Part shown: positions 1 through 64,000 of the stretch, one piece after another
How positions within the stretch are numbered: the first letter of the stretch is position 1
Layout of the letters: every line of letters begins with the position of its first letter
Source of the DNA: Hydrogenophaga sp.
GTDB taxonomy: Bacteria > Pseudomonadota > Gammaproteobacteria > Burkholderiales > Burkholderiaceae_C
Assembly (NCBI RefSeq): GCF_014773545.1
Contig: NZ_SDDV01000006.1
Location: forward strand, 1-64,000
Length of the DNA: 64,000 nucleotides
Direction: 5' to 3'
The notes under the pieces: model-generated
The model's input: only the letters and a program-made list of their open reading frames with translations
Databases searched by the model: none
Told to the model about the DNA's origin: nothing
Made by a program: the position numbers and the translations under genes

Positions 1-195
1 GGAGCTGCTTCTGAACACCCCGCAACACGCCACCCTCGTTCATTGAAACCCAGGGTGTTGCACTTCACTTTTGAACCTTCCGCGGCCAGTCACGTCCTGC
101 CTCCGCAGGCAGCTTACCTCGAACGTTCGCCGTCACAGGGAAACACGGACGCTGCTCGGCGCGTATGATCTTTACTCACTCCCTGGGGGAACGCT
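1..195. other. Left-edge non-coding stretch
   Basis: I see no gene in this stretch. It holds an imperfect inverted repeat: GCAACAC at about 22-28 faces GTGTTGC at about 55-61, with ACCCT/AGGGT inside. This could be a terminator or a decayed mobile-element end belonging to whatever lies left of the window. The addiction-module promoter should lie at its right end. Confidence 0.4.
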
Positions 196-426
196 ATGCC
201 CGATCTGGTTGCCGAACTCGCCGAACAAGCTCGCACTCTCGCGCCGGGAGAACGCTCCCGTCTCGTCGACCTGCTGCTGGAATCACTCCACGAGTCGCCA
301 CTCGCTGAAATTGAGGCAGCTTGGGCTACAGAAATCGAACGTCGCGTTGCAGCATATGGCCGTGGCGAAGTCGAGACTTTCGCCGCCGAAGACGTCTTCG
401 CCGAAGCTCGTCGTATCGCGCCGTGA
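196..426 (+). CDS. Addiction module antitoxin (TIGR02574-like)
   Basis: This 76-residue acidic protein matches the short 'putative addiction module component' family. It shows the typical N-terminal helix with LAPGERSRLVDLLLESL at residues 15-31, followed by E-x-x-W (residues 40-43) and an EDVFAEAR segment near the C terminus. Proteins of this family bind and neutralise a RelE/ParE-type toxin encoded just downstream. That arrangement is present here: the stop codon overlaps the GTG start of the next gene (GTGA), so the two are translationally coupled. Function is inferred from family and context. Confidence 0.85.
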   Translation: MPDLVAELAEQARTLAPGERSRLVDLLLESLHESPLAEIEAAWATEIERRVAAYGRGEVETFAAEDVFAEARRIAP

Positions 427-803
427 CGCGGGCTCGCTTCAGCCGAGAAGCTCGTTCGGAGTTGTTGGCGCAGACCGCTTACTACGAAACCATACGCCAG
501 GGCCTTGGCGCTCGGTTCCGGCATGAGGTTGAAGTAGCCGCGAAGTTGGCCGCAGCGTTCCCTCGTCACGGCAAACCCGCTGCAGGTGGTACCCGCCGAC
601 GCCTTGTCGTCGACTTCCCGTTCAAGCTGTTCTACACAGAGACCGACTACGGAATCCTAATTCACGCCGTCGCTGGCAATCACCAGTTTCCAGAGTACTG
701 GCTGGGCCGAGTGCCGAGTGACGGCACACCCTTCCACCGAGGGGACGCTTTCCGGCCTACGGCCTCCAAGCGCCCCTCATGTGAAACGTTAGATGTCTAC
801 TGA
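423..803 (+). CDS. RelE/ParE-family toxin
   Basis: The product has the ParE/RelE fold pattern: FSREARSELLAQTAYYE near the N terminus, a central RRLVVDFPFKLFY strand, and a C-terminal ILIHAVAGNHQFPEYWLGRV. Toxins of this family are ribosome-dependent mRNA interferases or gyrase poisons; which one cannot be told from sequence. I chose the GTG at 423 because it overlaps the antitoxin stop codon. Family members normally end shortly after the WLGR-type motif, but this frame continues about 28 codons through a hairpin element, so the C terminus looks like read-through into foreign sequence. Confidence 0.8.
   Translation: MTRARFSREARSELLAQTAYYETIRQGLGARFRHEVEVAAKLAAAFPRHGKPAAGGTRRRLVVDFPFKLFYTETDYGILIHAVAGNHQFPEYWLGRVPSDGTPFHRGDAFRPTASKRPSCETLDVY
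739..794 (+). repeat. attC-like integron cassette element (3' half)
   Basis: Arms GAGGGGACGCTT (739-750) and AAGCGCCCCTC (768-778) pair perfectly except for one bulged A, an extrahelical base of the kind seen in folded attC sites. The element ends with AAACGTTAGAT, and GTTAGAT (788-794) fits the R' core GTTRRRY. A matching R'' core (RYYYAAC) is not visible on the left, so this is at best a decayed or partial attC. It fits the position directly behind a toxin-antitoxin pair, which are common integron cassettes. Confidence 0.4.
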
Positions 804-871
804 CACCAACACTCATCCGCATGATCGAGGCGAGTGAGCTTTGAACTTAAAACAACCCACTTTTACGAATA

Positions 872-910
872 CAAAAAAAACCACGCTGCGCACTTGCATG
901 CGCAGCGTGG
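872..910 (-). terminator. Rho-independent terminator of the symporter operon
   Basis: Twelve-bp arms at 881-892 and 899-910 enclose a 6-nt loop. On the minus strand the hairpin is followed by eight T (A-run 873-880). It lies about 35 nt beyond the symporter stop. A short GATCGG/GATCAG tandem repeat sits between the two. Confidence 0.9.
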
Positions 911-944
911 TTCAGAGCCGGATCAGATCGGGATCAGATCGGGA

Positions 945-2681
945 TCAGTCGCGGTGTGCCACCGCCATGAACTCGTCCACGTTGCCGCGCGTGGAGGTGA
1001 ACAGGCTGACCAGATACATCGACAAGAAGGCCACCGGCACGCCGTACAGCGCCGGGTTGCCCAGCACCCGGATGCCAAAGATGTCGGGCACGTTGAGGAA
1101 GCGGGCGAAGGTGAAGGTCAAAGACACCACCAGGCCGATCACCATGCCGGCGATGATGCCTTCCTTGGTCAGGCCGCGCCACCACAGCGAGAGCAGAATG
1201 GCCGGTGCAAAGGTGCTGGCGGCAATGCCGAAGCACATCGCCACCAAAATCGCGACGTTCTGGTCTTTCAGCCAGAGCGAGGCCAGGATGGCGATCACGG
1301 TCAGCACGACCGCGCCAATCTTGGCAAACGCCACGCGCTCTTTGTCGCTGCTGTTGGGCCGGAACACACCGGCATAGGCGTCGTGCGACAGGCTGGTGGT
1401 CATGGAGATCAGCAGGCCAACGGCGGTGCTGAGCATGGCTGCCATGGCACCGGCGGCAACAACGCCCAGCAAGGGTTCGCCGGCGATCTTTATCGACAGC
1501 AGCGGAACCGCCATATTGGTGGCCATGCCGCGTTGGCCTTCGACCAAGTAGCCCACCAGCGCCGGGTACAAGACCATCATGATCGCCAGACCGACGAAGA
1601 TCACCGCCAAGTAAAAGATCGCCAGACCCCAGATCGTGATTACCGCGCCTTTTTGGGCCGCCCGGGCGTCTTTGACGGTGTAGAAGCGGATCAGGATGTG
1701 CGGCAGACCGGCCACACCCAGCAGCAGGCCCAGCACCAGACTGATCTGGCTCCACATGTCAGGCGTTGCAGCGCCAGCCGTCATGCCGGAGGGCGCATCT
1801 GGTGCGGCGGCCCGGATTTCAGCCGACTGGGCAAACACCGCTTCATGCGGCTCTGCGCGGGCGGCTTCCAGCGCCACCCGGGTGGCAGCGGCATCGGCGG
1901 CCCTGGCGGCGGCTTCCGAATCTGCCGGCGTGCCGGGTGCGGCTTCGGCGGCTGCCAAGGCTTCTGGCGTCAGCTTGCGCTGCTCCCACTGCGCTTTCAC
2001 GCTGTCTATGCGGGCCGCAGCCGTGGGGGCGACGGTTTCGCCGGCTTGCGAGATGATGTTGAACGGGTTGCCGCCGAAATACATCACCGAAGCGGCGATC
2101 ATCAGGATGATCATGGCCGCCAGCAGCATGACGCCTTGCACCGCCTGGTTCCAGGTCGTTCCCAGCATGCCGCCAACCACCACCATCAGGCCCATGAAGA
2201 TGCCCGAGACCAGAACGGTGATCGTGTAGTCCCAGCCCAGCAGCAACTGGAACAGGTGGCCAGCGCCCACCAACTGTGGCACCAGGTACAGCACGCCGAG
2301 GACGATGGTGATGGACATGGCCAGCAGTTTGACGCCGCGGCCGCCGACACGGGCGACCAGAATATCACCCACCGTGTATTTGCCGGCATTCTTGAGTGGG
2401 CCGGCCATCACCAGCAAGACGGTGATCCAGGCGCCGAAAAAGCCGAGCGCGATCCACCAACTGTCGACGCCGGCCAGCGCAATCGCGCCGGCGACGCCCA
2501 GGAAGCTGGCGGCGCTACAGTAGTCGCCGAACATGGCCACCCCATTCAGACGCCACGATACCTTGCCGCCAGCGACATAAAAGTCCTCCGTGGTGGCGGT
2601 GGCGTGGCGGGCCATGTAACTGATGACGAACGAGAGCACGATGCTCAGTACGACGATGCCAAAAGCAATTGGATTGTCCAT
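945..2681 (-). CDS. Sodium:solute symporter, VC_2705-type large subunit
   Basis: This 578-residue polytopic membrane protein of the sodium:solute symporter (SSS) family resembles acetate permease ActP. It differs by an alanine-rich, charged insertion at roughly residues 225-305 between membrane segments, which is characteristic of the VC_2705 subfamily. The N terminus (MDNPIAFGIVVLSIVLSFV) is the first membrane span, and many further hydrophobic spans follow. It is probably a cation-coupled uptake carrier for a small carboxylate; the substrate cannot be read from sequence. The small DUF4212 partner precedes it by 3 nt in the same operon, and a CBS/DUF294 protein is divergent, the usual neighbourhood of this subfamily. 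Confidence 0.88.
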   Translation of the reverse strand: MDNPIAFGIVVLSIVLSFVISYMARHATATTEDFYVAGGKVSWRLNGVAMFGDYCSAASFLGVAGAIALAGVDSWWIALGFFGAWITVLLVMAGPLKNAGKYTVGDILVARVGGRGVKLLAMSITIVLGVLYLVPQLVGAGHLFQLLLGWDYTITVLVSGIFMGLMVVVGGMLGTTWNQAVQGVMLLAAMIILMIAASVMYFGGNPFNIISQAGETVAPTAAARIDSVKAQWEQRKLTPEALAAAEAAPGTPADSEAAARAADAAATRVALEAARAEPHEAVFAQSAEIRAAAPDAPSGMTAGAATPDMWSQISLVLGLLLGVAGLPHILIRFYTVKDARAAQKGAVITIWGLAIFYLAVIFVGLAIMMVLYPALVGYLVEGQRGMATNMAVPLLSIKIAGEPLLGVVAAGAMAAMLSTAVGLLISMTTSLSHDAYAGVFRPNSSDKERVAFAKIGAVVLTVIAILASLWLKDQNVAILVAMCFGIAASTFAPAILLSLWWRGLTKEGIIAGMVIGLVVSLTFTFARFLNVPDIFGIRVLGNPALYGVPVAFLSMYLVSLFTSTRGNVDEFMAVAHRD

Positions 2682-2684
2682 GGT

Positions 2685-2942
2685 TTATTTACCTCCGCTT
2701 TTTTTGTCACTTTGCGCCAGGTGTACGTGCGTGACCACCAGGCCCACGATGAACACCAGCACACCCAGATGAAACGCCAGCGGCAGGCCCAGTATCTGGG
2801 TGCCGGCAACGTGTTTGAACTCTGCGGTGTTGATGATCGCCGCGATAAAGTAGACGGCGGCAAAAATGAAGAGCAGCACGAATGACATGATCGACCTTTT
2901 GCGCAGGGCGGCGGGGTCAATCTTTGATTTCTGAAGTTCCAT
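2685..2942 (-). CDS. DUF4212 small subunit of the symporter
   Basis: This is an 85-residue protein with two hydrophobic spans (SFVLLFIFAAVYFIAAI and LAFHLGVLVFIVGLVVTHV), typical of the DUF4212 'putative solute:sodium symporter small subunit' family. It is encoded immediately before the large subunit and separated from it by 3 nt, so the two should be co-translated. I start it at the ATG at 2942 (MELQKSK), which has an AAGGA ribosome-binding site 7 nt upstream; a start at 2963 in the same frame lacks one. Confidence 0.85.
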   Translation of the reverse strand: MELQKSKIDPAALRKRSIMSFVLLFIFAAVYFIAAIINTAEFKHVAGTQILGLPLAFHLGVLVFIVGLVVTHVHLAQSDKKSGGK

Positions 2943-3199
2943 ATTCAGTCCTTTGGGGAACACAAACGTTGCAATTGGGATGACTCGGTTTAAACGGCAT
3001 TACTCATCGAAATCAGTCCTTGACGGAGCCTCCAGTTCCGCCTGACGGCCGCGGGACAGATTGCTGACCAGCCTTGTGAGCGAGTCAAAGTTCCACCCGG
3101 CGCGCGTGTCAGAATGTAAACTGTAGTGCGCGTCGGGCCATTCTGTCAATCCATCTTACGATTGACTGACAAAATTCAAAATCGGTGCCTGGGTACGAT

Positions 3200-3220
3200 G
3201 TAAACCCTATTGGGGTTTAC
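3200..3220. promoter_or_regulatory. Palindromic operator-like site GTAAACCC-N5-GGGTTTAC
   Basis: A perfect 8+8 bp inverted repeat around TATTG lies in the divergent intergenic region, about 60 nt before the DUF294 gene start and 258 nt from the DUF4212 start. It has no T-run and no coding role, so it looks like a dimeric regulator site rather than a terminator. The regulator is unknown. Confidence 0.5.
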
Positions 3221-3280
3221 CCTTGTTCATCTTTTTTAGATCGCTAGAATGCATCAAGCCTGTGCATCGTGGATGAAAAC

Positions 3281-5143
3281 ATGAGCCCTTCACTCTTTGA
3301 GTTGAGCGACCTGCCCGAAGCCTTGCGCCAGCATCGGATTTTTGGTTTGTTGCCGCAGGCGTCGCGGGCGCGGCTGGCAGAGAGCCTGCAGGTGCGCGCG
3401 CTGGCGCCGCAGATCGAGGTGTGCTCGGCCGAAGATTTGCAGCAACGCTTGCACTGGCTGCTCGCGGGCGAGGTGGCGCTGCTGGACGGACAGGCGCAGC
3501 CGGTGCTGGTGCTGCAGCCGGGCGAATGCTTTGGTCTGGGCTTGGGAGCGCAGGCCGACGTGCAGCACGCCGTGACGCGAACCCAGGCCTGGCTGGCCAG
3601 TCTGGATGCGGCAACGCTCGAGTCCTTGCAGCTCGAGCTGCCGGCGCTGGCCTATTTCCTGCCCGCAGTCAAGCGTGCGCCCCGGGGTGTCGAACCTGCG
3701 GCCGGTGACGCAGAAGCTGGCCGCAACCTGATGAGCATGCTGGTGCGCCACCTGATCCGGCGCGAGCCCGTCACGCTGGCGCCGCAGGCCAGCATTCGGC
3801 AGGCGGCTGAACTCATGAGCAAGCAAGGCGTCTCCTCGGTGTTGCTGGTCGAGCAGGGGCGCTTGCTGGGTCTGATCACCGACCGCGATTTGCGCAACCG
3901 CGTGCTCGCTGTTGGCCTGGACAGCGAACGGCCGGTGGCCGACATTGCTACTTTGGCGCCGCTGACGATTGACGTACATAAACCGGTTTTCGACGCCTTG
4001 CTGCTGATGGCGCGGCAGCATATTCACCATCTTCCGGTGCTCGACGGCGAGCGCCTGGTCGGCATGATCACCGCCTCCGACCTGAACGAGCAGCACAGCA
4101 CGTCAGCGGTCTGTCTGAGCGGAGAAATTTACAAGCACAACAGCCTGGCTGGCTTGCAACAGGCCGCTGCCAAAGTGCAGCGCTTGCAGCAAAGCCTGGC
4201 TCTAGCCAAAGTGTCGGCCTACAGCAGTGGCCACATCGTCACCTCCATCACCGACGCTATCACCAGCCGCTTGCTGCAACTCGGTCAAGACAAGCTGGGG
4301 CCGGCGCCGGTCGACTATGTCTGGGTGGCAGCCGGTTCCCAGGCGCGCAACGAGCAGAGCGCGCGCACCGATCAGGACAACTGCATGGTGCTGGGCGACG
4401 CCTACGACCCGCTGCTGCACGGTGCATATTTCAAGGCCCTGTCGCAATTCGTCTGCGATGGCTTGAACGCCTGCGGCTACGTGTATTGCCCGGGGGAAAT
4501 GATGGCCATGAACGACGCCTGGCGCTTGCCGCGTTGGCGCTGGGCTGAACTCTTTGAGCACTGGGTGCATGAGCCAGATCCGACCGCGCTGATGTTGACC
4601 TGCGTATTTTTCGATCAGCGTGCGGTGCATGGAAATGCCGCCCTGCTCGACGAGTTGCGCCGCGGCGTGTTGCAGAAAACCAAGGCCAGCAGCGTTTTTC
4701 TGGCCTTCATGGTCGGCAACGCGCTGCAGCACGTGCCGCCGCTGGGCTTGTTTGGCGGCATCTCCACCCTTCGCAAGGGCGAACACCGGGGCTGCGTAGA
4801 CCTCAAACACAACGGCGTGGTGCCTATCGTAGACCTGGCGCGGGTGTTTGCGCTGGCCGGCGCTTTGCCGGCCGTCAACACCAGCGATCGTTTGCAAGGC
4901 GTGGTGGGTAGCCACGTCATCAGCGAACAAAGTGCCCGAGACCTGCGCCATGCGCTGGAGTTTTTGGCCTTCATGCGCTTGCAGCACCAAGGGCGTCAAT
5001 GCCAGCGCCAGCAGCCACCCGACAATTTTCTGCATCTGGATGAAATTTCCAACTTCGAACGCAGCCAGCTCAAAGACGCCTTCACGGTGGTCAAAGAGGT
5101 GCAGCATCTGCTGGGCCAGCGTTACCAGGTCGGCCGGCTTTGA
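3281..5143 (+). CDS. CBS-domain / DUF294 nucleotidyltransferase-like regulator
   Basis: This 620-residue cytoplasmic protein has three parts. An N-terminal cyclic-nucleotide-binding-like region covers about residues 1-120. A tandem CBS pair covers about 150-275 (VSSVLLVEQGRLLGLITDRDLR and HHLPVLDGERLVGMITASDL). A DUF294 nucleotidyltransferase-like domain carries GSQARNEQSARTDQDN near residue 355 and is followed by its helical C-terminal part. GlnD-like proteins of this type are probably adenylate-sensing regulators; no substrate is known. It is divergent from the symporter pair, a recurring arrangement that suggests it controls that carrier. I prefer ATG 3281 over the GTG at 3269; neither has a strong ribosome-binding site. 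Confidence 0.85.
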   Translation: MSPSLFELSDLPEALRQHRIFGLLPQASRARLAESLQVRALAPQIEVCSAEDLQQRLHWLLAGEVALLDGQAQPVLVLQPGECFGLGLGAQADVQHAVTRTQAWLASLDAATLESLQLELPALAYFLPAVKRAPRGVEPAAGDAEAGRNLMSMLVRHLIRREPVTLAPQASIRQAAELMSKQGVSSVLLVEQGRLLGLITDRDLRNRVLAVGLDSERPVADIATLAPLTIDVHKPVFDALLLMARQHIHHLPVLDGERLVGMITASDLNEQHSTSAVCLSGEIYKHNSLAGLQQAAAKVQRLQQSLALAKVSAYSSGHIVTSITDAITSRLLQLGQDKLGPAPVDYVWVAAGSQARNEQSARTDQDNCMVLGDAYDPLLHGAYFKALSQFVCDGLNACGYVYCPGEMMAMNDAWRLPRWRWAELFEHWVHEPDPTALMLTCVFFDQRAVHGNAALLDELRRGVLQKTKASSVFLAFMVGNALQHVPPLGLFGGISTLRKGEHRGCVDLKHNGVVPIVDLARVFALAGALPAVNTSDRLQGVVGSHVISEQSARDLRHALEFLAFMRLQHQGRQCQRQQPPDNFLHLDEISNFERSQLKDAFTVVKEVQHLLGQRYQVGRL

Positions 5144-5243
5144 GAAGACGCCTGCCGGGCGCTGAAAGTGGCGTGCAGGATGCGGGCGCAGAGCGGTAAA
5201 ATCAGCTCCTCTCGCACCCACTGCGCCTGCCGCATCGACCGCC

Positions 5244-5456
5244 ATGTCCATCTTCGCCCGCCCGCACTACAGCTCTGAAGCCACGCAGTTCATCGAGCGG
5301 CTCAAGCTCGAGCAGCCGCAACTGGAGCAAGCCCAGCGCGATGGCCGCGCGCGGCTGTGGGATCGTCAGATTGACCGAGCCTTTCAGTGCGAAGCCGACA
5401 CCGCTTGCGTGCCGCAGCAACCCTACGTGTACCAGACCCGCCCCGAGCAGGTCTGA
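5244..5456 (+). CDS. DUF3460 family protein
   Basis: This is a 70-residue basic and glutamine-rich protein with the DUF3460 pattern: FARPHYSSEATQFIERLK at the start and QQPYVYQTRP at the end. The family is confined largely to Burkholderiales and has no known function. It lies 51 nt upstream of scpA on the same strand, its usual place, so it is probably co-transcribed with the condensin-type gene. Confidence 0.85.
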   Translation: MSIFARPHYSSEATQFIERLKLEQPQLEQAQRDGRARLWDRQIDRAFQCEADTACVPQQPYVYQTRPEQV

Positions 5457-5507
5457 ACCCGTCAGGCCGGCGCGACGCAGCCACTGCGCCGCGCCGGCCC
5501 CCTTGCC

Positions 5508-6356
5508 ATGAGCCAACAGGCCGTCACACCGGCTGGCGCCACGCCAGAGCGCAGCGCCTCGGCATCGATCGACCCCGTTGCGCTGGCCCGGCTGTATGGC
5601 GAGCCGCTGTTTGCGCTGCCGCGCGACCTCTACATACCGCCCGACGCCTTGCGGATTTTGCTCGAGGCGTTCGAAGGCCCGCTAGACCTGCTGCTCTACC
5701 TGATACGCAAGCAAAACTTCAATATTCTCGACATCCCGATGGCGGCACTGACGCGTCAGTACCTGAGTTACGTGGATGACATATGCGCTTGCAATCTGGA
5801 GCTGGCCGGCGAATACCTGCTGATGGCGGCCACGCTGATCGAGATCAAGTCGCGCCTGTTGCTGCCGCCCAAAAAAAGCCTGGCGACCACAGAGCAAGTC
5901 GAAGACCCACGCGTCGAACTGGTGCGCCGTCTGCTCGAGTACGAGCAACTCAAGCGGGCCGCGCAACGACTGGCCGAGTGCCCGCAGCTCGGGCGCGACT
6001 TCTTGCGTGCCCAGGCGCCAGACTTGCCCGCGCCAGCGCCGCGCTGGCCGGCGGTGTGCGGCGCCGATTTGCAAAGCGCCTGGCGCGACATTTGCGCGCG
6101 CGCGCGGCTGGTGCAGCACCACAGCATCAGCCGCGAACCGCTCTCGGTGCGTGAGCACATGAGTCGGTTGCTGCGTCGGCTGCGCGATCGGCGTTGCGTT
6201 GAATTCGGTGAGTTGTTCGATCCGGTCCAGGGCACAGCGGTGCTGGTGGTGACCTTCATTGCCATGCTGGAATTGGCCAAGGAAACGCTGATCGAGCTGA
6301 CCCAGGCCGAAGCCTTTGCCCCTATTTACGTGCGGCTGGCCTGCCGGCCGCAATGA
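5508..6356 (+). CDS. scpA: Segregation and condensation protein A
   Basis: This 282-residue kleisin-family protein bridges the SMC heads together with ScpB and helps compact and segregate the chromosome. The diagnostic segment is [27 protein letters not shown] at about residues 50-76, followed by [19 protein letters not shown] and a C-terminal winged-helix part ([20 protein letters not shown]). Its stop overlaps the nadB start (ATGA). No scpB is in the window. Confidence 0.93.
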
Positions 6357-7972
6357 ACCCCATGAACGACCGCTACGACTTTGACGTGCTGATCATCGGC
6401 AGTGGCCTGGCCGGACTGACCGCCGCATTGAACCTGGCGCCCGGCCTGCGCGTGGCGCTGGTGACCAAGCGCAGCTTGAGCGACGGTTCCAGCCACTGGG
6501 CCCAGGGCGGCATTGCCGCCGTGCTGTCCGAGCAGGACAGTTTTGCCTCGCACGTGCAGGACACGCTGCAGGCGGGCGCCGGTCTGTGCGACCTGGACGC
6601 CACCCGCTTTGCGGTCGAACACGCGCCAGCGGCCATTGCCTGGCTGCAAGAGCTGGGGGTGCCGTTCTCGCAGGAAAACGGCGGCTTGCACCTGACGCGC
6701 GAGGGCGGCCACAGCCACCGCCGCATCGTGCACGCCACCGACGCCACCGGCGCAGCGGTACAGAGCACCTTGCTCGATCGGTTGCGGCGCACGCCCAGCA
6801 TTCAGGTGTTCGAAGACCACATGCTGGTCGACCTGATCACCGACCGCAAGCTGGCGCGCACCCCGGCCCACGCCGCAGCGACGCGCTGCCACGGCGCCTA
6901 CGTGCTGGACGTGGCGCGCGATCGGGTCGTGACCTTCAGCGCCTCGCACACCGTGCTGGCCACCGGCGGCGCCGGCAAGGTCTACCTCTACACCAGCAAC
7001 CCCGACACCGCCACCGGAGACGGCATCGCCGCCGCCTGGCGCGCCGGCTGCCGGGTCGGCAACATGGAGTTCATTCAGTTCCACCCCACCTGCCTGTACC
7101 ACCCGCACGCCAAGAGCTTTCTCATCAGTGAGGCGGTGCGCGGCGAAGGAGGGCGGCTCTTATTGCCGGCGCATCTGGGCCGGCACCGCTTCATGCCCGA
7201 CCACGACCCGCGCGCCGAACTCGCGCCGCGCGACGTGGTGGCGCGCGCGATCGACTTCGAGATGAAGAAGCACGGCCTGGACTGTGTGCACCTGGACATC
7301 TCGCACCAGAGCCCGGCGTTTTTGCAGGAGCACTTTCCCAACATACTGGCCCGTTGCGCCGAGCTCGGCATCGACATCACGCGCGAGCCGATTCCGGTCG
7401 TGCCGGCAGCGCACTACACCTGCGGCGGCGTGGTGACCGACTTGGCTGGCCGCACCGACATCGCCGGCCTGTACGCGGTCGGCGAGACCGCCTGCACCGG
7501 GCTGCACGGCGCCAACCGCTTGGCCAGCAACTCGCTGGTTGAGTGCATGGTGTTTGCGCAGGGCGCGGTGGCGGCGATCCGCGCTGCGCCGCTGGTGGCT
7601 GCGCCGGCCATGCCGCAGTGGGACGAGAGCCGCGTCACCGATGCCGATGAGCAAGTCGTGATCTCGCACAACTGGGCCGAGCTGCGCCGCTGCATGTGGG
7701 ACTACGTCGGCATCGTGCGCACCAACAAGCGGCTGGAGCGAGCGGCGCACCGCATAGCGCTGCTGCAAGACGAAATTCACGAGTTCTATGCGCTCTTTCA
7801 CGTCTCGCGCGATCTGCTGGAGCTGCGCAACCTGGTGCAGGTGGCCGATCTGATCGTCATGTCGGCGCTGCTGCGCCACGAGAGCCGCGGCCTGCACTAC
7901 AGCCGCGACTACCCCGACTTGCTGGCGCAGGCCAGACCGACACTGCTGTCGCCCACCCTGGCTGCCGCATGA
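6353..7972 (+). CDS. nadB: L-aspartate oxidase
   Basis: This FAD enzyme oxidises L-aspartate to iminoaspartate, the first step of de novo NAD synthesis; NadA and NadC of the same pathway are encoded at 11-13 kb. The dinucleotide-binding GSGLAGL motif lies near residue 17. [12 protein letters not shown] and the C-terminal [16 protein letters not shown] flavin-contact motif are clear. At 539 residues the length is normal. The start overlaps the scpA stop, with a second in-frame ATG three codons on. The stop overlaps the queE start (ATGA), so scpA-nadB-queE form one translationally coupled operon. Confidence 0.95.
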
Positions 7973-8607
7973 GCTACAGCGTCAAGGAAATCTTCTACAC
8001 CTTGCAAGGTGAGGGCGCGCAAGCGGGCCTGGCGGCGGTGTTTTGCCGCTTGGCCGGCTGCAACCTCTGGAGCGGGCGCGAGGCCGACCGTGCCAGCGCC
8101 GTCTGCCGCTTTTGCGACACCGACTTCGTCGGCACCGACGGCAGCCACGGCGGCAAATACACGAGCGCCGACGCCCTGGCCGATGGCATCGAGGCGCACT
8201 GGCCGACCCCATCGCACGCGCAGCGCCTGTGCGTGCTGACCGGCGGTGAACCGCTGTTGCAGCTCGATGCGGCCTTGCTCGACGCCTTGCACCGGCGCGG
8301 ATTCCGCGTCGCTGTCGAGAGCAACGGCACGCTGGCTGCGCCGCCCGGCATTGACTGGCTGTGCATCAGCCCCAAGGCCGGCGCCGACTGGGTGCAGCAC
8401 AGCGGGCAAGAGCTCAAACTGGTCTGGCCGCAAGCGGGGTTCGATCTGGCACGGCTGGCGCAGACGGGCGACTTTGCGCACCGCTTCCTGCAGCCCATGG
8501 ACGGGCCGCAACAGGGCGCCCACACCGCCCTGTGCATCGACGCTTGTCTGCGTGACCCGCGCTGGCGCCTGAGCCTGCAAAGCCACAAAATCTGTGGCAT
8601 TCGCTGA
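7969..8607 (+). CDS. queE: 7-carboxy-7-deazaguanine synthase
   Basis: This 212-residue radical SAM enzyme rearranges 6-carboxytetrahydropterin to 7-carboxy-7-deazaguanine on the way to queuosine. The cluster-binding cysteines are spaced CX14CX2C (GCNLW... to VCRFCDTD, about residues 28-46) instead of the canonical CX3CX2C. This is a known variant described for Burkholderia-type QueE. The GEGAQAG and TGGEPLLQ motifs are present. The start is fixed by the ATGA overlap with nadB. queD follows 20 nt downstream, so the two sequential enzymes are paired. Confidence 0.93.
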
Positions 8608-8627
8608 ATTTGAAATCCGCTACTGCC

Positions 8628-9026
8628 ATGAAGCTCACCATCAGTCAACGTTTCTTTTTCGACGCCGCGCACACACTCCAACGCGAAATCGAAGCCGAAG
8701 GCAGCCGCCGCATCCACGGCCACAGCTACAAGGCCGAAGTCAGCCTCAGTGCCGCACTCGATGCCCGCAGCGGCATGGTGCTGGACCTGGGCCTGCTGCG
8801 CCAGCGGCTCGAGCAGGTGCGCTTGCAACTCGATCACCACTTTCTGGACGAAGTGCCCGGGTTGGGACCGGCCACGCTGGAAAACCTCTGCCTGTTCATT
8901 GCCCGAGCCTTGCCCGAACTGGCGCCGCAACTCACGCGCGTGCGGGTCTGGCGCGAAGCGGTGGGCGACGCCTGCGTGCTCGATCTGCGGCCGTACGCAC
9001 CAGCGCCAGCAGATCGGTCGGTCTGA
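8628..9026 (+). CDS. queD: 6-carboxytetrahydropterin synthase
   Basis: This 132-residue PTPS-fold enzyme makes 6-carboxytetrahydropterin from dihydroneopterin triphosphate, the substrate for QueE. The zinc-binding histidines are visible in FFFDAAHTL and in RIHGHSY. The LDHHFLDEV and PATLENLCLFIA segments are typical of the family. I start at ATG 8628 (MKLTISQRF); an in-frame TTG at 8610 would add six residues without family similarity. Confidence 0.93.
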   Translation: MKLTISQRFFFDAAHTLQREIEAEGSRRIHGHSYKAEVSLSAALDARSGMVLDLGLLRQRLEQVRLQLDHHFLDEVPGLGPATLENLCLFIARALPELAPQLTRVRVWREAVGDACVLDLRPYAPAPADRSV

Positions 9027-9138
9027 ATCCGCGCGACCCATGATGTGCTGCGACACGGCGCTGGCCAGGGGTTGAGCCCGAGCAACGGGGGTGAATCTTC
9101 ATCTGGGGGCGGTGTGTGCGGGTGGGGCTTCGACAGGC

Positions 9139-9222
9139 TCAGCCCGAACGGAGGTGAAATCAGCCCGAACGGGGGTGAAATCAACCCGAACGGAGGTGAA
9201 ATCAGTCTGAACGGATGCGAAA
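9139..9222. repeat. Four 21-bp tandem repeats (CAGCCCGAACGGAGGTGAAAT)
   Basis: Four consecutive 21-bp units run from 9139 to 9222, with increasing divergence toward the right. They are preceded by TTCGACAGGCTCAGCC, which together with the first unit forms the dispersed element also found near 21.5, 33.6 and 62.4 kb. They fill the space between the convergent ends of queD and the pabB/C gene. Confidence 0.85.
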
Positions 9223-9224
9223 TT

Positions 9225-10988
9225 TCATTCAGGCTTGGCGCCTACGCATTCGGCCGCCAGCCAGCCGCGCAAGCTGTTGATCCAGGCCCAGGCCTGCACG
9301 CGCGGCAGATCGTCCAAGTGCACCACCGCTTCGACCAGCCGCCCCTGGCGCAGCCAGTGCGCGCGGCCAACGCCGTCGAGCAAGCCGCAGTGCAGCGCCG
9401 GCGTGACCCAACGGCCGTCGATCAGCAGCGCGAGGTTGGCGCGCGTGCATTCGGTCAGTTCGCCGCGCGGGTTCCACAGCACGGTGTCAAACAGCGTCGG
9501 GTCGGTTGATGCGGCGGCGGCGTCGTAGTGGGCGCGGCGGGTGGTTTTGAAGCGCACGAATTCGCTGCTCGCTGCCTCGAAAGCGCTGGCCGCCAATTGC
9601 AGCCGCACCGGCGTCGGGGTGGCTTCGAGGGGGAACGCCTCGGCGTGCACCTGCGCCTGCGCGTCAAGCCGCAAGCGCAGGCGCCAAGCGCCTTGCGGGT
9701 GCTGCACGGCCAAGGCGTGCAGGGCGGCGCGCACAGCGGCGTCGGGCCAGGGGTAGCCGAAATGCGCGGCGGCGCGCGCCATGCGCTCCAGGTGGGCGGG
9801 GGCGTGGTCGTATGCGCCGTCCTGCAGCGCCAGGGTTTGCAGCAGCTCGAACGGCGCGCTGGCGCGCTCCAGAAAGGCGCGCTTATGCTGCCATTCGGCC
9901 CACTCGCCGCTGGCGCTGGCGTCGGCCGTGATGCCGCTGCCAATGCCGCAGCGCAGCCGTCCGGCGCGCGCACTGACGCTGCGGATGGCGACGTTGAAGG
10001 TGGCCGCGCCGCCGGGCCGTAGCACGCCGATGGCGCCGCAGTACACGCCGCGCGGCTGCGGCTCGAGTGCGTGGATCATGCGCATGGCTTGCACCTTGGG
10101 CGCGCCGGTGACCGAGCCGCAGGGAAACAGCGCTGCAAACACGTCGGCCAAGGTGGTGCCTGCGCGGGTGCGCGCGCGCACGTCAGAGCTCATCTGCCAG
10201 ACCGTCGGCAGCGCCGTCAGGCCAAACAGGTGCGGTACCGCCACCGAGTGCGGCAGCGCCAGGCGCGAGACGTCGTTGCGGATCAGGTCGACGATCATCA
10301 CGTTTTCGGCCCGCTCCTTGGGCGATGCGCGCAAGCGCTCGGCCTGCCTTGCATCGTCGCTCGGGTCTGCGCCGCGCGCAGCCGTGCCCTTGATCGGACG
10401 CATCAGCAACTGATTGTCCTGCCAGTGAAAAAACAGCTCGGGCGAAACCGACAGCAATTGCTCGTCGCCGCTGTCGATATAAGCGGCGTAGCCGCCCGGT
10501 TGTGCGCGTTGCAGCGCTTGGAACAGCGCCAGCGCGTCGCCTTGCAGCTCGCCGTGCAGCGAGGCGGTGTAATTGACCTGATAGAGCTCGCCGGCTTCGA
10601 TGGCGCGCGCGATGCGCTCCAGTTGCCGGTCAAAATCGGCGCGCGCCAGGCCGCTGCTCCACTGCGCCCGCGCGGCCGCTCCGGGCTCTATGGCCGGCCA
10701 GGGCAGTGCCGCCGCGTAGACGCCAAACCAGGCCAGCGGGCCATCGGGCGCATGCACCTCAAACGCGCTGTCGAACGCCGCCGCCGCTTCATAGCGCAGG
10801 TAGCCGACGCACCAGCAGCCCTGCTGTGCGGCCCGCTCAACCTGCGCCAGCAGCGGGCGCACCTGCTCGGGCTGGTGCGCCACCAGCGTGTGCAGCGCCG
10901 GCCCGAAGGCGCAGCGCAGGGCGGCGCCGGGGTCGGTGGCGTCGGGGGCGGCAAAGTCGATCAGCGTCGCCACGGTGGCCCACGTCAA
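9225..10988 (-). CDS. pabB: Aminodeoxychorismate synthase component I fused to aminodeoxychorismate lyase
   Basis: This 587-residue fusion makes p-aminobenzoate for folate. The N-terminal two thirds is a chorismate-binding PabB domain, with the catalytic-lysine motif [10 protein letters not shown] near residue 200 and the GAPKVQAM and GVYCGAIG motifs after it. The C-terminal third (about 380-587) is a PLP-dependent class IV aminotransferase-like lyase of PabC type ([20 protein letters not shown]). Fused PabB-PabC proteins are known in proteobacteria. Its start overlaps the nadA stop by 4 nt, so it is the last gene of a nadC-nadA-pab operon. Confidence 0.9.
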
Positions 10989-12097
10989 GCCGCGCCGATG
11001 CGCGGCACCAGCGCGCCCGCGTCCTGCCCGCCGCGCTGCGCGGCGGTGAAGGCCAGCATGCGGTCTATGGGCAGCCGGGCGCGCTCAATCAGTGCCGCAT
11101 CGACCTCGATCTGGTTCGTTCCCTGCTCCAGCGCCTGGGCCACGCCGGCCAGGCTGTTCATCGCCATCCAGGGGCAGTGCGCGCAGCTTTTGCAGGTGGC
11201 GCTGTCGCCGGCGGTGGGTGCTTCCACGAAGCGCTTGCCGGGGTTTTGTTGGCGCAGCATGTGCAACATGCCGCGGTCGGTGGCGACGATGAATTCCCTT
11301 GCATCCAGCGTGCGCGCAGCGTGCAACAGGGCCGAGGTCGAGCCGACCGCATCAGCCAGCGCGACCACTTCGGCCGGGCTCTCGGGGTGTACCAGCACTT
11401 TGGCAGCCGGACGTTCTTTTTTCAGCGCCGCCAGCTCGTGCGCCTTGAACTCGTCGTGCACGATGCACGAGCCGCCCCACAGCAGCATGTCGGCACCGGT
11501 TTCGCGTTGGATATAGCCGCCCAAATGCTTGTCGGGCGCCCACAAGATGGCGTGGCCCCGGTCTTTGAGCGCGCGCACGATGTCGAGTGCGCAGCTCGAC
11601 GTCACCAGCCAGTCGGCGCGCGCCTTGACCGCCGCGCTGGTGTTGGCGTAGACCACCACCGTGCGCTGCGGGTGGGCGTCGCAAAAGGCGTTGAACTGCT
11701 CGATCGGGCAGCCCAGGTCGAGCGAGCAGGTGGCGTCCAGGTCGGGCATCAGCACGGTTTTGTGCGGGCTCAGAATTTTGGCGGTCTCACCCATGAAGCG
11801 CACGCCCGAGACCAGCAGCGTCTGCGCGGCGTGGTCGCGGCCAAAGCGCGCCATCTCCAGCGAATCGCTGACGATGCCACCGGTGGCGAGCGCCAGGTCT
11901 TGCAAATCGGGGTGTACGTAATAGTGCGACACCATGACCGCGTTGCGCTGCTGCAGCAAGCGGCGAATGCGCGCCATGAGCTCGGTGCGCTGCTGCGGGC
12001 TCGGTTCGGGCGGCACACGTGCCCAGGCGTGCTGCGTCGGGCAGCTCGGTCGTTCGTATTCGACGTCGATCATGGTGCTGCGGGGGCTGCTGTTCAT
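10985..12097 (-). CDS. nadA: Quinolinate synthase
   Basis: This 370-residue [4Fe-4S] enzyme condenses iminoaspartate with dihydroxyacetone phosphate to give quinolinate. The three cluster cysteines appear in the expected contexts: [17 protein letters not shown] and CKSCAHCPW. The NAVMVSHYY motif near residue 52 is also conserved. It follows nadC by 41 nt and overlaps the pab gene by 4 nt. Confidence 0.95.
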
Positions 12098-12138
12098 GGC
12101 GGTCTGACCTGCGGTTGTGGCTGCGGATGCCTGGGGTT

Positions 12139-14915
<2,777 letters not shown>

Positions 14916-14932
14916 ACGTCCACGCCGCTCGG

Positions 14933-15985
14933 CTACAGCGTTTCTTCTTTCGGGTCGCGCTCCATCAGCGTGGCCAGTGCCTCGGCCGGGCGCAGCCGGC
15001 CTTCGAGCAGCGCCAGCACGGCCTGGCTGATCGGCATATCCACCCCCAGTTGCTGCGCCCGCAGCACCACCGTGCGTGCGCTGGTGACGCCTTCGGCCAC
15101 GTGGCCGAGTGAAGCCACCGCCTGCGGCAGGCTCAGGCCCTGCGCCAGCAACAGGCCCACCGTGCGGTTGCGCGAGAGGTCGCCGGTGGCGGTGAGAACC
15201 AGATCGCCCAGGCCGGACAAGCCCATGAAGGTCTCGGCGCGCGCACCCAAGGCCAGCCCCAGGCGCGTCATTTCGGCCAGGCCGCGCGTGATCAGTGCGG
15301 CACGCGCGTTCAGACCCAGGTGCAGGCCATCGCACAGGCCGGTGGCTATGGCCAGCACGTTCTTGACCGCGCCGCCGACTTCGACGCCAACCATGTCATC
15401 GTTCGCATAGACGCGCAGCGTGGGCCCGTGAAACGCCGCCACCAACAGCTCGCGCACGCAGGCGTGCTCGCTGGCGGCCACCAGCGCGGTCGGCTGACCC
15501 TGCGCCACCTCTTGCGCGAAGCTCGGGCCGCTGAGCGCGCCCGCTTGCAGATGCGGTGCAACCTGCGCCAGCACCTCGTGGCCGAGCAGGCCCACGTCTG
15601 GCGCGCCCGGGCGCGCTGTCTCAAAACCCTTGCACAGCCAGGCCAGCGTTGCGCGCTGCGCGGCCAGCACCTGCAACATGTCACGCAGGCCAGCCATGGG
15701 CGTGGCAACGACCAGCAGATCGGCGCTGTCGAGCAGCGCGGACGCGCCGTGCAGCGCGCCGCTGGCGATCTGCAAGCCCGGTGGCAGCGCCAGGCCCGGC
15801 AGGTAGCGCCGGTTTTCGCGTTGCAGGCGCAGTAGGTCGGCCTGCTGCGCATCGCGCGCCCACAGCGTGATGCGGTGCCGAGCGTCGCCGTGGGCGGCGG
15901 CGCTGATGGCCAGCGCCGTGCCCCAGGCGCCGGCGCCGAGCACGACCACGTTCAACCCCGAACCGGTGCTTTTGTTTGCTTGCAT
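14933..15985 (-). CDS. gpsA: Glycerol-3-phosphate dehydrogenase [NAD(P)+]
   Basis: This 350-residue cytosolic enzyme reduces dihydroxyacetone phosphate to sn-glycerol 3-phosphate for phospholipid synthesis. The N-terminal Rossmann motif [11 protein letters not shown] and the [29 protein letters not shown] and [14 protein letters not shown] segments are diagnostic. I use ATG 15985; a GTG two codons upstream is possible. It is convergent with panC and marks the left border of the accessory island. Confidence 0.95.
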
Positions 15986-16118
15986 GAGCACGATTATCCG
16001 GGATGGCTGCGGGCACTTCCATAAATTCCCCCGAGTCCTCGGACTGCGAGAACTACAAGTGCGGCGGTAAAAAATCTGCTGTCACCCTGGTAATCAAAAC
16101 AGTCAAAACAGTCAAAAC

Positions 16119-16322
16119 AGCCTCTTTGACCTGGATGATCACTGCGCCAGTCTGAGCCAGGCGGGGGATCCGCTGGAGCGGCTGAATGCCAGCATCGAAT
16201 GGGAGATGTTTTGTTCCATCTTGGAGCGCATCGACAACAAAGCACGTAAAAGCACAGCCGCACGCCAGCCGACCTGTCGCGTGCTCATGCGCTTGGTTAC
16301 CATCAAGTTCGATTTTGGTTGA
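16119..16322 (+). pseudogene. IS5-type transposase, N-terminal fragment
   Basis: An open frame of 67 codons without a start codon reads SLFDLDDHCASLSQAGDPLE, then a WEMFCSILERID segment and STAARQPTCRVLMRLV, and then stops. This is the typical N terminus of IS5-family transposases; the catalytic DDE part is absent. It is preceded by three copies of a CAAAACAGT-like 9-mer (16095-16120). I take it as a relic of an insertion sequence at the left edge of the restriction locus. Confidence 0.75.
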
Positions 16323-16343
16323 TCAACCTGCCCATGCTGCTGA

Positions 16344-19300
16344 ATGAGCCCTCATTTCTTCGAACAACCCATCCTCAACTCGCCCTACCTGTACCCCAAC
16401 AGGCACTGGGAGCTGGACTCATCGGGCCAACCCACCCAGCACATAGCCGACGCTCGCCGCACAGCCGAGTTCATCACCCCGATCCCTCAGCCCAAGAAGC
16501 GCAAGGGCAAGGCCGAACAGGCTGAACTCGACATCGCCGACGAGGTGTCGGACGAAGAGCAGAAGTACCACTGCGCCATCATCAACGGCGTGCGTGCCGA
16601 AGTGGACAAGTGGCGCAGCATCCCCAACCCGAACGACTGGGGCGTCACGCCCGAAACGGCCAGGCTCCTGCAGCACTGGCGCCACCACCACTTCAGTGGT
16701 GTGCGCCCCTTCTTCTGTCAGGTCGAAGCGGTTGAAACCGCCATCTGGCTGACCGAGGTGGCCCCAACGCGGGGGCGCATGGCCAAGACTTTTCTGGACC
16801 ACCTGCAGCGTTCCAACGAAGAAGCCAACCCCGGCCTGATGCGCCTGGCGCTCAAGCTGGCCACCGGTGCGGGAAAAACCACCGTCATGGCCATGCTCAT
16901 CGCCTGGCAAACCATCAATGCCGTGCGCCACCCCGCCAGCAAGCGCTTCACCCGTGGCTTCCTGCTGGTGGCTCCGGGCCTGACCATCAAAGACCGGCTG
17001 CGCGTGCTGCTGCCCAACGACGCCGACAGCTATTACAAAACCCGCGAACTGGTGCCCACCGACATGGTGGCCGAGCTGGATCGCTGCAAGATCGTCATCA
17101 CCAACTACCACGGCTTCAGGCTGCGCGAGCGGTTGGATGTGGCCAAAGGCACCCGGCTGCTGCTGCAAGGCCGTGGCAACAACGCCTTGGACACGCTGGA
17201 AACCGAAGGCCAGATGATCCAGCGCGTCATGCCCGAGCTCATGGGCATGAAGAACGTCATGGTCATCAACGACGAGGCGCACCACTGCTACCAGGAAAAG
17301 CCGCTGAAGGTGCAAGACACCGACCTCAAAGGCGACGACAGACAAGAAGCCGAAGAAAACAACGAAGCCGCCCGCTTGTGGATCAACGGCATCAAGGCCG
17401 TGCAACGCCAACTGGGCCTGAGCCAGGTGATCGACCTCTCCGCCACACCGTTCTTCCTGCGCGGCTCCGGCTATGCCGAAGGCACCCTCTTTCCCTGGAC
17501 CATGAGCGACTTCTCGCTCATGGACGCCATCGAATGCGGCATCGTCAAGCTGCCCCGCGTGCCGGTGGCCGACAACATCCCCGGCACCGAGGCCCCCATC
17601 TTCCGCAAGCTGTGGGAGAACATCAGCAAAGACATGCCCAAGAAAGGCCGGGGCAAAGCAGAAGGGCTGGACCCGCTCAAGCTGCCCACCAAGCTGCAAA
17701 CGGCCCTGTCGGCGCTGTACGGCCACTTTGAGAAAACCTACCAGGTCTGGCAAGACGCTGGCATTCACGTGCCGCCCTGCTTCATCGTGGTGTGCAACAA
17801 CACCTCCACCTCCAAGCTGGTGTACGACTACATCTCCGGCTTCATGCGCCGCAACGTTGACGGCACCGAACAGCTCGAAAACGGCCGCCTCGCCCTGTTC
17901 CGCAACTTCGATGAAAACGGCCAGCCCCTGGCCCGCCCGCGCACCCTGTTGATCGACAGCGAGCAGTTGGAAAGCGGCGAAGCGCTGGACGACAACTTCC
18001 GCAGCATGGCCGGGCCGGAGATTGAACAGTTTCGCCGCGAGATCATCGAGCGCACGGGCGACCGCCAGGCCGCCGACAAGATCACCGACGCCGAGCTGCT
18101 GCGCGAAGTCATGAACACCGTGGGCAAGCCCGGCCGCCTGGGCGAATCCATCCACTGCGTCGTCTCCGTCTCCATGCTCACCGAAGGCTGGGACGCCAAC
18201 ACCGTCACCCACGTGCTGGGCGTGCGCGCCTTCGGCACCCAGTTGCTGTGCGAGCAGGTCATTGGCCGCGCACTGCGCCGCCAGTCGTATGAGCTGAACG
18301 CCGATGGCCTGTTCGACGTGGAATACGCCGACGTGCTGGGCATCCCGTTCGACTTCAACGCCGAACCCGCCATTGCCAAACCCCTCAAGCCGCGCGTCAG
18401 CGTCACCGTCAAGGCCGTCAAGCCCGAACGCGATGCGCACGAAATCCGCTTTCCCCGCGTGCAGGGCTACCGCGTCGTGCTGCCCGAAGAAGCCATTGGC
18501 GCCGAGTTCAACGCCGACTCCAGGCTCGTGCTCACGCCCGAGCTGGTTGGCCCGTCCATCACCCGGCAAGAAGGGATCATTGGCGAGGGCGTCAACCTCA
18601 CCCTGGCCCACACGCGCGACATGCGCACCTCCACCCTGCTGATGCAACTGACCAAGCACCTGCTGTACAGCAAGTTCCGCGACCCCGGCGAAGAACCCAA
18701 GCTGCACCTGTTCGGCCAGCTCAAGCGCATCGTCAAGCAGTGGCTGGACGAGCACCTCGACTGCAAAGGCGAGACCTACCCCGCCCAGCTCTGCTACCTG
18801 GAGCTGGCCGACCGCGCCTGCGAACGCATCAAGCAGGCCATCGACCGCGCCAGCATCGAAAAAGGCAGCAGCCAGATACAGGCCGTGCTCGACCCCTACA
18901 ACCCGGTCGGCACCACCGCCCATGTGAAATTCACCACCACCAAGACCGACCGCTGGGAAGCCAGCAGCGAACACTGCCACCTCAACTGGCTGATCATGGA
19001 CAGCGACTGGGAAGCCGAGTTCTGCCGCGCGGCCGAATCGCACCCCCAGGTGCGCAGCTACGTGAAGAACCACAACCTCGGCTTTGAGGTGCCCTACCTC
19101 GTGGGCGCTGAAACCCGCCGCTACCGGCCCGACTTCATCTTGCGCATCGACGACGGGCGCGGCGCGGACGACCTGCTCAACCTCGTGGTGGAAATCAAGG
19201 GCTACCGGGGCGAAGACGCCAAAGACAAAAAGGCCGCCATGCAAACCCGCTGGCTGCCCGGCGTCAATGCCCTGCAGACCCATGGCCGCTGGGCCTTCGC

Positions 19301-19403
19301 CGAGTTCACCGACGTGTACGCCATGCAGGCCGACTTTGCCGACAAGGTGGCCGAGGTCTTCAAGGCCACGCTCGAAAAAACAACGCAGGAGGAACAGACA
19401 TGA
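16344..19403 (+). CDS. Helicase-nuclease restriction subunit (type III Res-like, BPTD_3080 family)
   Basis: This is a 1019-residue superfamily 2 translocase with a nuclease tail. Walker A (GAGKT) is at residues 175-179, DEAH at 310-313, SAT at 366-368 and the motif VI-like QVIGRALRR at 638-646. A PD-(D/E)XK nuclease site is readable near the C terminus as PDF (D930) followed by VEIKG (E950, K952). This is the make-up of type III-like restriction subunits. All key residues look intact, so it should be active. It overlaps dinD by 4 nt. The cognate methyltransferase lies 2 kb downstream. Confidence 0.88.
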
Positions 19404-20242
19404 AGACAGAACAGGTGCAGGTGCTGACCGAGACCTTTGAAGGGCATGCACAGCAAACCGAGAGCGGCGTGGAGTACTGGCTGGCGCGCGATGTGCAGCA
19501 CCTGCTGGGCTACAGCGAATGGCGCAACTTCGGCCAAGTCATCAGCAAGGCCAAGACCGCTTGTGAAGTCAGTGGCCACCAGGTCGCAGACCATTTTGTT
19601 GACGTCAACAAAATGGTCCAGCTCGGCTCCGGCAGCGAGCGCGAGATCGACGACATCATGCTCACGCGCTACGCCTGCTACCTCATCGCCCAGAACGGCG
19701 ACCCGCGCAAGCCCGAAATCGCCTTCGCACAGACCTACTTCGCGGTCCAGACCCGGCGCGCCGAACTGATCGAACAGCGCCTGCTCGCACTGGAGCGCGT
19801 GCAGGCGCGGCGCAAGCTCAGCGAAACCGAAAAAGAACTCTCGCAAGTGATCTACGAACAGAGCGGCGGCAACCAGGACTTTGCCCTGATCCGCAGCAAG
19901 GGCGACCACGCCCTGTTTGGCAAAAGCACCCAGGCCATGAAGGCGCAATGGAAGGTGCCCGACAACCGACCGCTGGCCGACTTTGCGCCCACCATCCTGC
20001 TCAAGGCCAAAGACTTCGCCACCGAAATCACCATCTTCAACGCCCGCCAGCACCAGATGGACAGCGAACGCGCCATCTCCAGCGAGCACATCAGCAACAA
20101 CCAAGCCGTGCGCAACACCCTGCTGGAGCGGGGCATTCGCCCCGAAAGCCTGCCGCCGGCAGAAGACGTCAAGAAGGTCGAGCGTCGCCTGGCGTCAGAA
20201 GACAAGAAGGCCCTGGACAAGCCCGCCCGGCTGGACGACTGA
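19400..20242 (+). CDS. dinD: DNA damage-inducible protein D
   Basis: This 280-residue protein closely follows the DinD pattern: [67 protein letters not shown] and [15 protein letters not shown]. In E. coli DinD is SOS-induced and reported to antagonise RecA filaments. Here it is translationally coupled to the restriction subunit (ATGA overlap), so it is expressed with the R-M locus rather than from an own SOS promoter. I see no LexA box in front of it. A 30-bp perfect palindrome lies inside the coding sequence. Confidence 0.9.
19589..19618. repeat. Perfect 30-bp palindrome inside dinD
   Basis: GACCATTTTGTTGAC is immediately followed by its exact reverse complement GTCAACAAAATGGTC with no spacer. 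It encodes the HFVDVNKMV stretch of DinD. It could be a protein-binding site or a cruciform, or could result from codon choice; its perfection over 15 bp per arm is unusual for coding DNA. Confidence 0.95.
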
Positions 20243-20324
20243 ACGCGGGACACCAGCACCGGTTCAACACATCAGGGAGACAAAATGCGCAGACGATCCA
20301 CAGCAACATGTACGCTTAAACGGC

Positions 20325-20410
20325 TATACAATGCGAGTCACATCCGCCCCTTGGCAGTACGCCCTCCCTTCTATCCCGGGAGTGTGCCGACCCCCTGGGG
20401 CTTTCTCATT
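20325..20410 (+). ncRNA. Candidate structured RNA / leader upstream of the NYN gene
   Basis: A good -10 box (TATACAAT, 20325-20332) predicts a start near 20337. The RNA that follows can form three nested helices: GCCCC 20346-20350 with GGGGC 20397-20401, GGCA 20353-20356 with TGCC 20385-20388, and CTCCC 20364-20368 with GGGAG 20378-20382. The outer helix is followed by a U-rich stretch (TTTCTCATTTCT), so it may terminate transcription or act as an attenuator. The NYN start lies 35 nt further on. No matching -35 box is clear. The folding is read by eye. Confidence 0.5.
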
Positions 20411-20436
20411 TCTGGCCTTCAACCGCAGGAGGCCCA

Positions 20437-21285
20437 ATGAGCAACGATCAAATTGCTGTCCTGATCGACGGGGGCTTCTTCCTCAAACGCATCCAGCGCT
20501 TGTTGCCAGAAGACAAAATCGACTCCCCAGAGAAGATCGCGCGCTGTGTGCGCAACCTGTGTTTCACCCACGTCATGCGACTCAAGGGCGGTAGCGGCAG
20601 GTTGTGGCAACAGCACATGTACCGGGCGTTCTTCTACGACGCCAACCCCTACGACGGCAAAGCCCACCACCCGGTGGACAACAAGTCGATCGACTTTGCC
20701 AAGTCGGATGTGGCACATCAACGACTGGCCCTGTTCCAGCAGTTGCGCAAGGAACGCAAGCTGGCCCTGCGCCTGGGCAAGGTCAACCGTGATTCGGACT
20801 GGACCCTGTCTCCCCGTCTGACCAAGACGGCACTCAAAACACGTCAACAACTGGCGCCGTTGCAAGCTCTGCAAGCCCTGATTCAGGCGGCTGGAGCAGA
20901 CCCCATCAACCTCACGCTCAGCACGGCACAGGCGCAGCAACTGCAACTGGCCTACAACTTCTGGCAAAGCCTGCAAAGCGGTGACGTGGCCCTGGGTCTG
21001 CGCCAGAAGGGCGTAGATATGCGCATCGCCATCGACATTGCCAGTCTCACCCTGAAAAAGCAGGTCAAGACCATTGTTCTCGTGGCTGGCGACAGCGACT
21101 TTGTACCCGCCGCCAAGCTGGCCCGCCGCGAAGGCATCGAGTTCATCCTCGACCCGCTGTGGCAGAACGTCAACGACGACCTGTTTGAGCACATCGATGC
21201 GCTGCAGTCCGGACTCAAACGTCCGGGCACCAACGGCCAGGAGGCTGCGGGCGACGCAACAGACCCGGTTGCTCTGCCAATTTGA
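20437..21285 (+). CDS. NYN-domain (LabA/PIN-like) nuclease-type protein
   Basis: This is a 282-residue protein of the NYN/DUF88 type, a PIN-like fold usually associated with metal-dependent RNases. The acidic residues sit where expected: IAVLIDGGFF (D11), KGVDMRIAIDI (D194) and VLVAGDSDF (D219, D221). The middle section (about 100-180) is a helical, glutamine-rich insertion. AGGAGG lies 7 nt before the ATG. It sits between dinD and the methyltransferase gene and has its own candidate promoter and structured leader. Its target is unknown; a role in controlling the R-M locus or in RNA-level defence is inference. Confidence 0.82.
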   Translation: MSNDQIAVLIDGGFFLKRIQRLLPEDKIDSPEKIARCVRNLCFTHVMRLKGGSGRLWQQHMYRAFFYDANPYDGKAHHPVDNKSIDFAKSDVAHQRLALFQQLRKERKLALRLGKVNRDSDWTLSPRLTKTALKTRQQLAPLQALQALIQAAGADPINLTLSTAQAQQLQLAYNFWQSLQSGDVALGLRQKGVDMRIAIDIASLTLKKQVKTIVLVAGDSDFVPAAKLARREGIEFILDPLWQNVNDDLFEHIDALQSGLKRPGTNGQEAAGDATDPVALPI

Positions 21286-21317
21286 CATTTCAAGTCACGC
21301 CTCAGATTCATTCCAAC

Positions 21318-24245
21318 ATGGCCACCCGCAAAACATCCACCCCCGGCACCAAAGCCCCGCTGCAGGTTGAAACCCTCAAGCACGCTGACGACAAGCGCAA
21401 GAACATCCCCACCGCCGAATTCCAGTCGGTGGTGCAGCGCGAACACCAGCAGCCGGTGCAACTGCGCTACCCGCGCGCGGATGCAGACGAAAAAACCACC
21501 GTTCGCCCTGAGCCTGTCGAAGGGCCTGCAAACGGCCAAGGCGCTCCCGGCCCGCTGGCGGCCGAGCGCAACGCCCGCCACCGCGATCTGGACCCGCAGC
21601 TCGTCTGGCGCGGCAAAGACCAGGCCGACTGGAGCGAGCTCGTCGTCAACGCGCCACCGCTCTACATCCAGGAAAAGCTGCACCCCAAGGTGCTGATCGA
21701 CGACCTCAAGCGCCAGAGCGACAAGGCCAAGGCCGCTGCTGCGCCCGAGCAGCAAGGCTTTGTGGCGGATTTGTTTGCCGACATGGCCAAGGACTTCAAC
21801 GGCGTGCCCGAAGGCGACGCCAAGACCGAGTTCTACGCCCACGACCAGCACTGGTCCAACCGCATGATCCTGGGCGACAGCCTGCAGGTCATGGCCAGCC
21901 TGGCCGAGCGCGAGGGCCTGCGCGGCAAGGTGCAGTGCATCTACTTTGACCCGCCCTACGGCATCAAATTCAACAGCAACTTCCAGTGGAGCACCACCAG
22001 CCGCGACGTGAAAGACGGCAACGCCGAACACATCACGCGCGAGCCGGAAATGGTGAAGGCCTTTCGCGACACCTGGCGCGACGGCCTTCATTCCTACCTG
22101 AGCTACATACGCGACCGCCTGACCGTGGCGCGAGACCTGCTGACCGATTCCGGCTCGATCTTTGTGCAGATCGGGGATGAGAACGTGCACCGGGTGCGGT
22201 CAGTTATGGATGAAGTTTTTGGAGATGGGAACTTCGTCAGCCAAATCACAGTTCGTAAGACAACCAGTGAAGGAAACGCACTGTTAGGGTCAACATGTGA
22301 TTTCGTAATTTGGTTTGGAAAAAACTCTCAAGCGACAAAGGTCCGATCCCTCTACACGGCTAGGAGTGAGGACTCCGAGGGAAGGTACAGCTCAACCTAC
22401 CTCGATGGTTCACTGTACAGACTCGACAACATCACAAGTTCAAGGCCAGCGGGTGAAGGTGATGTGAAGGAGTTTCAATGGTTTGGTAAGTCATTTGATC
22501 CCGGCAAGGGAACCTTCAAAACGACAGAGGCTGGGTTGAACGCACTCGCTCGTGCTGATCGCCTTGTCGCTACAAAGAAAGGAAAGCTCAACTACCGTCG
22601 TTCACAAACAGACTTTGGCTACGGCGTTTTGGGCAACTTGTGGGCCGACATCAGCGGTGCTGTCCAAAGTCGCGCCGATCCGAAAATATATGTTGTTCAA
22701 ACATCGACGAGCATTGTTGGGCGCTGTATCCAGCTGTCCACCGATCCGGGAGACCTCGTGCTCGACCCCACCTGCGGCTCCGGCACCACCGCCTATGTCG
22801 CCGAGCAATGGGGCCGCCGCTGGATCACCATAGATACCTCTCGCGTGGCCCTGGCCCTGGCCCGCGCCCGCATCATGGGCGCGCGCTACCCCTTCTACCT
22901 GCTGGCCGACAGCAAGGAAGGCCAGGCCAAGGAAGGCGAAGTCACCCGCACGGCGCCCAAGAGTCACTCCACTTTCGGCAACATCCGCCAGGGCTTTGTG
23001 TACGAGCGGGTGCCGCACATCACGCTCAAGAGCATCGCGAACAACGCAGAGATCGACGTCATCTGGGACGCACACCAGTTGGTGCTGGAGCCGCTGCGCG
23101 AGCAGCTCAACGCCGCGCTCAAGAAGGGCTGGCAGGAATGGGAAATTCCCCGCGAGCCAGATGACCAGTGGAGCGACACGGTCAAGAGGTTGCACGCCGA
23201 CTGGTGGAAGCAGCGCATCGCCCGACAAAAAGAAATCGACGCCTCCATCGCCGCCAAGGCCGACCACGAGTTCCTGTACGACCGGCCCTATGAAGACAAG
23301 AAGAAGGTGCGCGTGGCCGGCCCCTTCACGGTGGAAAGCCTGCTGCCCCACCGCGTGCTGGGTGTGGACGAAGACGACAAGCTGATCGACCCGGCCGTAT
23401 CCGACGTGGGCGAGGGCCGCCTGGCGCGCGACTTCGTGCAGATCATCCTGGACAACCTGCGCACCGCGGGCGTGCAGCAGGCAGACAAGAGCGGCAAGAT
23501 CGATTTCACCGGGCTCATGCCCTGGCCGGGCGAATACGTGTGCGCTGAAGGGCGCTACATGGAGGGTGCAGATGCCGAAGGCAACGGCGGAACCGAGAAG
23601 CGCGCTGGCATCTTCATCGGCCCCGAGTTCGGCACCGTGAGCCGGCCCGACCTGGTGAGCGCCGCGCGCGAGGCGGCCGAAGCGGGTTTTGACGTGCTGA
23701 TTGCCTGCGCCTTCAACTACGACGCCCACAGCAGCGAGTTCAACAAACTGGGCCGTGTGCCGGTGCTCAAGGCCCGCATGAATGCCGACCTGCACATGGC
23801 CGAAGACCTGAAGAACACCGGCAAGGGCAACCTGTTCGTGATCTTCGGCGAGCCCGACATCGACATCCTCGACGCCGCCACCGGCCACAAGCTGGCCAAA
23901 GGCGAAACGCCCAGCGGCGAGATTCAAGTGAAGGTGAACGGCGTGGACGTGTTCCACCCCAACACCGGCGAAGTGCGCAGCGACGGCGCCGAAGGCATCG
24001 CCTGCTGGTTCATCGACACCGACTACAACGAAGAAAGCTTCTTCGTCCGCCACGCCTACTTCCTGGGCGCCAGCGACCCCTACAAATCCCTCAAGACCAC
24101 CCTCAAAGCCGAGATCAACGCCGAAGCCTGGGAGTCGCTCAACAGCGACACCTCGCGGCCGTTCGGCAAGCCGGGGTCGGGGAGAATCGCAGTCAAGGTC
24201 ATCAACCATCTGGGGGATGAGGTGATGAAGGTGTTTAGGGTGTAG
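21318..24245 (+). CDS. Site-specific DNA (adenine) methyltransferase, type III Mod-like
   Basis: This 975-residue beta-class N6-adenine methyltransferase shows motif IV IYFDPPYGI (DPPY 211-214) before motif I LDPTCGSGTT (483-491). The roughly 180 residues between form the target recognition domain. The coding sequence there (about 22200-22740) is visibly poorer in GC than its flanks: 25 of 60 bases in 22261-22320 against 38 of 60 in 23101-23160. It is the partner of the restriction subunit at 16.3 kb. I use ATG 21318 (MATRKTSTPG); a TTG overlapping the NYN stop is an alternative. Residues near 65-72 (VRPEPVEG) are encoded by a dispersed repeat. Confidence 0.88.
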   Translation: MATRKTSTPGTKAPLQVETLKHADDKRKNIPTAEFQSVVQREHQQPVQLRYPRADADEKTTVRPEPVEGPANGQGAPGPLAAERNARHRDLDPQLVWRGKDQADWSELVVNAPPLYIQEKLHPKVLIDDLKRQSDKAKAAAAPEQQGFVADLFADMAKDFNGVPEGDAKTEFYAHDQHWSNRMILGDSLQVMASLAEREGLRGKVQCIYFDPPYGIKFNSNFQWSTTSRDVKDGNAEHITREPEMVKAFRDTWRDGLHSYLSYIRDRLTVARDLLTDSGSIFVQIGDENVHRVRSVMDEVFGDGNFVSQITVRKTTSEGNALLGSTCDFVIWFGKNSQATKVRSLYTARSEDSEGRYSSTYLDGSLYRLDNITSSRPAGEGDVKEFQWFGKSFDPGKGTFKTTEAGLNALARADRLVATKKGKLNYRRSQTDFGYGVLGNLWADISGAVQSRADPKIYVVQTSTSIVGRCIQLSTDPGDLVLDPTCGSGTTAYVAEQWGRRWITIDTSRVALALARARIMGARYPFYLLADSKEGQAKEGEVTRTAPKSHSTFGNIRQGFVYERVPHITLKSIANNAEIDVIWDAHQLVLEPLREQLNAALKKGWQEWEIPREPDDQWSDTVKRLHADWWKQRIARQKEIDASIAAKADHEFLYDRPYEDKKKVRVAGPFTVESLLPHRVLGVDEDDKLIDPAVSDVGEGRLARDFVQIILDNLRTAGVQQADKSGKIDFTGLMPWPGEYVCAEGRYMEGADAEGNGGTEKRAGIFIGPEFGTVSRPDLVSAAREAAEAGFDVLIACAFNYDAHSSEFNKLGRVPVLKARMNADLHMAEDLKNTGKGNLFVIFGEPDIDILDAATGHKLAKGETPSGEIQVKVNGVDVFHPNTGEVRSDGAEGIACWFIDTDYNEESFFVRHAYFLGASDPYKSLKTTLKAEINAEAWESLNSDTSRPFGKPGSGRIAVKVINHLGDEVMKVFRV
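21499..21527. repeat. Dispersed REP-like element inside the methyltransferase gene
   Basis: The sequence GTTCGCCCTGAGCCTGTCGA plus AGGGC is the same element, in the other orientation, as TTCGACAGGCTCAGCCCGAACGG near 9.1 kb and the copies at 33.6 and 62.4 kb. Here it is in frame and gives the peptide VRPEPVEGP in a poorly conserved N-terminal linker. Confidence 0.75.
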
Positions 24246-24288
24246 GTTTGATGCTTGAACACCCACAAGTAACCATGCGAGACAACCC

Positions 24289-25491
24289 ATGACCGACTCG
24301 ACCTTCATTCGGCGCGTGATTTTGCGCAGTTACAAGAGCATCGCGCGCTGTGATATCACGCTGCGCCCATTGACCTATTTGGTGGGCCAGAACGGCGCCG
24401 GGAAAAGCAATTTCCTGGATGCACTGCACTTTGTGCGCGATGCGCTCACGGGCACTTTGGACAATGCCCTGAGCGAGCGTGGTGGTTTAGACGAAGTGCG
24501 GCGGCGCTCCAGTGGCCACCCTAATCATGTGAGCATCCAGCTCGATTTGCGGTTGAACGATGGCCGTACTGCGCTGTACGCCTTCAAGATCGGGGCCCTT
24601 CCCAATGGTTCGTATGAGGTGCAGTCAGAGCAATGCGCCATCGGCGGGTTGGGGCAAGGCCCCTACTACAAGATTGAGCGTGGCAACTTGGTGCAGTCGA
24701 GTGAGGCAACCTTCCCCGCCGTGACCCCTGATCGACTGGCGCTGGTGGCAGCCTCCGGTTTGACCGTGTTCAGACCCATCTACGACGCCTTAACCGCTAT
24801 GGGTTTTTACAACCTGAATCCAAAAGTCATGCGCGAGTTGCAAAAGCCGCAAGACGGGCGCCTTCTCAAACCCGTCGGCGAAAACATTGCCAGCGTGGTG
24901 CATCATTTGAAACGCAGCGCACCGCAACAGTTGGACCTGATCAATGAGTATCTGCGCACGGTCGTGCCCATGATCCAGAGCATGGAGCGCAAGGCGGTTG
25001 GCCCGATGGAAACCTTGGAGTTTCGGCAAGCAGTTGCAGGGGCCAAGCATCCGTGGCGTTTTCTCGCTCAAAACATGTCAGACGGAACTCTCAGGGCATT
25101 GGGCGTGTTGACTGCACTTCTGCAAGGCAATGCCGATTACTCGCCGTCCCTGATTGCTATCGAAGAACCTGAAACGGCTTTGCACCCGGCCGCCAGCGGC
25201 GCCCTGCGGGAAGTTCTGAATCAGGTGGCCAAAAAAAATCAGGTGTTGGTCACGAGTCACAGTCCTGACCTGCTGGACGATATGGACATTGATGCCGACT
25301 CGATCGTTGCCGTCATCTCGGAAGAAGGGGCCACAAAGCTGGCTCCCTTGGACCAAGCATCCAGAGACATGCTCAGACAACACCTGTTTTCTGTCGGAGA
25401 GTTGCTGCGCATGAATCAGTTGGCGCCCGACCGCGCGGCTCTCGATGCCCAGCTCAAGCCACAACCTGATTTTTTTTTTGAGGGGGAATGA
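24289..25491 (+). CDS. AAA/ABC-type ATPase (OLD/RloA-like) of a two-gene defence module
   Basis: This 400-residue ATPase has SMC/OLD-style architecture: Walker A GQNGAGKS at 33-40, an ABC signature-like MSDGTLRAL at 263-271, Walker B LIAIEEPE at 288-295 and a VTSHSPDLLDDM switch region. ATPases of this group work with an adjacent TOPRIM or nuclease protein in phage-defence pairs such as AbiL, RloAB, Gabija and PARIS. The next gene overlaps it (ATGA) and is DUF4276, giving that architecture here. A run of ten T (25470-25479) encodes FFF just before the stop. The trigger and mode of action are unknown. Confidence 0.8.
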   Translation: MTDSTFIRRVILRSYKSIARCDITLRPLTYLVGQNGAGKSNFLDALHFVRDALTGTLDNALSERGGLDEVRRRSSGHPNHVSIQLDLRLNDGRTALYAFKIGALPNGSYEVQSEQCAIGGLGQGPYYKIERGNLVQSSEATFPAVTPDRLALVAASGLTVFRPIYDALTAMGFYNLNPKVMRELQKPQDGRLLKPVGENIASVVHHLKRSAPQQLDLINEYLRTVVPMIQSMERKAVGPMETLEFRQAVAGAKHPWRFLAQNMSDGTLRALGVLTALLQGNADYSPSLIAIEEPETALHPAASGALREVLNQVAKKNQVLVTSHSPDLLDDMDIDADSIVAVISEEGATKLAPLDQASRDMLRQHLFSVGELLRMNQLAPDRAALDAQLKPQPDFFFEGE

Positions 25492-26087
25492 TGGCGGTCA
25501 TTGCATCCATCGTGGAAGGGGACGGTGAGGTGGCTGCATTGCCCGTTTTGCTGCGCAGGCTGGGTGCTGAGTGTCAACCGCAGGTGAATGTGATGGCGTT
25601 GCCTCCAATTCGCGTCAGGCGAGACCGATTTTTGAACAAGGAAGAAGAGTTCAAGCGACAGTTGCTGTTGGCCGCAGCGAAATGCGGCGATGGCGGTTGG
25701 ATCTTGCTGGTGCTGGACGCTGACGATGACTGTCCGGCGACTCTGAGCAAGAATATTTTGCATAGGGCGCAGCAGTACATCCCGCACCGCAAGTTTTCCG
25801 TGGTTTTGGCGAACCGGGAGTTCGAGGCTTGGTTTGTTGCTTCTGCTGCGTCGTTGAACGGTGTGCGTGGTTTTGTATTTCGTGCGGAGCTGCCCACAGA
25901 TGTCGAACGGCCGCGTGACGCCAAGGGCTGGTTGCAGCGGCAAATGACAGGCGCCTACAGTGAAAAGCTGGATCAACCCGCTTTTTCAGCGCGGTTCGAC
26001 ATGCAGCAAGCGTGGCACCGAAGTCGCTCGTTCAGGAAGTTGTGTAAAGAGTGGCACACCCAAATGGGCGGCCTGTTCCCAGACTGA
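25488..26087 (+). CDS. DUF4276 family protein (TOPRIM-like effector)
   Basis: This 199-residue protein matches DUF4276. The N-terminal IVEGDGEVAALPVLLRRL carries the TOPRIM-type acidic residue, LVLDADDDCPA the DxD motif, and VLANREFEAWFVASA a conserved middle motif. TOPRIM proteins paired with OLD-like ATPases act as nucleases in known defence systems. It starts within the ATPase stop codon, so the two are made together. The start may be either of two adjacent ATGs (25488 or 25491). Function as an effector is inference from pairing. Confidence 0.8.
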   Translation: MMAVIASIVEGDGEVAALPVLLRRLGAECQPQVNVMALPPIRVRRDRFLNKEEEFKRQLLLAAAKCGDGGWILLVLDADDDCPATLSKNILHRAQQYIPHRKFSVVLANREFEAWFVASAASLNGVRGFVFRAELPTDVERPRDAKGWLQRQMTGAYSEKLDQPAFSARFDMQQAWHRSRSFRKLCKEWHTQMGGLFPD

Positions 26088-26091
26088 GACC

Positions 26092-26412
26092 ATGCAATTC
26101 CGCCTCTCCGACACCTTCACCGACAGCCTCTCCCGCCTGAGCGCCGACGAACAGAAGGCGATCAAGATCACAGCGTTTGACCTGCAGCAGAACCCGGCCA
26201 GCCCGGGGCTGAAGTTCCACCGCATCGACAAGTCCAAGGACAAGCATTTCTGGTCGGTGCGGGTGGGCAGCGCGATCTGCGCTTGATCGTCCACAAGACC
26301 GAGAGCAGTTTCCTGCTCTGCTACGCGGACCATCACGACAAGGCCTATCAGTGGGCCAAGCGGCGGCGGTTGGAGACGCACCCCAGCATGGGCGCGGCGC
26401 AATGGGTGACCG
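26092..26412 (+). pseudogene. UvrD-like helicase, N-terminal fragment with frameshift
   Basis: The frame from ATG 26092 reads MQFRLSDTFTDSLSRLSADE, then AFDLQQNPASPGLKFHRIDK and FWSVRVG. These resemble the RelE-like N-terminal region found in a family of UvrD/Rep-type helicases. Similarity then jumps frame at about 26269-26271 and continues as RDLRLIVHKTESSFLLCYAD and KAYQWAKRRRLETHP. After about 26412 it stops resembling the family. So this is a truncated gene with one frameshift (net loss of 1 nt or equivalent). It marks the right edge of the accessory island beside rnpB. Confidence 0.7.
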
Positions 26413-26567
26413 CTTGCTGGCGCCGCACACCAGCGCCCACTTGCGTGCAATGCTCAGATCCATTTCAGGGCGCTTTGGCTGGGCGCCATCGGAAGACTCG
26501 GCGGCCTGCCGCTCAGACGCGCCCAGCGCCTGAGCGCTTGAGCGGACGATACGGGATAATGCGGCCT

Positions 26568-26922
26568 GTGAAGCGCGCCAGACCGTCGCTGGCACGAGAC
26601 CCGAAAGGGTGTGCTGGAGGAACGTCCGGACTGCACAGGACAGCGTAGGAGGTAACACCTCTCCACCGATCAGCCTGCCAAGGCCCTAAGGTGAGGATTA
26701 GAGCAACAGAGACGAGCCGCTTGAGTGCGGGTGAAACGGGCAATCTCTACGCGCAGCAATACCAAATAGGCCAACGCAGCGGCAACGCTGCCCTGTGGTT
26801 CCGCAGGGATCGTTGGCGGGTAGGTAGCACCGAGCCGTCTGGGCAACCAGCGGCCCAGAGGAATGGCGGTCACGTCGGGGGCGACCTCGGCGCACAGAAT
26901 CCGGCGTAACGGCGCGCTTCAC
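26568..26922 (+). ncRNA. rnpB: RNase P RNA component (class A)
   Basis: The catalytic RNA of RNase P, which matures tRNA 5' ends. P1 is formed by GTGAAGCGCGCC (26568-26579) and its exact complement GGCGCGCTTCAC (26911-26922). The conserved GGAGGAACGTCCGGACTGCA core, the AGAGGAATGGCGGTCACG segment and the terminal ACAGAATCCGGCGTAA are all present. A -10-like GATAAT (26555-26560) lies just before it and a T6 run (26923-26928) follows P1, serving as terminator. The length of about 355 nt is normal. Confidence 0.97.
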
Positions 26923-26928
26923 TTTTTT

Positions 26929-27320
26929 CTGCAGCCGAAGGGCTGCTTGGCCCTGAGCGGCCATCGTTGTCGAACTGCACAAGACGCGGCTGCTCCCGCT
27001 GGATGACCTGAGATAAAGCAACATCCGTTCTGTAAATTTCGTTTTTGGTTCTGAGCTTGTTGCGCTGTGAACGGCTGTCGGTTTGCGCGTAAATCTGGTG
27101 TCGGCAAGCAGTCGGACGCGGTCACCCGCAACGGTCAGTTGACTGCCTTGAACTTCCTTTGAATCGAAGGGGTGCCCGTTCTGCAGGGCACAGAGGTGTC
27201 CCGGGCGTGCCTGCTTTGGCCGGGGCAAGGGATAGACCCTTGGCAGGCAATGTATTCACATGGCTGTCATGCGCATGCGGGATAACAACGGAATCCGCAT
27301 GAGATTCAGGAGTCCACGGC
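26929..27320. other. Non-coding interval between rnpB and phoD
   Basis: I find no convincing gene in these roughly 390 bases; open frames on either strand have no family-like sequence. There are two simple hairpins, GCAGCC-GAAG-GGCTGC (26931-26946) and GTGCCC-N8-GGGCAC (about 27172-27191). The base composition is more AT-rich than neighbouring genes around 27000-27080. It presumably holds the phoD promoter near its right end. Confidence 0.5.
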
Positions 27321-29024
27321 ATGCCCCCAGTCCAGCCTACATCCCGCCGCCGGTTCGTCATTCGCGTGGCATCCGCCAGCGCTGCATTGGGCGTCATCCC
27401 CTTGCTCACCGCATGTGGTGGTGGAGATGATGCACCTCCGGAATTTGCCTATGGGGTGGCAAGCGGAGACCCTTTGGCTGACCGTGTGATCCTGTGGACT
27501 CACGCTCAATGGCCCGGTTTCAACGACGCCGTGCCCTTGACCTGGCAGGTGGCCACCGATGCCGCGTTCACCACCGTGGTGGCCAGCGGCACGGCGCAGG
27601 CCACGGCGGCCACTGGGCATGCCGTCAAGGTCGATGCGCTGAACCTGAGCGCTGGCAATGACTACTTTTTCCGCTTCCGCTACGGCTTGCATGCCTCACC
27701 AGTGGGTCGCACGCGCACTTTGCCCGCCCCAGGAGCTGCCAGTTTGAATCTGGCTGTAATGAGTTGCTCCAACTTTCCCGCTGGCTTTTTCAATGCCTAT
27801 GCGGAAATTGCCCGGAGCCAGGCACAGTTTGCGCTGCACTTGGGTGACTACATCTACGAGTACGCTGCCGATGGCTATGCCAGCGCTGATGCCAGACGCT
27901 TGGATCGCGTGTCCCAACCCGCACATGAGTGCCTGACGTTGAGCGACTATCGCCAACGCTACGCACAATACCGATCGGATCCGGACAGCAAGGTTTTTCA
28001 CGCCAGCATGCCGATCATTGCCGTGTGGGACGACCACGAACTTGCAAACAACACCTACGTGAACGGCGCCGAAAACCACACCGAAGGCGCTGAGGGCACG
28101 TTTGTCGCCCGCCGCGCAGCTGCACTGCAGGCCTGGCACGAGTGGATGCCGGTGCGAACACCCGATCACACCGATTTGCGCATGATCTACCGCAGTTTCA
28201 ACTTTGGCGGACTGGTGGCGCTGCACATGTTGGAGACACGTTTGATCGGACGCGACAGACAAGTCGGGTTTGCCGAGCTGCTCAACCCTGCTACGGCAGC
28301 CGCGGCGCAGGCCGCGATGGCGTCCCCAACCCGCAGCATGCTGGGTAGCAGGCAGTTGCAATGGCTGCAAGCTCAAATGGCCCAGTCCAGCGCAGCGTGG
28401 CAAGTGCTGGGCCAGCCGGTGCTGATGGCGCGCATGAGCTTTCCGGTCAGCGTGTTGCGGCACCTCAATCCAGCCGACATCTCGCCCGCAGCCGTGGCTG
28501 CCGGGCAACAAGCCGTGACCAACTATCTGAGCGCCAAAGCCACCGCAGCCCAGAACCCGGCTTTGCTGAGCGCAGAGCAAAGGGCACTTCTTGACCCCAG
28601 TCAGAACCCCCGATTGGGCTACAACCTGGATGCTTGGGATGGCTACCCCGTGGAGCGCGAAGTTCTGCTGTCCAGCGCCGCTCAACTGAGAAAGAGGCTG
28701 GTGGTGCTGGCCGGTGACACGCACAACGCTTGGGCCAGCCAGCTCACGCTGAGGGACGGCACAGTGGTGGGCTACGAGTTCGCCGCACCCAGCATCAGCT
28801 CTCCGGGACTCGAAGAGGCCCTGCCCACTCTGCTACCCGCACAAACGCAACAGACTTTCCGAGGCATCGTCGACGACTTGCGATACGCTGATACGTCGCG
28901 CAGGGGTTTTTTGCTTGTGCGCTTCACGCCTGCCTCGGCCCAAGGCACCTGGCATTTCGTGAGCACGGTGAAGTCGCGCACCTACACGGTTCAGACCAGT
29001 GCACCCTTGAGTTACGCAGTCTGA
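27321..29024 (+). CDS. phoD: PhoD-family alkaline phosphatase / phosphodiesterase
   Basis: This 567-residue exported metallophosphoesterase releases phosphate from organic esters. The N terminus has a twin-arginine signal (SRRRFVIR) and a lipobox-like LLTAC, so it is probably a Tat-exported lipoprotein. Mature-domain motifs are FAYGVASGDPLADRVILWT, HLGDYIYEYAAD, WDDHELANNTY and LAGDTHNAW, the last three providing metal ligands. It stands alone between rnpB and recG. A Pho box was not recognised upstream. Confidence 0.93.
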   Translation: MPPVQPTSRRRFVIRVASASAALGVIPLLTACGGGDDAPPEFAYGVASGDPLADRVILWTHAQWPGFNDAVPLTWQVATDAAFTTVVASGTAQATAATGHAVKVDALNLSAGNDYFFRFRYGLHASPVGRTRTLPAPGAASLNLAVMSCSNFPAGFFNAYAEIARSQAQFALHLGDYIYEYAADGYASADARRLDRVSQPAHECLTLSDYRQRYAQYRSDPDSKVFHASMPIIAVWDDHELANNTYVNGAENHTEGAEGTFVARRAAALQAWHEWMPVRTPDHTDLRMIYRSFNFGGLVALHMLETRLIGRDRQVGFAELLNPATAAAAQAAMASPTRSMLGSRQLQWLQAQMAQSSAAWQVLGQPVLMARMSFPVSVLRHLNPADISPAAVAAGQQAVTNYLSAKATAAQNPALLSAEQRALLDPSQNPRLGYNLDAWDGYPVEREVLLSSAAQLRKRLVVLAGDTHNAWASQLTLRDGTVVGYEFAAPSISSPGLEEALPTLLPAQTQQTFRGIVDDLRYADTSRRGFLLVRFTPASAQGTWHFVSTVKSRTYTVQTSAPLSYAV

Positions 29025-29252
29025 TTTTGGGTGTCGCAAAGAGCTGCCTGTGCTCCGTGAAGTGGTACGGGCTGCGCCTGTTGCCAGTGAGCCGCCGGAG
29101 CTGCGCGAATGGCTGCTGGCGATTCAGCCACTCGATCAGCAGCCGCAGCAAGGTGATGAAGATCAAGAGCGGCAAGCATCAGCTTGCCCTGCTACTTCAC
29201 TGGGCTGGATCAAGGGTTTTGCGCGGGTACGGAGAAACGGCAAAATCGTCCC

Positions 29253-31364
29253 ATGCCCAATCCCCAGGCCAGCGCCCGCAAACCGCTTTCCGCGCCGCAA
29301 AAGGCGTTGCACAAGCTCGGCCTGGAGCGCGACATCGACCTGGCGCTGCATCTGCCGCTGCGCTTTGAGGACCAGACCCGCTTGCACCGCCTGGCCGACG
29401 TGCGCGAGGGTCAGACGGTGCAGTTGGAAGCTGTGGTTACGCACAGCGAAATCAGGTTGCAGCCGCGCCGTCAACTGCTGGTGACGCTGGACGACGGCAG
29501 CGGTTCTTGCACGCTGCGATTTTTCAGCTTCTACCCCTCGCACCAGAGGGCACTGGCGGTCGGTGCGCGCGTGCGCGTGCGCGGCGAAATCCGCGGCGGC
29601 TTTTTGGGTCGCAGCATCATGCACCCGGCTTTCGAGGCCGCCGGTGGCGCACTGCCGAGCGCGTTGACCCCGGTCTACCCCAGTAGCGCGCAACTGCCGC
29701 AGGCCTATTTGCGCAAGGCGGTGGCTGCTGCCCTGGCGCGCTCCGACCTATCGGAGACCTTGCCGCCACCCGTGCTGGAGCGCTTGCAGCGGCTGCAGCA
29801 CGGGCGCTGTAGCTTGCGCGAGGCCTTGCAGCAGTTGCACCAGCCGGCGCCCGATGCGGCCGGCGCCGCATACGAAGACCGCGGTTCGCCGGCCTGGCAG
29901 CGCCTGAAGGCCGAGGAATTGCTGGCGCAGCAACTCTCGCAACTGTGCGCCAAGCGCGAACGCGACGCCCGGCGCGCGCCGCTGTTGTGCGCCGTGCCGG
30001 ATGGCTTGCAGCAGCAGTTGCTGGGTGCGCTGCCGTTTGCGCTGACCGCCGCGCAGCGCCGCGTCGGGCAAGAGATTGCGCGCGATCTGGCCCGCCCGTT
30101 GCCGATGCACCGCCTGCTGCAAGGTGATGTGGGCGCAGGCAAGACGGTGGTGGCCGCGCTGGCGGCCGCGCAGGCCATCGATGCTGGCTGGCAGTGCGCG
30201 CTGATGGCGCCAACCGAAATTCTGGCCGAGCAGCATTTTGCCAAGCTGGTGGGCTGGCTCGAACCGCTGCTGGCGCCGCGCGGCCAGTGCGTGGCCTGGC
30301 TGACCGGCAGCCAGAAAAAAAAGCAGCGCAACGACATGCTGGCGCTGATTGCCAGCGGCGCGGCGGCGCTGGTGGTGGGTACGCACGCGGTGATTCAGCA
30401 GCAGGTGCGGTTTGCGCGCCTGGGGTTGGCCGTGATCGACGAGCAACACCGCTTTGGCGTGGCGCAGCGGCTGGCGCTGCGCAACAAAACAGCCGCCGCT
30501 GCGCCGGCACAGCAGGCACAGCAGGCACAGGAGCCGCATGTGCTGATGATGAGCGCAACCCCGATCCCGCGCACGCTGGCCATGAGTTATTACGCCGACT
30601 TGGATGTTTCCACCCTCGACGAGTTGCCGCCCGGGCGCACGCCGGTGCTGACCAAGCTGCTGGCCGCGCCGCGCCGCGCCGCGCTGATCGAGCGCGTGCG
30701 CGCCCAGCTCGCGCAGGGCCAGCAGGTCTACTGGGTGTGTCCGTTGATCGAGGAAAGCGAGGCGCTAGACCTGAGCAACGCCAGCAGCACGCACGCCGAG
30801 CTCAGCGCTGCGTTGCCCGGTGTCACGGTGGGCTTGTTGCACTCGCGCCTGGCACCGACGGAGAAAAAAGCCGTGATGGCACAGTTTGTTGCGGGTCAGA
30901 TGGGCCTGCTGGTGTCGACCACGGTGATCGAAGTCGGCGTCGACGTGCCGAATGCCACGCTAATGGTGATCGAGCACGCCGAGCGCTTTGGCCTGTCACA
31001 ACTGCACCAGTTGCGCGGGCGCGTCGGGCGCGGCGCCGCGGCTTCGGTTTGCGTGCTGCTGTACGGCGCGCCCGAGGGTGAACGCCTGAGTGAGCTGGCG
31101 CGCGCGCGCCTCAAGGCCATGGTCGAGACCGGCGACGGCTTCGAGATTGCCCGGCGCGACCTGGAACTGCGCGGCCCGGGCGAATTTCTGGGCGCACGCC
31201 AGTCGGGTGCGCCGCTGCTGCGTTTTGCCGACCTCGCCAGCGACGCCCACCTGCTCGACTGGGCGCGTTGGGCCGCCACTGAGCTGCTGGAGAAAGACCC
31301 TGCAGCGGCGCAAAAACACCTGCAGCGTTGGTTGGGCAGCAAGTCTGACTACCTCAAGGCCTGA
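29253..31364 (+). CDS. recG: ATP-dependent DNA helicase RecG
   Basis: This 703-residue helicase remodels stalled replication forks and branched DNA. An N-terminal wedge (OB) domain (LPLRFEDQTRLHRLADVREG onward) is followed by helicase motifs: LQGDVGAGKTVVAA (Walker A), IDEQHRFGV (DEQH), MSATPIPRTLA and QLRGRVGRG. I start at ATG 29253 (MPNPQASARK). oxyR follows 40 nt downstream, a pairing seen in Comamonadaceae. About 230 nt without a gene separate it from phoD. Confidence 0.94.
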   Translation: MPNPQASARKPLSAPQKALHKLGLERDIDLALHLPLRFEDQTRLHRLADVREGQTVQLEAVVTHSEIRLQPRRQLLVTLDDGSGSCTLRFFSFYPSHQRALAVGARVRVRGEIRGGFLGRSIMHPAFEAAGGALPSALTPVYPSSAQLPQAYLRKAVAAALARSDLSETLPPPVLERLQRLQHGRCSLREALQQLHQPAPDAAGAAYEDRGSPAWQRLKAEELLAQQLSQLCAKRERDARRAPLLCAVPDGLQQQLLGALPFALTAAQRRVGQEIARDLARPLPMHRLLQGDVGAGKTVVAALAAAQAIDAGWQCALMAPTEILAEQHFAKLVGWLEPLLAPRGQCVAWLTGSQKKKQRNDMLALIASGAAALVVGTHAVIQQQVRFARLGLAVIDEQHRFGVAQRLALRNKTAAAAPAQQAQQAQEPHVLMMSATPIPRTLAMSYYADLDVSTLDELPPGRTPVLTKLLAAPRRAALIERVRAQLAQGQQVYWVCPLIEESEALDLSNASSTHAELSAALPGVTVGLLHSRLAPTEKKAVMAQFVAGQMGLLVSTTVIEVGVDVPNATLMVIEHAERFGLSQLHQLRGRVGRGAAASVCVLLYGAPEGERLSELARARLKAMVETGDGFEIARRDLELRGPGEFLGARQSGAPLLRFADLASDAHLLDWARWAATELLEKDPAAAQKHLQRWLGSKSDYLKA

Positions 31365-31404
31365 GAGGCGGTGCGTATGGCAGCGCTGGGGGCAAAATAG
31401 CGCC

Positions 31405-32364
31405 ATGACGCTGACCGAACTCAAATACATCGTCGCCGTGGCGCGCGAAAAGCACTTTGGCAAGGCGGCCGAGGCCTGCTTTGTCTCGCAGCCCACGCTG
31501 TCGGTGGCGATCAAGAAGCTCGAAGAAGAGCTGGAGCTGAAGATTTTTGAGCGCAACGCCAGCGAGATCGGCGTCACTGCGCTGGGCGCCGAGATCGTGC
31601 GCCAGGCGCAAACCGTGCTGGAGCAGGCGGCCGGCATCAAGGAAATCGCCAAGCGGGGCAAAGACCCGCTGGCCGGGCCGCTGCGCCTGGGGGTGATCTA
31701 CACCATAGGACCATATTTGCTGCCCGACCTGGTGCGACAGGTGATCGAGCGCACGCCGCAGATGCCGCTGCTGTTGCAAGAGAATTTCACCGTCAGGCTG
31801 CTCGAGCAACTGCGCCTGGGCGAGATTGATTGCGCCATTCTGGCCGAACCCTTTCTCGATACCAACCTGGCGCTTGCGCCGCTCTACGACGAGCCCTTTT
31901 TGGCCGCGCTGCCGGCGGCCCACCCGCTGGCGCAGCAAGCCAGCGTCAGCATCGCAGCGCTCAAGCGTGAAGCCATGCTGCTGCTGGGCACCGGCCACTG
32001 CTTTCGCGACCACGTGCTCGAAGTCTGCCCCGAGTTTGCGCGCTTTTCCAGCGACACCGAGGGCATTCGCAAGAGCTTTGAGGGGTCGTCGCTGGAGACT
32101 ATCAAACACATGGTGGCCGCCGGCATGGGTGTGACGCTGTTACCGCGCCTGTCGGTGCCCAGCTCGGCGCTGAGCGCAGCGGGTAGCGTCGAGCGTGATT
32201 TTGGTGATTCGATTTATTTGCGCTACCTGCCACTCGAAGGTGATACGCCCACGCGCCGGGTGGTGCTGGCCTGGCGGCGCAGCTTTACCCGCTACGCGGC
32301 GATTGCAGCCTTGCGCAACGCCATTTATGCCTGCCAGTTGCCGGGCGTCAAGCGCTTGTCCTAA
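31405..32364 (+). CDS. oxyR: LysR-family peroxide sensor OxyR
   Basis: This 319-residue LysR-type regulator has an N-terminal helix-turn-helix ([26 protein letters not shown]) and a C-terminal sensor domain. [15 protein letters not shown] near residue 195-210 carries the two cysteines that form the redox switch, at OxyR spacing. This separates it from generic LysR regulators. It activates peroxide-defence genes when oxidised. It lies 40 nt after recG, so it may be co-transcribed with this repair helicase. Confidence 0.93.
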
Positions 32365-32430
32365 GCGCTTGTTACACATCGTGGCCGGCCCATGGCGCGG
32401 CCAGCCGCTGCCACCAAGGAGCTATACGCC

Positions 32431-32553
32431 ATGTTCATGAGTCCGTCTACCGAGCGGCGCAACGCGGTCGATCCCCTGGCTGGGCGCCTGCGCTCGCCCG
32501 GCCATGGAATGCTGTGCGTGCCGGTGCTTGGCAACGGGGGCGTGTTGGCATGA
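32431..32553 (+). CDS. Possible 40-residue leader ORF coupled to ubiA
   Basis: An ATG at 32431 follows AAGGAG by 10 nt and opens a 40-codon frame ([18 protein letters not shown]...). It ends at TGA 32551-32553, overlapping the ubiA ATG. I recognise no family. Ribosome-binding site and ATGA overlap argue that it is translated and may couple to ubiA; its sequence gives no functional clue. It could equally be chance. Confidence 0.4.
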
Positions 32554-33530
32554 GCACCCCTGCGCCCGAGCACCCAAGGCCAGCGCAGCGCGTGCTGACA
32601 CGGCAGGCCTTGCGCCGTCGGCTCGCTTTGTACCTCGACCTCATTCGCTGGAACCGGCCGGCCGGCTGGTTGCTGCTGCTGTGGCCGTCTTTGTCGGCGC
32701 TGTGGGTCGCTGCCGGCGGTTTTCCGGGCTGGCATTTGCTGGCGGTATTCGTGCTCGGCACTATTTTGATGCGCAGCGCCGGTTGCTGCGTCAACGACGT
32801 GGCCGACCGCCACTTCGACCGCCACGTCAAGCGCACCGCGCAGCGTCCGCTCACCAGCGGGCGCATCAGCGTGCCAGAGGCACTGGCGCTCGCTGCGCTG
32901 CTGGCGCTGGCGGCGTTTGCGCTGGTGCTCAGCACCAACCTGGCCGTGCTGGTCTGGTCCGTGCTGGGAATGGTGCTGACGCTGGCCTACCCTTATGCCA
33001 AGCGGCACGTTTGCATGCCGCAGGCGGTGCTGGGCCTGGCGTTCAGTTTCGGCATTGTGCTGGCCTTTGCGGCGGTGCGCGCTGGCCCGGCAGTCGATTC
33101 GTTCAGCGCGGCCGCAACCTGGGTCGAACCCGGCTTTTGGGGCGCTGTCTGGCACAGTGTGCCGCCGCTGGCCTGGCTGTTGCTGGCGGGCAACTTGTTT
33201 TGGGTGCTGGCCTACGACACCGAATACGCCATGGTGGACCGAGACGACGACTTGCGCATCGGCATCAAGACCTCGGCCATTACCCTGGGCGCGGCCGACG
33301 TGCCTGCGATACTGGCGTTTTATCTCATCTTTTTGGTCATCTGGACCGTCGCGCTGGGCCCGCTGCTCAACCCCTGGGTCTGGGGGGCGACGCTGCTGCT
33401 GGCGCTGGCGCAGGTGGCCTGGCACTTCAGCCTGATTCGCCAGCGCAGGCGCGAGGCTTGCTTCAAGGCCTTTGTGCTTAACCACTGGCTGGGGTTGACC
33501 GTCTTTGCCGGCGTGGTGCTGGGTTTGTGA
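32550..33530 (+). CDS. ubiA: 4-hydroxybenzoate octaprenyltransferase
   Basis: This 326-residue inner-membrane prenyltransferase attaches the polyprenyl chain to 4-hydroxybenzoate in ubiquinone synthesis. The two Mg-diphosphate motifs are clear: [20 protein letters not shown] and [13 protein letters not shown]. About eight hydrophobic spans lie between and after them. ATG 32550 ([10 protein letters not shown]) is chosen because the family region begins soon after; the upstream reading of the frame is not family-like. Confidence 0.94.
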
Positions 33531-33636
33531 GCGCTGCTCCCAGGCGCCGAATTCGCGCCCGGGTTCGGCGGCGCGTGGTTGTTTGACCACCAGGGCCGGG
33601 TGCGTGCGCTGGCGCGCGCGGGGTTGCGGCAAACCT

Positions 33637-33662
33637 GTTCTGAGCCTGTCCGAGGGCTCAGA
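33637..33662. repeat. Dispersed REP-like element
   Basis: GTTCTGAGCCTGTCCGAGGG followed by CTCAGA is a diverged copy of the element at 9.1, 21.5 and 62.4 kb. It can fold through CTGAGCC/GGGCTCAG. It lies between the convergent ends of ubiA and the next gene and contributes that gene's stop codon. Confidence 0.6.
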
Positions 33663-34197
33663 GCACGGCGAGCAGCTTGACGCGGATTCCAGGCAGAATC
33701 TTCTTGCCAATGGCGTGTGAGTCCATGGCTTGGGTCCAGCTTGGGTAGAGCGCGCGCAACTCGCTGTGGCTGCGGCAGGCATTGATCGACTCGATCTGCG
33801 CGCTGTGGCCGTAGTGGTCGAACACGTAGTCGAGCGCATTCGCCATCAGGCTGCGCGCCATCTCCAGCTCCTGTGCGCTGCGGCTGTCCGGTGCGGGCAG
33901 GCCGGCGAGATCGTCCTTTTCTGGCGTTTTGGGTTTGGCCGCAGCCGACGCGGCCGCTGGCGCAGCGCTATCCAGAACGTCGATGCAGCCGCGCGCGAGC
34001 AGCTCGCTCAGGAGCGGCGCAACATTGTGGTCGGACACGAAGGCGCTCAAATCATGGCCGCTGCGCTTGCCGTCTACAAGCACCAGCACGCGCCGCGCCA
34101 GCGGCAACAGCCCCAGCGAGCGAGATTGAATTTCCTGCTGGCCCAAGGCGGTTTTGGCATAGATGGCTGCCAGCAGGTGGGAAGGTGCGTCTGCCAT
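33658..34197 (-). CDS. Unrecognised 179-residue protein
   Basis: I do not recognise this family. The protein is soluble, without signal peptide or membrane span. The first 80 residues (HLLAAIYAKTALGQQEIQSR, then SLGLLPLARRVLVLVDGKRSGHDL) look like a helical or winged-helix type module. An Ala-rich linker with PKTPEKDD covers about 80-95. A second helical part (EMARSLMANALDYVFDHYGH) ends with KKILPGIRVKLLAVL. Even codon use and a clean N terminus support a real gene. Its 3' end overlaps a dispersed repeat. It is divergent from the PH-domain gene. Confidence 0.65.
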   Translation of the reverse strand: MADAPSHLLAAIYAKTALGQQEIQSRSLGLLPLARRVLVLVDGKRSGHDLSAFVSDHNVAPLLSELLARGCIDVLDSAAPAAASAAAKPKTPEKDDLAGLPAPDSRSAQELEMARSLMANALDYVFDHYGHSAQIESINACRSHSELRALYPSWTQAMDSHAIGKKILPGIRVKLLAVL

Positions 34198-34349
34198 GGG
34201 TCTGGTCCCGGGCTGGTTGCTGCAAAAAATTTAAACAATCCAGCGCAGTGCCTTGCGTCTCGGGCAAGGCCTCACCGCTACACTCTTCTCAAGCATAACG
34301 TGTACAAACAACTCTAGGGTTTTCACTTAGACACAGCAGGAGATGCGCC

Positions 34350-34727
34350 ATGGGTTTGTTCGATGCCGTGCTCGGCAACGCGTCCAAGATCGACGCGAAA
34401 GCCGTTGAAAGCGAATTCAGCCGCCTACTGGCGCCGGGTGAGGCGGTCGAGCACGCTTACCAACTGCTGCGCGACTCTTTTGTTTTCACCAACCGACGCC
34501 TGGTGCTGGTGGACAAACAGGGCTTGAGCGGAAAAAAGGTCGAGTACCACTCGATTCCGTACAAGAGCATCACCCACTTCAGCATCGAAACCGCTGGCAC
34601 CTTCGATCTGGACGCCGAGCTGAAAATCTGGATCGCTGGCGTTGCTGCGCCGCTATGCAAGCAGTTCAACAAACGCCTGAACATCTACGAGGTGCAGGCA
34701 GTGCTGGCCAGCTACGTGCTGCGCTGA
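34350..34727 (+). CDS. Bacterial PH-domain protein
   Basis: This 125-residue soluble protein has the bacterial pleckstrin-homology-like pattern: LLAPGEAVEHAYQLLRDSFVFTNRRLVLVDKQGLSGKK, then EYHSIPYKSITHFSIE and a C-terminal helix (VQAVLASYVLR). The fold is a beta barrel often found as a single domain in bacteria; no biochemical role is established. AGGAG precedes the ATG by 8 nt. It is a single gene upstream of the ribosomal operon. Confidence 0.82.
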   Translation: MGLFDAVLGNASKIDAKAVESEFSRLLAPGEAVEHAYQLLRDSFVFTNRRLVLVDKQGLSGKKVEYHSIPYKSITHFSIETAGTFDLDAELKIWIAGVAAPLCKQFNKRLNIYEVQAVLASYVLR

Positions 34728-34791
34728 GCGACTCGCCCGCTGCTGTGGCCTGCATGCAACGCAGCGGCAGACATTTATTTGCTGCTGGGTG

Positions 34792-34885
34792 TTGACGGCG
34801 AATCAATGCCGGGCCATAATTGGCGGCTTCGCTGTGAAAACAGTGAGGCTATCTGCCCAGCGGCGTTGGCTGGGCTGCTTTTTTT
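34792..34885 (+). promoter_or_regulatory. spc operon promoter with terminator-like leader hairpin
   Basis: TTGACG (34792-34797), a 17-nt spacer and CATAAT (34815-34820) form a strong sigma-70 promoter. About 30 nt into the predicted transcript GCCCAGC (34855-34861) pairs with GCTGGGC (34869-34875), and T7 follows at 34879-34885. This is an intrinsic terminator about 100 nt ahead of rplN, so the operon may be attenuated in its leader. No known r-protein target was recognised. Confidence 0.6.
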
Positions 34886-34983
34886 GCTTCATGCAAGACG
34901 CAGCCTGACCCACAACGACGGGCCCAAGACTGATCACTTCCGGCCGCGGTGGCTGGGCGGATTCAAGTTGGGACTTAAATCAA

Positions 34984-35352
34984 ATGATTCAAACGCAATC
35001 TCGACTCGACGTTGCCGACAACACGGGCGCCAAGTCCGTCATGTGCATCAAGGTGCTGGGTGGCTCCAAGCGTCGCTACGCCAGCGTGGGTGATGTCATC
35101 AAGGTCAGCATCAAGGAAGCAGCGCCACGCGGGCGCGTCAAAAAAGGCGAGATATACAGCGCCGTGGTGGTGCGTACCGCCAAGGGCATTCGCCGTCAGG
35201 ACGGTGCTTTGATCAAGTTCGACGGCAACGCAGCGGTGTTGCTCAACGCCAAGCTAGAGCCTATCGGCACCCGCATCTTCGGCCCGGTCACGCGCGAGCT
35301 GCGCACCGAGAAGTTCATGAAGATCGTCTCGCTGGCCCCCGAAGTTCTCTGA
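34984..35352 (+). CDS. rplN: 50S ribosomal protein L14
   Basis: This 122-residue large-subunit protein has the canonical start [28 protein letters not shown] and end [13 protein letters not shown]14 sits at the subunit interface next to L19. Here it is the first gene of the operon: the genes normally preceding it (rplP, rpmC, rpsQ) are absent, and a separate promoter lies upstream. Confidence 0.97.
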
Positions 35353-35361
35353 GGAAGCAGC

Positions 35362-35682
35362 ATGAACAAGATTCGTAGTGGCGACGAAGTGATCGTGATC
35401 GCCGGTCGTGACAAGGGCAAGCGCGGCAAGGTGTTGCAGCGCAGCGACGACAGCCATTTGCTGGTCGAGGGTGTCAACACGGTCAAGAAGCACGCCAAGC
35501 CCAATCCCATGAAGGGTGTGACCGGTGGCATCGTAATCAAAAGCATGCCGATCGACCAGTCCAATGTAGCGATTTTCAATCGCTCCAGCGGCAAGGCTGA
35601 CCGTGTCGGCATCAAGCTGTTGGCGGACGGCAAGAAAATGCGCGTCTTCAAGTCCAGCGGCGAAGAAATCAAAGGGGCATGA
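35362..35682 (+). CDS. rplX: 50S ribosomal protein L24
   Basis: This 106-residue assembly-initiating protein of the large subunit has the KOW motif near the N terminus ([20 protein letters not shown]) and the [10 protein letters not shown] segment. It follows rplN by 9 nt and its stop overlaps the possible upstream ATG of rplE. Confidence 0.97.
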
Positions 35683-35684
35683 AT

Positions 35685-36224
35685 ATGTCACGTCTGCAAG
35701 CCATTTACCGCGACCAGGTGGCTCCCGCCTTGGTCGAGAAGTTCGGTTACAAGTCCGTCATGCAAGTGCCGCGCATCAGCAAAATCACGCTCAACATGGG
35801 TGTGAGCGAGGCGGTGGCTGATAAAAAAGTGATGGACAGCGCGGTGGCCGACCTGAGCAAGATCGCCGGACAAAAGCCGGTGGTGACCAAGGCCAAGAAA
35901 GCCATCGCGGGCTTCAAAATCCGTGAGATGCAGCCAATTGGTTGCATGGTCACGCTGCGCGGTGCGCGCATGTATGAATTCCTGGACCGCTTCGTCACCG
36001 TGGCATTGCCCCGGGTGCGCGACTTTCGCGGTATTTCAGGCAAGGCGTTTGACGGCCGTGGCAACTACAACATCGGCGTCAAAGAGCAGATCATTTTCCC
36101 TGAGATCGAGTACGACAAGGTCGATGCCTTGCGCGGCCTCAACATCAGCATTACGACGACCGCGAAGACCGACGCCGAATGCAAGGCCTTGCTGGTTGGT
36201 TTCCGTTTCCCGTTCAAGAACTGA
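35685..36224 (+). CDS. rplE: 50S ribosomal protein L5
   Basis: This 179-residue protein binds 5S rRNA at the central protuberance. [32 protein letters not shown] and [19 protein letters not shown] are typical. I use ATG 35685 ([10 protein letters not shown]), the family start; an ATG two codons earlier overlaps the rplX stop (ATGA). Confidence 0.96.
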
Positions 36225-36232
36225 GGTGGCAC

Positions 36233-36538
36233 GTGGCTAAACAAGCACTCCTGCAACGTGAACTCAAGCGCGCCAAACTCGTCGCCCAGTTCGCCAAGAA
36301 ACACGCCGAGCTCAGGGCTATTGCTAATAGCGCCAAGCAAAGCGACGAGGCGCGCGACGCCGCCCGTCTGGCGCTGCAAAAATTGCCGCGCAACGCCAAC
36401 CCGACGCGCCAGCGCAACCGCTGCGAGGTCACCGGCCGCCCACGCGGTACTTTTGCCCAGTTCGGGCTGGCGCGTGCCAAGGTGCGCGAAATGGCTTTTG
36501 CCGGTGAAATACCCGGCATCACCAAGGCCAGTTGGTAA
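36233..36538 (+). CDS. rpsN: 30S ribosomal protein S14 (zinc-independent type)
   Basis: This 101-residue S14 of the long form lacks the CxxC zinc motifs of the short form. [41 protein letters not shown] is the conserved C-terminal core. The start is GTG at 36233 with AGGTGG 6 nt upstream. Confidence 0.96.
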
Positions 36539-36556
36539 GCCCCAGGAGAACCACAA

Positions 36557-36952
36557 ATGAGCATGAGTGATCCTATCGCCGACATGTTGACCCGCATTCG
36601 CAACGCACAAATGGTCGAAAAAGCCAGCGTTTCCATGCCGGCCTCCAAAGTCAAATCCGCGATTGCCCAGGTGTTGAAAGACGAGGGCTATATCGATGGC
36701 TTTCAAGTCAAAAGTGCCGACGGCAAAAGCGAGCTGCAAATCGCGCTCAAGTACTACGCCGGACGCCCGGTGATCGAGCGCATCGAGCGCGTCAGCCGCC
36801 CTGGTCTGCGCGTCTACCGCGGCCGCAACGCCATTCCGCAGGTGCAAAACGGCCTGGGTGTGGCCATTGTCACCACGCCCCAGGGCGTGATGACGGACCG
36901 CAAGGCACGCGCGGCCGGTGTCGGCGGCGAAGTCCTGTGTTTTGTGGCCTGA
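36557..36952 (+). CDS. rpsH: 30S ribosomal protein S8
   Basis: This 131-residue protein organises the central domain of 16S rRNA and in E. coli also represses spc-operon translation. The start [18 protein letters not shown] and the end [22 protein letters not shown] match the family. GGAGA lies before the ATG. Whether it autoregulates here cannot be seen from the sequence. Confidence 0.97.
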
Positions 36953-36974
36953 TGCGGGCATTGAGGAGCAAAGA

Positions 36975-37508
36975 ATGTCACGTATTGGAAAACTGCCGGT
37001 CAGCGTCCCTGTTGGGGTCGAGGTGGCTGTGAACGCAGAACAAGTCAGCGTCAAGGGGGCCCTGGGTTCTCTGGTGCTGGCGCAGAACGCACAGGTCAAG
37101 ATCGAAAACAAGGCTGGCGTGCTCAGTTTTGTACCGCTCGACGCGTCGCGCCAAGCCAGCGCCATGACAGGCACCATGCGCCAACTGGTCAACAACATGG
37201 TCAAAGGCGTGAGCAAGGGTTTTGATAAAAAGCTCACGCTGATCGGCGTGGGTTACAAGGCTCAGGCCCAAGGCGACAAACTCAACCTCACGGTGGGCTA
37301 TTCGCATCCGGTGGTGCTGGACATGCCGGCTGGCATCAAGGTGGAGACGCCAACTCCGACCGAGATTCTGATCAAGGGCGCCGATCGCCAGCGCGTCGGT
37401 CAGATCGCTTCCGAAGTGCGTGCCGTGCGTCCGCCCGAGCCCTATAAGGGCAAGGGTATCCGCTACGCGGATGAAAAGGTCGCGATCAAGGAAACCAAGA
37501 AGAAATAA
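36975..37508 (+). CDS. rplF: 50S ribosomal protein L6
   Basis: This 177-residue protein near the sarcin-ricin loop carries the two-domain L6 pattern: [15 protein letters not shown] at the start, [15 protein letters not shown] in the middle and [15 protein letters not shown] near the end. ATG 36975 has GAGGAG about 8 nt upstream. Confidence 0.97.
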
Positions 37509-37519
37509 GGATCACGATC

Positions 37520-37885
37520 ATGACGACGAAAAAAGAGCAACGTCTGCGCCGCGCCCGCCAGACCCGGATCCGGATTGCCCAGCAAACCGCGCTGCGTCTG
37601 TGCGTCAACCGCACCAATCTGCACATTTACGCCCACGTCATCTCGGGCGACGGTACAAAGGTACTGGCTTCAGCCTCGACGGCCGAAGCCGAGGTGCGCG
37701 CCCTGATTGGCGGCGCCGGCAAAGGGGGCAACGTCACTGCTGCGGCCCTGATTGGCAAGCGCATTGCGGAAAAAGCCAAGGCAGCCGGAATTGAAAAGGT
37801 GGCTTTTGATCGCTCCGGCTTTGCCTACCACGGTCGGGTCAAGGCCCTGGCAGACGCGGCGCGCGAAGCCGGCCTGCAGTTCTGA
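37520..37885 (+). CDS. rplR: 50S ribosomal protein L18
   Basis: This 121-residue 5S rRNA-binding protein has the basic N terminus [16 protein letters not shown] and the C-terminal [26 protein letters not shown]. It follows rplF by 11 nt. Confidence 0.97.
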
Positions 37886-37903
37886 TCTAGCGGAAGATAA
37901 AAA

Positions 37904-38422
37904 ATGGCTAAATTCACGGCAAACGTAAAGAACGAAGCGAGCGACGACGGCTTGCGCGAGAAGATGATTGCGATCAACCGAGTGACCAAGGTGGTCAAGG
38001 GTGGACGCATTCTCGGCTTTGCCGCGCTGACCGTGGTCGGTGACGGTGACGGCCGCGTCGGCATGGGCAAGGGCAAGGCCAAGGAAGTGCCGGTGGCGGT
38101 GCAAAAGGCGATGGAGAAAGCCCGCCGCAATATGATCAAGGTTTCGCTCAAAAGCGGTTCGCTGCACCACAGCGTGCAAGGCGAGCACGGCGCTGCCAAC
38201 GTCATGATGCTGCCAGCCGCCAAGGGTACCGGCATCATTGCAGGTGGCCCGATGCGCGCGGTGTTCGAGGTGCTGGGCATCACCGACGTGGTCGCCAAGA
38301 GCCACGGCTCGAGCAACCCTTACAACCTGGTGCGTGCCACGCTCGACGCCTTGCAGCATTCGACGACCCCGGCCAGTGTGGCAGCCAAGCGCGGCAAATC
38401 GGTCGAAGAGATTTTTGCCTGA
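37904..38422 (+). CDS. rpsE: 30S ribosomal protein S5
   Basis: This 172-residue protein of the decoding-fidelity region carries the double-stranded RNA-binding-like part [29 protein letters not shown] and the C-terminal [17 protein letters not shown]. The loop in which spectinomycin-resistance changes occur (VVKGGR) looks wild type. Confidence 0.97.
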
Positions 38423-38433
38423 GGGATAGCAGC

Positions 38434-38616
38434 ATGACAACTACCACCACCGTCAAGGTTCAATTGGTGCGCAGCCCGATTGGCTGCAAGCAGACGCACC
38501 GCGACACCGTGCGCGGCCTCGGTCTGCGCAAGCTCAACAGTATCAGCGAGCTGCAGGACACGCCTGCAGTGCGCGGCATGATCGACAAGATCAGCTATCT
38601 GGTCAAAGTACTCTGA
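38434..38616 (+). CDS. rpmD: 50S ribosomal protein L30
   Basis: This 60-residue protein reads [30 protein letters not shown] and onward, the standard L30 pattern. It lies in the conserved order rpsE-rpmD-rplO. Confidence 0.96.
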
Positions 38617-38631
38617 TTGGCGGCAAGCGAC

Positions 38632-39063
38632 ATGGAACTCAACTCTATCAAGCCTTCTGAAGGCTCCAAGCACGCACGCCGGCGCGTCGGTCGTGGCATC
38701 GGCTCCGGTCTGGGCAAGACCGCAGGCCGGGGTCACAAAGGTCAAAAATCGCGCTCGGGCGGCTACCACAAGGTCGGCTTCGAAGGCGGTCAAATGCCGC
38801 TGCAGCGCCGCTTGCCCAAGCGCGGCTTCAAGTCCATTCAGTTGCAATACAACGCCGAGCTCACGCTGGCCCAATTGGCTGCATTGGATCTGCCCGAAGT
38901 TGACCTGCTTGGACTCAAACAAGCCGGTCTGGTGAGTCAATTGACCAAGCGGGTCAAGGTCATCAAGACGGGTGAGATCACGCGCGCCGTGACGCTGCGC
39001 GGTATTTCTGTGAGCGCAGCGGCCAAGCAGGCGATCGAAGCCGCTGGCGGCGCGCTGGTCTGA
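38632..39063 (+). CDS. rplO: 50S ribosomal protein L15
   Basis: This 143-residue late-assembly protein has the glycine- and arginine-rich N terminus [22 protein letters not shown] and the globular C-terminal half. I use ATG 38632 ([11 protein letters not shown]), the family start. Confidence 0.97.
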
Positions 39064-39085
39064 ATCCATCAAGCAAAGGCGCGCC

Positions 39086-40405
39086 GTGGTAACTGCATCC
39101 GCGACCCTGGCCAAGACGGGCAAGTACGGCGACCTGCGTCGCCGGCTGGTGTTCCTGTTGCTGGCGCTGGTTGTCTATCGCATCGGAACCCATATTCCGG
39201 TACCCGGCATCGACCCGGATCAGCTGCAGCAGTTGTTTCAGGGTCAGCAGGGCGGCATCCTGAACCTGTTCAACATGTTCTCGGGTGGCGCGCTGTCGCG
39301 CTTTGCCGTGTTCGCTCTGGGGATCATGCCCTACATTTCCGCTTCCATCATCGTGCAGCTCATGACTTACGTGGTTCCCACGTTTGAGCAACTGAAGAAG
39401 GAAGGCGAGGCCGGGCGCCGCAAGATCACCCAGTACACCCGCTACGGCACGCTGGGGCTGGCGATTTTCCAGGCGATCGGCATTTCGCTGGCACTGGAAG
39501 GCACGGCCGGTCTGGTGATAGAGCCGGGCATGGGTTTCAGGATCACGGCGGTGGTCAGCCTGGTGGCTGGCACCATGTTCCTGATGTGGCTGGGCGAGCA
39601 GATCACCGAGCGCGGAATCGGCAACGGCATATCGATCCTGATTTTTGCCGGCATCGTCGCCGGTCTGCCCAGCGCCATCGGTGGCCTGATGGAGCTGGTG
39701 CGCACCGGCGCCATGAACATTCTGGCATCGCTGTTCATTATCGCGCTGGTGGTTCTGGTCACCTATTTCGTGGTCTTCGTCGAGCGCGGTCAGCGCAAGA
39801 TTTTGGTCAACTACGCACGCCGTCAAGTGGGCAACAAGGTATACGGCGGTCAATCGTCGCATTTGCCTCTGAAGCTCAACATGGCGGGCGTGATTCCGCC
39901 GATCTTCGCCTCCAGCATCATTTTGCTGCCGACGACCTTGGTGAGTTGGGTCAGCACCGGCGATGCAACGCTGTGGTTGCGTAACCTCGCTGGTGCCTTG
40001 TCGCCCGGGCAGCCGATCTACATTGCCCTGTACGCCGCCGCCATCATATTTTTCTGCTTCTTCTACACCGCGCTCGTGTTCAACAGCCGCGAGACGGCGG
40101 ACAACCTGAAGAAAAGCGGCGCCTTTATCCCGGGCATTCGACCGGGCGATCAGACCGCGCGCTACATCGACCGCATCTTGCTGCGCCTGACCTTCTCCGG
40201 TGCGATCTACATCACGGCAGTCTGCTTGTTGCCCGAATTTCTGATCTTGTACTACAACGTGCCGTTCTATTTTGGAGGCACATCGCTGCTGATCATTGTG
40301 GTCGTGACGATGGACTTCATGTCGCAGGTGCAAAATTACATGATGTCGCAACAGTACGATTCGCTGCTGAAAAAGGCGAACTTTAAGGCCCCCGTTGGCA
40401 ATTGA
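39086..40405 (+). CDS. secY: Protein translocase subunit SecY
   Basis: This 439-residue channel subunit of the SecYEG translocon has ten predicted membrane spans. The signatures are [12 protein letters not shown] after the first span, [32 protein letters not shown] (plug and span 2 region) and [16 protein letters not shown]. The start is a GTG at 39086. It follows rplO by 22 nt in the spc order. Confidence 0.97.
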
Positions 40406-40413
40406 GTTCTGTC

Positions 40414-40636
40414 ATGGCCAGGGACGACGTGAGCGCGATGCGCGCCGAGGTGATTGAAGACCTCTGCCGCATGCAGCTTGGCGGGCCCGGCTGGACAACG
40501 CAGACACGTGGTGCTGAATCATATTTGCGGTCGAATGCGCAAGCCCTGCATTCTTTTTCGACCGGGCGATACAGTCATGGCAGAGCCAATACCGTGTGAA
40601 CTGACGCGGGCGTGGTCTGTGTTTCGTTCCGGGTGA
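40414..40636 (+). pseudogene. infA: Translation initiation factor IF-1, frameshifted
   Basis: Similarity to IF-1 continues through three frames: MARDDVSAMRAEVIED from ATG 40414, then LPHAAWRARLDNA (40464-40502), then HVVLNHICGRMRKP and PGDTVMAEPIP to FRSG (from 40505 to TGA 40636). Removing 2 nt at 40462-40463 and 2 nt at 40503-40504 restores one frame of 72 residues, exactly the IF-1 length. The place between secY and rpmJ is the standard infA position. Several conserved positions have also changed, so the gene appears dead for some time. IF-1 is essential in studied bacteria, so an intact copy should exist elsewhere. Confidence 0.85.
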
Positions 40637-40680
40637 GCGCGCAGATCGGGATAGTTTTTGGATATTTCTAGGAGTGGAAT

Positions 40681-40794
40681 ATGAGAGTCTCGGCTTCGGT
40701 CAAGAAAATGTGCCGCAATTGCAAAGTCATCAAGCGGCATGGAATCGTGCGGATCATTTGCACCGATCCGCGTCATAAGCAACGGCAAGGCTGA
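40681..40794 (+). CDS. rpmJ: 50S ribosomal protein L36
   Basis: This 37-residue protein reads [20 protein letters not shown] then [16 protein letters not shown]. The zinc ligands C11, C14, C27 and H32 are present, making it the zinc-binding form. AGGAG lies 8 nt before the ATG. It is too short for many gene callers but sits in the conserved place before rpsM. Confidence 0.96.
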
Positions 40795-40814
40795 GTGAAG
40801 TTCACAGGATCAAT

Positions 40815-41180
40815 ATGGCTCGTATTGCAGGCATCAATATTCCGCCGCACAAGCACGCCGAAATCGGCTTGACGGCAATTTTCGGCATTGGCCGCACCCG
40901 CGCGCGCAAAATTTGCGTCGCCTGTGGCATTGACTACAGCAAGAAGATCAAGGATCTCAGCGACGCCGAACTGGAGCAGATTCGCGAGCAGGTCGGCAGC
41001 TTCACCATTGAAGGTGATCTGCGGCGCGAAACCACCCTGAACATCAAGCGTTTGATGGACATCGGCTGCTACCGGGGTTTTCGTCATCGCCGCGGTCTGC
41101 CGGTGCGCGGTCAGCGCACCAAGACCAATGCGCGCACGCGCAAAGGTCCGCGCAAGGCAGCGCAGTCGCTGAAAAAATAA
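40815..41180 (+). CDS. rpsM: 30S ribosomal protein S13
   Basis: This 121-residue head protein contacts the P-site tRNA and L5. [26 protein letters not shown] and the C-terminal [17 protein letters not shown] are typical. It is followed by rpsK after 18 nt. Confidence 0.97.
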
Positions 41181-41198
41181 TCGGATAGAAGGACATTT

Positions 41199-41603
41199 AT
41201 GCCCAAAACCACCTCCCCCAGCGCGGCCGCGCGCGTGCGCAAAAAGGTGCGCAAGAACGTTGCCGATGGCATTGCACACGTCCATGCCTCGTTCAACAAC
41301 ACCATCATCACCATCACCGACCGCCAGGGTAACGCGCTGTCCTGGGCTTCGTCGGGTGGCCAGGGTTTCAAGGGTTCGCGCAAGTCGACGCCTTTTGCCG
41401 CCCAGGTGGCTTCTGAGGTGGCCGGGCGTGCCGCGATCGAACAAGGCATCAAGAATCTCGACGTCGAGATCAAGGGCCCCGGACCGGGGCGCGAGTCTTC
41501 GGTGCGCGCCCTAGGCGCCCTGGGCATTCGCATCAACTCCATTGCTGACGTCACGCCGGTGCCGCACAACGGTTGCCGTCCACAAAAGCGTCGTCGTATC
41601 TGA
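41199..41603 (+). CDS. rpsK: 30S ribosomal protein S11
   Basis: This 134-residue platform protein has the conserved [18 protein letters not shown] and the C-terminal [17 protein letters not shown]. It lies 134 nt before rpsD; the gap holds no gene. Confidence 0.97.
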
Positions 41604-41736
41604 GCGATTCTGGGCGCTGCCAGCAGCGCCGACTTCATCACCCTCATAAGCCCACCGCCACCTTCGATCTCGACCATCCAGATCACTGAAGGTGGCTCCT
41701 GCAATTCATTGCAGCAGTCAAAACAGGAATTTCAAC

Positions 41737-42360
41737 GTGGCACGTTACCTAGGCCCCAAGGCCAAACTCTCCCGCCGTGAAGGCTCTGACTTGTTGCTCA
41801 AAAGCGCGCGCCGCTCGATTAGCGACAAGGCCAAGTTCGATTCCAAGCCCGGCCAGCATGGCCGCACCTCGGGTCAGCGCACCTCTGACTACGGCGTGCA
41901 ACTGCGCGAAAAGCAAAAAGTCAAACGCACCTACGGCGTGCTCGAGCGCCAGTTCCGACGCTACTTTGCACAGGCCGATCGCCGGCGTGGCAACACCGGC
42001 TCCAATTTGTTGTCGCTGCTCGAGACGCGTCTGGACAACGTGGTGTTTCGCATGGGCTTTGCATCGACCCGTGCTGAGGCGCGTCAGGTCGTCTCACACA
42101 AGGCGATCACCGTCAACGGCGATGCAGTCAACATTCCGTCCTATTCAGTCAAGCCGGGTGATGTGATCGCGGTGCGCGACAAATCGAAAAAACAGGGCCG
42201 TGTTCTCGAAGCCCTGGAGCTGGCCAAACAGATCGGTTTTCCCGCCTGGGTCGAGGTCTCCACCGACAAGGTCGAAGGTGTGTTCAAGAAGTCGCCAGAC
42301 CGTGACGAGTTTGCTGCCGACATCAATGAATCGCTGATCGTCGAACTCTATTCCCGTTGA
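41737..42360 (+). CDS. rpsD: 30S ribosomal protein S4
   Basis: This 207-residue primary 16S rRNA-binding protein reads [15 protein letters not shown] at the N terminus, has an S4 RNA-binding domain ([27 protein letters not shown]) and ends SLIVELYSR. The start is GTG at 41737 with AGGAA upstream. In E. coli S4 represses the alpha operon; here that cannot be seen directly. Confidence 0.97.
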
Positions 42361-42453
42361 TTTGGGTTTCGCTTTGCACCCCTGTGGTGCGTTTTGGCCC
42401 TGTGCCGTCTGCCTTATCGGTGTAACGAGCCGAGGGCATTGAAGGAAGTTTGA

Positions 42454-43437
42454 ATGCTGCACAATCTGCTCAAGCCCAAGACCATCAGCGTCGAACATAT
42501 TTCGACCCATCGTGCCAAAGTCACGCTCGAGCCGTTCGAGCGTGGTTATGGTCATACGCTGGGCAATGCGCTGCGTCGGGTTTTGCTCTCGTCCATGACC
42601 GGTCACGCGCCGACCGAAGTAACGATTGCTGGCGTGGTGCACGAGTATTCGTCGATCGAAGGCGTGCAAGAGGATGTGGTCAGCTTGCTGCTCAATCTCA
42701 AGGGTGTGGTGTTCAAGCTGCACAACCGTGACGAAGTGACGCTGAGTTTGCGCAAGGACGGCGAGGGCGTGGTGACGGCGGCTGATATTCAGACCCCGCA
42801 TGACGTCGAGATCGTCAATCCAGAGCACTTGATTGCCACGCTGTCGGCGGGTGCCAAGCTGGATTTGCAGATCAAGGTCGAAAAGGGCCGGGGTTATGTG
42901 CCAGGCAACCTGCGCCGCACCGAGGACTCCTCGCGCTCGATCGGACGGATCGTGCTCGACGCCTCGTTCTCGCCGGTCAAGCGCATCAGTTACACGGTCG
43001 AAAGCGCACGGGTCGAGCAGCGCACCGACCTCGACAAGCTGGTGCTGGAGATTGAAACCAATGGATCGATCGGCCCGGAAGAGGCGGTGCGCGCCTCGGC
43101 TCGAATCCTGGTAGAGCAACTCGCGGTGTTCGCGCAACTCGAAGGCGAAGAATTCACTACCGGCCCTCAGCCCACGCGCAGTTTGCAGCAGTTCGACCCG
43201 ATTTTGCTGCGCCCAGTCGACGAACTTGAACTGACCGTGCGCTCGGCGAATTGTCTCAAGGCAGAAAACATCTACTACATTGGCGATCTGATTCAGCGGG
43301 CTGAAAACGAATTGCTCAAAACCCCCAATCTGGGTCGGAAATCGCTCAACGAGATTAAGGAAGTGCTGGCCTCGCGCGGTTTGACCCTGGGCATGAAACT
43401 TGAAAACTGGCCCCCTGTTGGTCTGGACAAGCACTGA
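42454..43437 (+). CDS. rpoA: DNA-directed RNA polymerase subunit alpha
   Basis: This 327-residue subunit has the dimerisation N-terminal domain ([21 protein letters not shown]) and the C-terminal domain that contacts UP elements and activators ([22 protein letters not shown] to [14 protein letters not shown]). It lies between rpsD and rplQ as in other proteobacteria. Confidence 0.98.
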
Positions 43438-43529
43438 AGAAGTACGGCGTCTGGCGAAACGAGCCGGGCTTCCAAGCAACCCCCAGTACCTGATACGGCT
43501 GGGGGCAAAACAACTGAAAGGAACGAATA

Positions 43530-43925
43530 ATGCGTCACGGCAATGGACTTCGCAAACTCAACCGCACCAGCGAGCACCGCCTCGCCATGCTGCGCAACAT
43601 GATGAATTCGCTGCTTACGCACGAAGTCATAAAAACCACGCTGCCCAAGGCTAAGGAACTGCGCCGCGTCGTCGAACCCATGATTACCCTGGCTAAAGAG
43701 TCCAGCCTGGCAAACCGCCGCCTGGTCTTTGACCGCCTGCGAGACCGCGACGTGGTGGTCAAATTGTTCAACGAACTCGGCCCGCGCTTTAAGGCGCGCC
43801 CGGGCGGCTACACGCGCATTCTGAAAATGGGCTTTCGTGTCGGCGACAACGCACCGATGGCCTTGGTGGAGTTGGTCGATCGCGCAGAAGATGCTGCTTC
43901 TGTGGCAGAAGACGTAAAAGCATGA
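43530..43925 (+). CDS. rplQ: 50S ribosomal protein L17
   Basis: This 131-residue tunnel-exit protein starts [24 protein letters not shown] and continues with the usual [15 protein letters not shown] segment. It is the last protein gene of the alpha operon. Confidence 0.97.
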
Positions 43926-43942
43926 TAGAATAACTCTTTTGA

Positions 43943-44019
<77 letters not shown>

Positions 44020-44028
44020 AAGATTCTA

Positions 44029-44064
44029 AGCCCCGCCAACACGCTTGTGTTTGCGGGGCTTTTT
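44029..44064 (+). terminator. Rho-independent terminator after tRNA-fMet
   Basis: AGCCCCGC (44029-44036) pairs with GCGGGGCT (44053-44060), with extra pairing AACAC/GTGTT in the loop, and is followed by T5. It ends the rpl/rps-tRNA transcript. Confidence 0.93.
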
Positions 44065-44311
44065 GGTCTTTGCTCAGTCAGTCGGCACGTTCAGCTTCTT
44101 GTTTGGTATGGCGCTCCGTCGCAAGCCCCTCAGTGCCTTTAGCTATTGATCCGACCCTGTGCAGTCTTAAACTGCATGGCGAACGTCGCAGCCCTAGATG
44201 TCGAGTTCCGTGCCCAAGGCCTGATGGCGCATCGGGTACATGAGCAGCCAGGGGATGGCATTGCACTGGGTCGCAAATTTCGTTGTGACGACAGGACATC
44301 CGGAAATCCTG

Positions 44312-44362
44312 CAAAAAAAAGAGCGGGCTTGTCGGTGGCAGTGCCACCGACAAGCCCGCTCT
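44312..44362 (-). terminator. Rho-independent terminator of groESL
   Basis: Exact 21-nt complementary arms (44320-44340 and 44342-44362) form a very long hairpin followed, on the minus strand, by eight T (A-run 44313-44320). It lies 43 nt after the groL stop. Between this and the tRNA terminator (44065-44311) I see no gene. Confidence 0.95.
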
Positions 44363-44405
44363 GGGAGCCGACTGAGTGGCTGCGTCTGCAGACGCAGCCG
44401 GGACA

Positions 44406-46076
<1,671 letters not shown>

Positions 46077-46132
46077 TCAGTTGGGGACCGTGCGGTCAGG
46101 CGCTTTGCGCATTGACCGATCCGTCCCGAAAA

Positions 46133-46426
46133 TCATTTGGATTCGACGACGGCGAACAGGTCATCTTCTTTCATGACCAGCAGTTCGTTGCCATCGACCT
46201 TGATGGTCTGGCCGCTGTATTTGCCAAACAGAACGCGGTCACCGACCTTGACGTTCATGGGGCTGAGTTCGCCTTGCTCGTTTTTCTTGCCGGGGCCGAC
46301 CGCCAGCACTTCACCCTGGTCAGGCTTCTCAGCGGCGGTGTCGGGGATGACGATGCCAGAGGCGGTCTTGGTTTCGCTGTCAAGGCGCTTGACGATCACG
46401 CGATCGGCGAGAGGACGAAGGTTCAT
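46133..46426 (-). CDS. groES: Co-chaperonin GroES
   Basis: This 97-residue lid of the GroEL cage reads [20 protein letters not shown] with a mobile loop ([19 protein letters not shown]) and the C-terminal [23 protein letters not shown] precedes the ATG. It is the first gene of the heat-shock operon. Confidence 0.98.
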
Positions 46427-46522
46427 TGCATCTCCTGAAATGGAACGGTAGTGGATGGGTGGCGAACGGTCTGATCGGCCGCAGGCGGCGCATCAGACCG
46501 AAGATCGACTGAAGCCAGTATG

Positions 46523-46577
46523 TTAGCACTCGTCTTCAGCGAGTGCTAATGATAAGGGCGTGACGCGTCATTTTCAA
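46523..46577 (-). promoter_or_regulatory. groESL promoter with CIRCE operator (HrcA site)
   Basis: CIRCE is perfect: TTAGCACTC (46523-46531), nine bases, GAGTGCTAA (46541-46549). On the minus strand TTGAAA (46572-46577), a 17-nt spacer and TATCAT (46549-46554) form a sigma-70 promoter directly abutting it. The CTTGAAA box with CCCTTAT 13 nt on could also be read as a sigma-32-like promoter. HrcA repression is expected from the operator. Confidence 0.95.
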
Positions 46578-46660
46578 GGGCCGACTGGCCGCTGGGTCGA
46601 AAAATCGGGTCGACACGGTCAAAAATGCGCCCGATAGCCGCCGTCTGAGGGATGGCGCAC

Positions 46661-48703
46661 TCAGAATGTCAATTCCGGCAGAGCTGTTTCAGACAAAGTC
46701 AGGTCCATGCCTTCGAAGGGTAGGGTGAAATAAAAGCAGCAACCCTGGTCGGGCGCGCTCTCGGCCCAGATGCGACCGCCGTGGCGCTCGATGATGCGCT
46801 GCGTCAGCGCCAGCCCGGTGCCGGTGCCCTCGAAGTCCATCGAATGGTGTTGACGCTGGAACATCACGAACAGGCTGTGCGCTTTTTCCAGATCGAAGCC
46901 GACGCCGTTGTCCTTGATGTGGAAGGTTCGCCCGCCCACCGGGGTGACCCGCCAACCTACCTCGATGCGGGCGACTGCGCGCGCTCGGGTGTATTTGACC
47001 GCGTTGTCCAGCAAATTGCCCCAGACCTGCGCCAGCAGCATGGCGTCGCCGCGCACCACCGGCAGATCGTCCTCGATCACCCATTCGATCGTGCGCCCTT
47101 GAGTCTGGGGCTGCAAATGGCTGATCACGCCCTGGATCAGCGGCGCCAGCGGCACCGGCTGTGACTCCAGCGCCACCCGGCCCAGCCGGGCGTATTCCAG
47201 CAACCCCTCTATCATGCAGCCCATGCGCTTGCTGGCCTTGGCGGTCGACCCCAGGTATTGCAAGACCAGCGGATCGCTGGACGGGCCCAGTTCCTCTTGC
47301 AACAGGCTGACAAAACTGCCGATGTGGCGCAGTGGGGCACGCAGGTCGTGCGAGACCATGTGCGAGAACACGTCCAGATCCTTGTTGGCCGCCACCAGTT
47401 GCTGGGTGCGCTCGGCGACGCGCTTTTCCAGTTCCCGGTTGAGGTCGTTCATCACGTCTTCCAGGCTTTTGGCGGCGGTCATGTCGCGCGTGATGCAAGA
47501 CAGGCCCTGCAGCTCGCCGCCCGGGTCGCGCAGCGCCGTCAGCACGGTCAGGGCCCAAAAGCGCGAGCCATCGTCGCGCAGCCTCCAGCCGCGCGACTCC
47601 CACTGGCCGTGTGCCTTGGCCAGGCGCAGCACCTGGTCCGGGTCGAGCTCGTCTTCGCCCGCGTTGTCGTTCGAGAGCAGGCAGTGGTACGGGCGGCCCA
47701 GCATCTGCTGGCGCGGGTGGCCGTGCAGGCGCTGCGCGCTTTCGGTCCATTCCGTCACCAGGCCGTTGGCGTCGATGAAGTAGATGCAGTAGTCCTGGAT
47801 CGCGTCGACCATCAGTCGGTAGCGCTGCTCGCTCTGGAACAGCGCGGCGCTGCGCTCGCGCACGCGCTCTTCCAGGTCGCGGTTGGCCTGCAGCACGAAT
47901 TCTTCCGAGTGGCGGCGCTCGCTGATGTCGTGTACCTCAATGAAAATGCCCTGCACCGCGCCGCATTCCCAGTCCGGGATGTAGTGAACTTCAAAGAACT
48001 GGCGTGTGCCATCGGATTGTGTGCGCTCGGCTTCAAACTTCTGGCTGTGGCCGTTGAGCGCGGCCGCCACCCGTTGGAAAATTTCCGGCAATAAATCCGG
48101 GCGAACCACCTCGCTCAGGTGCGAGCCCAGCAGGTCACTGGGCAACTTGCCATAGCGCGCGGCCTGGGCGGCGTTTGAGAATTGGCAGTGCAGGTCTTTG
48201 TCGTAGTAGGCCAGACGCACCGGAATGCGGTCGGTCAGGGTTTGCAAAAAGCGGGTGTGCGCACCCAGCCGCTGCTCGACCGTCAGCCGTTCGCTGATGT
48301 CGCTGAGCGCCGTTTCGCTGTGCACAAAACGACCCTGCTCGTCATGCACGCTGCACGACGTCAACTGCACCGGCAGATGGCTGCCGTCGCGGCGCAGCAA
48401 CTTGATTTCGATCGGCTGCGCGCAGCCGGTCTCGCGCAGCGCCGTGAGGTGCTGCACCAGCGCGGCACGCGAACAGTCGTCAAGCCGCATGGCTGCCGCG
48501 GGTTGCCCGATCACCTCGGCGCGCTGGCAACCCAGCCAGTGCAGCGCAGTTTGGTTGATTTCGATCACGTTCAAATCGGCATCTATCGCCAGCAAGCCGC
48601 AGGCGGCGTGTTCGTAGCGCGCACGCGCACGTGCCAACTCGGTTTGCAGTTCTTGTGTGCGCAGCGTCAGCAAGCGTTCGAGCTCGGATGCCGTGGTATC
48701 CAT
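46661..48703 (-). CDS. Soluble three-PAS sensor histidine kinase
   Basis: This 680-residue kinase has no membrane segment, so it should sense a cytoplasmic signal. Three PAS/PAC units lie at about 30-140, 150-270 and 295-415 (the last with QRYRLMVDAIQDYCIYFID). The HisKA phospho-acceptor is H452 in FSHMVSHDLRAPLRH, and the ATPase domain carries GNLLDNAVKYT and DNGVGFD. The order is that of phytochrome-like, RapA-type hybrid-free kinases. No response regulator is adjacent, so the partner is unknown. Ligand residues of the PAS domains cannot be assigned. Confidence 0.9.
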   Translation of the reverse strand: MDTTASELERLLTLRTQELQTELARARARYEHAACGLLAIDADLNVIEINQTALHWLGCQRAEVIGQPAAAMRLDDCSRAALVQHLTALRETGCAQPIEIKLLRRDGSHLPVQLTSCSVHDEQGRFVHSETALSDISERLTVEQRLGAHTRFLQTLTDRIPVRLAYYDKDLHCQFSNAAQAARYGKLPSDLLGSHLSEVVRPDLLPEIFQRVAAALNGHSQKFEAERTQSDGTRQFFEVHYIPDWECGAVQGIFIEVHDISERRHSEEFVLQANRDLEERVRERSAALFQSEQRYRLMVDAIQDYCIYFIDANGLVTEWTESAQRLHGHPRQQMLGRPYHCLLSNDNAGEDELDPDQVLRLAKAHGQWESRGWRLRDDGSRFWALTVLTALRDPGGELQGLSCITRDMTAAKSLEDVMNDLNRELEKRVAERTQQLVAANKDLDVFSHMVSHDLRAPLRHIGSFVSLLQEELGPSSDPLVLQYLGSTAKASKRMGCMIEGLLEYARLGRVALESQPVPLAPLIQGVISHLQPQTQGRTIEWVIEDDLPVVRGDAMLLAQVWGNLLDNAVKYTRARAVARIEVGWRVTPVGGRTFHIKDNGVGFDLEKAHSLFVMFQRQHHSMDFEGTGTGLALTQRIIERHGGRIWAESAPDQGCCFYFTLPFEGMDLTLSETALPELTF

Positions 48704-48829
48704 GGTGCGGGGCTCCAGGTCGATGAAAGATGCGACAACGATATTGCCTTTGCGTGCATATCGGATGTTGTGGCAAAAAATTCAGGCTGACCGAGCGCCG
48801 CAATGGCGGGATCGCTTGCAGCAAAAAAG

Positions 48830-48969
48830 CGCTGCGCGTGCCCCGGGCTTACAGCCCGGCCGCTGCACGCAGCGTGGCGGCTTTGTGATCTGTCGCCCCA
48901 AAGACAGCGGCCCGCTGCGCGTGCCCCGGGCTTACAGCCCGGCCGCTGCACGCAGCGTGGCGGCTTTGT
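48830..48969. repeat. 57-bp direct repeat covering the metK 3' end
   Basis: Positions 48830-48886 are repeated exactly at 48913-48969, 83 bp apart. The right copy contains the last codons of metK ([11 protein letters not shown] and stop), so the left copy is a duplicated gene tail. Each copy includes a CCGGGCT-TAC-AGCCCGG hairpin just downstream of the metK stop, in the position of a terminator but without T-run. Confidence 0.95.
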
Positions 48970-50110
48970 CCGTCTTTTCCCAGGTGAAATCGGGTTCATC
49001 GCGGCCGAAGTGGCCGTAGGCGGCGGTTTTTTGGTAGATCGGGCGCAGCAGGTCGAGCATTTGGATGATGCCCTTGGGGCGCAGGTCAAAGTGTTCGGTC
49101 ACCAGGGCGGCAATTTGCTCGTCCGGGATCACGCCCGTACCTTCGGTGTAGACCGTCACATTCATCGGCCGCGCCACGCCAATGGCGTAGGCGACCTGAA
49201 TCTGGCACTGGCGTGCCAGGCCGGCGGCGACGATGTTTTTGGCCACGTAGCGTGCGGCGTAGGCGGCTGAGCGATCCACTTTGCTCGGGTCTTTGCCGCT
49301 GAAGGCGCCGCCGCCGTGCGGGCAGGCGCCGCCGTAGGTGTCGACGATGATCTTGCGCCCGGTCAGGCCGCAGTCGCCCTGCGGGCCGCCGATGACGAAG
49401 CGCCCGGTCGGGTTGATTAGGTACTTGGTGTTTTGCAGCCATTCCTTGGGCAACACCGGCTTGATGATGTCTTCGATCACCGCCTCGTAGAACTCGGGCT
49501 TCATTTTGTGGCCCAGGCTCCATTCGGGCGCGTGCTGGGTGCTCAGCACCACGGTGTCTATGCTGTGTGGTTTGCCGTCGACGTAGCGCATCGTCACCTG
49601 GCTCTTGGCGTCGGGCCGCAAAAAGGGCATGCGGCCGTCTTTGCGCAACTGCGCCTGGCGCTCGACCAGCCGGTGCGCGTAGTAGATCGGCGCCGGCATC
49701 AGCTCGGGCGTTTCGTCGCAGGCGTAGCCGAACATCAGGCCCTGGTCGCCAGCACCGGTGTTGAGGTGGTCGTCGCAGGCGTGGTCTACCCCTTGCGCAA
49801 TGTCGTTGCTTTGCTTGTCGTAGGCCACCAGCACCGCGCAGCCCTTGTAGTCGATGCCGTAGTCGGAGTTGTCGTAGCCGATGCGCTTGATGGTGTCGCG
49901 CGCCACCTGTATGTAGTCGACGTGCGCGTTGGTGGTGATCTCTCCCGCCAGCACCACCAGGCCGGTGTTGGTCAGGGTTTCGGCGGCCACGCGCGAGCGC
50001 GGGTCTTGCTGGAAGATCGCGTCGAGAATGGCGTCGGAAATCTGGTCGGCCACCTTGTCGGGGTGGCCTTCGGAGACGGATTCGGAAGTGAAGAGAAAGT
50101 CGTTCGCCAT
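48932..50110 (-). CDS. metK: S-adenosylmethionine synthetase
   Basis: This 392-residue enzyme makes SAM from ATP and methionine. [33 protein letters not shown] and [19 protein letters not shown] are the signature motifs. The length is normal. The C-terminal tail lies in a 57-bp repeat. The gene is divergent from the lpxL-type pair, with its promoter in the 175-nt gap. Confidence 0.97.
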
Positions 50111-50228
50111 ATAAACTCCTGGGTTGATGGATCGGCGTTGCCGGTCTGTCAGGGTTCGGCGAACGCTTTAGCGGTATTTTTCAGTCGCCCCGCAATTAGT
50201 TCAGTAACTCAGCGACAGGCCGATTTTA
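50111..50228 (-). promoter_or_regulatory. metK promoter and possible structured leader
   Basis: On the minus strand TAAAAT (50223-50228) is a likely -10 box; the -35 is weak. The leader can pair GTCGC (50212-50216) with GCGAC (50184-50188), and a GCGG in the enclosed loop with CCGC just 3' (50171-50174), a pseudoknot-like arrangement followed by GCTAAAG. This recalls the layout of small SAM-binding pseudoknot riboswitches, but I cannot confirm conserved bases, so it is only a candidate. Confidence 0.3.
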
Positions 50229-50285
50229 GCAGCCTGAATTTTTTCCTCACGCCCCCTTGGTGGGAGCGACTGCCCTGATCGGTTC

Positions 50286-51167
50286 GTGGACTTTTTTTTT
50301 CGTCTCCTCTTCATTGTCTTGAGCAAGCTGCCGTTGCCGCTGCTGCATGCGGGTGGCATGGTGCTCGGCTGGGCCAGTTTTCTGCTCTCGCGCCGCTACC
50401 GCCAGCGCCTCTTGAGCCATGCCCGGCAGGCCGGGCAGTCGCGTTGGCTGGCGCTGGCTGCGGTGGGCGAGGCCGGCAAGATGGCGGCCGAGTTGCCGCG
50501 CCTGTGGCTGGGGCGGCCGGTGCAAGTGGGTTGGGAAGGCGCGGCCCACATCGAAGCCGCGCTGGCGCACGGCCGCGGCGTGTTGTTTCTGACGCCGCAT
50601 CTGGGTTGTTTCGAGGTCGCCGGGCAGGCGCTGGCGGCGCGCTTTGGAGATCGCTTGCCGCTGACCGGCTTGTACCGCCCGGCGCAGCAGCCCTGGCTGC
50701 GCGAGATCATGCGCAGCGCGCGCAACCGTCCGGGTCTGCACACCGTGCCGACCACGCTGGCCGGTGTGCGGCAGTTGATCCGCGCACTCAAGGCCGCGCA
50801 AGCGGTGATCTTGCTGCCTGACCAGGTGCCGCCGCAGGGGCAGGGCGTCTGGGCCGCATTCCACGGCCGTCCGGCCTATACCGTGACCTTGCCGGCCCGG
50901 CTGGCGCACAGCAGCGGTGCGCAACTGCTGCTGATCTGGGGCGAGCGCTTGCGCTGGGGGCGCGGCTATCTGGTGCACGTGCGGCCATTTCTTGCGGGCG
51001 GCGGCGCGGCGCTGGCGCTGGATGCGCAAGCAGCGGCGCGGCAAATCAACCAGGCCATGGAAGCGCTGGTGCGAGAATGCCCGCAGCAATACCTGTGGTC
51101 TTACCACCGCTTCAAGCAACCCGCGCCGCCGGCGCCGGCACACGCAGCGGTGCCGGGGCATGACTGA
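50286..51167 (+). CDS. Lipid A biosynthesis late acyltransferase (LpxL/HtrB-like), copy 1
   Basis: This 293-residue inner-membrane acyltransferase has an N-terminal hydrophobic segment (FFFRLLFIVLSKLPLPLLHAGG). The HX4(D/E) catalytic motif is HLGCFE in FLTPHLGCFEV at about residue 102. LPDQVPPQGQGVWAAFHG is the second conserved block. Family members add secondary acyl chains to lipid A. It starts at GTG 50286; the ribosome-binding site is weak. A second paralogue follows 21 nt downstream. The acyl chain and site are not predictable. Confidence 0.88.
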   Translation: MDFFFRLLFIVLSKLPLPLLHAGGMVLGWASFLLSRRYRQRLLSHARQAGQSRWLALAAVGEAGKMAAELPRLWLGRPVQVGWEGAAHIEAALAHGRGVLFLTPHLGCFEVAGQALAARFGDRLPLTGLYRPAQQPWLREIMRSARNRPGLHTVPTTLAGVRQLIRALKAAQAVILLPDQVPPQGQGVWAAFHGRPAYTVTLPARLAHSSGAQLLLIWGERLRWGRGYLVHVRPFLAGGGAALALDAQAAARQINQAMEALVRECPQQYLWSYHRFKQPAPPAPAHAAVPGHD

Positions 51168-51188
51168 GCGCCTGCCCGCTGGTTGCGC

Positions 51189-52118
51189 ATGTCGTTAAAA
51201 AGCTTGTATCAACACGCTGTGCTGCCTTGGCTGCGGCGCTGTGGCAACCGGTTCGGGCTGGGTTTCATGCGCCTGATGGCGCGGCTGCCCTTGACTTGGG
51301 TGCGCGGCATCGGTTGGCTGCTCGGGCGGGTGCTGCACGTTCTGGTGCGGCGGCGCCGGCGCATCGCGCGCGCCAACTGGGCCTTGTGTTTTCCGCACCA
51401 GAGCGCGCAGCAGGTGCGGCTGGCTGTGCGGCGGCACTTCGTGTTGTATGCCCAGGCCTGGCTCGATCGCGGCTGGCTCTGGGGTGCCGACGAAGCCACT
51501 GTGCGCTCGCGCCTGCACCTGGTGGGGGCGCTGCACGAGTTGCAAGGCAGCGCGCCGACGCTGATTTTTGCCCCGCACTTCCTGGGTATGGACGCTGGCG
51601 GCAGCGCGCTGGCGCTGGGGGTGCAGCGGCCGTTTGCCAGCGTCTACACCCGCCAGCGCAACGCGGCGGTCGATCGCTGGCTTCGGGCGGGTCGCCTGCG
51701 CTTTGGCCAAGGGCAATTGATTGAGCGCCGCCAAGGCCTGCGTGGCGCGGTGCAGGCCTTGCGCGCGGGTGCTGCGCTCTACATCCTGCCCGATATGGAC
51801 ATGGGGCGACAGGGGTCGGTGTTCGTGCCCTTTTTTGGCATTCCGGCGGCCACCGTGCCGACCTTGGCGCGGCTGGCACGGCTGACTTCGGCCAAGGTGG
51901 TGCCCGTCATCAGCCGCCTGACGCCGCAGGGCTACGAGGTGCAGGTGCTGCCGGCCTGGAGTGACTACCCCGGCGTTGACGTGCAGGCCGACACCGCTTT
52001 GATGAATCAGCGGCTCGAACACATGATTCTGACCATGCCCGAGCAGTACTACTGGGTACACCGGCGCTTTAAGACGCGGCCGCCGGGTGAGCCGCCGCTG
52101 TACCCCACCGGCCTATGA
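51189..52118 (+). CDS. Lipid A biosynthesis late acyltransferase (LpxL/HtrB-like), copy 2
   Basis: This 309-residue paralogue of the preceding protein has HX4D as HFLGMD in FAPHFLGMDAGG, and YILPDMDMGRQGSVFVPFFG as the second block. RRRRRIARANWALCFP is the usual basic patch after the membrane anchor. Two tandem acyltransferases suggest two different secondary acylations. I use ATG 51189; a TTG two codons upstream is possible. It is convergent with engB. Confidence 0.88.
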   Translation: MSLKSLYQHAVLPWLRRCGNRFGLGFMRLMARLPLTWVRGIGWLLGRVLHVLVRRRRRIARANWALCFPHQSAQQVRLAVRRHFVLYAQAWLDRGWLWGADEATVRSRLHLVGALHELQGSAPTLIFAPHFLGMDAGGSALALGVQRPFASVYTRQRNAAVDRWLRAGRLRFGQGQLIERRQGLRGAVQALRAGAALYILPDMDMGRQGSVFVPFFGIPAATVPTLARLARLTSAKVVPVISRLTPQGYEVQVLPAWSDYPGVDVQADTALMNQRLEHMILTMPEQYYWVHRRFKTRPPGEPPLYPTGL

Positions 52119-52135
52119 AGGGCAGTTCTGGCAAT

Positions 52136-52864
52136 TCAAAAAATACCTTCAGCGGCAGCGGCCTCGGGCGCGGGCTCTTGGCCCTGCGTCCAGTGCCGCA
52201 GCAGCAGGGCGACTTCGTCCAGGCCTTGTTTTTTCAGCGCCGAAAACAGCAGCGCCTGGCCGCCGCCGCACTGCAGGCGCGCAATCGACAGCGCCTTGGC
52301 CGCTTCAGCGCGGTTGAGTTTGTCGGCCTTGGTCAGCAGCAGCAGCAGATGCAGGCCTGCTTGCACCCGAGGCCGAATCACGTCGAGCAAAATTTCGTCC
52401 AACTCGGTCAGGCCCAGGCGCGGGTCACACAGCAGCACCACGCCGGTGAGGTTTTCGCGCGTCAGCAAGTAGTTGCCCATCACGCGCTGCCAGCGCAGCT
52501 TGGCTTCGCGCGGCACCGCTGCGTAGCCGTAGCCCGGCAGGTCGGCAAGCACGGCGTCGGTGACGCCGTGCTTGCCCAGTTCAAACAGGTTGATGCTTTG
52601 CGTGCGACCCGGCGTCTTGGAGGCAAAGGCCAGCCTCTTTTGTTGTGTCAGCGTGTTGATGCAGGTCGACTTGCCGGCGTTGGAGCGACCGACGAAGGCA
52701 ATTTCGGGCAGCGTCAGCGCGGGCAGGTGTTCCAGTTGCGGTGCGCTGGTGAGAAAACGGGCGGTGTGCAACCAGCCGTGCGCGGCCTTGATGTGCTCGC
52801 GCACAGGGCTGCCGTCTGTGCGTTCCAGCGTGGGTGGGGAGGCTGGCGTAGTGGATATGTGCAT
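52136..52864 (-). CDS. yihA: Ribosome biogenesis GTP-binding protein YihA/YsxC (EngB)
   Basis: This 242-residue small GTPase is needed for 50S assembly. GRSNAGKST (G1), DLPGYG (G3) and TKAD (G4) are intact. The N-terminal 45 residues before TARFLTSAPQLEHLP are variable. I use ATG 52864 (MHISTTPASP); earlier in-frame starts would run toward the divergent cytochrome gene. Confidence 0.94.
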   Translation of the reverse strand: MHISTTPASPPTLERTDGSPVREHIKAAHGWLHTARFLTSAPQLEHLPALTLPEIAFVGRSNAGKSTCINTLTQQKRLAFASKTPGRTQSINLFELGKHGVTDAVLADLPGYGYAAVPREAKLRWQRVMGNYLLTRENLTGVVLLCDPRLGLTELDEILLDVIRPRVQAGLHLLLLLTKADKLNRAEAAKALSIARLQCGGGQALLFSALKKQGLDEVALLLRHWTQGQEPAPEAAAAEGIF

Positions 52865-52969
52865 GGAAATTCGCTGAGGTGGTGGGACATTGTAAAATCG
52901 GTTGGGCCAAAATCCCACGAACCAGCAGCCCATCAACCCGAACCCGTCGCCATCGGCACCAGATCCGCC

Positions 52970-53587
52970 ATGAAATTGTCTGCCTCACTTCTTTGTGTCG
53001 CTGCCGCTGCAGCCTTGTCGCTCAGCGTTCAGGCCCAGCAAGTCGTTCCCGATCTGACCCGGGGTGCGGCACTGTACAACCAAATGTGCATGGTCTGCCA
53101 CGGAGTGAACGGCAATTCGACCATGCCGGCCAATCCGAGCCTGGCGCAGCAGCACCCAGAATATCTGATCAAGCAGTTGCAAGACTATAAGTCGGGCAAG
53201 CGCGAGAGCGCGATCATGAGAGGTTTTGCCGCCGCGCTGTCCGACGCCGATAAGCGCGACATTTCTTTCTGGCTGGCAGCTCAGACCAAGACGCCGGGTT
53301 ACGCGCAAGCGGACATAGAAAGCGTGCAACTGGGCAAGCGCATCTTCCGCGGCGGCATTGCCGATCGCCGCATCGCTTCCTGCGCGGCCTGCCATGGCCC
53401 TGGTGGTGCCGGCATTCCGGCTCAGTTCCCGCGTCTGGCCGGCCAGCATGCCGAGTACACCATCAGCCAGATGAAGGCGTTTCGGGACGGCACGCGCAAG
53501 AACAGTCCCATGATGGCGGGCGTGGCCGCACGCATGAACGACCGCGAAATCCGCGCCGTGTCGGACTACATCGCTGGTTTGCGTTAA
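52970..53587 (+). CDS. Diheme cytochrome c4
   Basis: This 205-residue periplasmic electron carrier has a signal peptide (MKLSASLLCVAAAAALSLSVQAQ) and two CXXCH heme sites, CMVCH near residue 40 and CAACH near 140. Each half is a class I c-type domain with distal Met candidates (AIMRGFAAAL and SPMMAGVAA). Cytochrome c4 usually feeds terminal oxidases. Its heme attachment would use ResB/CcsB encoded 3 kb downstream; in related genomes these genes are often adjacent, but here the gnn-lpxA operon lies between. Confidence 0.93.
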   Translation: MKLSASLLCVAAAAALSLSVQAQQVVPDLTRGAALYNQMCMVCHGVNGNSTMPANPSLAQQHPEYLIKQLQDYKSGKRESAIMRGFAAALSDADKRDISFWLAAQTKTPGYAQADIESVQLGKRIFRGGIADRRIASCAACHGPGGAGIPAQFPRLAGQHAEYTISQMKAFRDGTRKNSPMMAGVAARMNDREIRAVSDYIAGLR

Positions 53588-53620
53588 AGCACGCAGTCCG
53601 GGCGGCGCCCCAGCCCCGGT

Positions 53621-54388
53621 TCAGCGAAAGTGCGCAAAACCGCGCCGCGATGTGCGGATGAAGGCCGCCAGTTGCTGCACCGCCGGGCTGTTTTGGGCTT
53701 GCAACTCGTCCAGAATAGACGCCAGCTCGCGCAGCGAGCGCAGAGCCTGGAACGCTCGTTTCAACGCCGCCATCTCGCTGGCCGCCCAGCCGGCGCGGCG
53801 CAGCCCGACCACATTGAGAGCGCGCGCGCGGCCCGGGTTGCCGTCGGTGATGGCAAAGGGCAGACAGTCTTGGCTGACGCGGGCGCTGGCGGCCACCAGC
53901 GCCAGCGGGCCGACACGGCAGAACTGGTGCAGCGTGACCGCGCCCGAGATGAAGGCGCGCTCGCCGATCTCGACATGGCCGCCCAGCAGCGCGCCGTTGG
54001 CCAGCACCACCCGGTCGGCCAGCGTGCAGTCGTGCGCAACGTGGCTGTAGGCCATGAGAAAACAGCCGCTGCCGACGCGGGTGACGCCGCCGGCGTGGTT
54101 GCTGCGGTGTACCGTCACACCCTCGCGCAAGCGGTTGTCATCGCCGATTTCAACCCAGCTTTCGCAGGGCTGAAATTTGAAGTCCTGTGGTTCGCCACCC
54201 AACACCACGTGCTCGGCCAGGTGGTTGTTGCGCCCGAGCCGGGTGTAGCGCTTGACGACGGCGTGGCTGGCGATCTGGCAGCCGTCGCCGATTTCGGTCT
54301 GGGCTTCGATCACCGCGTAGGGGCCCACGCTGACGCCCTGGCCGATGCGGGCGCTGTCGTCGATCAGGGCGGTGTGGTGGATGCTCAT
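53621..54388 (-). CDS. lpxA: LpxA-family acyl-ACP N/O-acyltransferase
   Basis: This 255-residue left-handed beta-helix protein follows LpxA throughout. The catalytic HxxH region is SHVAHDC, with GGHV and LHQFC for the other conserved histidines. Compared by eye with E. coli LpxA, the chain-length ruler Gly173 is replaced by Ala (LVAASARV), and Glu200 by Val (LNVVGL). It is the last gene of gnnA-gnnB-lpxA, coupled to gnnB by an ATGA overlap. In Acidithiobacillus and Leptospira such an LpxA acylates the 3-amino group of UDP-GlcNAc3N. That is the best guess here; ordinary O-acylation remains possible. Confidence 0.87.
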   Translation of the reverse strand: MSIHHTALIDDSARIGQGVSVGPYAVIEAQTEIGDGCQIASHAVVKRYTRLGRNNHLAEHVVLGGEPQDFKFQPCESWVEIGDDNRLREGVTVHRSNHAGGVTRVGSGCFLMAYSHVAHDCTLADRVVLANGALLGGHVEIGERAFISGAVTLHQFCRVGPLALVAASARVSQDCLPFAITDGNPGRARALNVVGLRRAGWAASEMAALKRAFQALRSLRELASILDELQAQNSPAVQQLAAFIRTSRRGFAHFR

Positions 54389-55485
54389 GCGTGGTGGGCC
54401 GCCAGCACCAGGTCGGCAATGTGGTCGATCTGGTTTGGTTTGAGCAAGGGGGAGATGGGTAGCGAAATGACTTTTTGCACCATGCGCTCGGTCACCGGAA
54501 GCTCCAGAGCAGCGTATTGCTGGCCGTACAGTTCTTGCCGGTGCAGCGCAATCGGGTAATAAATGGCATTGCCGACGCCGGCGCCGGTGAGCGCGGCGGC
54601 GATCGCGTCGCGTCGCTCGCTTTGCACGGTGTATTGGTGAAACACGTGTCGACCGTGGCCGTCTTCGTGCGGGGTGACGATGCCGCTGCCGGCAAAACGC
54701 GCGTTGTAGGCGTGCGCAACGCACCGGCGCAGCCGGTTGAATTCGTCGATGCGCTTGAGCTTGACGCGCAAAACGACGGCTTGCAGTTCGTCGAGCCGGC
54801 TGTTGTAGCCCAGCACCTCGTGGTGGTAGCGCACGCGGCTGCCGTGGCTGGCGAGCACGCGCACCTGCGCGGCCAGGCGGTCGTCGTCGGTCACCACCAT
54901 GCCGCCGTCGCCGAAAGCGCCCAGGTTTTTGCTGGGGTAGAACGAGAAGCAGCCCAAGTCACCGTAGGCGCCTGATTTTTTGCCGCCGTAGTCGGCGCCG
55001 AAAGACTGGGCGGCGTCTTCGATCAGGTGCAGGCCGTGCTGGCGGCACAGCGCCGCCAGCGGCTCCAGCCGTGCCGGCTGGCCGTACAGGTGCACCGGCA
55101 CGATGGCGCGGGTGCGCGGCCCGATGGCGGCGGCAACCTGTGCCGGGTCCAGGTTGTAGCTTAGCGGGTCGATGTCGACGAATACCGGCCGGGCGCCGCA
55201 CAGCGAAATGGTCGAAGCGCTGGCCAAGAAGGTGAACGCCGTGGTGATGACTTCGTCGCCGGCCTGTATGCCGCAGGCGCGCAGCGCCAGCAACAAGGCG
55301 TCGGTGCCCGAGGCGCAGGCAATGGCGTGCCGGCTGCCGCAGTAGGCCGCGACTTCTTGCTCGAAGGCACGCACGTTGGGCCCGCCGATGTACTGGGTGG
55401 CAGCGAGTGCGGCCAGCAGCACCGGGTTCAGTTCGTCCTGGAGCAGTTCGTATTCTGCCTTGAGGTCTACCATGGGGATGTTCAT
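54385..55485 (-). CDS. gnnB: DegT/DnrJ/EryC1 sugar aminotransferase, GnnB-like
   Basis: This 366-residue PLP-dependent sugar aminotransferase begins IPMVDLKAEYELLQDEL. The PLP lysine lies in SFYPSKNLGAFGDGGMV (about residue 185), and EDAAQSFGADY supplies the conserved Asp. Members aminate nucleotide keto-sugars. Position between a GnnA-like oxidoreductase and an lpxA with 4-nt overlaps on both sides supports amination of the 3-keto UDP-GlcNAc intermediate. The substrate is inferred from context; O-antigen amino sugars are the alternative. Confidence 0.85.
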   Translation of the reverse strand: MNIPMVDLKAEYELLQDELNPVLLAALAATQYIGGPNVRAFEQEVAAYCGSRHAIACASGTDALLLALRACGIQAGDEVITTAFTFLASASTISLCGARPVFVDIDPLSYNLDPAQVAAAIGPRTRAIVPVHLYGQPARLEPLAALCRQHGLHLIEDAAQSFGADYGGKKSGAYGDLGCFSFYPSKNLGAFGDGGMVVTDDDRLAAQVRVLASHGSRVRYHHEVLGYNSRLDELQAVVLRVKLKRIDEFNRLRRCVAHAYNARFAGSGIVTPHEDGHGRHVFHQYTVQSERRDAIAAALTGAGVGNAIYYPIALHRQELYGQQYAALELPVTERMVQKVISLPISPLLKPNQIDHIADLVLAAHHA

Positions 55486-56435
55486 GCGCGCAGGTCTTTC
55501 GTGCGTTGCTGGGGTTGCTGCATTTGACGGCCGAGTTCGAGCGCCAGCGCCAGTGCACGCCGTCCGGCCACGCCGTCCACCACCGCCGCTGTCTGCTGGC
55601 GCACCGCCGCCACAAAGGCGCTGATCTCGCTGTGCAGCGCGTCGCCGGGCGGCACCTCGATGGCCTCGCTTGCCAGCGGCTGCTGCGGGTCCGGGTGGCG
55701 GCGCACCGCGCTCAGTTGGCGCGTGCCAAAGTCGATCGAGAGGTATTCGTCTTTCTGGAACAGGCGCATCTTGCGCAGCGTGCTGGTGCTGACACGGCTG
55801 GCGCTCAGGTTGGCCACGCAGCCGTTGTCAAACTCGATGCGGGCGTTTCCGATGTCGATGCCATCGGTCAATACCGGCACGCCGCTGGCGCGCAGCTCGC
55901 GCACCGGGCTGTTGATCACCGACAAAATCAGATCGAGGTCGTGGATCATCAGGTCGAGCACCACGCTGACGTCGGTGCCGCGCGGCTTAAAGGGTGCCAG
56001 TCGGTGCGCCTCGATGAAGATCGGTTTTTGAATGCGCGCGCGCAGCGCCAGCCAGGCCGGGTTGAAGCGCTCCAGGTGGCCGACCTGCAACAGCCGCTGC
56101 TGGCGCTCGGCCAGTTGGATCAGGGCGTCGGCCTGCGCTACGGTCTGGGTGATTGGTTTTTCGACCAGCACGTGCACGCCGGCCGCCAGGCAGTCTTGCA
56201 CCACCTCGAAATGCCGCTCGGTCGGCACCGCCACCGAAACCAGATCGATCTGGCCCAGCAGCATGCGATAGTCGCTCACGCAGGCCACAGCCAGTTCGGC
56301 TGCCACTGCGGCGGCACGCCCAGGGTCGGCATCGGCCACGCCGACCAGCTCGACGCCCTCAATGGCGGCGTATTTCTGGGCATGAAAGCGGCCCAGGTGG
56401 CCCACGCCGATGACGGCGGCGCGCAGATTTTTCAT
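55482..56435 (-). CDS. gnnA: Gfo/Idh/MocA nucleotide-sugar dehydrogenase, GnnA-like
   Basis: This 317-residue oxidoreductase has an N-terminal Rossmann motif (AVIGVGHLGRFHAQKY) and the catalytic EKPITQTVAQAD segment near residue 95. VGHLERFNPAW and LDLMIHDLDLIL follow. GnnA oxidises the 3-OH of UDP-GlcNAc so that GnnB can aminate it. The start ATG 56435 has GGAG 10 nt upstream. It is the first gene of the three-gene operon and overlaps gnnB by 4 nt. Specificity is inferred from operon context. Confidence 0.83.
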   Translation of the reverse strand: MKNLRAAVIGVGHLGRFHAQKYAAIEGVELVGVADADPGRAAAVAAELAVACVSDYRMLLGQIDLVSVAVPTERHFEVVQDCLAAGVHVLVEKPITQTVAQADALIQLAERQQRLLQVGHLERFNPAWLALRARIQKPIFIEAHRLAPFKPRGTDVSVVLDLMIHDLDLILSVINSPVRELRASGVPVLTDGIDIGNARIEFDNGCVANLSASRVSTSTLRKMRLFQKDEYLSIDFGTRQLSAVRRHPDPQQPLASEAIEVPPGDALHSEISAFVAAVRQQTAAVVDGVAGRRALALALELGRQMQQPQQRTKDLRA

Positions 56436-56674
56436 CGAAAACAAACTCCGGTTGGAAACCCACCCCTTCAGGGGGAATAATCTAACGCAGGATGAGCGCA
56501 AGCTCTTCCGTGTTGTTTCGCCCGGCCAGTCCGGGTGCGGATTGAAACATGGCGATGCTTGTGCGGCTGAGCGCCGCAGCAGCTTGTGCAGCGCCCCAAT
56601 TATGGCGGTATTGCATCGGCGGGCCGGGTCTTTGCGCTGCGTTCGCGCACATGTGGGCGGCAGGCGCATAATGC

Positions 56675-56713
56675 GCACGCTGCCTTGTCCGTCAGGCAGC
56701 GTGCTGTTTTTTT
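56675..56713 (+). terminator. Intrinsic terminator/attenuator just upstream of resB
   Basis: GCACGCTGCCT (56675-56685) and AGGCAGCGTGC (56694-56704) form an 11-bp stem with an 8-nt loop, followed by TG and seven T (56707-56713). It lies only 36 nt before the resB ATG. CATAAT (56667-56672) just before it could be a -10 box. It either ends a short upstream transcript or attenuates resB. I see no gene between 56436 and 56674. Confidence 0.8.
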
Positions 56714-56748
56714 CGGTCAGCCCCCATCTTTCCCCCCCCACTTTTTCC

Positions 56749-58911
56749 ATGAGCGCATCGACCCAAGGTCTGCAACTGCGCACCGGTTCGCGCATTTTGG
56801 GCAACTGGGTCGAGTTGCTCTCATCGATGCGGTTTGCCATTTCCTTGCTGGCGGTGATCTGCATCGCCTCGGTGATTGGCACCGTGGTCAAGCAGCACGA
56901 GCCGCTGAACAATTACGTCAATAAGTTCGGGCCGTTCTGGGCCGAGGTGTTCGCCAGCGCCCACCTGTTTTCGGTCTACAGCGCCTGGTGGTTCATCCTG
57001 ATCCTGGCCTTTTTGGTTGCCAGTACCAGTTTGTGCATTGCGCGTCAGACGCCCAAAATTTTTGCCGACTTCAGGGCTTACAAAGAAAACATGCGCGAGC
57101 AAAGCCTGCGCGCCTTTGCGAATCGGGCCGAAGCGGCGTTGAACGAAGCGCCGGAGCAGGCCGCGCAGCGCATGGGTCAAACCCTGCTGCGTTCGGGCTG
57201 GAGGGTCAAGTTGCAGTCGCGCCCCGGCCCGCAAGGCACCGGCTGGATGGTGGCGGCCAAAAAAGGCCGGGCCAACAAGATCGGCTATCTGGCCGCACAC
57301 AGCGCCATTGTGCTGATTTGCGTCGGCGCCCTGCTCGACGGCGACCTGATGGTGCGGGCACAGACCTGGTTCAACGGCAAGCAGGTGTATGCCGGCAGCG
57401 GCCTGATCGCCAACGTGCCGGCCCAGCACCGCATTTCGGCCAGCAACCCGACCTTCCGGGGCAATCTGCTGGTGACCGAAGGCGCTGGCGCCGACACCGC
57501 CATTCTGGTGCGGCCCGACGGCGTGCTGCTGCAAGAGTTGCCGTTTTCTATCGAGCTGAAAAAATTCATCGTCGAGTACCACGCCAGCGGACAACCCAAG
57601 CTGTTCGCCAGCGACATCGTGATTCACGATCACGACAGTGGTGCCAAAAGAAGCGCCCGGGTCGAAGTCAACCACCCGGTCAGCCACCGCGGCATCACCA
57701 TCTACCAGTCCAGCTTCAGCGACGGCGGCTCGCGCGTCAAGTTGCAGGCGCTGCCGCTGTCTGGCGCGCGGGCGCCGTTCGAGGTCGCGGGCGTGATCGG
57801 TGGCAGCGCCGAAATCGGTCTCGGCAGCGAGCGCTTCACCCTCGAATTCACCGACTTGCGCGTCCTCAACGTGGAAAACCTGGCGGCGATCGATGGCGCA
57901 GCGCTGGCCGCTCCGGCACCGACTGACCTGCGCCGCGCGATCGAGAGCCGCCTGGGCGCCGGCAACAAAACCGTGACCGAGCGCCATTTGCGCAACGTCG
58001 GACCGAGCATCACCTACAAGCTGCGCGACGCCGCCGGTCAGGCGCAGGAATTTCACAACTACATGCTGCCGATGGAGGTCGACGGTTTGCGCTTGTTCAT
58101 GTTCGGCGTGCGCGATGCGAGCGCCGAAGAATTTCGCTACCTGCGCATCCCGGCCGACGCGCAAGACAGTCTGGACGACTTTGTGCGCCTGCGCGTCGCG
58201 CTGGCCGATGCGGCGCTGCGTGAGCAGGCCGTGCAGCGTTTCGTCGCTGTGGCCGGGCAAAGCGGCGGCCCGCAGATGGCGGCGGCCTTGCGGGCTTCGG
58301 CGGCGCGCACCCTCGGTCTGTTTGCCGGTGCCGAGCAGGTCAACACGAGCTGGCCGCGCGCCGACGGTCAACCGCAGCCGGTGCGCGGCGGCCTGCCGGC
58401 GCTGTCGGTTTTTTTGGAGGCCAACGTGCCCGCGTCCGAACGCGAACGCGCCGGCGCCGTATTGGTGCAGGTGTTGCACGGCACGCTGTACGAATTGATG
58501 CAACTCAGCCGCGAGCGTGCCGCCTTGCCTGCACTGCCGCGCAGCGAGTTCACCCAGCGCTTCATGGCGGCGGCCGTCATCAGCCTGAGCGACAGCTTTT
58601 TTTACCATGCGCCTGTGGCCTTGCAGCTCAAGGATTTCGAGCACGTGCAGGCCAGCGTATTCCAGCTCGCGCGTGCGCCGGGTCAAAACATCGTTTATCT
58701 GGGTTGCTTGTTGCTGATCATCGGCATTTTTGCCATGCTCTACGTGCGCGAGCGTCGCGTCTGGGTTTGGCTGGCCCCCCGTGGCGAGCAGGGCGCACAG
58801 GCCAGCCTGGCTTTGTCGACGAATCGCAAGACCATGGAGTCTGACCAGGAGTTTGAACTGCTGAAAAGCCAGTTGCTCCACCGATCGGCGGCTGACACCA
58901 TCGGCGGCTGA
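56749..58911 (+). CDS. resB: Cytochrome c biogenesis protein ResB
   Basis: This 720-residue membrane protein of System II (Ccs) cytochrome c maturation has three N-terminal spans (FAISLLAVICIASVIGTVV, WWFILILAFLVASTSLCIA, AAHSAIVLICVGALLDG), a large periplasmic domain and a C-terminal span (IVYLGCLLLIIGIFAMLYV). The HPVSHRGITIYQSSFSDGGS segment is the ResB signature. With CcsB it delivers heme and reduced apocytochrome. The start ATG 56749 (MSASTQGLQL) is chosen by family length. Confidence 0.92.
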   Translation: MSASTQGLQLRTGSRILGNWVELLSSMRFAISLLAVICIASVIGTVVKQHEPLNNYVNKFGPFWAEVFASAHLFSVYSAWWFILILAFLVASTSLCIARQTPKIFADFRAYKENMREQSLRAFANRAEAALNEAPEQAAQRMGQTLLRSGWRVKLQSRPGPQGTGWMVAAKKGRANKIGYLAAHSAIVLICVGALLDGDLMVRAQTWFNGKQVYAGSGLIANVPAQHRISASNPTFRGNLLVTEGAGADTAILVRPDGVLLQELPFSIELKKFIVEYHASGQPKLFASDIVIHDHDSGAKRSARVEVNHPVSHRGITIYQSSFSDGGSRVKLQALPLSGARAPFEVAGVIGGSAEIGLGSERFTLEFTDLRVLNVENLAAIDGAALAAPAPTDLRRAIESRLGAGNKTVTERHLRNVGPSITYKLRDAAGQAQEFHNYMLPMEVDGLRLFMFGVRDASAEEFRYLRIPADAQDSLDDFVRLRVALADAALREQAVQRFVAVAGQSGGPQMAAALRASAARTLGLFAGAEQVNTSWPRADGQPQPVRGGLPALSVFLEANVPASERERAGAVLVQVLHGTLYELMQLSRERAALPALPRSEFTQRFMAAAVISLSDSFFYHAPVALQLKDFEHVQASVFQLARAPGQNIVYLGCLLLIIGIFAMLYVRERRVWVWLAPRGEQGAQASLALSTNRKTMESDQEFELLKSQLLHRSAADTIGG

Positions 58912-58956
58912 GCGCCAGTCCCAACGCAAGCCTTTGCTTTACTCACAGGTGCTTTC

Positions 58957-60318
58957 ATGAACGCCTCCAGCGCCAGCCAAACCATAAAACTCAAGCGCAG
59001 CGGCGCTGGCAGCGGCCTGGAGCCGGGCTACTGGCAACGCCGCGACCGCTGGGACTGGCTGTTTGCGCTGCTGACGCTGGCCGCAGGCGCGCTGGCTTTT
59101 GTGCGCTACGGCCAGGCAATGGACGTTTATGAAACGGCGATTTTGCTGGGCGCGCTGCCGGCGCTGATCGGGCTCGGTTGGTTCTGGCGGCCGCTGCGCG
59201 CGCTGACGCTGGGGGTGGGGGCGCTGGCGCTGCTGGCGATCTGGCTCTATCAGACGCCCGCCGGGGCCGATCTGGCGCGCGCCGACCAGACCTTCTTGCT
59301 CAAGTATTTCATCTCCAGTCAGTCGGCCATTTTGTGGATGAGTCTGCTGTTTTTCATGAGCACGGCGTTTTACTGGGTCGGTCTGCTCACGCGCGCGGGC
59401 CAGACCTTCGAGCTGCTGGGCTCGCGCCTGGCCTGGGTGGCGGTCAGTCTGGCGCTGGTCGGCAGCCTGGTGCGCTGGTACGAGAGCCACCAGATCGGGC
59501 CCGACATCGGTCACATACCGGTCAGCAACCTGTACGAGGTGTTCGTGCTGTTTTGCTGGATGACGGCGCTGTTTTACCTCTACTACGAAGACAAGTACAA
59601 AACCCGCTCGCTCGGGGCTTTTGCCCTGCTGGTGGTCAGCGCTGCCGTTGGTTTTTTGCTCTGGTACACGCTGACGCGCGAGGCGCACGAAATCCAGCCG
59701 TTGGTGCCGGCCTTGCAGAGTTGGTGGATGAAGGTGCACGTGCCGGCCAATTTTGTCGGCTATGGCACCTTTGCCATTGCCGCCATGGTGGCGTTTGCCT
59801 ACCTGATCAAGCAAAGCGCGGGCGAGACCCGCTGGTACAAACTCGCCCCCCTGGGGCTGCTGGGCGTGGTGTTGGCGTTTGAGCCGATTGTGTTTCGCCA
59901 GCCGCAGCACGCCGGCGGCAGCTTCTGGTTTGTCTACTTTGGCATCGCAGCGCTGGTCGTGACCGGCATCTTGTTGGGCAGGCGCCGCATTGCCCAGCGA
60001 CTGCCCAGCCTGGAGGTGATGGATGACCTGATGTACAAGGCGATTGCGATTGGCTTTGCCTTCTTCACCGTCGCCACCGTGCTGGGCGCGCTCTGGGCCG
60101 CCGAGGCCTGGGGGGGCTACTGGAGCTGGGACCCGAAAGAAACCTGGGCGCTGATCGTCTGGCTCAATTACGCCGCCTGGCTGCACATGCGGCTGATGAA
60201 GGGGTTGCGCGGCACCGTGGCGGCCTGGTGGGCGCTGGTGGGCCTGGCCATCACCACTTTTGCCTTCATCGGTGTCAACATGTTCCTTGGCGGTCTGCAC
60301 AGCTATGGCGAGCTTTGA
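58957..60318 (+). CDS. ccsB: Cytochrome c synthase subunit CcsB/CcsA
   Basis: This 453-residue polytopic heme-handling protein has the tryptophan-rich WWD motif WGGYWSWDPKETW near residue 390, which binds heme for attachment to CXXCH. Flanking conserved histidines are in KVHVPANFVGYG and LHMRLMKGL. With ResB it forms the System II synthase that would mature the c4 protein encoded upstream. It follows resB by 45 nt. Confidence 0.93.
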   Translation: MNASSASQTIKLKRSGAGSGLEPGYWQRRDRWDWLFALLTLAAGALAFVRYGQAMDVYETAILLGALPALIGLGWFWRPLRALTLGVGALALLAIWLYQTPAGADLARADQTFLLKYFISSQSAILWMSLLFFMSTAFYWVGLLTRAGQTFELLGSRLAWVAVSLALVGSLVRWYESHQIGPDIGHIPVSNLYEVFVLFCWMTALFYLYYEDKYKTRSLGAFALLVVSAAVGFLLWYTLTREAHEIQPLVPALQSWWMKVHVPANFVGYGTFAIAAMVAFAYLIKQSAGETRWYKLAPLGLLGVVLAFEPIVFRQPQHAGGSFWFVYFGIAALVVTGILLGRRRIAQRLPSLEVMDDLMYKAIAIGFAFFTVATVLGALWAAEAWGGYWSWDPKETWALIVWLNYAAWLHMRLMKGLRGTVAAWWALVGLAITTFAFIGVNMFLGGLHSYGEL

Positions 60319-60447
60319 GCGCGGTGTCCAGGCGATCAGGGGTTTTCAGGGCGCCCCCACTGCTGCACCGGCGCTCCCCCTTCGAACGCGGCAATTGCGC
60401 AACTCGCTGCGCTGGCGCTTGTTCGGCTTGCGATAATTGGAATCTGA

Positions 60448-60486
60448 CCCCGATTATCCCCCGATTATCCTGACCCCGATTATCCC
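60448..60486. repeat. Three copies of CCCCGATTATCC
   Basis: The 12-mer starts at 60448, 60459 and 60474; the outer two are preceded by CTGA. The third overlaps the lysA stop codon. Strings of the form AATCTGACCCCGATTAT occur beside transposase remnants in many proteobacteria, so this may be a mobile-element scar; no transposase is left. Confidence 0.7.
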
Positions 60487-61781
60487 TGAGCGCTGGGCAG
60501 CAGCGACTCCAGGCGCAACTGGTCGGCGGCGGTTTCGCGCGCTCGAATCAGCGTGGCGCACGCGCCGTCGACCAGCACCTCGGCCGCCCGCCCGCGCGTG
60601 TTGTAGTTGCTCGCCATGCTCGTGCAGTAGGCGCCGGCGGAGAGTACCGCCAGCCAGTCTCCGGTTTGTGCTGCCAGCGTGCGCTCGCGGCCCAGCCAGT
60701 CGCCGCTTTCGCACACCGGCCCGACCACTTCCCAGTTGCTCGGCGCCTGTTCGCGCGGCGCAAGCGCGACGATTTGGTGAAACGCTTGATACAGCGCCGG
60801 ACGCGGCAGGTCGTTCATGGCCGCGTCAACGATCAGGAAGTTTTTCGGGTCGCCAGGTTTTTCATACAGCACCTCGGTCACGCATACGCCGGCGTTGCCC
60901 ACTAGCGAGCGGCCAGGTTCGACCAAAATCTTGCGCCCGCCGTGGCCGCGCGCGTCCATGCGTTGCAGCAGGCGCTGCCACAGCTCGTCGGCCGCCGGCG
61001 GCGTCTCGTCGTGGTAGGCGATGCCCAGGCCGCCGCCAAAATTGATCTGCGGCAAGGGGATGCCGGCCGCTTCGATCAGCTCGATCAGGTCGAGCACGCG
61101 CTCCAGGGCGTCCAAATAGGGCTCGACCTGGGTGATTTGCGAGCCGATGTGGCAGTCTATGCCCAGCACCCGCAAACCGGCGCAGGCGCTGGCGTGGCGG
61201 TAGCTGGCCAGCACCTGCGCTTGCGCAATGCCAAATTTATTGTGCTTCAGCCCGGTGGAAATGTAGGGGTGGGTTTGGGGGTCCACGTTCGGGTTGACGC
61301 GCAGGCTGACCGGTGCGCGCAGGCCCATCTCCAGCGCCACTTGATTGAGCACGTCGATCTCGGCGCGGCTCTCGACGTTGAAGCAGTCAATGCCCACGTC
61401 GAGCGCGCGCCGCATCTCGGTGCGGGTTTTGCCCACACCGGAAAAAACCACCTTGGCCGGATCGGCGCCGACCGCCAGGGCGCGCTCGAGCTCGCCGCCC
61501 GAGACGATGTCCAGGCCGCAGCCGGCTTGCACCAGCGTTTGCACGATCGCCAGGGTCGGGTTGGCCTTCATGGCGTAGCAAATCTGGTATTGCCGGCCCG
61601 CCAGCCCGCGCTGGTAGGCCGCCAAGGCGGCCAGCAGCGCCGCCTTGCTGTAGACGAACAGCGGCGTGCCGTGCTGGCGCGCCAGTGTTTGCAGTGGCAC
61701 ATCCTCGACCGTGAGTTGTCCCGCCTGATAAGTGAAAAAAGGGGGCAGACCGGGCGTGGCGGCAAGGCTGGAGAGGGACAT
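60480..61781 (-). CDS. lysA: Diaminopimelate decarboxylase
   Basis: This 433-residue PLP enzyme makes lysine from meso-diaminopimelate. The PLP lysine is in YAMKANPTLAI (about residue 72), with HIGSQI, FGGGLGIAY, EPGRSLVGNAG and CESGDWLG as the other conserved sites. The stop codon lies in a short repeat. lptM lies upstream on the same strand, the usual proteobacterial pair. Confidence 0.96.
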   Translation of the reverse strand: MSLSSLAATPGLPPFFTYQAGQLTVEDVPLQTLARQHGTPLFVYSKAALLAALAAYQRGLAGRQYQICYAMKANPTLAIVQTLVQAGCGLDIVSGGELERALAVGADPAKVVFSGVGKTRTEMRRALDVGIDCFNVESRAEIDVLNQVALEMGLRAPVSLRVNPNVDPQTHPYISTGLKHNKFGIAQAQVLASYRHASACAGLRVLGIDCHIGSQITQVEPYLDALERVLDLIELIEAAGIPLPQINFGGGLGIAYHDETPPAADELWQRLLQRMDARGHGGRKILVEPGRSLVGNAGVCVTEVLYEKPGDPKNFLIVDAAMNDLPRPALYQAFHQIVALAPREQAPSNWEVVGPVCESGDWLGRERTLAAQTGDWLAVLSAGAYCTSMASNYNTRGRAAEVLVDGACATLIRARETAADQLRLESLLPSAQG

Positions 61782-61861
61782 GCAGGACTTTGGTTGGATG
61801 AGTCGTCAGCCGGGCGCAAGACGGCGCTGCGCTGGCTCAAAAGGGCAAAGGGGGCAAGAGA

Positions 61862-62068
61862 TCAAGGCACGGGTGCAGCCACTGGGGCATTCGGGGTCGC
61901 GGGGGCCGCAGCGCCAGCGGGTGTGGCGGTGACGGCCGGAGCCGGCAAAAAAAGCGGGCCACGCTGGCCACAGCCAAGCAGCAGCAACCCAGTGCACAGC
62001 AGGGCGGACAAGCGCGGCAGGCGCCGGGTCCGGGTTGCGTCTCCTACAATTTGCCGAACTTCTTTCAT
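61862..62068 (-). CDS. lptM: LPS translocon maturation lipoprotein LptM (YifL)
   Basis: This 68-residue small lipoprotein has a signal peptide with lipobox (LLLLGC) followed by the diagnostic [10 protein letters not shown], then an Ala-Pro-rich tail. In E. coli LptM assists correct disulphide formation in LptD. The position between lysA and a divergent cyaY matches the canonical locus. The start may be further downstream, since the N-terminal region is long for a signal peptide. Confidence 0.88.
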
Positions 62069-62080
62069 GGACGAATTGTA

Positions 62081-62416
62081 ATGACCGACATCGAATACTT
62101 GGACCAGGCCGAGGCGCTGCTGCGGGCGGTGGAGCGCTGCTGCGACTGCATCAACGAAAGTTCAGACGCCGACATCGACAACCAGCGCGTCGGCGGCATG
62201 GTCACGCTGGGCTTTTCCAATGGCAGCCAAATCGTCATCAACCTGCAAAAGCCCTTGCACGAGGTCTGGCTGGCAGCGCGTGTCGGTGGCTTTCACTACC
62301 GGTTTGACGGCGCGGCCTGGATCGACACCAAGGGCCAGGGCGAGTTTTTTGATCGCTTGTCGCAATGCGCCAGCGAGCAAGCCGCCATGCCCTTGCGCTT
62401 TAGGGCGCTTCTATAA
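62081..62416 (+). CDS. cyaY: Iron-sulfur cluster assembly protein CyaY (frataxin)
   Basis: This 111-residue frataxin homologue regulates iron supply to IscS/IscU. It begins [20 protein letters not shown], has the acidic helix ([15 protein letters not shown]) and the central sheet [30 protein letters not shown] directly precedes the ATG and no strong ribosome-binding site is seen. Its stop codon lies inside the left arm of a large inverted repeat. Confidence 0.94.
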
Positions 62417-62504
62417 CTACCCGTTCGCCCTGAGCCTGGCCTGTCCTGAGCTGGTCGAAGGGCTCAGCCCGAACGGAGGTTTCACGGATTTATAGAAGTG
62501 CCCT
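62402..62504. repeat. Nested inverted repeat between cyaY and mrcA containing a REP-like element
   Basis: AGGGCGCTTCTATAA (62402-62416) and TTATAGAAGTGCCCT (62490-62504) form 15-bp outer arms with one G-T wobble. Inside, CCGTTCG/CGAACGG and CTGAGCC/GGCTCAG belong to the dispersed element seen at 9.1, 21.5 and 33.6 kb. The left arm includes the cyaY stop and the right arm abuts the mrcA stop, so the structure could serve as a bidirectional terminator for these convergent genes. Confidence 0.85.
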
Positions 62505-64000
62505 TTAGTTCCTGAACAAATCGAGGATGCCGCTGCGGTCGATCGGCTCCGCTGCCGCTGGCGCGTCCTCGCCGGGCAAGGAGTTGACCGCCGGAGCGCC
62601 CGGCCAGGGGTCGTTCAGGCCCAGGCCGTGCACCCCATGGCCGGGGCCGTATTCCTCGAAATACCACTCGCCGCCGACCTGAATCACCCCTGCAGGTGGG
62701 CTGGGACTGACCACCGCTACGTTTTGCAGGGCGTGCGCCATGAAGGACATCCAGATCGGCAGGCTCAGCCCGCCGCCGGTTTCGCGGCTGCCCAGGTTGC
62801 GCGGCGTGTCGAAACCCACCCAGACCGCAGCCACCACGCTGGGCTGGTAGCCGATAAACCAGGCGTCGATGGCGTCGTTGGTGGTGCCGGTCTTGCCGTA
62901 CAGGTCGGGCCGCTTGAGCGTGGCCTGCGCCCGTGCCGCTGTGCCCGAGCGGGTGATTTCCTGCAGCAAGCTGCCCATGACGAAGGCATTGCGCTCATCG
63001 ATCACGCGCGGCGCCGGTGCGGCCGGCGCCGGCGCTTCAAACAACACCCGGCCCCGGTACTCGGTCACTCGGGTGATCAGGTGCGGCGTGACCCGGTAGC
63101 CACCGTTGGCAAAAACGGCGTAGCCGCTGGCCATTTGTAACGGGGTAACCGAGCCGGCGCCCAGTGCCATGGTCAGAAACGGGGGGTGCCTGGCGGCATC
63201 GAAACCAAAGCGCGTCACCCAGTCCTGAGCGCTTTGTGTGCCAACCGCCTCTAGCACCCGGATCGAGGTCATGTTTTTCGACTGCGCCAACGCGCGCCGC
63301 ACCGACATCGGCCCATCAAAGCGGTTGTCGAAGTTTTTCGGCTGCCAGGGTTGGCTGCCGGTCTGCCTGGCGCTGAAGAACAAGGGTGCGTCGTTGACCA
63401 CGGTGGCTGGCATCACGCCCTTTTCCAGTGCCGCCGAGTAAATGAAGGGCTTGAAGGCCGATCCCGGCTGGCGCCAGGCGTCGGTCACGCGGTTGAATTT
63501 GCTGGTGCCGAAATCGAAGCCGCCCACCAGCGCCCGGATCGCTCCGGTGTGCGGATCGAGCGCCACCAGCGCCGCTTCAACCTGTGGCAACTGGGTGATG
63601 CGCCAGCGCATGGGGCCGGTTTGCAAGACCCGAATCACCGCTCCTGGGCGGATTTTGACGTTCGGCCCGGCGCGCTCGGACAGGCCAGACTGGGCTGGAC
63701 GCAAGCCCTCGCCCGTGATCTCGAACGGCACTCCATCTCGGCGCACCGCCAGCACGCGGCGCGGCTCTGCTTGCAGCACCACGGCCGAGAGCAGGTCGCC
63801 GTTGTCCGGCCGGGCGTCGAGCACGGCATCGATCGCATCATCGCGCGCCGCCGGGTCGGCTGGCAGGTCGATGAACAGCTCTGGGCCGCGGTATATCTGG
63901 CGCCGCTCGAAGTTCAGCACGCCGTCGCGCAAGGCGCGGTAGGCGGCCTGCTGATCGCTGGCCAACAAGGTGGTGGTGACCACCAGGCCGCGGGTATAGG
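62505..64000 (-). CDS. mrcA: Penicillin-binding protein 1A, C-terminal part (gene cut by window edge)
   Basis: The open frame runs off the right edge, so the 5' part with the glycosyltransferase domain is not visible. The visible roughly 497 residues hold the transpeptidase domain: the nucleophile motif SAFK in RQPGSAFKPFIYS, SKN (AQSKNMTS) and KTGTTN. YTRGLVVTTTLLASDQQAAY at the edge is the usual linker. It ends with RSGILDLFRN. The enzyme polymerises and cross-links peptidoglycan in the periplasm. Confidence 0.94.
   Translation of the reverse strand, partial: YTRGLVVTTTLLASDQQAAYRALRDGVLNFERRQIYRGPELFIDLPADPAARDDAIDAVLDARPDNGDLLSAVVLQAEPRRVLAVRRDGVPFEITGEGLRPAQSGLSERAGPNVKIRPGAVIRVLQTGPMRWRITQLPQVEAALVALDPHTGAIRALVGGFDFGTSKFNRVTDAWRQPGSAFKPFIYSAALEKGVMPATVVNDAPLFFSARQTGSQPWQPKNFDNRFDGPMSVRRALAQSKNMTSIRVLEAVGTQSAQDWVTRFGFDAARHPPFLTMALGAGSVTPLQMASGYAVFANGGYRVTPHLITRVTEYRGRVLFEAPAPAAPAPRVIDERNAFVMGSLLQEITRSGTAARAQATLKRPDLYGKTGTTNDAIDAWFIGYQPSVVAAVWVGFDTPRNLGSRETGGGLSLPIWMSFMAHALQNVAVVSPSPPAGVIQVGGEWYFEEYGPGHGVHGLGLNDPWPGAPAVNSLPGEDAPAAAEPIDRSGILDLFRN

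Follow-up and report, generated by a model that had tools for sequence, protein, structure and literature searches.

A locus in Hydrogenophaga sp. (Burkholderiales) raises the question of whether a member of this order makes lipid A with amide-linked acyl chains, and whether such chains would replace the ordinary lipid A or accompany it. The window, that is, the whole 64,000-nucleotide stretch of contig NZ_SDDV01000006.1 that was analysed, contains three genes that the first-pass annotation had read as a gnnA-gnnB-lpxA operon. Lipid A linkage affects the properties of the outer membrane and the sensing of the cell by a host; in Campylobacter jejuni, loss of gnnA/gnnB is reported to lead to more TLR4 activation and more peptide sensitivity (PMC8036547).

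The operon and its flanks

The three genes, gnnA-gnnB-lpxA2, form a minus-strand operon with an exact span of 53621–56435 (Table 1). The coordinates, the strand and the 4-nt overlaps given by the first-pass annotation were all exact: the three frames are intact, ATGA overlaps occur at both the gnnA/gnnB and gnnB/lpxA2 junctions, and a GGAG motif lies 10 nt 5' of the gnnA ATG. It is flanked by cytC and resB; in relatives within the genus, these two genes lie next to each other in 27 of 29 loci. No polysaccharide cluster was recognised by eye among the neighbours of the cassette in the window.

Table 1. Features of the gnnA-gnnB-lpxA2 locus (positions within the window)
Feature	Positions	Strand	Basis or remark
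gnnA, predicted Gfo/Idh-family UDP-GlcNAc 3-dehydrogenase, 317 aa	55482–56435	-	best PDB match 7bvj, GnnA tree
gnnB, DegT/DnrJ/EryC1/StrS aminotransferase, 366 aa	54385–55485	-	Pfam, GnnB tree
lpxA2, LpxA-family acyltransferase, Leptospira-type clade, 255 aa	53621–54388	-	NCBIfam, LpxA tree, catalytic residues
Left edge of cassette, 33-nt gap from cytC stop to lpxA2 stop	53588–53620		
Right edge of cassette, 313-nt divergent gnnA/resB region, putative operon promoter	56436–56748		
cytC, dihaem cytochrome c, left flank, outside the pathway	52970–53587	+	name by eye
resB/ccs1-like cytochrome c biogenesis gene, right flank, outside the pathway	56749–58911	+	name by eye
Two lipid A late-acyltransferase-family genes	50286–51167 and 51183–52118	+	Lip_A_acyltrans

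The two late acyltransferase genes noted earlier near the operon are present. Among the relatives' loci, 25 have room to show the second of them: it adjoins engB in 13 and none is found there in the other 12, so it appears native to the genus, and at least this one is a common neighbour there without gnn genes. Elsewhere, lpxL-type genes were found directly beside gnnA in loci L071, L072, L075 and L126.

Identity of GnnA, GnnB and LpxA2

GnnA belongs to the Pfam family GFO_IDH_MocA (9.5e-31). Its best PDB match is 7bvj (E 1.5e-72), the sole PDB sequence at E ≤ 1e-30, with the next match at 3.7e-21; this entry, labelled 'Oxidoreductase, NAD-binding' in the database, is one that we take to be GnnA of Acidithiobacillus ferrooxidans. 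The name WlbA does not occur among the 27 PDB sequences matching GnnA at E ≤ 1e-8. The top NCBIfam family is NF040723 (UDP-GlcNAc 3-dehydrogenase; UDP-GlcNAcDh_Arch; E 1.5e-57), but the score of 195.4 bits falls far under the cut-off of 450, so the family name is not earned via that model. In the GnnA tree (96 rows including one reference, from 112 frames), the protein is sister to two Rhodocyclales GnnAs with support 95/95, and among the matches listed its nearest GnnA is from the Rhodocyclales; 7bvj is not its sister, and the deep forks are weak (57/84).

GnnB is a DegT_DnrJ_EryC1 protein (Pfam, 8.4e-121) that reaches no NCBIfam cut-off and is the only match in its genome at E ≤ 1e-20. It has Lys186 within PSKNLG, presumably the expected PLP lysine. 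The PDB entries that match it best are 7b0d (by name a glutamine--scyllo-inositol transaminase) and WbpE (3nyu, E 1.3e-93). The GnnB tree (49 rows from 64 frames, including three references and no characterised GnnB) groups it with two Rhodocyclales GnnBs (100/96), outside the WbpE group of four rows on a 1.42 branch, with the fork joining the two groups and the deep forks unresolved. Two gnnA-adjacent aminotransferases, from L102 and L118, group with WbpE; L126, L129, L118 and L143 stand on long branches and are little informative.

LpxA2 matches the Pfam families Hexapep (5.8e-30) and Acetyltransf_11 (2.9e-17) and exceeds the cut-offs of TIGR01852 (282.6 bits vs 231.05) and PRK05289. It keeps His119, Asp120 and Gly137, corresponding to E. 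coli H125 and D126 (catalytic His/Asp) and G143 (oxyanion Gly), as these residues are assigned in a review (PMC6286764). The LpxA tree comprises four references and 92 rows, the latter remaining from 129 extracted frames once 3 had been removed for their length and 34 for having identical cores; it places LpxA2 in a clade with Leptospira interrogans LpxA and other gnn-linked LpxAs (100/92), apart from canonical LpxA. Leptospira LpxA prefers UDP-GlcNAc3N. The clade and the gene linkage together suggest that LpxA2 would prefer the 3-amine as well.

A search for a single residue marking amine-using LpxAs gained little. Position 63 (E. coli numbering), often His in the clade of LpxA2, is Ala in LpxA2 itself; His63 is present in five of the eight rows of the nearest group (the window's Ala counted among the eight), in 7/7 Limnohabitans-type rows and in 0/29 canonical rows, as well as in L049, a canonical-type LpxA that, like one other, had been kept apart from the 29. 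Of the 25 remaining gnn-linked LpxAs, just 2 have it.

Co-occurrence links the Leptospira-type LpxA to GnnA beyond gene adjacency. The LpxA2 search gave 29 other loci, and the 24 class genomes whose loci fell in the Leptospira-type clade were thereby picked for likeness to LpxA2; gnnA was seen adjacent to lpxA in seven of them and not beside it in 17. GnnA was found in all 17 of the latter (three matches, in G488, G523 and G652, being partial, and GnnA of G690 having already been seen in L069 before the test); in the control set it was present in 6 of 21 genomes (Fisher p 3.5e-6). The controls comprised 18 of 20 listed genomes without an LpxA2 match (G001 and the 0.4-Mb G471 omitted) and three of family f159; L045, at the base of the clade, was left out of the count, and G624, also searched and having GnnA, is in neither set. 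Counting against an amine preference read from clade and linkage, gnnA is away from lpxA in those 17 of the 24 genomes, and LpxAs outside the clade, from Limnohabitans and many Desulfobacterota, co-occur with gnnA too.

The gene identities proposed in the first-pass annotation are thus supported by the best matches and the trees as well as by co-occurrence and gene context, and the groupings it had named as contrary, with WlbA/WlbE-type enzymes or of LpxA2 with ordinary O-acyltransferases, did not appear. From sequence, we consider it very probable that the three genes encode the GnnA/GnnB/LpxA pathway.

Two LpxA enzymes and the predicted lipid A

A search for a second lpxA, as the first-pass annotation had proposed, found a canonical lpxD-fabZ-lpxA1-lpxB cluster on contig C12, so that gnnA, gnnB and two LpxAs occur together in the window's genome. 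LpxA1 falls in the canonical clade together with LpxAs of genus members, its catalytic residues are kept and its gene cluster is intact. LpxA2 is not a mere duplicate of it: the two share 96 identical residues over 271 aligned columns and fall in different clades.

By homology, GnnA would oxidise C3 of the UDP-GlcNAc sugar, GnnB would transaminate the C3-keto sugar to give UDP-GlcNAc3N, and LpxA2 would add a 3-hydroxyacyl chain to the new amine. The product would then pass through the same later steps of the host as the ordinary product of the resident LpxA1. The expected backbone is a hybrid, most likely with GlcN3N distal and GlcN proximal, or else a mixture, in which GlcN3N would carry amide chains and GlcN ester and amide chains. 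The earlier prediction of amide-linked lipid A therefore holds in that some 3-amino-sugar lipid A fits, but with the canonical lpxA kept the product is expected to be hybrid or mixed and not amide-only. We regard it as likely that gnnA-gnnB-lpxA2 is a self-contained acquired module for 3-amino lipid A, hybrid or mixed with the resident product; given the pathway, a hybrid or mixed lipid A is moderately favoured over an all-amide one. Part of the lipid A anchor of the outer membrane would thereby gain a sturdier amide bond while the ordinary enzyme is retained.

An all-amide lipid A, in which LpxA2 outcompetes LpxA1 so that nearly all molecules have two GlcN3N residues and LpxA1 matters little, is the strongest competing explanation, though an unlikely one. 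Such competition would follow if N-acylation is, as expected, more favourable than reversible O-acylation; O-acylation by LpxA is described as thermodynamically unfavourable (PMC6286764), and Leptospira, with the same LpxA type, is reported to have four amide-linked chains (cited in PMC10248169). Against it stand the intact LpxA1 cluster with its catalytic residues and the presence of a second LpxA in 22 of the 24 genomes with a Leptospira-type LpxA (beside fabZ in 20 of those 22), which suggests that both LpxAs are needed.

The hybrid reading can be extended, tentatively. LpxA1, with Met at ruler position 173, may place a short ester chain on GlcN, and LpxA2, with Ala173, may attach to GlcN3N an amide chain that differs from it and is perhaps longer, while LpxH/LpxB might sort the amide sugar into an always distal position, giving an asymmetric lipid A. 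On this proposal, the combination of canonical LpxA, Leptospira-type LpxA and GnnA would recur in Gammaproteobacteria (in the wide GTDB sense) as a transferable 'hybrid lipid A' genotype, and gnn genes would have entered one Burkholderiales family by three separate routes, once as this full set. A genome in which such a cassette brings its own LpxA while the canonical one stays intact offers a clean system for studying the ordering of hybrid backbones.

Distribution, origin and comparison with known systems

We sampled 60 genomes of the genus, 399 of the family and 369 of the class. The first-pass annotation had called the pathway not standard in Comamonadaceae, and the counts agree: at E ≤ 1e-57, the 399 genomes of the family included a single one with a Leptospira-type LpxA, the genome of the window (three further matches being canonical, and any such LpxA with E above 1e-57 escaping the count), and GnnA in 8 of 399 (E ≤ 1e-50), in three different configurations. 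The pathway is thus rare but not unique, since Limnohabitans and another genus carry the gnnA-gnnB pair within their usual lpx operon and have just one LpxA. Among the 60 genus genomes, the gnnA-gnnB-lpxA2 cassette is alone of its kind, and its horizontal acquisition, by a gain at the cytC-resB site with insertion edges and repeats judged by eye, would form part of the best explanation. Foreign base composition, tried as a sign of transfer, was absent: GC3 of the cassette is 0.83–0.86, like that of the flanking genes, suggesting either that a long residence has brought it into line with the genome or that its source was a similar genome.

Its solitary occurrence could also mean that the cassette was acquired yet is unused, silent or decaying, which we find improbable in view of three intact overlapping frames, conserved active sites, the matching GC3 and a genome of 2.2 Mb, the smallest among genus genomes sampled at ≥90% completeness (others 3.2–6.3). 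A function of the gnn genes in making O-antigen or another amino sugar (WlbA/WbpE type), with LpxA2 a second O-acyltransferase of another chain length, has very little probability. GnnB is related to WbpE, two gnnA-adjacent aminotransferases from elsewhere group with WbpE, and Ala in LpxA2 versus Met in LpxA1 at position 173 makes a chain-length role possible, but the O-antigen role was rejected on the GnnA best matches, none WlbA-like, the position of GnnB outside the WbpE group and as sole match in the genome, the overlap of gnnB with lpxA2, the co-occurrence of Leptospira-type LpxA with GnnA, and flanks consisting of cytC and resB.

For the acquired hybrid-lipid A module, then, the chemistry is known and the taxonomic setting new: a Comamonadaceae-type host, in a group where the pathway is rare. 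The accessible parts of the literature covered, mostly open-access papers, give several other groups with GlcN3N lipid A and no example from Comamonadaceae or other Betaproteobacteria, and a search of the same kind for Limnohabitans and Comamonadaceae lipid A returned nothing relevant.

Within the family, Limnohabitans (lpxD-fabZ-lpxA-gnnA-gnnB-lpxB) likewise has GnnA and GnnB, but its one LpxA is of the resident type and its GnnA and GnnB group apart from those of the window. The same activities are expected as for GnnA/GnnB/LpxA of A. ferrooxidans, for which a GnnA structure paper exists (cited in PMC8549069); GnnA, with 7bvj as best match, is the protein compared, and the window's trio differs in being located away from the lpx cluster, by itself between cytC and resB, and in the retention of a second, canonical LpxA. 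L. interrogans LpxA (3hsq), which shares the clade of LpxA2, also has Ala in place of E. coli R205 and Phe in place of Y77, but it lies on a long branch and has Gly at E. coli K76, where LpxA2 has Lys, and His63 instead of Ala63. The same gnnA-gnnB-lpxA order is found in Rhodocyclales loci L071 and L072, with identities of 64/67/58% and 63/66/54% among the matches listed, and both genomes have a second, canonical LpxA; their operons are divergent from adjacent lpxL-type genes and not located between cytC and resB. Capnocytophaga canimorsus, of another phylum and with lpxA, lpxA', lpxC and lpxD reported as clustered, shares with the window's genome the combination of two lpxA genes, gnnA and gnnB, and there a hybrid GlcN3N'-GlcN backbone (>95%) was shown chemically (PMC3342949).

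Gene assignments in the operon

The three genes of the minus-strand gnnA-gnnB-lpxA2 operon are joined by ATGA overlaps at the gnnA/gnnB and gnnB/lpxA2 junctions, and their positions in the first-pass annotation proved exact.

Genes of the gnnA-gnnB-lpxA2 operon in the window
Gene	Positions	Strand	Family by domain search
gnnA	55482-56435	minus	Gfo/Idh
gnnB	54385-55485	minus	DegT/DnrJ/EryC1/StrS
lpxA2	53621-54388	minus	LpxA

Among solved structures, 7bvj was the sole sequence matching GnnA at E<=1e-30 (1.5e-72; runner-up 3.7e-21), and the name WlbA was absent from its 27 structure matches at E<=1e-8. We take 7bvj, which the database labels only 'Oxidoreductase, NAD-binding', to be GnnA of Acidithiobacillus ferrooxidans. 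A structural paper on the A. ferrooxidans enzyme is cited in the reference list of PMC8549069. Two results count against a smooth GnnA assignment: the protein falls short of its top NCBIfam model, UDP-GlcNAc 3-dehydrogenase (195 vs 450 bits), and its sister in the GnnA tree is not 7bvj.

The name GnnB leans mostly on the operon setting, given the tree, structure and genome searches. In the GnnB tree, the window protein groups with two Rhodocyclales GnnBs (100/96) outside the WbpE group, the fork joining these groups being open, and the gnnA-adjacent aminotransferases of two other loci (L102 and L118) fall in the WbpE group. The best PDB matches were 7b0d, named glutamine--scyllo-inositol transaminase, and WbpE. 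A search of its own genome (2.21 Mb, 99.98% complete) with GnnB returned only GnnB itself at E<=1e-20, so no second sugar aminotransferase of such close kind was found there.

Two LpxAs of this genome exceed the TIGR01852 cut-off, LpxA2 and the resident LpxA1; the latter lies in an lpxD-fabZ-lpxA-lpxB cluster on contig C12, the setting in which the first-pass annotation had proposed to look for it. The two share 96 identical residues over 271 aligned columns. A 96-row tree placed LpxA1 with genus members within the canonical clade containing E. coli LpxA. LpxA2 fell into a clade of 30 rows that includes Leptospira interrogans LpxA (100/92); 12 of these rows, the window counted, are gnn-linked. 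Residues corresponding to E. coli Q73, D74, H122, H125, D126, G143, H160, N198 and R204 are conserved in LpxA2, whereas its R205 position is Ala, a residue found there in 24 of the 30 clade rows, with Arg in none. The roles of H125, D126, G143, G173, H191, N198 and R205 are described in PMC6286764, according to which bigger residues at ruler position 173 of E. coli LpxA favour 10-carbon chains. Since this position is Ala in LpxA2 and Met in LpxA1, the two enzymes may differ in chain-length preference.

Probable insertion site and nearest relatives

The cassette is flanked by cytC and resB (named by eye). In genus relatives these two genes are adjacent on the same strand at 27 of the 29 loci, and the remaining two loci end near or within cytC. 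In the 18 measurable loci of relatives, the cytC stop is followed after 239-273 nt by a conserved motif located ~27 codons inside resB; the window has 3.16 kb between cytC and the start of resB. Inspection of both cassette edges by eye did not reveal the intergenic motif that is conserved between cytC and resB in the relatives. A hairpin-like inverted repeat and then a T run, also noted by eye, occupy ~56690-56735 on the plus strand, immediately ahead of resB.

The closest operons among the matches listed belong to two Rhodocyclales MAGs (64/67/58% and 63/66/54% identity), both of which also retain a canonical LpxA. The window joins them in the GnnA tree (95/95), as in the GnnB tree; LpxA2 and the Rhodocyclales LpxAs share a five-row group (90/87), in which LpxA2 is nearer to those of genomes G667 and G757 (90/51). 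The base composition of the cassette is that of its neighbouring genes, which argues that the transfer was not recent or that the donor was a genome of like composition.

Only one further genome of the 60 sampled in the genus, G011, has a second LpxA, within a complete lpxD-fabZ-lpxA-lpxB set, and GnnA is absent from the 16.7 kb read around it. This set is divergent (34-52% identity) and G011 contamination is 4%; it is either a contaminant contig or an acquired set. Apart from the window's genome, with its 2.21 Mb, the sampled genus genomes at least 90% complete measure 3.2-6.3 Mb.

LpxA types and GnnA in the family and class

GnnA was found at E<=1e-50 in 8 of 399 family genomes (4 of 141 genera), in line with the first-pass view that the pathway is not standard in the family. 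Six of these genomes, from two genera (one Limnohabitans), have the order lpxD-fabZ-lpxA-gnnA-gnnB-lpxB with a single resident-type LpxA. Another, G257, carries a separate canonical lpx cluster and an LpxA-gnnA pair (~8029-9725 of locus L165) whose two members each cluster with a single Bdellovibrionaceae MAG in the LpxA and GnnA trees; no gnnB match occurs in the 16.9 kb read there. Judged by LpxA, the window, the two-genus set and G257 represent three different ancestries; their GnnA clades differ too, the deep GnnA forks being weak (57/84). In seven loci of Limnohabitans and another family genus (L099, L106, L127, L152, L153, L154 and L157), gnnAB lie alongside a single resident-type LpxA. 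All seven of these LpxAs have R at E. coli position 160, which is His in 27/27 canonical LpxAs, together with H at 63, L at 163 and N at 226, unseen in the 27; these residues may mark an O-acyltransferase adapting to an amine.

Across the class, GnnA is present in all 24 other genomes having a Leptospira-type LpxA, genomes chosen for likeness to LpxA2. Where gnnA does not adjoin the Leptospira-type lpxA, it was found in 17/17 genomes vs 6/21 controls (Fisher p 3.5e-6); for one of the 17 GnnA was already known, and the GnnA match is partial in three of them. Another LpxA accompanies the Leptospira-type enzyme in 22 of the 24, beside fabZ in 20 and as fragments only in two (G523 and G798); G532 (81% complete) and G817 show a single LpxA. 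The tie is one-way, because the six GnnA-bearing controls mostly have one LpxA (five with one, one with two). Two genotypes emerge from these counts: a recurrent one that combines canonical LpxA, Leptospira-type LpxA and GnnA, and a second in which GnnA accompanies a single LpxA. Two loci (L049 in G626 and L050 in G481) hold both LpxAs in one cluster, lpxD-fabZ-lpxA1-gnnA-lpxA2-lpxB. Nine others (L091, L092, L097, L098, L108, L123, L124, L139 and L147) have gnnA between lpxA and lpxB and no gnnB match in the locus; ahead of gnnA stands ~0.8-1.3 kb without assignment, perhaps lpxI.

Predicted pathway and comparison with known lipid A

The chemistry and the genes are already known; the novelty lies in where they occur, as a self-contained gnnA-gnnB-lpxA cassette in a genome that also has its canonical LpxA intact, within a family that seldom carries the cassette, and in the strong tie between Leptospira-type LpxA and GnnA. 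A literature search, covering few subscription papers, found no betaproteobacterial case.

By homology, GnnA and GnnB would convert UDP-GlcNAc to UDP-GlcNAc3N, and LpxA2 would place an acyl chain on its 3-amine. LpxB occurs once in the genome, and LpxH has a single strong match (186.7 bits, slightly below the 190.35 cut-off; the second match has 36 bits); both LpxA products would pass through the same LpxH and LpxB. Like the window's genome, C. canimorsus has two lpxA genes, gnnA and gnnB; C. canimorsus lipid A is >95% hybrid GlcN3N'-GlcN (PMC3342949). GlcN3N is distal in C. jejuni as well (PMC7956469). On these precedents we would expect a hybrid or mixed backbone in the window's organism, and not lipid A with amide links only, as the title of the first-pass annotation implied.
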